A stretch of 31,778 nt of DNA, taken from positions 1 through 31,778 of IMG/VR virus record IMGVR_UViG_3300029267_001574. One strand, 5' to 3'. The notes beneath the pieces are model-generated. The model saw only the letters and a program-made list of their open reading frames with translations. It was not told the origin of the DNA and did not search any database. The position numbers and the translations under genes are program-made. This stretch comes from a virus. Of this stretch, positions 1 to 31,778 are shown one piece after another. The first letter of the stretch is position 1. Each line of letters opens with the position of its first letter.

Positions 1-366
1 CCCGACACTGGCCCGACCGTGGGGAGTTGTCTGGGGATTGCGCCTGGGCGATTCAGGACCCTCGACGTACAGAATGTAGTCAAGGGATCCTTTGTGGAGG
101 TTCTGGTCTCCAAGGACGACGATCGGGAAGTGGTAGAGGACTTGTCCAGCCTGCGCAGGCACATGGTCGAGTGCTTTGATCTTGGCTGGGATACCGCGCT
201 GGTGGTGTGCCTTGCAAAGGCGCTGGGCACTGCCGTGGCCTTTGACGTCCGCAGCGACGGCAGGACGAAAGCCACGAAGGAAGACTGGATCAAGGTGGCC
301 AAGAGGCTAACGGTATGGGTGCGCCCGTACTGGCCGACGCACGGGCCGCAAGGGGGTCAGAGGTGA
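1..366 (+). CDS. Unknown phage protein, 5' end cut by window
   Basis: The reading frame is open from the first base of the window, so the gene probably begins outside it; a GTG at 19 is an internal alternative start. About 120 residues are visible. They are mixed alpha/beta in character, with a basic C-terminus that contains several tryptophans (KEDWIKVAKRLTVWVRPYWP). I recognise no family, signal peptide or membrane segment. The stop overlaps the GTG start of the next gene by four bases (GTGA), so the two are probably translated together. By position this is the tail of the rightward early operon that carries the methyltransferase and MazG-like genes. No function is proposed. Confidence 0.6.
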   Translation, partial: PDTGPTVGSCLGIAPGRFRTLDVQNVVKGSFVEVLVSKDDDREVVEDLSSLRRHMVECFDLGWDTALVVCLAKALGTAVAFDVRSDGRTKATKEDWIKVAKRLTVWVRPYWPTHGPQGGQR

Positions 367-560
367 CCATTCAAGAGCGCGTAAAAGCCCTGGTGTGCCG
401 CCGCCCAGGTGTCCATCAGGACGAGATTTACAAGGCATTTCGCCGTGGGAGGCATCGACTGACTAGGGCGCAGGTGATCAATGCGCTGATCAATCTGAGC
501 AATGGCGGGACGATCCGATACCGCGGTCGTCGAGCGTGGCCACAAGGGGGCGAGGGGTGA
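363..560 (+). CDS. Small winged-helix-like DNA-binding protein
   Basis: A 65-residue basic protein. The GTG at 363 overlaps the upstream stop as GTGA and is preceded by a GGGGG-rich Shine-Dalgarno stretch, so it is preferred to an upstream ATG at 315. The pattern is that of a compact winged helix-turn-helix: an N-terminal helix (TIQERVKALVCRRPG), a second helix (HQDEIYKAF), then RAQVINALINLSNGG and a basic strand IRYRGRRAW that would be the wing. Such proteins in phage early operons are often regulators or replication accessories, but nothing here tells which. It lies three bases before the methyltransferase. Confidence 0.55.
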   Translation: MTIQERVKALVCRRPGVHQDEIYKAFRRGRHRLTRAQVINALINLSNGGTIRYRGRRAWPQGGEG

Positions 561-563
561 GGG

Positions 564-1181
564 ATGAGGGATGCGTTGGATAGATACTACACCCCACGGT
601 GGGTGATAGATGTGCTGCTGGAGCATCTGAGTCGTGTCGTGAACGGCAGGCCGTTGGCATTTAAGATTCAGGGCAAGATCTTGGAGCCTTGCTGTGGTGA
701 TGGTCGCCTCGCTGATGCGCTGCGCGCGGGTCTTCACAGGACCGTGGTGACTGGTGACTTGGATCCTGCGGTGACGGCAGACCATCATTGGGATTTCAGG
801 GTGGCCGTCCAGCGAGGCGATGTGATGCCCGGTGAATACGGTGCCGTGATCACCAACCCTCCTTATCGAGACGTCTCTACCTATGTGGAGGCCGCTCTTT
901 CGGTCAGCCGATTTGTGGCCATGCTGATGCCCATCACATGGCAGGAGCCAACGAGCGACCGGTGGTGCATCTGGAGGGACGCGCCGCCGCACTGGGTGCT
1001 GGTGCTGCCTCGACCAAGTTTTCGGGGCAATGGCACCGATGCGCGCACCGTCGCCTGGTACGTCTGGGATGGTGTGTGTGACCGAACCGAATTGATTGTA
1101 GTCGACCCACAGAAGAGGTCGGCAGGCCGAGACGTTATGAAGGGGCAGCTATCTTTGATGGAGAACGAACATGGACTTTGA
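564..1181 (+). CDS. Orphan DNA adenine-N6 methyltransferase
   Basis: A 205-residue SAM-dependent methyltransferase. The N-terminus YYTPRWVIDVLLEHL (8-22) is the usual TP-containing motif X region. ILEPCCGDGRLADAL (39-53) is the AdoMet-binding motif I. ITNPPYRD (96-103) carries the catalytic NPPY of N6-adenine enzymes. Order X - I - IV without an obvious separate target-recognition domain fits small phage MTases of the gamma or Dam-like type. No restriction endonuclease lies next to it, so it is an orphan. A role in protecting phage DNA from host restriction or in marking DNA is inferred. The start ATG at 564 follows GAGGGGTGAGGG; the gene overlaps the next by 11 bases. The recognition site cannot be read from sequence. 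Confidence 0.85.
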   Translation: MRDALDRYYTPRWVIDVLLEHLSRVVNGRPLAFKIQGKILEPCCGDGRLADALRAGLHRTVVTGDLDPAVTADHHWDFRVAVQRGDVMPGEYGAVITNPPYRDVSTYVEAALSVSRFVAMLMPITWQEPTSDRWCIWRDAPPHWVLVLPRPSFRGNGTDARTVAWYVWDGVCDRTELIVVDPQKRSAGRDVMKGQLSLMENEHGL

Positions 1182-1947
1182 CGAATACCAAGAAAGCGCC
1201 TTGCGCACCGCAAAGGTGGCAGACCGTCGCAGCCTCTTGACCGAGTGCGCCCTGGGTCTGGCGGGTGAGTCCGGTGAGGTGGCAGACCACATCAAGAAGC
1301 ACCACCACCAGGGCCATGACTTGAGCATCGACCATCTAAAGGCCGAGCTGGGCGACGTGCTTTGGTACGTGGCCACCATGGCGCGGGCGCTGGGGCTGGA
1401 CCTGTCCGAGGTGGCCTCGGCCAACGTGGCCAAGCTCAAAGCCCGCTACCCTGACGGCTTCGATGTGCAGCGCAGCAGAGATAGGGGTGATGGTCTGCTG
1501 GGGGATGACCAGGCTGTGGAGGCTGCAAAGGCGGTCGTCGTGGACCGGGAAGTGGTGGAGGTTGATGGGGTTCACTGGGTGCGAATGTCGGGCCGGCGTG
1601 TTGGTGGTGTGTGGCAGGCGACGTGGCTGGCCATCGATGATGAGAGGGTGAAGCTTCACAGGATGGGCGAGATGTGGACCCTGAAGCGCGGCGACGTGTC
1701 CTATGGGGTCTTCGACTCGTCGGGCATTGCTACGGTGTATGCGGCACGCAAGGCGCTTCGCTGGGCCGCAGTTCGCCTGAACACGCCGGGCTGGGATAAT
1801 GACTTCAAAGACAGTCTGCCCAAACAGCCTGTAGAGCCCAGCGAACCGCCCACGGTGGCAATCCCATCGGAGCGCCTGGAGCTTGAAGAGCGCTGGGCAG
1901 AGCATGTTAAGGGCGCTGGGCGCGTGGTGGTTAAAGGGGGCACATGA
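1171..1947 (+). CDS. MazG-like NTP pyrophosphohydrolase with unknown C-terminal domain
   Basis: 258 residues in two parts. Residues 1-98 are a clear all-alpha NTP pyrophosphatase of the MazG-like family: GLAGESGEVADHIKK (29-43) and KAELGDVLWYVATMA (57-71) hold the E-x2-E and E-x2-D metal ligands, followed by ANVAKLKARYPDGF. Family members hydrolyse (d)NTPs to the monophosphate and PPi; phage MazG proteins have been linked to nucleotide-pool cleaning or host alarmone levels. Residues ~105-235 form an extension I cannot assign (VDGVHWVRMSGRRVGGVWQA, then KALRWAAVRLNTPGWDNDF), rich in beta strands and aromatics. It starts inside the methyltransferase gene, so the two are co-expressed. A second NTP pyrophosphatase lies at 25249-25743. 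Confidence 0.82.
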   Translation: MDFDEYQESALRTAKVADRRSLLTECALGLAGESGEVADHIKKHHHQGHDLSIDHLKAELGDVLWYVATMARALGLDLSEVASANVAKLKARYPDGFDVQRSRDRGDGLLGDDQAVEAAKAVVVDREVVEVDGVHWVRMSGRRVGGVWQATWLAIDDERVKLHRMGEMWTLKRGDVSYGVFDSSGIATVYAARKALRWAAVRLNTPGWDNDFKDSLPKQPVEPSEPPTVAIPSERLELEERWAEHVKGAGRVVVKGGT

Positions 1948-1982
1948 ACCCCCTGCATGACAAGAGCGTCAAGGATGTATAG
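1944..1982 (+). CDS. Possible 12-codon mini-ORF after the MazG-like gene
   Basis: An ATG at 1944 overlaps the TGA of the MazG-like gene (ATGA) and follows AAAGGGGG, a fair ribosome site. It would encode MNPLHDKSVKDV and stop at a TAG that lies inside the promoter-like -10 sequence at 1978. It may be only a way of clearing ribosomes from the junction, or chance. Confidence 0.25.
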   Translation: MNPLHDKSVKDV

Positions 1983-1983
1983 G
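1957..1983 (+). promoter_or_regulatory. Weak sigma70-like promoter before terminase genes
   Basis: ATGACA (1957-1962), a 15-base spacer and TATAGG (1978-1983) resemble -35 and -10 boxes just before the packaging genes. The spacer is short and the match imperfect. It marks the one non-coding gap between the early genes and the terminase, where a late promoter would be expected. Confidence 0.3.
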
Positions 1984-2002
1984 ATTCAATAAGGAGGCCA
2001 GA

Positions 2003-2047
2003 ATGAACAGCCAGACAGACAGCGTGGAAAGCCGGGGGTCGAAGTGA
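2003..2047 (+). CDS. 14-residue leader peptide coupled to terminase small subunit
   Basis: An ATG at 2003 has one of the best Shine-Dalgarno sequences in the window (AAGGAGG at 1991-1997) and opens a 14-codon frame, MNSQTDSVESRGSK. Its stop overlaps the GTG start of the terminase small subunit gene (GTGA at 2044-2047). The terminase GTG has no comparable site of its own, so this short frame probably feeds ribosomes onto it. The frame also contains a 23-base sequence repeated near the start of the gene at 21159. If the peptide is not real, the strong ribosome site may serve a terminase start by reinitiation. Confidence 0.5.
   Translation: MNSQTDSVESRGSK
2010..2032 (+). repeat. 23-bp repeat, copy 1
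   Basis: Begins GCCAGACAGACAGC and ends GTGGAAAGC. Differs at one base from 21167-21189. Both copies start 7-8 bases after a start codon, in different reading frames. Confidence 0.65.
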
Positions 2048-2595
2048 GTGGCGACGGCGCACCCAAATCCTGGCAGCGACAGCCAATGGACACCGACAAG
2101 TCCTACAGGGTGTTCTGCGCCTACCGGGACATGGGGCGTGGTAGGACTCTTGCCGCTGCTGCTGTTGAGGTGTATGGGGACAAGGGGCTCAAAAAGGGTT
2201 CAAAAAGGGCCCAGGAGGCCCCGAACCACGTTCGCAACTGGTCGTCTGCACACGATTGGGTGGAGCGCGTTCGAGCCTGGGACGCCCATCAAGAAGAGAT
2301 TGCCCAGCGCGCTTTTGAAGAAGAGGCCGAGGAACGCAGCAGGCTTCAGGCAGCGGCAGCGGTGCAGGTGCAGACCCTGGCTTTGCTTCGTCTTCTGGAG
2401 GTCTTGCCCGACGCCGACGCCAAAGAGGCGCTGGCGGCGTGGAGGGATGCCGCCAAGCTGGAGCGCGCCATTCGCGGCCAAGCGTCTGAGGTGACCGGTC
2501 ACCAGCATCAGATCACCCCGAAGATCGACCCCCGCACTCTCTCACCTGCCACGCTGCGCGAGCTGGCCCAGAAGCTGGAGTCGGGCAATGACTGA
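2044..2595 (+). CDS. terS: Terminase small subunit
   Basis: 183 residues, directly upstream of and overlapping the large terminase subunit by 8 bases. That position is the strongest argument, as small subunits vary greatly. The first ~75 residues look like a DNA-binding region (SYRVFCAYRDMGRGRTLAAA then HVRNWSSAHDWVERVRAWD, the W-ERVRAWD pattern common in small terminases). Residues ~85-150 form a long charged and alanine-rich helix suited to oligomerisation, and the C-terminus (TLSPATLRELAQKLESG) is a short helix of the kind that contacts the large subunit. The GTG at 2044 is chosen for its overlap with the leader frame; ATG at 2089 is an alternative. It would recognise the packaging site and load the motor. 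Confidence 0.8.
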   Translation: MSGDGAPKSWQRQPMDTDKSYRVFCAYRDMGRGRTLAAAAVEVYGDKGLKKGSKRAQEAPNHVRNWSSAHDWVERVRAWDAHQEEIAQRAFEEEAEERSRLQAAAAVQVQTLALLRLLEVLPDADAKEALAAWRDAAKLERAIRGQASEVTGHQHQITPKIDPRTLSPATLRELAQKLESGND

Positions 2596-4102
2596 AGACG
2601 CCGCGCTGGATCTGGGTCTGACCGCTGACGTGGCCGTGGCCTGTCTGGTGCACAATAGCCTCGCCGAGTACACCAAGCGCATCTGGCCCATCATCGAGCC
2701 GGGGATTGACCTCGATTGGTCGTGGCACCACGACTTGATCTGTCGGAAGCTGGAGGCTGTCACCCGTGGTGACCTGAAGCGCCTGGTCATCAACATCCCG
2801 CCCGGAACGATGAAGTCCATCTTGGTGTCTGTCGCGTGGCCGTCGTGGGAGTGGCTGCGCACACCGGAGAAGCGCAAGCTCTACCACGCGCAGGACGGCG
2901 ACTTGATGCGCCGCGACTCCATGAAGGCCCGTCTGATCATCGAGAGCGACCTGTACCGGGGGTGGGTGTCGGCGCTGGCATCTTTGGATGGCGTGGGGCC
3001 CTGGACCATGGCACGCGACCAGAACGCCCAGGGCCACTTCAGGAACACCCGGCAGGGCTTCAGGCAGTGTGTGTCCCGCAAGAAGTCCACGGGCAAGCGT
3101 GGCGATGACACTGTGGTGGATGACCCCCACGATGCCAGCGACGTGATCATGGGTGAACCGGCGCGCATTGCCGAGCGCATGAAGGAAGTAACCGAGTGGT
3201 ACCTCAAGGTCTTCAGCTCTCGCGTCAATGACAAGCGCAAAGCGGCCCGCGTGGTCATCCAGCAGCGCGTCCACGAGATGGACTTGGCCGGGGCGCTGAT
3301 CAAGCGTGGGTGGCCCCATCTGGTCTTGCCCATGGAATACGAGCCCGACCACCCGCACGTTCATCCTGAAGACCCACGCACCGAGCCCGGCGAGCTTCTA
3401 CACCCAGAGCGCTTTGGTCGTGCCGAGGTCGAAGAGATTAAGCTGGAGCTGGGCGACGATTATGACGGTCAGTATCAGCAGCGCCCCAATCCTAAAGGCG
3501 GGCGCCTCTTCAAGGCTGACCACGACACCGAAGACCGGCGCTACAAGGTCACCCCCGAAGTCCAGGCCCAGCTCTGCGACGAGATTGCAATCTTTATGGA
3601 TTGCTCTTTTAAGGGGCTCGACACCAGCGACCCGGTGGCCATCCATGTCTGGGGCCGCAAGGGGCCGCACCGCTACCTGCTGGACCGTGAGGCAGACAAG
3701 CGCGGCATGAAGGCCACCCAGCAGATGCTGCGCAATGTCGCGGCGCGCTGGCCAAAAGCGACCCTGAAGCTCATTGAAGACAAGGCGAATGGACCGGGGG
3801 TTATTGACGTCCTGGGTGACGAGATGACCGGCGTGGTGGGCTTCAGCCCCGACAAGCACGGGTCCAAATGGGAGCGCGCCAAAATCGCTTCCATCCTTTG
3901 GGAGGCTGGGCAGATACACCTGCCCACCAGCGAAAACGCACCCTGGGCGTCCACGGTCATCTCCGAGTGGGTGGGCTTCCCCGGTCGACCGCATGATGAA
4001 GATGTGGACTGCCTGTCGATGATGGTCATTCGCTGGCGCAACACAAACACAAACCCGCGCCCCACCGTGGGCAAGCGACGAATGGGGACTGAGCAATGGT
4101 GA
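2588..4102 (+). CDS. terL: Terminase large subunit (packaging ATPase and nuclease)
   Basis: 504 residues, normal for the family. The N-terminal ATPase carries a Walker A-like loop NIPPGTMKS (69-77) and a Walker B DDTVVDDPHD (173-182). QQRVHEMDLAGALIKRGW (225-242) is the coupling segment seen in large terminases. The C-terminal RNase H-like nuclease shows its acidic residues in IFMDCSFKG (D338), LIEDKANG (E397/D398) and HDEDVDCLS (D470-D474). The P-loop ends in MKS where textbook P-loops have GKS/T, as in several TerL lineages. The protein docks on the portal, pumps DNA into the prohead and cuts the concatemer. It overlaps the portal gene by 7 bases. Confidence 0.95.
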   Translation: MTEDAALDLGLTADVAVACLVHNSLAEYTKRIWPIIEPGIDLDWSWHHDLICRKLEAVTRGDLKRLVINIPPGTMKSILVSVAWPSWEWLRTPEKRKLYHAQDGDLMRRDSMKARLIIESDLYRGWVSALASLDGVGPWTMARDQNAQGHFRNTRQGFRQCVSRKKSTGKRGDDTVVDDPHDASDVIMGEPARIAERMKEVTEWYLKVFSSRVNDKRKAARVVIQQRVHEMDLAGALIKRGWPHLVLPMEYEPDHPHVHPEDPRTEPGELLHPERFGRAEVEEIKLELGDDYDGQYQQRPNPKGGRLFKADHDTEDRRYKVTPEVQAQLCDEIAIFMDCSFKGLDTSDPVAIHVWGRKGPHRYLLDREADKRGMKATQQMLRNVAARWPKATLKLIEDKANGPGVIDVLGDEMTGVVGFSPDKHGSKWERAKIASILWEAGQIHLPTSENAPWASTVISEWVGFPGRPHDEDVDCLSMMVIRWRNTNTNPRPTVGKRRMGTEQW

Positions 4103-5511
4103 TGATGGTGGAGCGCGCTTTGCCCGTGGTGGAGATGCGCGAGAATCAAGACATCGTGGAGTACCGAGGCAAAAAGCTGACGGTGCCCAAAAGCGAGTGG
4201 GGCCAGCGGCAGGGGGTCAATGGGATCCCCTTCAGCGTCGGACGCCAGCAGCTTGAATACAACCGCGCGTTGACGCCTTACAAGGCCCGTGGCATCTCCA
4301 GCGACGTGGGGCTCTATTGGAAGCTGGGATCGTCAATGCCGATGGTGCGTGACGCCTTGATGGGCATGACCGCGGCCATCACCGCCGCACCGTGGCGCCT
4401 GGAGCTTGGCGAGCTGCCGACGTACTGGCGAGGCAACGCCGCCGCCTCGGCCGCGCGCAAACGCCAATACGAATACTGCTCATACGTATGGTCGAAGTGG
4501 ACCGCGACGGGGGCCGACTATGCCTGGGCGCAGTGGCTGGCCGACGTGCTGCGGTTTTCCTTCGTGTGTGGCTTCTACACAGGGGAGAAGACCGCCAGCC
4601 TGGTGCCCATCAAGGTAGACGGCAAGATGCGCCGCCTGCTTTGCCCCGATCTGCCGTGCGCGATCATGCCGTGGACCGTGGACGAGTGGGTCTTCAAGGA
4701 CAATCCCGACACGGGGATGCTTGCCCTGGTCCAGCGGACATACAGCCAGACAGACAGCTTCGGCGGCTCCGGTGCCGGTGAGGTGGTCATTCCCTGGGAG
4801 CGCGTGTGCCATGTGCCGCTTCTGCCCGCGTCCCCTGGGGATCTGGAGGGGTCAAGCGCCCTGCGCCCAGCCCAGGTGCTGCTCAAGGCCAAGCAGAAGA
4901 CTTTGCAGCTCCAGACGCTGGGCACCGAGGTGAATACCCTGGGCCTGCTGGTGGTCAAGGAGGACGGCGCGCACCCCATGACCGAAGATGCGCGCGCTGA
5001 AATCAAGATGCAATTGGACGGGCGCACCGCCGAGCAGGTGGCGTACCTCATGCTGCCACCCGGCGATCATAAGGTCGAATACATCCGGCCCAGCGACACG
5101 GTGCCCGACCTCTCCAAGCAGATCGAGACGCTTGATCAGCAGATCGGCAAGGCGCTGGGCAATGTGCACCGCTTGATGTCTCTGCAAGGCACCGGCTCAT
5201 TTGCGGCCCGCAAGGACGCCAGCGGCGAAGCGCGAGACACCATGGATTTCTGGGCGGACATCCCGGCGCGTGCCGCCGAGCGCATCCTTCGTCAATTCAT
5301 CGAGATCAATTTCCCACTGGACGCAGCGCTGGGGATGGTCTTCACTCCCAATGTCAATCACGCGGCCGTCGAAGAACTGGACAACGAGAGCAGGATGCGC
5401 ACGCTGGCGGGCTACGCCAATGCCGGGCTGATCACCCCCAGCCCTGAAATCCAATCGCAGCTGCGCAAAGAGCTTGACCTGACGACGACCATCAGCGACG
5501 GCGAATCATGA
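4096..5511 (+). CDS. Portal protein
   Basis: 471 residues immediately after the large terminase. The layout is that of DUF935/Mu gp29-like portals: an N-terminal MQ-rich strand region, a wing domain around GLYWKLGSSMPMVRDALMGM, a crown/stem region with LLKAKQKTLQLQTLGTEVN, and a C-terminal long helix near RAAERILRQFIEINFP followed by NVNHAAVEELDNESRMRTLA. It forms the dodecameric ring at the special vertex through which DNA enters and to which the tail attaches. ATG codons at 4102 and 4105 are possible alternative starts, as the first ATG has a weak ribosome site. A MuF-type minor head gene, usual after DUF935 portals, is absent here. Confidence 0.88.
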   Translation: MVMMVERALPVVEMRENQDIVEYRGKKLTVPKSEWGQRQGVNGIPFSVGRQQLEYNRALTPYKARGISSDVGLYWKLGSSMPMVRDALMGMTAAITAAPWRLELGELPTYWRGNAAASAARKRQYEYCSYVWSKWTATGADYAWAQWLADVLRFSFVCGFYTGEKTASLVPIKVDGKMRRLLCPDLPCAIMPWTVDEWVFKDNPDTGMLALVQRTYSQTDSFGGSGAGEVVIPWERVCHVPLLPASPGDLEGSSALRPAQVLLKAKQKTLQLQTLGTEVNTLGLLVVKEDGAHPMTEDARAEIKMQLDGRTAEQVAYLMLPPGDHKVEYIRPSDTVPDLSKQIETLDQQIGKALGNVHRLMSLQGTGSFAARKDASGEARDTMDFWADIPARAAERILRQFIEINFPLDAALGMVFTPNVNHAAVEELDNESRMRTLAGYANAGLITPSPEIQSQLRKELDLTTTISDGES

Positions 5512-5520
5512 CGCGATGCG

Positions 5521-5556
5521 CCAGCGCTTGACGCGGTGTGTCGCGCTGGTTAGAAA
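5521..5556 (+). promoter_or_regulatory. Promoter-like site with operator-type inverted repeat before the head genes
   Basis: TTGACG (5528-5533), a 17-base spacer and TAGAAA (5551-5556) form a sigma70-like promoter in the only sizeable gap (89 bases) of the head region. A 7-base inverted repeat, CCAGCGC (5521-5527) and GCGCTGG (5543-5549), flanks the -35 box and could be an operator. The alternative reading, a weak hairpin, is possible, but no T-tract follows that would make it a terminator. Confidence 0.45.
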
Positions 5557-5566
5557 TAAACTGTCT

Positions 5567-5593
5567 GGTCAGTATTGAATCTGACCGGGAGGG
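5567..5593 (+). promoter_or_regulatory. Hairpin abutting the ribosome-binding site of the 5601 gene
   Basis: GGTCAG (5567-5572) and CTGACC (5581-5586) can pair around an 8-base loop. The Shine-Dalgarno sequence GGGAGGG (5587-5593) begins right after the stem, 7 bases before the GTG start at 5601. The stem could modulate access of ribosomes to the first head gene after the portal. Confidence 0.35.
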
Positions 5594-5600
5594 TTTTTAG

Positions 5601-6314
5601 GTGGCCAGGACAAAAGCACAGACTCCCGCACCCAAGCGGGATAGGCTGAAGGGCTCAAAGCGCAATCCCGCCGGGTCTGCGTCGTCGTCTCGTGGCGGCA
5701 TCAAGATCGACGCCGCCACCGAGAAGGCCCTAAAGAACAAAATCGATGGCCTCAAAGGCAAGCGCAAGGTGGACGTGGGCACGCTCAAGGCGGTATATCG
5801 CCGGGGCGCTGGCGCCTTCTCCACTTCGCACCGTCCAGGCATGAGCCGCGGCCAGTGGTCGATGGGGCGGGTCAACGCCTTCCTGCGGCTGCTGAAGTCG
5901 GGCAAGCGTAAGGAGTCTTACACCACCGACTTAGACCTTCTGCCCAAAAGTCACCCGCAATCCACAAAGCAATCCGAGAGCGTAAAGCCTACAAAGTCCA
6001 TGCAATCCGCCGCGCGCTGGGCGCTCAAGGTGCGCGCCGAGGCGCCGCCCAGCAAGCGCGCCGGAACACCTGTGGGCATCGCCCGCGCCCGTGACCTGGC
6101 AAGCGGTCGCCCCCTGTCGAAGGCCACGCTCAAGCGGATTAGAGACTACGTGAACCGGGCCGCTGGCACCGCCGATGCCGCCCCTGCACGGGATGAGCAA
6201 GGTGATGTGCCAAAGGCCAAGCAAGCCCTGGGCCTGTGGGGTGCGCGACGGGGCAAGGCTGTGGCACGCTGGGCTGCTGGTAAAATCCGCAAGATGGAGG
6301 CGCGCAAGCAATGA
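5601..6314 (+). CDS. Basic two-domain head-region protein of unknown function
   Basis: 237 residues, strongly basic. The GTG start is set by GGGAGGG seven bases upstream. The N-terminal ~35 residues are low-complexity and lysine-rich. Residues ~40-100 form a domain with VDVGTLKAVYRRGAGAF and GQWSMGRVNAFLRLL. Residues ~135-237 form a second domain with AARWALKVRAEAPPSKRAGT, GIARARDLASGRPLSKATLK and a final ALGLWGARRGKAVARWAAGK. Both segments recur in phage head operons, usually near the capsid protease, and I know of no proven function. Its place between portal and protease, where MuF-like minor head proteins often sit, suggests a virion or assembly role. It overlaps the protease gene by four bases (ATGA). 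Confidence 0.65.
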   Translation: MARTKAQTPAPKRDRLKGSKRNPAGSASSSRGGIKIDAATEKALKNKIDGLKGKRKVDVGTLKAVYRRGAGAFSTSHRPGMSRGQWSMGRVNAFLRLLKSGKRKESYTTDLDLLPKSHPQSTKQSESVKPTKSMQSAARWALKVRAEAPPSKRAGTPVGIARARDLASGRPLSKATLKRIRDYVNRAAGTADAAPARDEQGDVPKAKQALGLWGARRGKAVARWAAGKIRKMEARKQ

Positions 6315-7405
6315 CCGCCGCGTATATCCTCGACGACATGCCCGCCCTGCCCGCAAAGCCCAAAGACCCGCTGGGCCGTCATGTGGCGTGGGTGGCGCTG
6401 ACCCAGGCGCCGGGATTCATCTACGGCGACAAAGCCTTCAAGGTCGATGAAGACTTCATTAAGGCCCAGATCGACGGATACCGCAGCCTGACCCGCGCCG
6501 ACTACACCGCGCCTGTCCTACGAGAGCACAGCCGCAACGGCGAGCGCAGCGGCGATGTGCTGGCGCTGGCGTCAGTGGTCATTGACGAGCGCCTGACGCT
6601 GATTGGCGCGCTGGCTCTGTCCGACCCCGAAGCACAAGACAAAATCAAGCGCGGCGAGATCAAGTACGTCTCGCCCAGCTTTGGCCCGATATCCGACGAC
6701 CGGGGCCGTGACTTTGACTTTGCCTTGCGCGAGGTCTCTTTGGTCGCAGCACCCCACCAGAAACACTTGAGCCCCGGCGTGACCCATGTCCTGGGCAAGG
6801 AGCAAGGCGAGATGGACAAAGACAAGTCCACCGAGCAGGAGGTCTCGACCTCCGACGCGCCCAGCGTGGAAGAGCGCCTGGGCAAGATGGAAAGGGCGAT
6901 GGCCGAGCTTTTGGAGCTGAAGCAGCTCATGGAAGCCGCCATGATGGAAGGCGACGACGAAGAGGAGGAAGTGGAAGGCCCGCAGATGGGTGAGCCCGCC
7001 GAATCCGCCGAAGTCGTCAGCCTGCGCGAGCAGGTGGAGGCGCTGGAGGTCGAGCGTGACCGCGCCGTGTGGGAGCAAGGCGACCGCCAAACCCTGACCG
7101 TCACCCCTGACCTGGACGCGCTGCTCTTCGCCGCGTGGCGCGCGGACAAAGAGGGCATGAGCGCCATCCTCTCCGAAGCCGCCAAAGCCGCACCGGCCAA
7201 AGAAAAGCAGCCAGCCAAGCAGCCTGCACCGACCCCCGTGTCGCCGTGGTTTCGGATGTCTGAAGCGGCCCCCGTGCCGGGCGGCGATGACATCAAGCCC
7301 GCGACGGACGCCGACCTTTCGGCCAAATCGCTGGAGATGGCCGAAGGCGATCAAGTCAAGGCGCTCAAAATCTACAAGGAACTCAAGGCCCAGCGCCTTC
7401 ACTGA
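6311..7405 (+). CDS. Capsid maturation protease fused to scaffold
   Basis: 364 residues. The first ~165 resemble Mu gpI-type head proteases: a histidine in PVLREHSRNGERSG (H73), a serine in IKYVSPSFGP (S121 or S123, the SPxF motif), and a closing LREVSLVAAPHQK typical of prohead proteases. A flexible charged linker follows, then an acidic, helical region (EERLGKMERAMAELLELKQL, the acidic run near 215-225, and SLREQVEALEVERDRAVWEQ) with heptad character, as in internal scaffolds. The C-terminus is helical and basic. As in Mu, where the scaffold is encoded in the 3' part of the protease gene, an internal start for free scaffold is possible, for instance the ATG at 6811. It processes the prohead before DNA entry. 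Confidence 0.8.
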   Translation: MTAAYILDDMPALPAKPKDPLGRHVAWVALTQAPGFIYGDKAFKVDEDFIKAQIDGYRSLTRADYTAPVLREHSRNGERSGDVLALASVVIDERLTLIGALALSDPEAQDKIKRGEIKYVSPSFGPISDDRGRDFDFALREVSLVAAPHQKHLSPGVTHVLGKEQGEMDKDKSTEQEVSTSDAPSVEERLGKMERAMAELLELKQLMEAAMMEGDDEEEEVEGPQMGEPAESAEVVSLREQVEALEVERDRAVWEQGDRQTLTVTPDLDALLFAAWRADKEGMSAILSEAAKAAPAKEKQPAKQPAPTPVSPWFRMSEAAPVPGGDDIKPATDADLSAKSLEMAEGDQVKALKIYKELKAQRLH

Positions 7406-7421
7406 AAACTGAGGTTCAGAC

Positions 7422-7808
7422 ATGAGCAACCGCACCACTTTGGGTGTCGCCGCCGAGGCGCTGACGGCCTATCGCTTTGTCGAGGTCAACGCCACCGCTG
7501 AAAAGATCGACATGGCCGACAGCGCCGGGGCCAAAGCCCTTGGTGTTGTCGTGGCCGGTCACGCCGCCGACGCGCCTTGTGAGGTGACGGTCGAGGGCTT
7601 TGTGCTGGTGGACTTCGCCGAAACCTGCGAAGCCTACGATGACATCACCACCGACGCCAACGGCAAGGCGATCTTGGCCGACACCACCGGTCACAACATT
7701 TTGGGCTACTACTGCCCCGAACCTGTGGATGGCGCAATGGCTGACATCGCCAGCGGCGCGCGTGGCCGCATCTACCTCTACGGCAACAAAAACGTGCTGG
7801 TCCCCTGA
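7422..7808 (+). CDS. Capsid decoration/stabilisation protein
   Basis: 128 residues between protease and major capsid protein, the usual place for a decoration protein. The pattern ALTAYRFVEVNATAEKIDMA - SAGAKALGVVVAGHAADAPC - VTVEGFVLVDFAE - TTDANGKAIL matches the DUF2190-like family, small beta-rich proteins that bind the outside of the expanded capsid. Start ATG 7422 follows TGAGGTTCAGAC. Nothing is unusual in length. Confidence 0.75.
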   Translation: MSNRTTLGVAAEALTAYRFVEVNATAEKIDMADSAGAKALGVVVAGHAADAPCEVTVEGFVLVDFAETCEAYDDITTDANGKAILADTTGHNILGYYCPEPVDGAMADIASGARGRIYLYGNKNVLVP

Positions 7809-7835
7809 CCCGCTTGATCTAAAGGAGGCCGAGTC

Positions 7836-8915
7836 ATGGCCGCACCCCCGTATCTCGTTACGGACGTGGACATCAACCGCGTCAGTGAATCCTTCGTGCA
7901 GTGCGAGCTGTCCAAGTTTGCGATCTCGACGATGCCCAAGGTCTTGTGCCTGGACAAATACAGCGGTCGCAGCAACAAGACCAGCTATGACCTGGCGGCG
8001 CTCAGCAACTCGCTTCTGGCGGGGCGCAACATGCGCGATTGGTCGCCCGGCGTTGATCCGCCCAGCCCCACCACGCTGGATGAGGTCGCCGTTGACTTCA
8101 CGGTGCAGATCCGCCGCACACAGTCGCTGGTGAAGCCGTTCAAGCGCGGCGCCACCTTCGAACACCGCTTTGCGGACTTGGAGCGAAACATCGCCCCGAT
8201 CCAGCTGTCGAAGGTCTACCAGGCCCACGACGCGGACATCGCCGCCGCGATGGTGAACAGCAATCTGTTCACGCAGAAGGACTTCACCGCATCCAGCGGC
8301 AAGGGCCTGAACAGCCCCGACGACTACGCCAACCAGCAGCCCGTGTTTGACATCGAGTCAAACCTTCAGGTGTTGCGCCCGCTGGCCAGCTTCTCCGGTC
8401 TGGAGGCGCGGTGCTACATGTCGGGCAAGGTGGCCTCGGTTCTGGCCACCCACCCGGACTACACGGGTGGTGGCACGGGTTCGGCGGTCGCCAGCGGCTT
8501 GCCCCGTCAGGCGTTCCTTGATCGCTTTGAGGCTCTGCACGGCGTCAAAACCTACGTCTTCGACAACCTGGCCAACCTCGCCGCACTGGGCGCCACGGCA
8601 AACATCGTCGAGGCGTTCAACACCTCCAACAGCACCGCCGTGCTCTTCTTTGGCCTCTTCGATGCACGCGGCGGTCTTGATCTGCGTTCCCAGGAGTCCG
8701 CCGACGCTCCCGATGGCTGCTTGGTCTGGGCCTGCTCGCAGGATCCCAGCGTCGAGCAGTTTGTGGACGAGCGCAAGCACGTTCAGGAGTTCTGGGGTCA
8801 GGCGGGCTACACCATCTACAGCCCCCGTGGGGCTGCGGCTGGCATCGGTAGCGACCTGGGCTTCTTCATGCGCCCCGTGACCAGCGGCGCCAACGGCGGT
8901 ATTTTCGCTTCCTGA
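7836..8915 (+). CDS. Major capsid protein
   Basis: 359 residues, expected size for an HK97-fold capsid protein. It has a very strong ribosome site (AAAGGAGG at 7821-7828), fitting the most abundant virion protein, and lies just after the decoration gene. Features include an N-terminal arm, the extended strand segment LDEVAVDFTVQIRRTQSLVK, spine-helix-like LSKVYQAHDADIAAAMVNSN, and a C-terminal domain with YTIYSPRGAAAGIGSDLGFF. There is no long N-terminal delta domain, in keeping with a separate scaffold fused to the protease. Identification rests on position, size and ribosome site more than on motif identity. Confidence 0.85.
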   Translation: MAAPPYLVTDVDINRVSESFVQCELSKFAISTMPKVLCLDKYSGRSNKTSYDLAALSNSLLAGRNMRDWSPGVDPPSPTTLDEVAVDFTVQIRRTQSLVKPFKRGATFEHRFADLERNIAPIQLSKVYQAHDADIAAAMVNSNLFTQKDFTASSGKGLNSPDDYANQQPVFDIESNLQVLRPLASFSGLEARCYMSGKVASVLATHPDYTGGGTGSAVASGLPRQAFLDRFEALHGVKTYVFDNLANLAALGATANIVEAFNTSNSTAVLFFGLFDARGGLDLRSQESADAPDGCLVWACSQDPSVEQFVDERKHVQEFWGQAGYTIYSPRGAAAGIGSDLGFFMRPVTSGANGGIFAS

Positions 8916-8936
8916 TTGAGATAAGGAGCACGGGAC

Positions 8937-9458
8937 ATGGCCACGCAGACCTTTGGTGTCGATGCAGACCGCATCAAGGCATCCCTCCCGCAGGTCGTCA
9001 TTGATTCGGGGACCGGGATCCTGCTGACCACCACCCGTGCGACCACGATCATCAATTCAGAAGCGGCCCGAATCTGCGGCCTCATTGACGGGGCTTTCGG
9101 TGAAGGCACCGCCGATGAGATCGCAGGCTTCGGCGCTGGCGATGTGCAGTACGACAACGCGGCGCGCCTGGTCGTCGCGTCCTCAATCCTTCCCATCCTT
9201 CGTGCCAGCCACCATCCCCCGTCGATTGACGCGGATACATTGGAGCTGCGCGAAGACCTCCAAGAGCAGGTGGATCAGCTGATCTCAGACCCTGCCCGCG
9301 CCCTTGGCCGGGTGAACGACGAGACAAGTGTGTCCGCCGCCCAAACCCGCTTCGGGAGTTTGGGCCTCTCCACCGCCACCAACAAGGCCCGCGCCCGTCG
9401 TGAATTTGATGGTCGCTCCAATGCCTTGGGTGTCGACGAAGGGGGCTTCCAGTGGTAA
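8937..9458 (+). CDS. Head-tail adaptor (head completion) protein
   Basis: 173 residues, first gene after the capsid protein. The pattern of an N-terminal aspartate-rich start, a helix carrying AARICGLIDGAFGEG and a hydrophobic helix LVVASSILPILRASH resembles the DUF1320/Mu gp36 and gp6-type adaptors that bind the portal ring. The C-terminal third (DPARALGRVNDETS, then RARREFDGRSNALGVDEGGF) looks flexible. Start ATG 8937 follows ATAAGGAGCACGGGAC. It overlaps the next gene by 7 bases. Confidence 0.65.
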   Translation: MATQTFGVDADRIKASLPQVVIDSGTGILLTTTRATTIINSEAARICGLIDGAFGEGTADEIAGFGAGDVQYDNAARLVVASSILPILRASHHPPSIDADTLELREDLQEQVDQLISDPARALGRVNDETSVSAAQTRFGSLGLSTATNKARARREFDGRSNALGVDEGGFQW

Positions 9459-9802
9459 AGCAAGCGGGCATCACAGGTACCGCCGCCATGGTACAAGACC
9501 TCTCGCGCCTGCCCGTGGCCATCGATAAAGAGCTGGTCGAAGCCGTGGACATCGCCGTGACCGGCGAGATGGACCGACTGCGCCGCAAGATCCCCAGGGA
9601 TACCGGAGAGCTTGCGGCGTCCTTGACGCAGATCAATCACCCAGACCATTACAGCCAGCCAGCGGGGTCCAAGGTCGAGGTGGGAACGCGACTGGAATAC
9701 GCCAAGTACCAGGCCAAGAGGCTGCCGCGCCCGAATCCGCAGGTGGTGATAGAGGCTGTCGCGCAGAATCTCTTCCTGCGTCTGCAAGGGGGTGGCCAGT
9801 GA
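9452..9802 (+). CDS. Neck/tail-completion protein (HK97 gp10-like or Mu gpG-like)
   Basis: 116 residues. AVTGEMDRLRRKIPRDTGEL followed by SLTQ and a strand with VEVGTRLEYAKYQ is the signature of the HK97 gp10/virion-morphogenesis family, in which a helix precedes the PxDTG-L motif and a strand ends in YAxYQ. These proteins sit at the head-tail connector. The GTG at 9452 overlaps the upstream stop; an ATG at 9489 is a possible alternative start. The stop overlaps the next gene by GTGA. Confidence 0.8.
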   Translation: MVKQAGITGTAAMVQDLSRLPVAIDKELVEAVDIAVTGEMDRLRRKIPRDTGELAASLTQINHPDHYSQPAGSKVEVGTRLEYAKYQAKRLPRPNPQVVIEAVAQNLFLRLQGGGQ

Positions 9803-10362
9803 CCGTCGCCCTCAAGCAAGGCCACTATACCTTACTCAGGAGCGCAAAGGCCGCGCTGCGCACCCACCTTGATGATTCGATCACCGAGGTGGTGGCCGAG
9901 GGCGTGACCGACTATGCGCCCGACAGTGTGCAGACGGGTGATGCTGCGGGCGCGGGGATGAACATCTACGCCAGCGACCGGCGCATCGCACCGCAGGCCA
10001 CACAGACCGTCTTGCTCAAATGCCGGGCAGACAAGGTGCTGCGTCGTCTCGGTCTGGGCGTCAAAGACCGCCTCTTCATTCTGACAGCAGTGTGCACCGT
10101 CAAGCGGGACACGAAGGCCAGCAGCGGCACAGACCCGTCACCGACCCCTGAAGACGCCGGTTGGCAGACGGCGGGCGTGCTGGCGTCCCTGGTCGAGGAT
10201 GTGCTGGTCAAGGAGATCCCGCAGGACTCCGACACGACGGCCTACATGATCAAGCCGCTGCCCCACACACAGGGCGCGGCCAATCCTCGCCAGATGAATC
10301 GATACACCTACACCGTACCTTTTGAAGTGACCATGCGGGTCCGCAGCTCTCTCGGAGAATAG
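9799..10362 (+). CDS. Tail terminator/completion-like protein
   Basis: 187 residues, GTG start in a GTGA overlap. Position between the gp10-like connector protein and the tail tube is that of the tail terminator, which caps the tail tube and joins it to the head. Sequence support is modest: an N-terminal helix LLRSAKAALRTHLDDS, then alternating strands and a final strand (YTYTVPFEVTMRVRS) that fit the small alpha/beta fold of terminators. No decisive motif is present. Confidence 0.5.
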   Translation: MTVALKQGHYTLLRSAKAALRTHLDDSITEVVAEGVTDYAPDSVQTGDAAGAGMNIYASDRRIAPQATQTVLLKCRADKVLRRLGLGVKDRLFILTAVCTVKRDTKASSGTDPSPTPEDAGWQTAGVLASLVEDVLVKEIPQDSDTTAYMIKPLPHTQGAANPRQMNRYTYTVPFEVTMRVRSSLGE

Positions 10363-10364
10363 AC

Positions 10365-11540
10365 ATGGCCGAAGCCAAACTCATCACGCCCGAAATCGGC
10401 AAGCTCCTGGCCAAGGTCGAGAGCACCAAAGGCACCAAAGAAGCCCTGACGGGCTCCGATGCGGTCTTCTTTGAGGAATTTCAGGGTCAGTACGAAAGCA
10501 CGCCCATCAAGCGCAGCCCGAAGGTGACGGGGCGCCACGGCGTCAAGACCCTGCAAGGCTCCAAGCGGGTGACGTGGAGCGGACGCGCCGAGGTCGCCAT
10601 CCCCGATCAATTCGACACCAGCAGCGATGTGCCGCACTGCGACTGGCTCTTGAAGGCGATGGGATTTGACCGCGAGGACTTTAGCACCGCGACCCATGAA
10701 GCGGCGCTCTATGTGCTCGACGCCAGCCCCACCGCTGGCGTGTCATTTGAGGCTTACGACTTCACCACCGACAAGGCCGACGCCAATTATTTGCAGGCGC
10801 GCGGCGCGGTGTGCGGGGGCACGATCACCTGCGAGGCCGACGAACGGGTCATGCTCAATGCAACCGATGGCCGGGCGCTGGTCGCCGCCACACCCAGCGA
10901 CACCTACCAGGCCAGCAGCGCCGAGAGCCGCGCCGTCACCTACTATGGTGATGATCCCTTCCTGGCCGATCAGATGGATGTGGAGCTGGTCAATCTGAGC
11001 AATGATGACGTGTACGGCGGCGGCAGTCCGGGAAGCCCGGCGGGCAATTTCCGAGTGCTTCCCGGCTGGACCATCAATCTCAATGAAGCGATCAATGAGC
11101 AGCGCGGCGTGGGCGCCAGCGGCGGTGTCGCCCGGATGCGCCAGTCGGGCAATGGCGATGCAGTCACGGTCGATCTGACCATCGAAGAGGCCCTGCTGTC
11201 CAATGCCAGCGCGTGGGATCCCTACGCCCTGCGCGACGACTGCACTTTTATTGAGCTGCGCGCCAAGACCAATCAAGCCGACGCCACCGGCTCCGACACC
11301 TTCTTGGCCATCCATCTTTACGGCCAGATCGTCGCTGTCGAGAAGGCCGCGATGGACGCGCGCAACATCTGGAATTTGACCATTGAGGTCAAATACCCCG
11401 AAGACGTGGACGGCGATCCCGCCGTGGGGACCAGCCCCACCCAGGTCTTCAAATACAACGCTGCGAGGGGGCTTTACATCGACGTCACGCCCACCATTTC
11501 CGGTGTCCTCGCAATCATGCTCGCAAGGGATTCAAGCTGA
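10365..11540 (+). CDS. Major tail tube protein
   Basis: 391 residues immediately before the frameshifted tail chaperone, where the tube protein normally lies. It is beta-rich, with an N-terminal EIGKLLAKVESTKGTKEALT followed by the stretch around FFEEFQGQYESTPIKRSPKV, matching tube proteins that begin by referring to a reference design of subunit strands. The segment NNATDGRAL/YDFTTDKADANYLQARG to VCGGTITCEAD looks like an inserted domain. The closing strands (NLTIEVKYPEDVDGDP, VFKYNAARGLYIDVTPT) finish the barrel. At 391 residues it is larger than the lambda gpV core, so an added surface domain is likely. Confidence 0.7.
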   Translation: MAEAKLITPEIGKLLAKVESTKGTKEALTGSDAVFFEEFQGQYESTPIKRSPKVTGRHGVKTLQGSKRVTWSGRAEVAIPDQFDTSSDVPHCDWLLKAMGFDREDFSTATHEAALYVLDASPTAGVSFEAYDFTTDKADANYLQARGAVCGGTITCEADERVMLNATDGRALVAATPSDTYQASSAESRAVTYYGDDPFLADQMDVELVNLSNDDVYGGGSPGSPAGNFRVLPGWTINLNEAINEQRGVGASGGVARMRQSGNGDAVTVDLTIEEALLSNASAWDPYALRDDCTFIELRAKTNQADATGSDTFLAIHLYGQIVAVEKAAMDARNIWNLTIEVKYPEDVDGDPAVGTSPTQVFKYNAARGLYIDVTPTISGVLAIMLARDSS

Positions 11541-11965
11541 TGACCAACTACTTTTTGCGGTCGCCCAAAATCTGGTGCCCCGTCTGCCCCGATGCTGTGG
11601 GGGACTTTAACGCCTCCAGCCCTGAGATTTTCAAGGTCGAAGGCAAGCACCACCCGTGCATTGTCCTGCTGCCTCGCCCCACGCTGCGGGCGATGGAGGC
11701 GATCCAGTCGTCTGGTGGTGACAGCATCGAACAGGGTCGAGTGATTGCCAGCGTCATGATTCAGCGTCTCAAGGGCGACTGGAGCCTCTACGCTGGTGGT
11801 CCCATCAAGGACGCGGACCAGTGGCACCAGCTTGATGCCGAAGCAAAGAGCGAAATTGTGCGGTCATTGCTGGACCAGGACATGGAGGCCATCGCCAAAG
11901 CCATGGAGGTCTCAACCACCCTAAGCAAGGAAGACAGGGGAAAGTCCGAACCGCCGTCAAGCTGA
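11540..11965 (+). CDS. Tail assembly chaperone, short (G) form
   Basis: 141 residues, ATG 11540 overlapping the tube gene's stop by one base. It lies between tail tube and tape measure and ends in a short out-of-frame tail after a slippery site, exactly as lambda gpG does. The core includes LLPRPTLRAMEAIQSSGG and IASVMIQRLKGDWSLYAGGP. With the frameshifted G-T form it coats the tape measure protein and recruits tube subunits before being lost from the mature tail. The two cysteines in IWCPVCPDAVG near the N-terminus are unexpected in this family and might bind a metal. Confidence 0.8.
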   Translation: MTNYFLRSPKIWCPVCPDAVGDFNASSPEIFKVEGKHHPCIVLLPRPTLRAMEAIQSSGGDSIEQGRVIASVMIQRLKGDWSLYAGGPIKDADQWHQLDAEAKSEIVRSLLDQDMEAIAKAMEVSTTLSKEDRGKSEPPSS

Positions 11966-12174
11966 TTTCCATCGGCGCCGGGTCCAGGCTTGCGGCCCTG
12001 GGGATACCGGGTGAGATCCTCCACCACCTGGCGCTTCACGAGGATGTGTGTCCTGAGATGGGCGGCATGATGCCGTGGCAGGCGCCGTGCCTTGCCGATC
12101 ATGATTACCGGTCGATCCTGATCCAGCGCGAGATCAGGGCGGCTTGGCGAGAGCGAAACAGGCTGAAAAAATGA
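11540..12174 (+). CDS. Tail assembly chaperone, frameshifted (G-T) form
   Basis: A -1 frameshift at GGGAAAG (11938-11944) would move ribosomes from the G frame into an open frame of 76 codons that ends with TGA at 12172-12174. The product is about 211 residues: the first 135 of G, then VRTAVKLISIGAGS... to RNRLKK. The T part reads as genuine protein (IPGEILHHLALHED, MMPWQAPCLADHDY, SILIQREIRAAWRERN), with GC-rich third positions. The frame ends in an ATGA overlap with the tape measure start, so no gap remains. In lambda the same heptamer gives a few percent G-T. The T part is thought to contact the tail tube protein. Confidence 0.85.
11938..11944 (+). promoter_or_regulatory. Programmed -1 frameshift slippery site GGGAAAG
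   Basis: In the G frame the codons read AGG GGA AAG TCC, so G-GGA-AAG is a canonical X-XXY-YYZ heptamer, identical to that of lambda G-T. Slippage gives GGG AAA and continues as GTC CGA ACC in the T frame. The zero-frame stop follows 19 bases downstream. Confidence 0.85.
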
Positions 12175-14012
12175 ACAGTTACCCGATTACTGCAGAGGTC
12201 AGCGTTCTAGGTCTGGAGTCTTTCGACCGGCTTGAAAAGACCGTCAAGAGCCTTGACGGGTCCACGCAGAAGTTCGGCAAGACATGGGCAGGCACAAGCG
12301 AGGCCATGGCGACGACCGCCAAGCGCCTGAGCAAGGCCACCAAGGATGTAGGGCGCGCTGCAGGACGCGCCAGGGTGGATCTGGGCGACCTGGCCACATC
12401 GTTCCGTGATATGGGCGACTTCGGGACGCGCGCAGGCGACGTGATCGATCAATTCTCAGTGATCACCCGCGGCCCCATGGGCCTAGCTGTGGCTGGTGCC
12501 GTGGCAGGCATTGCAGGCTTGACCGTGGGCTTTGCTGGACTAAAGGCGGCTGTGGAGGCTGGCATCTCCACCAACCGCAAGGCGAACCGCAGCTTTAGGG
12601 CGCTGATCACCGAGGGTAAGCGCTTTGTGGCCGTCCTCGGACAGATCATTATTGGTGGCAACGAAGGGGCGAGCGCCATCGACTCGATGACGGGTGAGGT
12701 CCGGGACTTCACCAAGACGCTGACTGAAAACGCGGTGAAGATTCGCAACAAAGTGATCACCATTGCCCAGGCGGTGGTGTCCATGATGAAATTTGTGGGC
12801 ACCGGACTAATGGGCGTCAAGGCGATTTTTGTTGGGCTCGGCAAGCTGATCGCTGAGCTGTCTATCAACCTGATCGCCCCCTTCGCTGACGTCATCGGTC
12901 GCCAGGTGGGCGCGCTACTTTTGAAGCTGCGCAAGCTGGTGATGGATTTTGCCGGCTTCATGCGAAACCAAGGCAAGGATGCTGGCCCCTTATACGAGAT
13001 GGCCAACGCCCTGTCGGCCGCTGCAGACACCGCACGTCGCTTTGGGGTGGAGGTCAAGGCCGCTGCAGGGACTGCCGTGATAGGTGCTGGCTTCTCCGGC
13101 GAGCTGCAGAAAATCGATGCTTTCCGCAAGGAGCTTGACGGTGTAAATGACGGCCTTGAGCGCATGAAGCAAAACAAGGTCACCATCGACACCAAGGGCA
13201 TCACTGACAGTCTGCGCACCGGTGGTGGCAAGAAAGGCGAATTTGACCCCACACAGAAGACCATCGGTCTAGCGGGGCTGGGCGGGTTTCTGGCCATCCA
13301 GCAGTCGATGCGGGCGGCGGCTTCAAGGGCACAGGATGTGGATTTTGCCCGCACGGTGCGCAAGGGTGGCGCCGTGCAGGACATGGCCAAGCTCATTGAA
13401 GTGACAAAAAAGCTGCGCGACGCCTTGCAGGGCGTGGCAGATAAGCAGGCCGAGGTGTCGAGGAGGTTCGGAATCAGCCTGCCCAATGCCGCCCGCTACC
13501 TCGGGATGATGTCCGACCTCAAAGACCAGATGGGAAGCACCTTCAAGGATAGCCTTGTCGAGACCACCGGGGCGCTGTCCAGCTTCTTTGGTGCTTTTGC
13601 TGCGGGAGAGTCCAGCTTGTCGGCCTTCGGTGATGCAATGGCCGATCTGGCGGGCAATATCGCAAACACCTTCGGTCAGCTTTTTGTCAAGATGGGCGTG
13701 GGTATGGTGCTGGTCAATCCCGCTGTGGGCGCTGGCCTGATTGCTGCGGGCGTCGGGCTCAATATGCTGGGCGGCGCCATTTCATCCAAGGGCAGCGCCA
13801 ATTCAGGCGGCGGTGGTGGCCGTGGCAGCAGGGCTTCGGCTACGGCCACGGTCAATCGCGAGCTTGCACGCTCCCTGCGCGCCCCAGAGCGCCGAGGCGG
13901 GCGCAATGAGACGCTTGTGCTTCAGATTGGAGAAGAGCAGATCGCGGCCACTGTGCGCCGCGTCGTCAATGGGCAGATGCGATTGAACCGCATCGGGAGG
14001 CGCGCGCTATGA
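12171..14012 (+). CDS. Tape measure protein
   Basis: About 613 residues from the ATG at 12171 that overlaps the G-T stop (ATGA). An upstream in-frame TTG at 12144 is less likely. It is the longest helical protein of the tail region, with an N-terminal coiled region (FDRLEKTVKSLDGSTQKFGK), hydrophobic stretches typical of tape measures (GLAVAGAVAGIAGLTVGFAG and VGMVLVNPAVGAGLIAAG), and a glycine/serine-rich, basic C-terminus. Tape measures set tail length at roughly 0.15 nm per residue, suggesting a tail near 90 nm by that rule. The hydrophobic segments are thought to help DNA cross the inner membrane. Confidence 0.9.
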   Translation: MNSYPITAEVSVLGLESFDRLEKTVKSLDGSTQKFGKTWAGTSEAMATTAKRLSKATKDVGRAAGRARVDLGDLATSFRDMGDFGTRAGDVIDQFSVITRGPMGLAVAGAVAGIAGLTVGFAGLKAAVEAGISTNRKANRSFRALITEGKRFVAVLGQIIIGGNEGASAIDSMTGEVRDFTKTLTENAVKIRNKVITIAQAVVSMMKFVGTGLMGVKAIFVGLGKLIAELSINLIAPFADVIGRQVGALLLKLRKLVMDFAGFMRNQGKDAGPLYEMANALSAAADTARRFGVEVKAAAGTAVIGAGFSGELQKIDAFRKELDGVNDGLERMKQNKVTIDTKGITDSLRTGGGKKGEFDPTQKTIGLAGLGGFLAIQQSMRAAASRAQDVDFARTVRKGGAVQDMAKLIEVTKKLRDALQGVADKQAEVSRRFGISLPNAARYLGMMSDLKDQMGSTFKDSLVETTGALSSFFGAFAAGESSLSAFGDAMADLAGNIANTFGQLFVKMGVGMVLVNPAVGAGLIAAGVGLNMLGGAISSKGSANSGGGGGRGSRASATATVNRELARSLRAPERRGGRNETLVLQIGEEQIAATVRRVVNGQMRLNRIGRRAL

Positions 14013-14896
14013 GCTTGACACGATGCGGGTTCTTCCTCCCCTGGGAGATCACCACCGCCACACAAATCCGCCTGACGCTGGCCGACTCCGCAGTCGGGGC
14101 CACCACCGTGACGGCGACGGCGACGGCAGACACGTATTACAATGACCTCGACGTGTCGGGCGCGGCGCTGGGTGACAATCTGCTGCGCCACCTGCTCGAC
14201 CAGCTTGAAGCCGCCGAGACAGCAGCGGGCACAGACGGCACCTACATCCTCACCGAGGTCACGGGCGACTACCGGGGGCGCTACGTGATCAGCAGGACGC
14301 AGGGTGACGCCATCGATGATGTGACCAGCCTGGAGATCGTCAGCGGCGGTGAAGTCACGATGATCACCTTTGGCTTCAGCGCGGCGACCGCCACCCCCGC
14401 CAGCAGCACCGCAGACCCCGCGGTCTTCACGGCCACCAATCGCGCGGCGGGCGCCTGGATCCTCGACCCAGACCACGGCCTCTTTGCGGCCTACGAGCCC
14501 AAAGGCGTGGATACTGTGGTGTCCACCACCGGACCTGACGGCACCACAAAGCGTGACACCTACGGTCACACGACGCGAGGCACCATCGAGCTGATGACAT
14601 TGCCCGCCGCGTCGGTCTTCACGCACTACAGCGACCAAGCGGCGTTCTGCGCCTTCATCGGGGCGCCCACCGGGGATGACAACGCCAGCTTCGACGAGCT
14701 GCGGCGGCTGTGGGCGCGCATCGGCGACGAGGTGTACTGCCGCTTTGTCCCAGACGTGGGCACGATCACCACCTACTACGAGATCGACCCAGGCCAAGGT
14801 GATGATTGGCTTTCCACGCTGGCTGACGTGGCTGAGGAGGTGGAAAGGGATCCGCTCTACTTCGATCTGACCCTCACCTTCTACGTCAAGGGGTGA
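14009..14896 (+). CDS. Tail structural protein after tape measure, distal-tail-like position
   Basis: 295 residues, ATGA overlap with the tape measure gene. It is beta-rich and threonine/alanine-rich in its first half, with an internal helix LLRHLLDQLEAAETAAGTDG. The second half contains GAWILDPDHGLFAAYEPKG and IELMTLPAASVFTHYSDQAA. Its position matches the distal tail protein that caps the tube and begins the tip, but I see no diagnostic motif. It could equally be another tip subunit. Confidence 0.5.
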   Translation: MSLTRCGFFLPWEITTATQIRLTLADSAVGATTVTATATADTYYNDLDVSGAALGDNLLRHLLDQLEAAETAAGTDGTYILTEVTGDYRGRYVISRTQGDAIDDVTSLEIVSGGEVTMITFGFSAATATPASSTADPAVFTATNRAAGAWILDPDHGLFAAYEPKGVDTVVSTTGPDGTTKRDTYGHTTRGTIELMTLPAASVFTHYSDQAAFCAFIGAPTGDDNASFDELRRLWARIGDEVYCRFVPDVGTITTYYEIDPGQGDDWLSTLADVAEEVERDPLYFDLTLTFYVKG

Positions 14897-14900
14897 CGCT

Positions 14901-17147
14901 GTGCCCAGAATCCAGCACGCCATTAAGATTGAAGGCATCGGGGACGCGTCGGCCTCCACTGCGACCGATAAGCGCTACAGGTGGGCCTACTACGACCGTG
15001 CGGCCTTCGCCAATAAATCGACAGTCGATCCAGACAGCCTGTACCGCGCTGGCTTGCAAATGTGGCCCGGCGAGCTGTCCATTGACGTGGACTTCAGGGC
15101 GGGCACCGTGGCGCGCTCCAGTCTGGACTTTCGGCTGCGCGGCACCGATGAGATCTTCCGGCTGCTCTACACCCTGCGGCATCTCTTCACCGCAAAGATC
15201 ATTGCGGACATGGACGCCACGCAGACCACCATTGACCTCTCCGCGCAGTGGACCGCCGACGTGCTCTTTCTGGAGCGCGAAGCGATGGGGCTGGACACCA
15301 GCAGCGAGACGGCGATCAGCGGGGGCTACAGGTACACCGTGGTGCGCGGTGCGCTGGAGACGGACGCCACCGCGCACGGGTCGGACGCCACCGACGATGT
15401 GTTCTGCTTTGACGCCTGCCATGTGCTGGCGGGTCGTGTGATTGAGCTTGTGTCTATCCCGCTGGACGGCTCCACGGCCTACGACGAGACGGTGGTGTGG
15501 GCGGGGGTGATTCGCGACATCACCACGGGCAATGCGGGCGTGACGATTGAGATCGCCGCCGATGACCTGCTGGGCCTGCTCGACCGCACACAGATCCTCA
15601 AAGACCGCGCCCAGGGTGTGTGCGCTGGTGCACGTCTGGAATCTGGACGACCGCAGGGCGATCAGCTCTCGCTCTTTCTCAAAGGGGATCGCACCCCGGT
15701 TGCAGGCTCCCAGGTCAGCAGCGACCCGCCCCGCGCCCTCTTTATGGTCGGTGACATCGTGGTGCGGGGGGAGTGGATTGACTCGCCCCCTACGCCCGGC
15801 CAATTCAATGGGAAGGCTCGCGGCGACTCCAGAACGTTCGCAGGGCGACAGCTGCCAGACGACCTTTCCGAGCTTGCGGGCCAGGGATGGCGCGAACCGT
15901 TTTCCACCCGCAGCGATGCGCCCTCCAATGTCGATGTTGCGTCCACTGGTGATAACACGCTGCCCCTGTCGAGCCATCCCGGAAAGTACCTGCTGCAAAT
16001 CCTCACCACCACCCCCAACAACGGTGTCGCTGGCCCCAATGGTGACTATGACACAGGTGTCAATGCCCTGGCCGGTCGCATCCCCGTGCGCCTGGTGGAC
16101 ACCGAGGGTATCCTGGCCTGGGGCGATGAAATCGGCGTGACTTTCGACGATCTGTGGCTGGGCATCGAAGATGGGCCGCTGACCGTGGGGCCATACATCC
16201 AAGAGCTTTTGGCGCCTTTGCTCTCGGCGCTGGTGCCCACTCGTGACGGCAAGCTGACCGTCGCGCGCATGAGCGACCAGCAGATCTACGGGTCCACGCT
16301 GGCCATCGGCCAATCTGACCTCGCCACGCCTGAGATTGTCCATGCCCGTACTCTCTTTGGGGCTGTGGATACGGTGTCGGTCCAGTACAATGTCCAGCCG
16401 GGACTGGAGCCTGACCGAATCACCGCCCAGGACGTGGTGAAGTACCGCCGCCAGCCACCAGGCGAGGCGCAGTCCACAGAGCGCATCCTGCGCGGCGTCT
16501 CCCAGCGTCCCGTGGCCATGTCAATCATCCAGCAGCTCATTGGGCGATTCCATGACCCAATCCCGCTGGTCTTCCTGACGCTCTTTGCGACCAAGCAATT
16601 TGAATTTGGCGATGTGGTGGCGGTTACCAGCGACAAGATCTTCGCAGGCGACGGCACGCGCGGCGTGACCAATCACCCCATGCTGGTGGTGTCCCGCCAG
16701 GAGGTCTTCGAGGATGAAAGCCACATCATCGTATATGGTCTGCTCGACGTGGGCTTGATCCACACCCGTAGCGGATGGATTGCGCCCTCGGCCACGGTCG
16801 CCGCCAGCCCAGCACCCACCACGACCGTCATCACGGTCAACGCAAACGACTTCACCGACCCCACTGCAGGCCCCATCAGCACCGACGCGGCGGGCTTCGC
16901 TGCTGGTGATTTCATCGATTTGGTGGACCAGTACGGCACCCCACGCGCCACAGCAAAGAAAATAGACTCGGTGGTCGGAAGTGTGATCACGGTGCTGGCG
17001 GGCTTCGGCGTCACACCCGCAGCGGGCGATATTATCCGGCCCACCGCCTACGCCAACTGCATCACCACACAGCAGTCGGATTGGGTCTTCGTGGCCCGCG
17101 CCGCTGGCGACCTCAACGGCGACGACGCCAAGACCTACAGGATCTGA
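14901..17147 (+). CDS. Large tail-tip/baseplate hub protein
   Basis: 748 residues, GTG start. Placed where the tail-associated hub gene normally follows the distal tail protein. Recognisable segments are an N-terminal domain with ELSIDVDFRAGTVARSSLDF; the middle SLYRAGLQMWPG and VVWAGVIRDITTG regions; LLGLLDRTQILKDRAQ; and LAPLLSALVPTRDGKLTVAR, then QFEFGDVVAVTSDKIF and MLVVSRQEV. Strand-helix pairs ending in rules such as EFGDVVAV and HPMLVVS are typical of hub proteins in which concentric barrels form the tube end. The C-terminal ~120 residues (TTVITVNANDFTDP onward) look like an added beta domain. No lysozyme or peptidase motif is visible. Confidence 0.6.
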   Translation: MPRIQHAIKIEGIGDASASTATDKRYRWAYYDRAAFANKSTVDPDSLYRAGLQMWPGELSIDVDFRAGTVARSSLDFRLRGTDEIFRLLYTLRHLFTAKIIADMDATQTTIDLSAQWTADVLFLEREAMGLDTSSETAISGGYRYTVVRGALETDATAHGSDATDDVFCFDACHVLAGRVIELVSIPLDGSTAYDETVVWAGVIRDITTGNAGVTIEIAADDLLGLLDRTQILKDRAQGVCAGARLESGRPQGDQLSLFLKGDRTPVAGSQVSSDPPRALFMVGDIVVRGEWIDSPPTPGQFNGKARGDSRTFAGRQLPDDLSELAGQGWREPFSTRSDAPSNVDVASTGDNTLPLSSHPGKYLLQILTTTPNNGVAGPNGDYDTGVNALAGRIPVRLVDTEGILAWGDEIGVTFDDLWLGIEDGPLTVGPYIQELLAPLLSALVPTRDGKLTVARMSDQQIYGSTLAIGQSDLATPEIVHARTLFGAVDTVSVQYNVQPGLEPDRITAQDVVKYRRQPPGEAQSTERILRGVSQRPVAMSIIQQLIGRFHDPIPLVFLTLFATKQFEFGDVVAVTSDKIFAGDGTRGVTNHPMLVVSRQEVFEDESHIIVYGLLDVGLIHTRSGWIAPSATVAASPAPTTTVITVNANDFTDPTAGPISTDAAGFAAGDFIDLVDQYGTPRATAKKIDSVVGSVITVLAGFGVTPAAGDIIRPTAYANCITTQQSDWVFVARAAGDLNGDDAKTYRI

Positions 17148-17150
17148 CCC

Positions 17151-18662
17151 GTGGCCTTTAAGAAGCTCGACAGTGCCCTTGTGGACTCCACGTTGATGCG
17201 CCCGGTGGATGCCTTCACCCTTCAGGGCATCGACGCAAACAACCAGACAGCGTGGCTGTCGCGTGGACGCAGCGCCGCCCAGGGATACGGCGCCGACTCT
17301 CGCCCAACCCTGGCCACGATCCGCACAAGCGGTGTTCCGCTGACGCCCTGGGTGGTGTCGCCCACCGCCACCGAGCTGACCCTCACCCTGCGTGGCATTG
17401 CGAGCGCCACGGGTGGCGGGTCTGCCGTCCATTTCCGCCTGGTCGCGATGACGATGGGCGGTCGATTTATTGATGACTTCGACATGACCACCGTGGGAGA
17501 TGATGCAGCTGTTCAGCAGGTCACGGCCACGCTCAATGTCCGCAGCGCATCGGGACAGCCGGTGGTGCTGTGGCTGGTCTTTGAATCGGAGCTCCTGACG
17601 GCGACGGCGACCAGTGACGGGCGCACCCCGTCTGACTTGTCCGTCGCTGGCTTCAAGGTGGACATCGGGGCCACCCTGGGCGCGGCCTACGACTCAGCAA
17701 AGCGCTACCAGCTTGCACCCGGCGAGGATTCCAGCGGCACGATCCCCGAAGAGCCCCTGGGGTACGTCGGCGCATCAATGATCGTCAATGACGGCAGCTC
17801 CAACAACAAATACGTGCTGCCGCGCTTCGGTGATGAAATTCTGTCGTACAGCCAATTTGATCTCGTGATGACCGAGCTTGGGCGCTTTGAGCTTTACGGG
17901 TGGTCGATTGAAGAGACGGCCTTTGATGCGCCCGCAAGTCTGGTGCCAGCGCTGCGCAGTGGGTCGATCCCGCGCGCCCGCACCTTCCAGGCCCTCTATG
18001 GTCAGCAGCACAGCCTCGCTTTTGAGCGCACCCGCGTGTGTCACGTCGGCGGCTCCCCGGACTTTGAAGACACCGGGCGCTACTGGGGGCAGGTCCACGC
18101 CTACGACGAAGCCCAGGCCGAGGACTGCTACTGTGCGGCCGTGGGTGACTTGCCGACCTACAAGGTGGACACCCGCACGGCCACCACGGTGTACCGGCGC
18201 CGATACAGGGCGCTGGCGCTGGTGTGTGCCGCCACCACAAGCCCCTCGGTGGAGAGCTTCAAGGTCGACATGACCGCGCAGATCGCCAGCTTCAGTGGCG
18301 GCGTCTGGTCCACCTCGACCGTGACACCCACGGTGGCCTATGATTCGGCGGTGGTGACGCCGCTCCAGGCCATCATCCTTGACCCTGCCGTCACCGCCGA
18401 CCGCATCTTTCAGGCATTCAGCGACGGGCACCACCTCGACGGCACATGGGATTGGGCCGAGGTCAAAGCAGGCAAGCATGGGCTGTCGATCATCGACGCC
18501 ATCTTCGAAGAGGCCGAGGCACAGCAGACCGTCACAGAGCGACTGCTGACCCTGCGCATGACGCCCACTGACGTCTCGCCACCCGTGGCCGATAATACCG
18601 ACCTCAATCACATCAAAATCTATCACCCCTGCGCGCTGGTGATGATCGACGAGGGGCCGTGA
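17151..18662 (+). CDS. Tail-tip structural protein, unknown family
   Basis: 503 residues, GTG start three bases after the hub gene. It is beta-rich throughout, with clean alternating strands (VHFRLVAMTMGGRFIDDFDM; QPVVLWLVFESEL) and a cysteine-containing centre (RVCHVGGSPDFEDTGRYWGQ, then QAEDCYCAAVGDLPTYK). The C-terminal part includes LQAIILDPAVTADRIFQAFS. By order in the operon it belongs to the tail tip or baseplate. The product could carry receptor-binding or carbohydrate-binding domains, but I recognise none. Confidence 0.5.
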   Translation: MAFKKLDSALVDSTLMRPVDAFTLQGIDANNQTAWLSRGRSAAQGYGADSRPTLATIRTSGVPLTPWVVSPTATELTLTLRGIASATGGGSAVHFRLVAMTMGGRFIDDFDMTTVGDDAAVQQVTATLNVRSASGQPVVLWLVFESELLTATATSDGRTPSDLSVAGFKVDIGATLGAAYDSAKRYQLAPGEDSSGTIPEEPLGYVGASMIVNDGSSNNKYVLPRFGDEILSYSQFDLVMTELGRFELYGWSIEETAFDAPASLVPALRSGSIPRARTFQALYGQQHSLAFERTRVCHVGGSPDFEDTGRYWGQVHAYDEAQAEDCYCAAVGDLPTYKVDTRTATTVYRRRYRALALVCAATTSPSVESFKVDMTAQIASFSGGVWSTSTVTPTVAYDSAVVTPLQAIILDPAVTADRIFQAFSDGHHLDGTWDWAEVKAGKHGLSIIDAIFEEAEAQQTVTERLLTLRMTPTDVSPPVADNTDLNHIKIYHPCALVMIDEGP

Positions 18663-19210
18663 TGGCGATCCAGAACAACACCTACTTCCGCGCCATCGGC
18701 ACCGCCGCAGACCCCACCGGGGCCACGCAGATCAATGTGGTCGATGGGCAGAACGCCATCGGCGGGTCAATCAATGAGATTGAGATTTTGCTGGAGAATG
18801 GCAATCACGTCCACAGCACGACCAACCGCCGCGCCATCATCGACGCTTGGAGCATCGGGGCCCCGTCCAGCTCCACCACCAAATACCTCTACAAGGAGGC
18901 CACCGCCGCAATCGTCGCTTTTGGTGTGGCGCTGGAGGCCCCGGCGAGCGTTGGCGCTGATCGTCAAGGTGTCACTTTTTTGGCGCAGTATCAGGGGCGC
19001 TTGAAGGTGGACATTTTGCGCGCCGACACGGGGGCGTCTGTGGCGTCCTACACCGGCAGCAATCAGACCAGCCCCACGACCGAGACGCAGACTTTGACAT
19101 GGAGCACGCACACAGACGTGGTGGTGCGGGTGTCGCTGGCCCCGGTGGCGTCCACGACCGATGCCATCCTGTGGGGGGTGAGGGTGCTGGAAGACCAGAC
19201 AAGCATCTGA
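18659..19210 (+). CDS. Small virion protein of tail-tip region, unknown
   Basis: 183 residues. A GTG at 18659 overlaps the previous stop, and an ATG at 18662 follows directly. Threonine- and alanine-rich beta protein with a clear strand pattern (GVTFLAQYQGRLKVDILRAD, then VVVRVSLAPV). Likely a tail-tip or fibre-base component by position. It is the last rightward gene before the opposite-strand lipoprotein, ending head-on against it. Confidence 0.5.
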   Translation: MMAIQNNTYFRAIGTAADPTGATQINVVDGQNAIGGSINEIEILLENGNHVHSTTNRRAIIDAWSIGAPSSSTTKYLYKEATAAIVAFGVALEAPASVGADRQGVTFLAQYQGRLKVDILRADTGASVASYTGSNQTSPTTETQTLTWSTHTDVVVRVSLAPVASTTDAILWGVRVLEDQTSI

Positions 19211-19594
19211 TCACCACTCCAGCGAGCATTCAAAGGCCAGCACAAAGCGCCCATCGTTGCTGCAGGCGCCATCCAGGCACAGCCCCGCGCCCTCTGCGCA
19301 CCGAGCTTTGACGCCTGCGTAGCAATCCGCCGCGCCCTGGTGGATCACACCCGACTCGTCGGCAATGTCTCCCGACCCGCACGCCTTCGCCTTTGCACAC
19401 ACATCCGAGGCCCACATGTCGCACTGGTCCACCTCCACGCCTTCAGTCAGCCGGTCAGCCTGTACGGCGATGGCCTCCACGGGGGTGGGTGATTCATCCA
19501 CCACCTCTTCGATGGGCGGCTTTACATGCTGGGTGTCTGTCTGGGTGCAAGCTGAAAGGAAGAGGGCAACGGCGACAAATGCGAGCTTTTTCAT
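19211..19594 (-). CDS. Cysteine-rich lipoprotein, probable moron
   Basis: 127 residues on the opposite strand from all surrounding genes. The ATG at 19594 is set by AAGGAG nine bases upstream and by the signal peptide that follows: MKKLAFVAVALFLSAC, with a lipobox ending at C16. The mature part has a proline/acidic spacer and then eight cysteines (DQC, DVC, KAC, ADC, ARC, GLC, GAC, FEC), an even number that suggests four disulphides in a folded periplasmic or surface domain. It has its own promoter (19627-19655) and ends flush against the tail gene, the classic picture of a moron expressed from the prophage. Superinfection exclusion or altered host surface are guesses. Similar Cys-rich lipoproteins are frequent in Myxococcota and relatives. 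A longer upstream in-frame extension (to 19894) is not supported. Confidence 0.8.
   Translation of the reverse strand: MKKLAFVAVALFLSACTQTDTQHVKPPIEEVVDESPTPVEAIAVQADRLTEGVEVDQCDMWASDVCAKAKACGSGDIADESGVIHQGAADCYAGVKARCAEGAGLCLDGACSNDGRFVLAFECSLEW
19442..19469 (+). repeat. Dispersed ~30-bp repeat, copy D
   Basis: Begins TTCAGTCAGCC and ends CAGCCTGTACGGCG; matches copy B at 25 of 28 positions with a 5-base gap. It lies within the lipoprotein gene. Confidence 0.5.
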
Positions 19595-19626
19595 GGCGTG
19601 GGTTCTCCTTGATTGACCATGCTCTG

Positions 19627-19655
19627 AGGATAAGCACGGCCACTCCGCTTGCAAA
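19627..19655 (-). promoter_or_regulatory. Promoter of the moron lipoprotein gene
   Basis: Read on the minus strand: TTTGCA (19655-19650), a 17-base spacer and TATCCT (19632-19627), about 33 bases before the ATG at 19594. Each box matches the sigma70 consensus at four of six bases. It would give the gene expression independent of the late rightward transcript. Confidence 0.45.
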
Positions 19656-19687
19656 AACAAACTCGCGGGATTATTTTTTGGACTGCT

Positions 19688-19717
19688 GGGTCGGTTTCGG
19701 CTGACCCGTCCTCTTTT
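19688..19717 (+). terminator. Possible intrinsic terminator
   Basis: GGGTCGG (19688-19694) pairs with the C-TGACCC segment at 19701-19707, with one G-U pair and a 6-base loop, and TCCTCTTTT follows at 19709-19717. The T-tract is interrupted, so the strength is doubtful. It lies in the 160-base gap between the lipoprotein start and the next rightward gene. Confidence 0.3.
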
Positions 19718-19754
19718 GGACGCCGCACACGCGGCCACACAGTGAGCACAAAGA

Positions 19755-20051
19755 ATGAAAGTCCTGGCAATCCACATCCCGATGGAGCGGGCATTTGCGC
19801 AAGAGAACGTCTCGGTCGGCACCGCCGATGGTGAGATCAGTTCAGCCAAAAGCCGCAAGGCTTTGATACTCCAAAATACCGGCGCAAATGACATTTATGT
19901 TACCTTCGACGGCGGCGCGGCATCGACCACCACGGGCTTTAAAATCGCGCCAGGCGCGGGCCTGAGCTTTGACGGCGGCGTGGTCCCCAATGGCCAAATC
20001 AGGGGTATCGCGGTGTCTGCCGCAACCAACCTTGTGATTGCGGAGGCTTGA
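19755..20051 (+). CDS. Small beta-rich virion protein
   Basis: 98 residues, ATG 19755. The pattern SSAKSRKALILQNTGANDIY-VTFDGGAA...GFKIAPGAGLSFD is one met in many small phage virion proteins: a basic start, a strand LILQNTG-NDIYVTF, then GF-I-PG--L-FD, a compact jelly-roll-like sandwich. Probably a structural or fibre-associated subunit. It restarts the rightward operon after the lipoprotein, and its stop precedes the next ATG by two bases. Confidence 0.55.
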   Translation: MKVLAIHIPMERAFAQENVSVGTADGEISSAKSRKALILQNTGANDIYVTFDGGAASTTTGFKIAPGAGLSFDGGVVPNGQIRGIAVSAATNLVIAEA

Positions 20052-20053
20052 AA

Positions 20054-20860
20054 ATGGTCTTCATCACACCGGGCATCTCGCCGGGCGCTGGTGGTGTCAC
20101 GACGGCAGCAAGCCTTGACGCCGCCCTGACCGCCGCGCGCGCCAGCGCCAGCTCCGGCGATCTCTACGAAGACACCAGCACGGGGATCGTCTACGCCTAT
20201 CTCGACGAAGGCGGCGGCATGCTGATTCCGACCTTCGCGTCTAATGTCATCAGCGAGTACATCGACAACGCCACCGGCGATGCATTCCTCAAAGAGGGTG
20301 ACACCGAGGCCGACTTCACCGGGCGCGGAATCACAGTGCAAGAGGCTGTGGCGGGTGGCGACGTCAGCAAGACCGCTGGCAATGACTGCATCATCACCAC
20401 CGATGGAACGGCGGTGGGCTCCAGCGCCTCCATCCGCTTCGCTCCCACGACGATGCCGTCAAGGCTCGCCATCATGGCGCGCATCAGCTCATACACCGAA
20501 GATGGCACGAACACGGTGCGTTTTATTATCCGCGACGGTAACAAGGACTTCCGCGTCGGCTTTGAGGCGAGCAACATCCTGACGCTCCAGTCCAGCGGCA
20601 CTGAAGTGGGCGGCGGTCGTGTCACCACTGATGGCAACGCCTTTTGGATCTTCTGCATGATCGACCTCAGCAGCGCCAACGGCGTGCAGTACCTGGTCAA
20701 CTTGAGCGACCCCACGCGCCAGATGCGCGCATCGGTGCAATCTGACCTCTCGGCCAACGCCGCCACGCTGATCATGCTTGGCGTCGCTCTTTCCGCGCGC
20801 ACAGCCACTGCCGAAATCCGGGCCAAAGAGGTTCATTTCTTCAAGGTGGATGCACCATGA
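20054..20860 (+). CDS. Probable tail fibre or tip adhesin-like protein
   Basis: 268 residues from the ATG at 20054, chosen because GGAGG (20043-20047) lies six bases upstream; a TTG at 20048 is less likely. The first ~75 residues (GDLYEDTSTGIVYAYLDEGG) look like the short linker-and-chaperone-free stem of fibre proteins. The remaining ~190 form a single beta-sandwich domain (TVRFIIRDGNKDFRVGFEAS, FWIFCMIDLSSANGVQYLVN) of the concanavalin-like type seen in carbohydrate-binding modules. Receptor binding is inferred from fold pattern and position only. Confidence 0.45.
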   Translation: MVFITPGISPGAGGVTTAASLDAALTAARASASSGDLYEDTSTGIVYAYLDEGGGMLIPTFASNVISEYIDNATGDAFLKEGDTEADFTGRGITVQEAVAGGDVSKTAGNDCIITTDGTAVGSSASIRFAPTTMPSRLAIMARISSYTEDGTNTVRFIIRDGNKDFRVGFEASNILTLQSSGTEVGGGRVTTDGNAFWIFCMIDLSSANGVQYLVNLSDPTRQMRASVQSDLSANAATLIMLGVALSARTATAEIRAKEVHFFKVDAP

Positions 20861-21162
20861 TGATCTACAAGCACGATCCGACCATCGACGGCAACCCGGC
20901 CAAAGTCATCAAAGCATGGCTCCCTCGCGGCGCATGCGTGATCGCTACCGCCGACGACTCTCGCACCTTGTGGGTGGGGTCTGCCGAATACCGCAAGGTG
21001 GCCGCTGATGGGATCATTTCTATCGAGGCCGGGTTGGTGCTGGAGGATTTGACCGCCGCCCAGCTCAAGGCGCTGGCCAAGAGCAAAGGCGTCAAGACCA
21101 CCGGGAAGAAAGCAGATCTCGTGTCTCGCGTCCGCACGGCCCTTGCCCTGGGGTCCAAATGA
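20857..21162 (+). CDS. Small protein with C-terminal SAP/HeH-type helix-extension-helix motif
   Basis: 101 residues, ATGA overlap at both ends. The first ~60 residues form a short beta region (GACVIATADDSRTLWVGSAE). The end, LTAAQLKALAKSKGVKTTGK then KADLVSRVRTAL, matches the SAP/HeH pattern of two helices joined by an extended loop (L--LK-LAK--G---GKKADLV-RV). That motif binds nucleic acid in other proteins and is also common at the ends of phage structural proteins, where its role is not known. Here it lies between the adhesin-like protein and the lysis genes. Confidence 0.6.
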   Translation: MMIYKHDPTIDGNPAKVIKAWLPRGACVIATADDSRTLWVGSAEYRKVAADGIISIEAGLVLEDLTAAQLKALAKSKGVKTTGKKADLVSRVRTALALGSK

Positions 21163-21359
21163 GTCGGCCAGACAAACAGCGTGGAAAGCTGTTGCACACA
21201 GGGGTGGCCCTTGTGCTTGCGCTGGTGCTGTCGGCGCTGAGCTACAAGGCCGCGCGCTGTGGTGGCCCGGTGTACGAGGTCGAGGATTATGCAGGCGTCG
21301 TCGTCGGTGAAGATCTCAAAGACTCCCTGCGGGATGCGGGGGTGGAGGTGGTGGAGTGA
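21159..21359 (+). CDS. Small membrane protein at the head of the lysis cassette
   Basis: 66 residues. A basic N-terminus (SRPDKQRGK) precedes one hydrophobic span (about 12-32, HTGVALVLALVLSALSYKAA), then a short acidic periplasmic tail with one cysteine. One membrane span with a basic cytoplasmic end right before the endolysin gene fits a holin, pinholin or inner-membrane spanin, and the short acidic tail does not settle which. It overlaps both neighbours by four bases. Its first codons contain a 23-base sequence also found near the terminase start (2010-2032), in another frame. Confidence 0.55.
   Translation: MSRPDKQRGKLLHTGVALVLALVLSALSYKAARCGGPVYEVEDYAGVVVGEDLKDSLRDAGVEVVE
21167..21189 (+). 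repeat. 23-bp repeat, copy 2
   Basis: Begins GCCAGACAAACAGC and ends GTGGAAAGC. It lies in the first codons of the small membrane protein gene that opens the lysis cassette. Confidence 0.65.
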
Positions 21360-22651
21360 GCAAAGGACTGAAGACATTTTTATGGGTCGATGGCCAGCGC
21401 CCCCGGCCTTCCACGCTGGCTGGCTGGCTGGAGTGGCTGGTGGGTCTGGCACTGTCGAGGGCGATCTTGCTGCTCAACGACACCAGGGAAGAGGGCGAGA
21501 CGTGGACGGACGATGACCTCATCGCGGCAACCGCTGGTCTCCAGGATCGCGGCATGAAGGCCGTGTGGATGTGGTGGGCCACCTCGACGCGCGCCGCCAT
21601 CGACGAGCAGATCGCCGACCTCGACAAGTTCTTCACGATGGGCGCCCGCCCCGATGGGCTCCAGTGGGACTGCGAAGAGCACTGGGGCCGCGCAGGTGTG
21701 GATTTGGCGCCGTATCTCTCGGAGCGTATCTTGTGGCTGCTGGACAAGCACGGGTGCTCGCACCTACCGCAGGTAGCCAGCGCCCAGGGCCTGCATTACG
21801 TCGAGGTGTCGATCACAGCGATCGTCGGCAAATGGAAGGACAAGACCATGCGCGCCCAGGATGCCGCCGTGTGCCAGACTGATGCCTTCACAGCGGGATA
21901 CACCCAGGCTTATCTCTTCTTCAATCCCAAGCCTGGGCACTGGTCCCGCAATCTTCCCAGGCAGCCCGGCGCCATCCAGAGGGGCACATGGGAGGCGTGG
22001 CACAAGATGCTCGATGACGAGTACCACGACGAGCCGTTGAACGGGCTCTACAACGGCCTCGATCTGATCTACATGGGCAACGCGGCGCATCTCCAGCGGA
22101 TCCCCGGCGTGTCTGGCCTCGACGGCATGCGCTGGGGCGTGGAGGCCTGTCAGGTGCTAGAGTCTACCCACCCTGACACCTTCGCTGGTGGCGGGTGGTG
22201 GTCTGGCAAGCACGTCAAAGGCAACGATGGCAAGGCTCGCATTGTTCAGGGTGCCGCAGGGTCTGAGCACATCGGAGCACCGTCCATGCCCCCCTCGGCG
22301 CCTTTCGATCTCGCCCGCGCCGTGGCCTTCAATGCCCGGCGCGATCACTGGGAGAGCATCCCCGATCAAGCCCTGGAGCGGTGGCCCGGTCTCAAAGCCC
22401 ACCACACCAGTGAAGCCTTTGCCGAGGCCGCAGCGGCATACCAACAGGCGCACGGGCTGACCCTCGATGGCAAGCTCGGCACGGGCACCCTGGGTCACAT
22501 GATTGAACTCTTTGGCCCTAAGCAATCCCCGATGATGGCGTTCATGGATGCGGTGTGCGCGGTCCAGGGATCCAGCGCTAGAATGTTCCGCCCCAGCGGC
22601 GTAACGATCACCGACGACGACATGAACGCGAACGACTGGAGGGTGGCATGA
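21356..22651 (+). CDS. Endolysin: glycosidase-like domain plus peptidoglycan-binding domain
   Basis: 431 residues, GTG in a GTGA overlap. The first ~275 residues read as a TIM-barrel-like hydrolase: strand-helix repeats, GLQWDCEEHW (101-110) with D105, E107 and E108 as possible catalytic acids, and an aromatic YTQAYLFFNPKPGHWSR. I cannot place it in a named glycoside hydrolase family. Residues ~352-385 (EAFAEAAAAYQQAHGLTLDG, then LGTGTLGHMI) are a typical PG_binding_1 domain (YQ...GL-LDG-LG-GTL). There is no signal peptide, so release would need a holin. The last codons, TGG AGG GTG GCA TGA, fall within the tandem duplication that begins at 22637. Confidence 0.75.
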   Translation: MSKGLKTFLWVDGQRPRPSTLAGWLEWLVGLALSRAILLLNDTREEGETWTDDDLIAATAGLQDRGMKAVWMWWATSTRAAIDEQIADLDKFFTMGARPDGLQWDCEEHWGRAGVDLAPYLSERILWLLDKHGCSHLPQVASAQGLHYVEVSITAIVGKWKDKTMRAQDAAVCQTDAFTAGYTQAYLFFNPKPGHWSRNLPRQPGAIQRGTWEAWHKMLDDEYHDEPLNGLYNGLDLIYMGNAAHLQRIPGVSGLDGMRWGVEACQVLESTHPDTFAGGGWWSGKHVKGNDGKARIVQGAAGSEHIGAPSMPPSAPFDLARAVAFNARRDHWESIPDQALERWPGLKAHHTSEAFAEAAAAYQQAHGLTLDGKLGTGTLGHMIELFGPKQSPMMAFMDAVCAVQGSSARMFRPSGVTITDDDMNANDWRVA

Positions 22652-22870
22652 TGCGACTGATTTTGATTCTCGTGGCGCTCTGCACGCTGGCTGGCTGCGC
22701 TGGTCAGCAGAGCGTAGACTGGGCCGGTCTGGTGGTGGATGCAAAACCCGCATTGGAGGGTGGCATGATGCGACTGATTTTGATTCTCGTGGCGCTCTGC
22801 ACGCTGGCTGGCTGCGCTGGTCAGCAGGGCGTAGACTGGGCCGGTCTGGTGGTGGATGCAAAGCCCGCAT
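22637..22870 (+). repeat. Perfect-frame 117-bp tandem duplication (two copies)
   Basis: Copy 1 is 22637-22753 and copy 2 is 22754-22870. They differ at two bases only (A22711/G22828, giving Ser to Gly, and A22746/G22863, silent). The unit is 39 codons long and holds the end of the endolysin gene, a ribosome site (GGAGG), the double ATG, a whole lipoprotein signal peptide and the first mature residues. The near identity shows a recent event. Confidence 0.97.
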
Positions 22871-23019
22871 TTGAGACGGGCGAGTGTGGCCCCCAGGCGC
22901 GGTGGACCAAGCAGCTGCAAGTGTCGGACGGCGCCGAGGTGGTGGCGTCCGTGGTGGTGAGACAGCCTTGTGACAAGGGCAAAGCCGAGGGCGTGGACGA
23001 TGACGGAAAAAACCAATGA
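22648..23019 (+). CDS. Lysis-cassette lipoprotein (outer-membrane spanin-like) with duplicated signal peptide
   Basis: 123 residues from 22648, or 84 from the ATG at 22765. Each copy of the duplicated unit begins with MMRLILILVALCTLAGCAGQ, a lipoprotein signal peptide with lipobox LAGC. The mature part has two further cysteines (GECGPQ; RQPCDKG) and a charged C-terminus. Small lipoproteins beside an endolysin are usually outer-membrane spanins, which join an inner-membrane partner to disrupt the outer membrane. The second copy keeps its own GGAGG and double ATG, so both a long and a normal-length product may be made. In the long form the second signal would lie inside the mature chain as a membrane-like segment. 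Confidence 0.7.
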   Translation: MMRLILILVALCTLAGCAGQQSVDWAGLVVDAKPALEGGMMRLILILVALCTLAGCAGQQGVDWAGLVVDAKPAFETGECGPQARWTKQLQVSDGAEVVASVVVRQPCDKGKAEGVDDDGKNQ

Positions 23020-23275
23020 TGAGCTGGAGACGGGGACAAAGGCAGATGCGGCGCAGGCGGTGTCGTCGCCGTCGCCGCTCGACCTGGACGGCGACGGCAA
23101 CATCGAGCAGAACGAAACGATTGTCGCTGTGGCGCTGATCGTGGCGGCGCTGCTGGTGGGGGCGGGCGTCCTCTATGCCATGAGCGCGGACGTGATCACG
23201 CTGGAGCAGCTGGGCGGCGTGCTGGCCTCGATCTGGACCACGGTGCACACCGGCCAGAAAGCCCTAGGCAAATGA
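23000..23275 (+). CDS. Holin-like membrane protein with EF-hand calcium loop
   Basis: 91 residues from the ATG at 23000, inside the end of the lipoprotein gene; an upstream in-frame start at 22970 is less likely. A soluble N-terminus ends in a textbook 12-residue EF-hand loop, DLDGDGNIEQNE (28-39), with Asp at 1, 3 and 5, Gly at 6, Ile at 8 and Glu at 12. A membrane span follows at once (TIVAVALIVAALLVGAGVLY, about 40-60), then an amphipathic tail (TLEQLGGVLASIWTTVHTG). Size and place suit a holin or lysis regulator. A single calcium loop joined directly to the membrane span is unusual, and calcium control of lysis is speculative. Confidence 0.6.
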   Translation: MTEKTNDELETGTKADAAQAVSSPSPLDLDGDGNIEQNETIVAVALIVAALLVGAGVLYAMSADVITLEQLGGVLASIWTTVHTGQKALGK

Positions 23276-23334
23276 TCCCCACAGCCCGCGCGTGGCGGGT
23301 GTCTCAATCAGCGGCACAGTCAAGGTGGTAGTGG

Positions 23335-23859
23335 ATGAACGGGCGCCGAATTGCCGTGCTGGGATTTGTCGAGGATGGCGCGCTGGGCCGGGTGGTGCAG
23401 GCGCTGATCAATGCTGGCGCTGAGGTGATCACCAATGATGCGCCCATTACAGTGGACGCTGTACTGGTGGGATTGGACGGTGACGGACTGCTGGATCGGG
23501 TGCGCTTTGTGCGCGACACGGGATACCGCGGCCCTCTTGTGGGGATCGGGCGGCTGGACAAGGCGCAGCGCAGGAGGTGGACCAGAATGCACGACACACG
23601 CAGTATGGGAATAGACGCCAGCGGCCTGTATCAGATCCAGTCGCGCCAGGTGCTGGTCAATTCTGACCCTGCCGAGATTGACTTTGACACAGTGCTGGTG
23701 GCGCTGGAAGTCGGCGACGGCGCCGAGGTGGTGGAGGTGGTGGCTACGCACGTGAAGGCCGTCAGAACGACAATGGAGATCCTGAGCGCTGAGATTGAGA
23801 AGATGCGCCAGTGGAGCGCGCCCGCCTTGCAAGCGGCAGCCAAGGTGGATGCCTTATGA
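23335..23859 (+). CDS. Unknown alpha/beta protein with receiver-like start
   Basis: 174 residues, ATG 23335 after AAGGTGG. The first ~80 residues alternate strand and helix as in Rossmann-like or CheY-like folds (RRIAVLGFVEDG, RVVQALINAGAEVI, VDAVLVGLDGDGLLDRVRFV, YRGPLVGIGRLD), but the phospho-acceptor and other receiver signatures cannot be confirmed. The C-terminus is a long helix (EVVATHVKAVRTTMEILSAE, then KMRQW). It overlaps the next gene by ATGA. I assign no function; its place among membrane and lysis genes hints at a regulatory or host-interaction role. Confidence 0.5.
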   Translation: MNGRRIAVLGFVEDGALGRVVQALINAGAEVITNDAPITVDAVLVGLDGDGLLDRVRFVRDTGYRGPLVGIGRLDKAQRRRWTRMHDTRSMGIDASGLYQIQSRQVLVNSDPAEIDFDTVLVALEVGDGAEVVEVVATHVKAVRTTMEILSAEIEKMRQWSAPALQAAAKVDAL

Positions 23860-24227
23860 GTTCGTCACAAAACGGGCCATCGTCGGGAGGCAGCTTGCTT
23901 GCGGGCCTCAAAGCCCAGCTTGATGGTGTTGCCGCTGCGATTCAGGGTGTCAATGGGCGCTTGGATAAGATCGAGGCCGATCTTAAGAGCGCCACCGATG
24001 CGCGCCACGCCGCCCAGCTGGAGGCGGTCAAGGGCGCTGCCGCGCTCGACGCCGAGATCAAAGATATCCGGCGTATTGCTGAGGACGCCAAGGGCGCTGC
24101 CGATGCGGTCAAGGGTGCTGATACGGTCAGCAAGTCCACGCTGCTGTGGTCTGCTGCTGTGGGTGTCTTTACGCTGCTGGGGAGCGCGGCGCTTATGGCG
24201 TGGTGGTCAGGGCTCTTTGGCGGATAA
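23856..24227 (+). CDS. Coiled-coil protein with C-terminal membrane span (XhlA/holin-like)
   Basis: 123 residues from the ATG at 23856 (ATGA overlap). A low-complexity start leads into a heptad-rich helix (LKAQLDGVAAAIQGVNGRLD, then LEAVKGAAALDAEIKDIRRI) with the repeated K-GAA unit, and ends in one membrane span (about 98-120, TLLWSAAVGVFTLLGSAALM). An N-terminal coiled coil and C-terminal span is the layout of phage XhlA haemolysin-like lysis proteins, and the opposite of most inner-membrane spanins. It is the last rightward gene here, ending one base from the head-on leftward gene. Confidence 0.6.
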   Translation: MSSSQNGPSSGGSLLAGLKAQLDGVAAAIQGVNGRLDKIEADLKSATDARHAAQLEAVKGAAALDAEIKDIRRIAEDAKGAADAVKGADTVSKSTLLWSAAVGVFTLLGSAALMAWWSGLFGG

Positions 24228-24228
24228 T

Positions 24229-24444
24229 TTACGAGGGAATGGCCCACGCTTGTTCATATGGGCGCTCAAGCTGCCCAGCTTCTACCCACGCCCTGTACCA
24301 GCGCATCGCCGTGCGCCGTGTGGTGATATCTTGCCGCTCTGCTTCGATGGGTGGCGGCACCACACCAGTGCGACTCCACTCTTCGACAAGCCACTCCCAC
24401 AGGTCATCTTCAATTGAAGGACGGCCCATCTTTGAAGTCATCAT
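24229..24444 (-). CDS. Small helix-turn-helix-like protein
   Basis: 71 residues, ATGA overlap with the upstream gene. KMGRPSIEDDLWEWLVEEWS and TTRRTAMRWYRAWVEAGQLE give two helical parts around a proline-rich loop; the second looks like a recognition helix with basic and aromatic residues. Probably DNA-binding, family unknown. Last gene of the leftward operon, with its stop one base from the stop of the rightward coiled-coil gene; I see no terminator in between. Confidence 0.55.
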   Translation of the reverse strand: MMTSKMGRPSIEDDLWEWLVEEWSRTGVVPPPIEAERQDITTRRTAMRWYRAWVEAGQLERPYEQAWAIPS

Positions 24445-24968
24445 CAGCCGCCCCAGACGCTTTCAAGCTGGGCCTTGACGTGGCCCAGCGTATCAACCCA
24501 CTGGACTTCAACGCCAGCGCTTCTAGAGTAAAGGAAATTCTCGACGATCTTGTTTGCGGCGTCGAAATCATCGAGCCCAGCGAGCCAATACCCAAGATCA
24601 TCATCGTGTTCGTCTTCGTACTCGCCGAGCATGGGTTCAAGGGCTTCAATCAGCCCCGTCACCTTGAGGGATCGAACGGATGTGACGCCTTGCGGCGTCA
24701 CAGCATCCCAGTCCCCACCGTCCACGGTTTCGTCAGCCTCAATAATCAGAATGCGATCATAGCCACCGGCGGCGTCGTAGACGCCGTCGTGATGGCCCAT
24801 CAAAGCAGCCACAACAGCTGCCGCGCTGGACCACACCTGCGCACCGGGGCTGGTGTGGTCTACAATCGACCAGCCGCTCTCGTCGGCTACCACTTCAAAG
24901 GCATCGCAGTAAGACCACCTCTGCGGAAGTGCGTCACCGATGCTTGAGATTCTGTAGTAGGTGGCCAT
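24444..24968 (-). CDS. Acidic phage protein of unknown function
   Basis: 174 residues from the ATG at 24968, set by AAGGAG and a promoter close upstream (25017-25045). Strongly acidic, with EYEDEHDDDLGYWLAGLDDF and two tryptophan/tyrosine-rich parts (MATYYRISSIGDALPQRWSY). The acidic, compact character recalls DNA-mimic inhibitors, but I have no family match and do not claim it. First gene after the promoter, coupled to the helix-turn-helix gene downstream. Confidence 0.6.
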   Translation of the reverse strand: MATYYRISSIGDALPQRWSYCDAFEVVADESGWSIVDHTSPGAQVWSSAAAVVAALMGHHDGVYDAAGGYDRILIIEADETVDGGDWDAVTPQGVTSVRSLKVTGLIEALEPMLGEYEDEHDDDLGYWLAGLDDFDAANKIVENFLYSRSAGVEVQWVDTLGHVKAQLESVWGG

Positions 24969-25016
24969 TGTCTTTTCTCCTTGGTGCGTCAGCGCTCCAT
25001 CGCCCTGACATGGACT

Positions 25017-25045
25017 AAAGTACACATCGTGATTAAAAGTGTCAA
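25017..25045 (-). promoter_or_regulatory. Leftward promoter TTGACA-17-TACTTT
   Basis: Read on the minus strand: a perfect -35 TTGACA (25045-25040), a 17-base spacer and TACTTT (25022-25017). It lies before the acidic protein gene, in a noticeably AT-rich stretch, and would give the last two genes of the operon their own expression. Confidence 0.6.
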
Positions 25046-25158
25046 TAGAATAAAAGACATGACGTGATTTTTTCTTCAGCGGGGCTCAGACAGCCAGACA
25101 GCCAGACTGTACGGCGCTCGGCAGGCGGCGTGGCCAGCAGTTCTTCAATCGTCGTCAT
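25042..25158 (-). CDS. Possible 38-residue protein
   Basis: ATG at 25158 lies inside the end of the preceding micro-gene. The frame reads MTTIEELLATPPAERRTVWL... to LLFY and stops at 25042, inside the downstream promoter. The centre is encoded by copy A of the dispersed repeat (25085-25116). Its start looks genuine (TIEELLATPPAE), but the end is unlike its neighbours in base use, so it may be a shortened gene. Confidence 0.35.
   Translation of the reverse strand: MTTIEELLATPPAERRTVWLSGCLSPAEEKITSCLLFY
25085..25116 (+). repeat. Dispersed ~30-bp repeat, copy A
   Basis: Begins CTCAGACAGCC and ends CCAGACTGTACGGCG. It matches copies at 28313-28345 and 19442-19469 along nearly the whole length (about 25 of 32 positions to copy B). 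Confidence 0.55.
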
Positions 25159-25264
25159 CGTCCACCTCCCCGCTGCCCATGATCAGCCAGAAGCCCACGA
25201 CCACCGCCGCAAGGCCAGTCAGGAAGCGGGTTAGGTTCTTTGCCTTCTTCACATGTCGTCGCAT
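25145..25264 (-). CDS. 39-residue single-span membrane protein
   Basis: An ATG at 25264 with an excellent ribosome site (AAGGAGGGG, nine bases upstream) opens a 39-codon frame: basic MRRHVKKAKNLTRFLTG, a hydrophobic span (LAAVVVGFWLIMG) and an acidic end of five aspartates after GEV. The positive-inside pattern and ribosome site support a real gene, too short for usual gene callers. It overlaps the NTP pyrophosphatase gene upstream by 16 bases and the next small frame downstream. Function unknown; phage micro-proteins of this shape often act on host membrane complexes. Confidence 0.65.
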   Translation of the reverse strand: MRRHVKKAKNLTRFLTGLAAVVVGFWLIMGSGEVDDDDD

Positions 25265-25743
25265 TGGTTGCCCCTCCTTGTCGGGTGATCGATGATCATG
25301 TCACGCGTCACGCCGATCAGCTGCAAGATCCAATCCCACTGATATTCCGTCACGCTGCCTTCGATAAGGCCCTTGGCGGTGTAATGGATGGCGTCTGCAA
25401 GCTCGTCTTCGATCTCCTTGGCTGTGTCCCTGCCGTCGAAGGTCATCAAGCTCTGGCCGTATTTGGCGCGACCGAATTGATCACGTTCCTGAATCAGTGC
25501 AGCGATATGCGCCGCATCATGGTAGCTTCGCACCATCCCAATCATCTCGACGGCTTTTGGCGTCACCGCTTCAACCCCAGCGTGCGGCGCATCAGGCAGA
25601 TCCTTGAAGGGCTCCAGCACCTCAATGGCCCTCAGCAGGTCTTCACGCCCAATCCGCACCATCGGTCGCACCGACCACACACCTTCGACTTGCGCATTTG
25701 CCAGTGTCACGAGCCAGTCACGCACGTCTTTCACGGTCTTCAC
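25249..25743 (-). CDS. All-alpha NTP pyrophosphatase (phage dATP/dGTP hydrolase-like)
   Basis: 164 residues from the GTG at 25743, which overlaps the RuvC stop (GTGA) and follows AAAGGAGGT; an upstream in-frame ATG at 25785 is less likely. The C-terminal half has ERDQFGRAKYGQSL, FDGRDTAKEIEDELADAIHY, the ER--FG-KYG-L ... E--DE-AD pattern of MazG-like/dNTP pyrophosphatases in phages. The N-terminal ~75 residues are helical and unassigned. It would trim nucleotide pools during phage replication. It is not closely similar to the MazG-like protein at 1171, so the phage has two distinct enzymes of this superfamily. Confidence 0.65.
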   Translation of the reverse strand: MKTVKDVRDWLVTLANAQVEGVWSVRPMVRIGREDLLRAIEVLEPFKDLPDAPHAGVEAVTPKAVEMIGMVRSYHDAAHIAALIQERDQFGRAKYGQSLMTFDGRDTAKEIEDELADAIHYTAKGLIEGSVTEYQWDWILQLIGVTRDMIIDHPTRRGNQCDDM

Positions 25744-26336
25744 CTTAGCACCTCCTTTCCGGTCCACACCCACAGCGCCGCACATGCGTCCGCCACGTGC
25801 TCTCGCTTGCTCTTGGGCAGCGCATCAAGCACCGGCCCCAGCGACGGCACCAGGCGCCGCATCGCAGCCTCCACAGCATTCTTCGACGAGCCGCGGCCAG
25901 CGGTCGCCCTCTTGATTTCCTTTGCCGTGACACTGGCCGTGCGCAGGTCCAGCGCCGCACACACCCCACGGGTCACACCGTGCGCAGCTCCAACGGACTT
26001 CCACGCCGTACCGCTGCGGCTGTTGCCTCCTGCGGCCTGCTCAAAGACAGCCAGATCGGCACCTTCGGCCAGCACCTCAGAAAGCCCACGCGCCAATGCG
26101 CCCAGGCGAGCATCAAAGGCGTCCGCCACCGTCTGGCCGATCTGTCGGCGCTTGGCTGGCGACTTGAGGGCGGGCACCTTGATCACACCGCCCTTCTTGA
26201 CCTCCAAATGCCCAGGGCGCGCAGACTCCGCGCAGACCCACCCATATCCATTGATCGACGGGTCCAGGCCCAGGAGGATGATACCGTGGCCTGAGAGGCT
26301 AAGGCCGTCGTACAGGCTGGGTGTCTGTCTGGTCAT
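25740..26336 (-). CDS. RuvC-like Holliday junction resolvase
   Basis: 198 residues from the ATG at 26336, which lies six bases after GGAGGT; a GTG at 26339 is adjacent. The RNase H-like core is clear: LLGLDPSINGYGW (first acidic residue D25), LAVFEQAAGGNSRSGT (E99), SVTAKEIKRATAGRGSSKNA (basic DNA-contact helix) and KREHVADACAALW (H180/D183). This is the phage/bacterial RuvC family, which cuts branched DNA made during replication and recombination before packaging. The GTGA overlap couples it to the NTP pyrophosphatase downstream. A short 17-base stretch near its start is shared with the lipoprotein gene at 19530. Confidence 0.9.
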   Translation of the reverse strand: MTRQTPSLYDGLSLSGHGIILLGLDPSINGYGWVCAESARPGHLEVKKGGVIKVPALKSPAKRRQIGQTVADAFDARLGALARGLSEVLAEGADLAVFEQAAGGNSRSGTAWKSVGAAHGVTRGVCAALDLRTASVTAKEIKRATAGRGSSKNAVEAAMRRLVPSLGPVLDALPKSKREHVADACAALWVWTGKEVLR

Positions 26337-26375
26337 CACTTACCTCCATAGGCCGTTGTCACCTCTCCGACAGCC

Positions 26376-26391
26376 AGCGGGCTTTTGGTGT
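26376..26391 (+). repeat. 16-bp direct repeat, copy 1
   Basis: AGCGGGCTTTTGGTGT, identical to 26827-26842, 451 bases apart. Read on the minus strand both encode a T-K-S-P-L peptide in open frames, so they may be remnants of a duplicated gene end. Confidence 0.6.
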
Positions 26392-26535
26392 GGTCCGCTG
26401 GGGCACAATGAACGGCGGCGCTGGTGGGTGGGTCGGAAAACAGATGTCCAATCCTGTCTGCATTCCCCGAAGGGAAGGAGCCCATCCCTCTAAGTGGCCA
26501 GCGCCTCACATGGTGTACCACCCACCCCCACCTGC

Positions 26536-26754
26536 CTAAAAAACCGATTGAGTCAGCCGATCCGCCGTGTGGCGCTTTGACTCGTGCGGTGTGCGGGCGC
26601 GGGCGGCACAAATGGTGTCCTGGTGGCCTTCAAGGCAGACGGCGACGCACGGCGAAATGGCGACTTTCAATCCTGCGCAGTGCCACCGATGGCTCGGCAC
26701 TGCGCATTTGCAAAAGTGGTGCGCGTCGTGTCGCCCTGATTGCTCCCAGGACAA
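26536..26754 (-). CDS. Doubtful 72-residue Cys/His-rich protein
   Basis: A frame from a TTG at 26754 includes HHFCKCAVPSHRWHCAGLK and a run with three more cysteines (ISPCVAVCLEGHQDTIC), spacing that could hold zinc. Many third positions are G or C. Against it: a TTG start, no ribosome site, and strong inverted repeats within the coding stretch. The frame stays open upstream through the tRNA-like fold. I list it as a possibility only. Confidence 0.25.
   Translation of the reverse strand: MSWEQSGRHDAHHFCKCAVPSHRWHCAGLKVAISPCVAVCLEGHQDTICAARARTPHESKRHTADRLTQSVF
26674..26706. repeat. 11-bp perfect inverted repeat
   Basis: TGCGCAGTGCC (26674-26684) and GGCACTGCGCA (26696-26706) with an 11-base loop. 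No T-tract follows on either strand, so it is not a simple terminator. A palindromic TTTGCAAA lies just beyond. Confidence 0.75.
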
Positions 26755-26756
26755 GG

Positions 26757-26823
26757 CCCCAGCGCCGGAGTCGAGCCGGCGTCGCCACCACCAGCGTTCT
26801 ACACGCTGACTGGCTGACTGGGG
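26757..26823 (-). other. tRNA-like fold without a D arm
   Basis: On the minus strand (5' end at 26823) a 7-base acceptor-like stem pairs CCCCAGT with GCTGGGG (one G-U), enclosing an anticodon-like arm, CAGCG-TGTAGAA-CGCTG, and a T-like arm, GCCGG-CTCGACT-CCGGC, each with a 5-base stem and a 7-base loop. Only 8 bases lie where a D arm should be, the 3' end is not followed by CCA, and the base before the anticodon position is G instead of the usual U. So this is not a normal tRNA gene; it could be a decayed tRNA, a mimic, or chance pairing in GC-rich DNA. Confidence 0.3.
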
Positions 26824-26826
26824 ATA

Positions 26827-26842
26827 AGCGGGCTTTTGGTGT
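26827..26842 (+). repeat. 16-bp direct repeat, copy 2
   Basis: Identical to 26376-26391; it lies four bases beyond the tRNA-like fold. Confidence 0.6.
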
Positions 26843-26924
26843 CGGCGCGGTGTCGGGAGAGACCCGCGCCAGCACGAAAGGAGGGAAGGCGGCGCCCGCT
26901 GGGCCGACCTTCAAAGCGGTCAAA

Positions 26925-27173
26925 TCAAGCGCGAGAGCTGGCGCTTTGAGCCTCCACACGCTGGCTTGCTTTGGCAGGTGGCCCATCTTTCCACCTGAGC
27001 AAGGCCCAGGGCGACCGGGCCATCTCTTCCAGCACGAGCCGCAGGCATCGACCGCACAGGCGCTTCTGTGCCGGGCTGCACTGCTTGCAGGGGCCGGGGT
27101 CGATCTCGAAGCCGTGCCCCAGCACAAGGGACCACGGTGATTTAGGTCTTGGCAGTATCTTTGCTGGCGTCAT
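26925..27173 (-). CDS. Small Cys4 (zinc-ribbon-like) protein
   Basis: About 82 residues. Three starts are possible within six bases (GTG 27179 in a GTGA overlap, ATG 27176, ATG 27173); 27173 has the best distance, five bases, from GGGGAGG. The core EIDPGPCKQCSPAQKRLCGR followed by C holds C-x2-C and C-x2-C pairs, a likely zinc site, then a helix LRLVLEEMARSPWALLRWKD. The C-terminus is basic and serine/alanine-rich. Small zinc-ribbon proteins are common in phage early operons as host-takeover or DNA-binding factors; the target is unknown. Confidence 0.55.
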   Translation of the reverse strand: MTPAKILPRPKSPWSLVLGHGFEIDPGPCKQCSPAQKRLCGRCLRLVLEEMARSPWALLRWKDGPPAKASQRVEAQSASSRA

Positions 27174-27175
27174 CA

Positions 27176-27496
27176 TCACCTCCCCAGCCGCTCGCCCAGC
27201 TCATGCGCCGTCAGCGGCTTTCCATCCTTGTCCTCGTACTGACCCCGGTTGCGCCCACCATCCACCACCCACCCCTTGAAGGCCGCGGCAGGCTTTGGCT
27301 TCGGCCCCAGGGCATAGACGCCGACAGCCACCTCGTAGATCTTCCCCTCGTCGCGCATCTCCTTGATGACCTCCACGGCCTCCAGTGAGCAGCCGTCGAG
27401 GGACACCAGCAGCGCCCACAAGTCCATCTGCGTCTTGGCCTCCAGCACCCTAATGATGCGGTGTCGTATCGCTGCGCCCATCACCTTTGTCTCCAT
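27176..27496 (-). CDS. Winged-helix-like protein of unknown role
   Basis: 106 residues from ATG 27496 (GAGGT nine bases upstream; ATG 27481 is an alternative). RHRIIRVLEAKTQMDLWALL, SLEAVEVIKEMRDEGKIYEV and AVGVYALGP give the helix-helix-wing order of a small winged helix. The C-terminus (FKGWVVDGGRNRGQYEDKDG) is polar and basic. Probably a transcription or replication accessory factor; no partner is indicated. GTGA overlap with the Cys4 gene downstream. Confidence 0.55.
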   Translation of the reverse strand: METKVMGAAIRHRIIRVLEAKTQMDLWALLVSLDGCSLEAVEVIKEMRDEGKIYEVAVGVYALGPKPKPAAAFKGWVVDGGRNRGQYEDKDGKPLTAHELGERLGR

Positions 27497-27508
27497 GTGC
27501 TGCCGACC

Positions 27509-27925
27509 TCAGCCGGTGAAGTCGCCAAAGTGCTTGGCGTTGTGTTGCTTGGCCTTGAGGATGTCCTCAAGGATCACCACAAGGCCCTGAGCGAGCAGAC
27601 TAGGCCCGCCATCTGGCGCGGTAGTGCTACAGCGATCCCACTGACCATGAGCCACCGCGTCGCCGTACTCGTCACCAATAGACCACTCGCCCTTGCTGTG
27701 GTCATCGGTCAAATAGCGCGCGGTGATGTACTCACCGCCGGTGATCTTCAGGATGTGCACCATGATGACACCCACAGTGGGGCCTGCGGCCATGTTGGCG
27801 ACGTACCCAATACGGTGCGTGTCGGGAATGCGGACCCGTCGGCGCTGGATCCCTGTCTTATCAAGACTGAGCGCTTCAAGGGCGGCTTCAGCGCGCAGAC
27901 CAAGAGCTTTGAGGTCGTCTTTCAT
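27509..27925 (-). CDS. Unknown early phage protein
   Basis: 138 residues from the ATG at 27925, set by GAGGTGG eight bases before it and an ATGA overlap with the gene upstream. It begins MKDDLKALGLRAEAALEALS and continues with a beta-rich centre (RIGYVANMAAGPTVGVIMVH, ILKITGGEYITARYLTDDHS) and a C-terminal helix (LLAQGLVVILEDILKAKQHN). It looks like a compact alpha/beta protein. No motif recognised. Confidence 0.6.
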   Translation of the reverse strand: MKDDLKALGLRAEAALEALSLDKTGIQRRRVRIPDTHRIGYVANMAAGPTVGVIMVHILKITGGEYITARYLTDDHSKGEWSIGDEYGDAVAHGQWDRCSTTAPDGGPSLLAQGLVVILEDILKAKQHNAKHFGDFTG

Positions 27926-28269
27926 TTTACCACCTCGGCCAGCATCTCCGCACACAGCCGGACACCAAAGACCGTTCCCGTCGCACGCCCCACCTTGCCC
28001 GTGCAGGCCCAGCGCAGGTGCGCCGAATCCCAGCGCAGCAGCACGCCCCCGGCGACGATGGCGTCACCCTCACGGCGGCACTCCAGCCCCGCAGCGCGCA
28101 GGAACCTCTTGACGGAATCGATGGCGCGGGTCTGGGGCAGCTTCAGGCCCTTGGCGGTGGCCACCAGCCTTGCGCCCTGACGCAAGATGATGGCGAGATT
28201 GATTTGGTGCTGCTCGGCGGCGGTCAGCGGGATTGGGTCGAGCGTGTGTGTGGCCTTCGTGTGGGGCAT
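27922..28269 (-). CDS. Unknown early phage protein
   Basis: 115 residues, ATG 28269 after AAGGAG. LTAAEQHQINLAIILRQGAR and TRAIDSVKRFLRAAGLECRR are helical; strands GDAIVAGGVLLRWDS and HLRWACTGKVG follow. The C-terminal helix holds a cysteine. It may bind nucleic acid given its basic helices, but I have no family. It starts 44 bases after the first gene of the operon. Confidence 0.6.
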   Translation of the reverse strand: MPHTKATHTLDPIPLTAAEQHQINLAIILRQGARLVATAKGLKLPQTRAIDSVKRFLRAAGLECRREGDAIVAGGVLLRWDSAHLRWACTGKVGRATGTVFGVRLCAEMLAEVVK

Positions 28270-28312
28270 GTCAGTCTCCTTGGTGTGTAAGTGTGTGTTT
28301 TTGGAAGAGAAA

Positions 28313-28345
28313 TTCAGGCAGCCAGCGCGACCAGCCTGTACGGCG
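28313..28345 (+). repeat. Dispersed ~30-bp repeat, copy B
   Basis: Begins TTCAGGCAGCCAG and ends CCAGCCTGTACGGCG. It covers the last codons and stop of the long leftward gene, so here it also encodes the end of that protein (YRLVALAA). Confidence 0.55.
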
Positions 28346-29270
28346 TCAGACCGTCTAGGTGGCCGTGGAGGATGGCAAAGCGCACCCGGCGCATGTGCTT
28401 GCAGTCTTCGGGCGCGTCGTCGGCATCGCGCACGACGCGCATCTTTGAAATTGGGTCCACGCTGGGCACCACCGCAGGGGAGGTCTTGGCGGGGGTGTGT
28501 GAGACAGCCTCTTCCTTGGGCTGCTGGTCGCGCTTGGTCGGCGCGGGCTGGTGTGGTGCCGGGGGGAGCGAGACGGGCGGGATGCCCAGGGTGCGCCCGA
28601 TTTCGATGTCGTCAGTGGTCCAGTCGGTGTCGGGGGTGTCGGGGGTGTCGGCGTCATCGGCGGACACCTCGTCTTCTGTCGCCGTGCAGGCTGGCTGGCT
28701 GTGCTGACCCTTCAGCTGCTCCACGGTCACACCGGGAGAGAGTCTGTAGGACCGGCCAGGGGTGCGCTTGATGTGTCCGGCCTCTTGGAGACTGGTCACA
28801 GCGTCGTCCACCTCCCAGTCAGCGCGACGGCTGGCCGACTTTAGCTCAGTGCGCCGCATGGCGCCGAAAGCCTCAATCGCTTCCAGAACCTCAATCTCCA
28901 CCGCCGCAAGGGCGGTCAGGCGGGCCACGGTGTTGCGGTACCGAAGCTCGGCCATGGCCAGCGCGTGGTGGTCACGGTGGCGGACGTCCATGTTGTAGTG
29001 GTGATCCTTGATCTTGGCCATCTTGGCGTCGGCCTCGGCCACAGTCTTGCACGCCCAGCAGGGCGCATCGGGGTGCGGGTAGAGGCTGCTGTCACGACCG
29101 GGAAGTGACTTCGTGCGGACGTAGAAAATATCTCCGTCAGCGTCGAGCGCCTTGGTGAAGCCGTTACGCTCTTCGATGACGTGGGCGGTCATCTTGGCGT
29201 CAGTCTTCGTGTCGAAGCTCAGCGCTTCGTAGCGGATCGTGGTGTCTTCGGGGATGGTGATGGTCTGCAT
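28314..29270 (-). CDS. First gene of leftward operon; winged-helix protein with long flexible tail
   Basis: 318 residues from ATG 29270, placed by AGGAG and a strong promoter (29302-29330). The N-terminal ~115 residues contain a C-x2-C (PCWACK, 71-74) and a histidine-rich HHYNMDVRHRDHHALAM. Residues ~125-178 look like a winged helix (LEAIEAFGAMRRTELKSASR, then VTSLQEAGHIKRTPGRSYRL). Beyond 190 the chain is low-complexity, with a tandem D-T-P unit (207-214) and proline/lysine-rich linker, ending in a basic patch (CKHMRRVRFAILHGHLDGLT). A regulator or early replication factor is likely. Read from the first strong leftward promoter, it is comparable in place to lambda's first leftward genes but not alike in sequence. 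Confidence 0.6.
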   Translation of the reverse strand: MQTITIPEDTTIRYEALSFDTKTDAKMTAHVIEERNGFTKALDADGDIFYVRTKSLPGRDSSLYPHPDAPCWACKTVAEADAKMAKIKDHHYNMDVRHRDHHALAMAELRYRNTVARLTALAAVEIEVLEAIEAFGAMRRTELKSASRRADWEVDDAVTSLQEAGHIKRTPGRSYRLSPGVTVEQLKGQHSQPACTATEDEVSADDADTPDTPDTDWTTDDIEIGRTLGIPPVSLPPAPHQPAPTKRDQQPKEEAVSHTPAKTSPAVVPSVDPISKMRVVRDADDAPEDCKHMRRVRFAILHGHLDGLTPYRLVALAA

Positions 29271-29301
29271 GTCGCTTGCTCCTTTCGTGGTGACAAGAAG
29301 G

Positions 29302-29330
29302 ATTATGCACATGGTCTGTATTTGAGTCAA
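29302..29330 (-). promoter_or_regulatory. Strong leftward early promoter TTGACT-17-CATAAT
   Basis: On the minus strand: TTGACT (29330-29325), 17-base spacer, CATAAT (29307-29302). Five of six bases match at each box. It lies 32 bases before the leftward ATG and is the best promoter in the window. Confidence 0.75.
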
Positions 29331-29362
29331 GACGTTTTCTGAATTAAATATGGTGTGGGTGC

Positions 29363-29391
29363 TTGATTGGTGTGGGATTGTGCTCTATATC
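29363..29391 (+). promoter_or_regulatory. Rightward early promoter TTGATT-17-TATATC
   Basis: TTGATT (29363-29368), 17-base spacer, TATATC (29386-29391), 23 bases before the ATG at 29414. Faces away from the leftward promoter 33 bases to the left, so the two form a divergent early control region. Confidence 0.65.
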
Positions 29392-29413
29392 TGGATCAGA
29401 CAAGGAGGAAGGA

Positions 29414-29740
29414 ATGTCACAGCCATCTACAATCGAAAACGCCGCTCGACTGCTTGAAGCCCTGGCCGAGGTGGGCGACTGGCCTTTGACCGCTCATGAT
29501 GTCGCGCGCATGTGCGACGTGCACTATCAGACGGCGCTCGGGTGGCTGACGTCCTTGGCAGACAACGGACGCATCCACAGGCGCTACTACGGACGCACGG
29601 CGGCATTCCGCCCATTGTCGCCCGCTGAAGAGGCCAAGCGCCGCCGTCTGCTCGCCACTGGCAATCCGCTTGACGAGCTGGTAGCCAAGGGTCTTATGGC
29701 CGACCACGACCACGCAAGCGACAGCGGCGTCGCCCGCTGA
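29414..29740 (+). CDS. Winged-helix regulator of the early region
   Basis: 108 residues, ATG 29414 directly after AAGGAGGAAGGA. SQPSTIENAARLLEALAEVG, LTAHDVARMCDVHYQTALGW and LADNGRIHRRYYGRTAAFRP give the helix-turn-helix and wing of the IclR/MarR-like type. A short helix follows, then a His/Asp-rich end. It sits beside a divergent promoter pair and before the replication genes, so a Cro-like regulator is the natural guess, and sequence alone does not separate repressor from activator. A hairpin (29750-29791) follows the stop. Confidence 0.7.
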   Translation: MSQPSTIENAARLLEALAEVGDWPLTAHDVARMCDVHYQTALGWLTSLADNGRIHRRYYGRTAAFRPLSPAEEAKRRRLLATGNPLDELVAKGLMADHDHASDSGVAR

Positions 29741-29791
29741 AAAACAAAAAGACCCCGGCTCAAACGCTGCTGACACAGCTCGCCGGGGTCT
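29741..29791 (-). terminator. Intrinsic terminator for leftward transcription
   Basis: AGACCCCGGC (29750-29759) and GCCGGGGTCT (29782-29791) form a perfect 10-base stem with a 22-base loop. Read on the minus strand the stem is followed by TTTTTGTTTT (29749-29741), a strong intrinsic terminator. On the plus strand no T-tract follows, so it would stop only leftward transcription coming from the replication genes. Confidence 0.75.
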
Positions 29792-29801
29792 ACTACCAAG
29801 G

Positions 29802-29813
29802 ATTGATATCAAT
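29802..29813. promoter_or_regulatory. 12-bp palindrome, possible operator
   Basis: ATTGATATCAAT is a perfect palindrome in a short AT-rich patch 75 bases before the replication gene start. No second promoter box can be paired with it convincingly. A binding site for the preceding winged-helix protein is possible. Confidence 0.4.
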
Positions 29814-29820
29814 GATAGAA

Positions 29821-29830
29821 CACCCCCCTG
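29821..29830 (+). repeat. Isolated iteron CACCCCCCTG
   Basis: Same decamer as 30148-30157 and 30165-30174, and inverted at 30182-30191. It lies upstream of the replication gene, where binding of the initiator would also control its own expression. Confidence 0.5.
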
Positions 29831-29887
29831 AAGAAAGCAAGAAAGCAAGCAAGCTGGCATGCCGGCCCGCGACATGGAGGCAAGCCG

Positions 29888-30859
29888 ATGAACACTTTTG
29901 AATTCAATCGAGCAGTGCGAGATGCCGCCGATTTGACCACGACAGAGCGCGCCGTGCTGTGGTGCATGGCCACCTACCTGCCCAACATCTGCCCCTCCAT
30001 GAAGAGTTTGGCCAAAGGCGCTGGGGTCCACCGAGACACCCTGGGTCGTGCCATGAAGAGCCTGGAAAAGAAGGGCTGGTTTCAGAAGGTGCCGACCCCT
30101 GGGCGTGCCAACAAATACAACCTGACCCCCCCGCACAGTACACCCCCCACCCCCCTGAATGATGCACCCCCCTGTACCATGCAGGGGGGTGCATACGACC
30201 CCCCACACCCCCCCGCACAGTGCACCCCCGAAGAGACAAGAAAGAGACAAGAACAAGAAACAAACAACCAAACAGATTGTAAGACCGCGCGAGACGCATC
30301 GACCGACAGCCACGCTGGGTTGGTTGAGCTGGATTCTGATTTGCTGGTGGAAGAGCGGGCGGTGGTTGTACCTCCACCCATCCCCGATACCCCATCGACG
30401 TGGATGGCCAAGTGGGCCGACGTCTGGGGCAAGGTCTGTGGTCACGCCCCGCTGCCTCCCCTCGCACAGATCGAAGCGCTGCACTGTGACGAGCTGCGCT
30501 TTGCTGCTGCTTTGGCCAGGGTCGCCGCGCTGAAAAACGCCGGGACGCTGCGGTCTGCTCGCAAGGCTTTTTTCGGCACCTTGCGGAAATTGGCCGAGCA
30601 GGAAGACCACGAGATCAGCGCCTGGACCCCGGCTGGTGTGCTGCAAGAGCTTGAAGGCGAGAAGGTCAAGACCTCGACGGTGCCCTATCACCGACCGGCA
30701 GCGCCGGTGACACCTGAGCTGACCGAAGAGCAGCGAGAGGCCAATCGTGCGGTCATGCGTCAATGGGTCATGACCCCCAGCGGCGACCTGTTGCACACCG
30801 ACAGCCCCGAATACAAGCGGTACCAGGCTGCGCTTGAGCGGCGGGGGGTGACGGCATGA
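29888..30859 (+). CDS. Replication initiator / helicase loader (lambda O-like layout)
   Basis: 323 residues, ATG 29888 after GGAGG. Residues ~10-79 are a winged helix (TTERAVLWCMATYLPN, SMKSLAKGAGVHRDTLGRAM, EKKGWFQKVPTPGRANKYNL) of the kind that starts many phage replication proteins. Residues ~80-145 are a proline/threonine- then polar-rich linker whose DNA holds the origin-like repeats. The C-terminal half is helical (WADVWGKVCGHAP, ARVAALKNAGTLRSARKAFF) and ends in a charged helix, and would contact the helicase encoded next. Winged-helix, origin in the linker, and helicase gene overlapping by ATGA is the lambda O-P plan. A DnaC/P-type loader gene is not seen separately. Confidence 0.75.
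   Translation: MNTFEFNRAVRDAADLTTTERAVLWCMATYLPNICPSMKSLAKGAGVHRDTLGRAMKSLEKKGWFQKVPTPGRANKYNLTPPHSTPPTPLNDAPPCTMQGGAYDPPHPPAQCTPEETRKRQEQETNNQTDCKTARDASTDSHAGLVELDSDLLVEERAVVVPPPIPDTPSTWMAKWADVWGKVCGHAPLPPLAQIEALHCDELRFAAALARVAALKNAGTLRSARKAFFGTLRKLAEQEDHEISAWTPAGVLQELEGEKVKTSTVPYHRPAAPVTPELTEEQREANRAVMRQWVMTPSGDLLHTDSPEYKRYQAALERRGVTA
30126..30285 (+). other. Putative replication origin inside the initiator gene
   Basis: It contains a 22-base direct repeat with one mismatch (30126-30147 and 30208-30229, sharing CCGCACAGT followed by CACCCCC); CACCCCCCTG at 30148-30157 and 30165-30174, and inverted at 30182-30191; a 13-base perfect inverted repeat (ATGCACCCCCCTG at 30162-30174, partner 30182-30194, 7-base loop); and then an A-rich, thymine-poor tract at 30230-30285 suited to strand opening. 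Repeats in different reading frames argue against simple protein-coding cause. The order iterons then A-rich tract inside an O-like gene is that of lambda ori. Confidence 0.65.
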
Positions 30860-31778
30860 GCTACAAGCCCCTCTACAGCATGAGCGCCGAGCGGGCGCTG
30901 ATTGGATCGGTGCTGATGGACACCACCGTGCTTGACGCCGAGGCCGCAGACATCACCGCTGACGACTTCTACGCTCAAGCCCACCGGGCAGTGTGGGCGG
31001 CGATTAAGCAGCTCCAGGCCGAGCGCCAGCCGGTGGATATCGTGACGCTCTTTGAGGCCCTGGGTATCGAGGGCGTGGAGCGCATCGGCGGTATGGACGT
31101 GCTGTCGGGCTTTACTTCGGCCACGCCCAGCGCCGCCAATGCCGCCGGGTACGTCGCCGTGGTCAAGCGGTGGAGCGCCCTGCGCAGGATCTCCGCTGGG
31201 TGTCGTGACACAATGGCGTCCATCGAGACAGACCCCGGTGTGGACCCCACCGCCGTGGTGCTGGGCCTGACAAAGAAGATGGACGCCGTGTCTGGCAGCT
31301 TCGTCTCCAAGCGCTGCGCAAGGGTCGGGGATAGGCTCAAGGGCTGGTATGAGCGCTTCCTGGCGAAGGCTGACGGCGAGGAAGAGCCCGGTGTGTCGTG
31401 TGGCTTTCCTGATCTTGACGAGAGGCTGGGGCGCCTCGGCGCAGACCGCCTGATCATCCTCGCCGCGCGCCCGGCGATGGGCAAGACGTCTTTGGCCCAG
31501 CAGGTTGCAGCCAACGTCGCCCGCAGCGCCGGGGCCGTCTACTTCGCCAGCCTCGAAATGAGCACCGAAGACCTCATTGACCGGCAGATGGCCCAGGAGA
31601 CGCGGATTGGGGTGCAGGACGTGGCGCGGGGCCGGATGCGCCCTGACCAGATGACGCGGATCATCCAAGCGGCGAAGTCGATCAAGGATCTCCCGCTCTA
31701 CTACGACGACGACCCCGACGCCACGATTTCGGCGGTGTGTGCCAGGGCGCGCGCCCAGCACCGGCAGGTCGAGGGGGG
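30856..31778 (+). CDS. DnaB-type replicative helicase, 3' end cut by window
   Basis: 307 residues are visible from ATG 30856 (ATGA overlap). The N-terminal domain (SAERALIGSVLMDTTVLDAE, then DDFYAQAHRAVWAAIKQLQA and VDIVTLFEALG) matches DnaB. The RecA-like motor begins with CGFPDLDERLGRLGADRLII and Walker A AARPAMGKTSLAQQ (203-216), with FASLEMS (230-236) as motif 1a. Walker B and the rest lie beyond the window. It unwinds DNA at the phage fork, loaded at the origin by the initiator encoded just upstream. The gene is open to the last base. Confidence 0.93.
   Translation, partial: MSYKPLYSMSAERALIGSVLMDTTVLDAEAADITADDFYAQAHRAVWAAIKQLQAERQPVDIVTLFEALGIEGVERIGGMDVLSGFTSATPSAANAAGYVAVVKRWSALRRISAGCRDTMASIETDPGVDPTAVVLGLTKKMDAVSGSFVSKRCARVGDRLKGWYERFLAKADGEEEPGVSCGFPDLDERLGRLGADRLIILAARPAMGKTSLAQQVAANVARSAGAVYFASLEMSTEDLIDRQMAQETRIGVQDVARGRMRPDQMTRIIQAAKSIKDLPLYYDDDPDATISAVCARARAQHRQVEG

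Follow-up and report, generated by a model that had tools for sequence, protein, structure and literature searches.

Two described phage systems and one protein family provide the closest comparisons for the locus analysed here. In the dual-start holin of lambda, S105/S107, a single gene is read from two starts that lie two codons apart, and the roles of the two products are proven. In-frame tandem duplication has been described in phage EfV12-phi1, in which 1.8-kb duplications of the tail fibre arose in response to host resistance, and in which reads and amplicons with differing copy numbers were obtained (PMC6365445). The o-spanins of two-component spanins (Rz1/LysC-like) are small lipoproteins for which a spanin survey gives the lipobox consensus [LVI][ASTVI][GAS]C, and the survey regards signals of this type purely as membrane anchors (PMC6139136).

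The locus lies in an uncultured virus record of 31,778 bases, which we refer to as the window. Like the lambda holin, it has one gene with two starts, from which two membrane-directed forms are possible products; unlike the holin, its starts are 39 codons apart and were created by a duplication that is known from sequence. It shares with EfV12-phi1 an in-frame, head-to-tail duplication within a phage gene, but there the duplication is large, affects a tail fibre and answers host resistance, whereas here it spans 117 nt across a gene start. As with an o-spanin, the product is a small lipoprotein with a consensus lipobox encoded beside a candidate lysis gene; it differs in that the mature part has no spanin-family match and the signal peptide alone is similar. 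The literature searched yielded no description of a phage gene with a duplicated lipoprotein signal, which is not proof of absence.

No other repeat in the window comes close in strength to the 117-nt array. Two independent tools place the adjacent head-to-tail copies at identical coordinates (Table 1), and Tandem Repeats Finder returns a period of 117, 2.0 copies and a score of 457. The copies differ at 2 of 117 positions (1.7%). One mismatch (22711/22828, A/G) falls in codon position 1 and turns AGC into GGC, that is, Ser in copy 1 into Gly in copy 2; the other (22746/22863, A/G) falls in codon position 3 and is silent (AAA/AAG). Both are located within the right 43 nt of the unit, and the longest identical run between the copies, 74 nt, occupies its left end. 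With one copy taken out, exact direct repeats in the window reach no more than 19 nt, which excludes a chance origin of the pair. Allowing up to 3 mismatches, a 24-nt pattern taken from the unit matches the window at the two copies only, and 0 of 100 shuffles. In 1.75 Mb of other contigs, a terminase-selected sample searched with Tandem Repeats Finder at a score of at least 100, a period of at least 50 occurs in one array only, with copies 75% alike, and nothing comparable to the 117-nt pair was found; near-identical arrays of such size are uncommon in this sample. The initial annotation had described two 117-base copies differing at two bases, in a unit of exactly 39 codons that keeps the frame. 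Both the direct-repeat search and Tandem Repeats Finder bear this out, and a unit length that is a multiple of three supports an in-frame tandem duplication.

Table 1. Features at the duplicated gene start (positions in the window)
Feature	Coordinates	Strand	Basis
Upstream gene, 431 aa, GTG start, candidate cell-wall hydrolase/endolysin	21356..22651	+	ORF and weak PG_binding_1 match
Copy 1 of the 117-nt tandem unit	22637..22753	+	Direct-repeat search, Tandem Repeats Finder, sequence reading
Ribosome-binding site GGAGGG, copy 1, 4 nt before ATG 22648	22638..22643	+	Sequence; -9.8 kcal/mol
Lipoprotein ORF with two starts: 123 aa (first) and 84 aa (second, 22765)	22648..23019	+	ORF; LAGC lipobox in both copies
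Copy 2 of the 117-nt tandem unit, 98% identical	22754..22870	+	Direct-repeat search, Tandem Repeats Finder
Ribosome-binding site GGAGGG, copy 2, 4 nt before ATG 22765	22755..22760	+	Sequence; -9.8 kcal/mol
TTGAG following copy 2, an imperfect counterpart of the TGGAG that opens the unit; possible short homology at the junction	22871..22875	+	Tandem Repeats Finder array reaches 22875

The unit opens in the last codons of the upstream gene (TGG AGG GTG GCA TGA) and carries that gene's stop codon, the GGAGGG ribosome site, ATGATG, the lipoprotein signal MMRLILILVALCTLAGC and ∼18 further codons. The upstream stop (TGA, 22649-22651) is inside copy 1, where the first lipoprotein start overlaps it as ATGA; copy 2 contains the ribosome site, ATGATG, the lipoprotein signal and the beginning of the mature protein. 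This inventory agrees with the earlier listing of a stop, a ribosome site, a double ATG and a full lipoprotein signal within the unit, and the ORF lengths match the 84- and 123-residue forms named there, which are possible products of the gene. Pairing with the anti-Shine-Dalgarno sequence is predicted to be equal at both starts, at -9.8 kcal/mol, near the strongest 1% of random sites. The hydrophobic segment that would be internal to the longer form is predicted to be membrane-compatible on a simplified scale (about -1.3 to -2.0 kcal/mol). Predicted RNA folding at both starts and across the unit is no better than that of shuffles (z 0.13, -0.80 and 0.07), and for this reason we dismissed the idea of a regulatory RNA hairpin at the start.

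Both copies of the signal have the features of a bacterial lipoprotein: a positively charged N-terminus, a hydrophobic stretch and an LAGC lipobox that fits the consensus. The gene product had been called spanin-like, a description that the profile comparisons do not sustain. Profile matches of the 123-aa protein are to spanin, Cor and unknown lipoprotein families and lie mostly across one or the other of its signal peptides. With two signal copies the best spanin PHROG E-value is 1e-4 and with one it is 0.43, and the significance of the spanin match is therefore attributable to the presence of two signal peptides. The mature part, 65 aa after the signal, has no PHROG match up to E=1, and a relationship of the periplasmic part to a known o-spanin family, which would identify an o-spanin, was not seen. 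Duplicated signal peptides push up profile scores, a small annotation trap. Open reading frames and family profiles revealed no overlapping i-spanin near the lipoprotein gene; the search for a partner returned a 66-aa ORF (21159-21359) with an N-terminal hydrophobic segment and no family match. A resemblance between DYAGVVV in this ORF and DWAGLVV in the lipoprotein was rejected as chance, with 19% of shuffles being equally good.

The endolysin assignment of the upstream gene likewise proved less firm than first proposed. It derives from one sub-threshold PG_binding_1 match at residues 354-382 of the 431-aa protein (E=0.003, 18.2 bits against a curated cut-off of 23). The two AlphaFold models made without relatives were unusable: one has a pLDDT of 49, and the other, a single-sequence model of the upstream protein, a pLDDT of 35.7. 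Position and gene content make a lysis cassette plausible. Between the structural-type genes and the candidate lysis genes, 20857-21162 encodes a protein of 101 aa whose C-terminus carries a SAP domain (Pfam E=1.2e-9), a motif that usually binds DNA. Downstream of the lipoprotein start, 23000-23275 encodes a 91-aa protein with an EF-hand-like motif (DLDGDGNIEQNE) preceding a single hydrophobic segment and no family match; this is possibly a holin-like gene.

The duplicated gene start is a real feature of an ordinary kind. We consider it to be a tandem duplication that arose by slippage or short homology and has been tolerated as near-neutral, with no special function seen, and place the probability of this explanation at about 0.72. 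A single event of replication slippage or short-homology recombination would have doubled a stretch that runs from the last upstream-gene codons, across the lipoprotein signal, to the first residues of the mature part. Copy 2 is followed by sequence beginning TTGAGACG, while the unit itself opens with TGGAGGGT, so that both ends of the stretch share an imperfect T[G/T]GAG. This junction fits slippage or short-homology recombination, though it is too short to serve as proof of the mechanism. With a length divisible by three and a full translation start within it, the unit breaks neither gene, and the duplication would be tolerated for that reason. The upstream gene retains its end, and copy 2 restores the original ribosome site and start for the 84-aa lipoprotein. 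Initiation at copy 2 would yield the ordinary lipoprotein, and initiation at copy 1 a 123-aa precursor that contains a second, internal hydrophobic signal. The two-copy state would be prone to revert via recombination between the 74-nt identical runs. In addition to the junction, the uniqueness of a pair with two differences, the occurrence of the stop, ribosome site, ATGATG and LAGC lipobox in both copies, the equal predicted strength of the ribosome sites and predicted RNA folding no better than that of shuffles argue for a tolerated duplication, which is most likely near-neutral. Counting against it, the searches of viral contigs, phages and plasmids gave no single-copy relative that would establish the direction of change, and the two differences, one of which changes an amino acid, show that the two-copy form is of some age or originated between diverged strains, and this leaves room for selection.

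Selection for expression is an unlikely alternative, in which the two copies persist through their effect on expression: two ribosome sites would increase lipoprotein synthesis or shift its timing, or the 123-aa form would inhibit or alternate with the 84-aa form, somewhat as in dual-start holin/antiholin pairs. The equally strong predicted ribosome sites are consistent with this, as is the predicted membrane compatibility of the internal segment, with which the topologies of the 123- and 84-aa forms could differ; at 1.7% divergence between copies, moreover, the two-copy form cannot be shown to be transient. The RNA, however, has no special structure, and no conservation is seen in relatives. 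Among viral contigs, no relatives were found of the lipoprotein or of its neighbours, the upstream gene and the 91-aa gene downstream, and the exact downstream-flank pattern gave no usable match. Phage DNA and protein records gave nothing usable for the locus, the upstream protein or the lipoprotein (one insignificant match, E=0.5), and plasmids gave nothing usable for the locus DNA. The upstream protein was not found in 35 records of related viruses or in bacterial genomes, 7 in one set and 398 from a single phylum in another, in a search that had no positive control. A relative covering the duplicated locus, and hence a single-copy ancestor or sister, was not found in viral contigs, phages or plasmids. 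An effect of the duplicated start on the amount or timing of the lipoprotein, as the initial annotation suggested, is possible but conjectural.

Terminase relatives led to two close contigs, L003 and L004, whose coverage is the terminase side and the join of the window's ends only. L003 shows 2 differences from the window in 6,486 bases (0.03%), and L004, a related strain, is 93.7-98.7% identical (1.3-6.3% different), in both cases outside the duplicated locus. Positions 1-8196 of L003 link window positions 31656-31778 to 1-6486 across 1,587 bases absent from the window. L003 thereby joins the right and left ends of the window, giving a circular map of ∼33,365 bases of which the window is ∼95%. 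The end-bridging stretch measures ∼943 bases in L004 (788-1730) and 1,587 in L003 (124-1710), so its length varies between strains. Near the terminase gene, 1171-1947 encodes a protein with a MazG nucleotide pyrophosphohydrolase domain (Pfam E=6.5e-14).

These contigs bear on the age of the duplication, which the initial annotation had taken to be recent unless recombination keeps the copies uniform. The two copies diverge by 1.7%, compared with 0.03% between the window and L003 and 1.3-6.3% between the window and L004, the latter two values being taken over other parts of the genome. Recency is uncertain, since the divergence between the copies much exceeds that from L003, and the two-copy state is not necessarily fresh. 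Either the copies may have been gathering changes since before the window and L003 separated, or unequal crossing-over may have occurred between already differing strains; gene conversion would bias any age estimate.

Two further explanations seem improbable to us, and to a similar degree. The first is an assembly artefact, in which there is one true copy, or two strain variants with a two-base difference were joined. The record is an uncultured virus contig, and related strains such as L004 exist, so that the two differences could be strain polymorphisms. Against this, longer k-mers or paired short reads can resolve a 74-nt identical run, assemblers collapse such repeats more often than they create them, and the close agreement with L003, although outside the locus, indicates that the assembly is good where it can be checked. 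The second is a homogenised array, in which old copies are kept alike by gene conversion or repeated unequal crossing-over and the copy number varies in the population. Patchy conversion could yield the pattern of identity on the left and both differences on the right, but two differences are too few to separate clustering from chance. Least probable of all is a maintained switch with a recombination-variable copy number, in which the phage makes both the normal lipoprotein and the longer two-signal form, and the latter, with its other topology, restrains or retimes the last lysis step.

As a tolerated duplication, the locus would be of low interest unless reads or relatives reveal that both forms are maintained. 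For annotation, it illustrates how an unknown lipoprotein can come to resemble a spanin through duplication of its signal peptide. It is also a clear natural case in which a complete translation start has been duplicated and both genes have stayed intact, and, if both starts are used, it would represent a simple route for a phage to gain a second form of a membrane-directed protein.

Follow-up and report, generated by a model that had tools for sequence, protein, structure and literature searches.

A gap of 585 nt that is probably non-coding lies in the leftward gene set of the virus contig analysed here, between two genes of the same strand: a Cys4 ORF of 84 aa upstream and a gene for a RuvC-like Holliday junction resolvase downstream (Table 1). 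The window, by which we mean the whole stretch analysed, is an entire virus record of IMG/VR, 31,778 bases long, and its assembly has no other record. A near-identical contig (L015, 99.97% identity) bridges the last 123 bases of the window to its first base via 1,587 extra bases; as the window lacks these bases, the record is incomplete, and a circularly permuted genome of about 33.4 kb is probable. The leftward gene set begins at a promoter-like site at 29330-29302, one of two detected in the window by a consensus scan (shuffle average 1.2). A rightward set starts at about 29.4 kb and includes two genes that are called initiator-like and helicase-like from their sequence and place, without a family search. 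The first of these (29888-30859) carries, at positions 30125-30290 on the plus strand, repeats of the unit ACCCCCCCGCACAGT, a perfect dyad of 13 bp (30162-30194) and, after it, an A-rich run, an arrangement that resembles a lambda-type origin whose iterons lie within the initiator gene. At 29741-29793 a GC-rich hairpin stands beside an A-rich run and is followed on the minus strand by a T-rich run (local structure at 29686-29827, z -4.86); this hairpin, which was not called by the terminator pattern scan, may be a terminator of leftward transcription.

An earlier note on this DNA had described a gap of some 590 bases devoid of any gene with a credible start, and this was borne out, the stop of the upstream ORF lying at 26925. 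The same note had neighbouring genes overlapping by four bases, which holds at the junction of the 84-aa ORF with the gene preceding it (27176/27179), while elsewhere the overlaps are larger or the genes are spaced by about 12 bases. The start codon of the downstream ruvC-like gene is ATG 26336 or GTG 26339, with GGAGGT ahead of it; the product of this gene gives a Pfam RuvC match that falls below the Pfam cut-off and, by sequence, no match among solved structures. Neither a sigma-70 promoter nor an intrinsic terminator was called by consensus scan within 26340-26924. The upstream ORF is doubtful as a real gene. It has a ribosome-binding site, two CxxC pairs and the overlap just mentioned, but its codon score is -0.06, its period-3 value is 1.01 (5th percentile), and PHROG and Pfam searches returned no protein family. 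Because this ORF alone folds no better than its shuffles (z -0.25 to -0.46), an extension of the structured region over it was dropped; an 840-nt stretch including the ORF gave z -2.7 on the minus and -6.4 on the plus strand, values based on 24 shuffles only.

The gap itself probably codes for no protein. All six ORFs of at least 60 aa scored in or across it begin with GTG or TTG, and their codon scores are without exception negative (-0.12 to -0.23 per codon), compared with +0.17 to +0.37 per codon for seven accepted neighbouring genes, two of which (25249-25785 and 25740-26336) were part of the training set. The window has a median period-3 value of 6.86; the gap has 1.14, which places it at the 4.4th percentile of 800 windows. 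When its six frames were read through stops, no significant match was obtained, the best E values being 0.016 (PHROGs) and 0.011 (Pfam). Codon bias, period-3 and family matching thus gave no mark of a protein-coding gene or of a pseudogene, and the decaying pair of small genes proposed earlier as one explanation was rejected on the stop-through frames and on a period-3 value near the window minimum.

Taken as a whole, the gap folds with z -4.01 on the minus and -3.91 on the plus strand. None of 108 same-size (585-nt) tiles over the window was as low (15 shuffles per tile, one fixed spread), and the two lowest of them were gap-overlapping windows at 26326. The gap contains 14 perfect Watson-Crick stems of at least 8 bp, where shuffles average 3.2; none of 60 shuffles reached this number and none of 267 window positions matched it. 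For the stretch 26396-26764, z was -5.76 on the minus and -4.13 on the plus strand.

Local structures were ranked by RNALfold z-score scans, in which structure borders are set by the program and not by hand. Arm A, a predicted rod built around an 11-bp inverted repeat, ranked first among 1,155 local structures at span 150 (z -5.86) and, as 26615-26753 on the minus strand, first among 2,043 at span 400 (z -6.81), where the domain of arms A and B ranked second. With hand-set borders arm A reached z -6.43 (minus) and -5.84 (plus), with 0 of 300 shuffles as low on each strand, and it was equalled by none of 2,110 minus-strand windows. The best program-bordered structure elsewhere in the window is at 6843-7054 (z -5.50); since structures elsewhere reach about -5.5, the margin of arm A is moderate, clear but not huge. 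At span 150 the best structure outside the gap is at 27637-27744 on the minus strand (z -5.1), within the gene at 27509-27955. The perfect inverted repeat had been pointed out before and is indeed present (26674-26684/26696-26706), as one of five hairpins in the window with a stem of at least 10 and a loop of at most 20 (shuffle average 0.6), whereas both arms, A and B, and the surplus of long stems had been overlooked. Arm B gave z -3.12 on the minus against -1.08 on the plus strand, and arm C, with -3.9 and -4.5, respectively, is slightly better on the plus strand.

Table 1. Features of the gap and its surroundings (window positions unless stated otherwise).
Feature	Position	Strand	Remarks
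Bridging contig stretch	L015 1-1710		window ends
RuvC-like Holliday junction resolvase gene, 198 aa, downstream	25740-26336	-	phrog_159, E 6.5e-21
Probable non-coding gap, in the sense of the leftward operon	26340..26924	-	585 nt; ORF map, codon score, period-3, fold z -4.0
Shine-Dalgarno GGAGGT of the ruvC-like gene	26340..26346	-	predicted partly or mostly paired
Direct repeat, 16 nt, 3' copy	26376..26391	-	
UUCG-capped 5-bp hairpin (minus: UUCCC-UUCG-GGGAA)	26463..26476	-	not significant
Predicted domain of arms A and B, 256 nt	26502..26757	-	RNALfold z -5.57, -131.3 kcal/mol
Arm B, predicted hairpin: 12-bp outer helix with G-U pairs, 6-bp inner helix GAGTCA/TGACTC	26514..26610	-	
Arm A, predicted rod-like hairpin with internal loops, 138 nt	26616..26753	-	about -75.5 kcal/mol
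Distal hairpin of arm A: 11-bp perfect inverted repeat, 11-nt loop	26674..26706	-	
T-arm-like stem-loop	26764..26780	-	belongs to no detectable tRNA
Anticodon-arm-like stem-loop, G where U33 expected	26792..26808	-	no detectable tRNA
Direct repeat, 16 nt, 5' copy (ACACCAAAAGCCCGCT)	26827..26842	-	
Arm C, predicted hairpin, 38 nt, near the 5' end of the gap	26839..26876	-	
Upstream ORF, 84 aa, CxxC-x7-CxxC	26925-27179	-	coding status uncertain

Total fold energies do not separate the two strands, and helices A1, A4 and B2 form on both. Helices A2, A3 and B1, in contrast, depended on the strand in each of three sequence contexts: their mean pairing probabilities were 0.92-1.00 on the minus strand but 0.00-0.15 on the plus strand, with 0.98-0.99 against 0.00-0.01 for the outer helix of arm B. 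Since they contain G-U pairs, these helices form only on the minus strand, and this favours an operon-sense RNA over a symmetric DNA palindrome.

The smaller elements of the gap fared unevenly. The separated 16-base direct repeat announced earlier was recovered, with its copies 451 nt apart, and only one of 3,000 shuffles of the gap had such a repeat. The 16-mer was also found in 11 viral contigs, which by our own estimate is about chance for a collection of such size, and blastn of the gap against those loci revealed no common neighbourhood. Also present is the hairpin formerly described as CGAA-capped (UUCG on the minus strand); with z about 0 and a pairing probability of 0.13-0.14, it was discarded as a meaningful element. 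The two stem-loops with tRNA-like geometry likewise exist, each with a 5-bp stem and a 7-nt loop and one of them close to a T arm, and complementary CCCCAG/CTGGGG ends are present, all of which a tRNA or tRNA remnant would explain; this reading is nevertheless hardly credible and was rejected, because ARAGORN found no tRNA in the window, the Rfam tRNA model was absent from the gap even at E 10, a D arm is missing, the bases at positions 33 and 54 are G and C instead of the canonical ones, the acceptor pairing probability is 0.02-0.43 and the stem-loops reach a z of only -2.3. With relaxed settings ARAGORN again gave no intron-free tRNA, and its two intron-containing calls at the 80% threshold were taken as chance.

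Two further kinds of repeat were noticed in the window. A dispersed 23-nt repeat, GCCAGACAGACAGCGTGGAAAGC, occurs at 2010-2032 (+), 21167-21189 (+) and 21406-21428 (-) with 0, 1 and 3 mismatches, respectively, and in weaker copies, one of which (26796-26818, 6 mismatches) overlaps a tRNA-like stem of the gap; it is possibly a regulatory site. At 22637-22870, a 117-nt tandem duplication with copies 98% identical spans the end of one ORF and the start of the next.

An Infernal/Rfam search had been proposed in the earlier note as a check. Compared with Rfam, the gap matched no family at the gathering score, GOLLD, ROOL and HEARO included, and at E up to 10 gave three chance-level matches to other families, the best of them, V_AS7, scoring 18.6 bits where the cut-off is 90. 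Viral contigs, genome contigs and phage and plasmid collections were found to contain no relative that spans the gap. Searches of viral contigs with the ruvC-like protein, the 84-aa ORF, the 320-aa and 178-aa neighbours, the helicase-like protein and the terminase yielded only L015, L016 (about 94%) and L017 and L018 (36% protein identity); L015 and L016 span the helicase-to-terminase side, and L016 ends on the side away from the gap. A protein search of genome contigs returned one cellular RuvC, and in the phage and plasmid collections the gap, the ruvC-like protein and the 84-aa ORF were all without match. The single hit of a hairpin-pattern search (L019) was set aside as a short palindrome match. 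A 29-nt match in one of 398 genomes (L025) was also set aside, since neither a tRNA nor any other convincing similarity accompanied it. A single-sequence RNA model of arm A recovered arm A itself (both strands) and the L019 palindrome (E 0.4-0.6) from the window and the loci, and nothing from the 398 sampled genomes, a sample whose scan shows little. Among the papers listed by word searches of an open-access library, none dealt with a structured RNA before a phage RuvC-like gene.

We tentatively favour, at somewhat short of an even chance, the reading of the gap as an RNA element between cistrons of the leftward early mRNA, acting in RNase III-type processing and/or in control of the ruvC-like gene. 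As it carries the strongest local structure of the window, the gap probably serves the phage message in processing or control. It is flanked by same-strand genes and sits immediately ahead of GGAGGT, with the promoter-like site at 29330-29302 upstream. Phage RNase III processing signals have the shape of a long irregular hairpin between cistrons; predicted arm A is an irregular double-stranded hairpin, placed between cistrons and on the sense strand. Non-coding statistics, foldability beyond controls, minus-strand bias and the position of the gap were observed; its transcription, its cleavage and an effect on ruvC are inferred.

On this intercistronic reading, the gap would be a structured stretch, not translated, within the leftward early polycistronic mRNA, with the two-armed 256-nt domain as its core and the 138-nt rod of arm A dominant. 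A host double-strand-specific RNase (RNase III type) would cut the rod, thereby parting the message of the upstream small genes from that of the ruvC-like gene and possibly leaving behind a stable fragment. Pairing near the ruvC ribosome-binding site might tune the timing of resolvase production, and as an alternative or added role the gap could act as a structured leader of the ruvC-like gene. The ribosome-binding site is predicted to be partly paired in the context 26320-27024 and mostly paired in 26240-27179, so that control of resolvase translation is possible; that the predicted pairing shifts with the folded context counts against the intercistronic reading. So do the whole-gap fold, which is equally improbable on both strands, as a DNA inverted repeat would be, and arm A at span 150, which scores alike on the two strands (-5.86 and -5.80). 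In fixed 120-nt tiles the gap is at best 29th of 1,056 (-2.78) and its 3' third, 26340-26509, has z -0.10 alone, both of which also speak against it, as do the moderate margin of arm A, the want of any relative of the gap and the number of promoter-like sites (two, where shuffles average 1.2).

The main rival, which we regard as unlikely, is a free-standing phage non-coding RNA about 256 to 585 nt in length. It would be produced from the operon or inside it and would act on the host or the phage in trans, its place before ruvC being incidental. A size and multi-arm fold exceeding the controls, the minus-strand helices and the 16-nt repeat close to either end of the element argue for such an RNA; against it, the gap has no called promoter-like or terminator-like site, no Rfam family and no tRNAs nearby, and neither a second copy in the window nor one in the 398 sampled genomes was found, although that sample shows little. 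A non-coding RNA and a regulatory element had both been offered before as explanations, and both gain from the non-coding statistics, the top foldability and the minus-strand bias. It is distinctly improbable, though conceivable, that the gap represents an undescribed phage RNA class, multi-armed, 256 to 585 nt long, located in an early operon before a RuvC-like gene and with a 16-nt motif near both ends, that would serve as a trans-acting RNA or as a switch of resolvase expression.

Functionless foldability of a GC-rich non-coding spacer, possibly an insertion scar between the 16-nt repeats or the remains of decayed genes, seems rather unlikely. The distance of 451 nt between the direct repeats, the want of any relative that shows conservation and the unremarkable 120-nt tiles would fit a spacer, but arm A ranks first among the local structures of the window, the six stop-through frames are without significant Pfam or PHROG match, and the adjacent genes are tightly packed. 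We also consider improbable a DNA-level element, in which the imperfect palindrome, with or without the direct repeats, would serve for protein binding, recombination or single-strand initiation, perhaps as a cruciform substrate linked to the adjacent resolvase. The equal folding of the whole gap on both strands, the folding of arm A as single-stranded DNA (z -4.71) and the identity of the adjoining gene as a Holliday junction resolvase are consistent with this proposal; on the other side, several helices rely on G-U pairs and are lost from the opposite strand, and the likelier origin is at 30125-30290, within the initiator-like gene.

Annotation leaves many gaps empty in uncultured phages. 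The present one passes a window-wide foldability test and is, on predicted structure, a candidate structured RNA of an uncultured phage, narrowed to an exact 138-nt arm and a 256-nt domain, a strand and a neighbour gene. Should it prove a true regulatory or trans-acting RNA, a family beyond the holdings of Rfam would be gained; should it be a processing hairpin, the annotation would be ordinary but useful.

Several known systems invite comparison. In HEARO, the omega RNA of IscB, a structured RNA stands just upstream of a RuvC-fold gene, as does the gap; IscB is about twice the length of the 198-aa resolvase encoded downstream here, and the gap is without an Rfam match. GOLLD and ROOL are described, in the relevant passages of PMC12286853, as large multi-arm phage RNAs of unknown function that are often near tRNA islands. 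As a free-standing RNA the gap would be of the same general kind, but it has no Rfam match, its significant domain is shorter, and no tRNA was found in the window. DicF, an sRNA of the dicBF prophage operon, lies within a phage-derived polycistronic transcript and, as stated in the passage on it in PMC10448788, does not need its own promoter; the gap would share this arrangement, although DicF is given there as 53-190 nt in length and no sequence match between the two is claimed. The T7 R1.1 signal, for which an excerpt of PMC4858673 gives a substrate of about 60 nt (47- and 13-nt products), is shorter than the 138-nt arm A and far shorter than the gap, where processing is predicted; what the RNase III signals of T7 early mRNA and predicted arm A have in common is an irregular hairpin placed between two genes on a polycistronic early mRNA of a phage.
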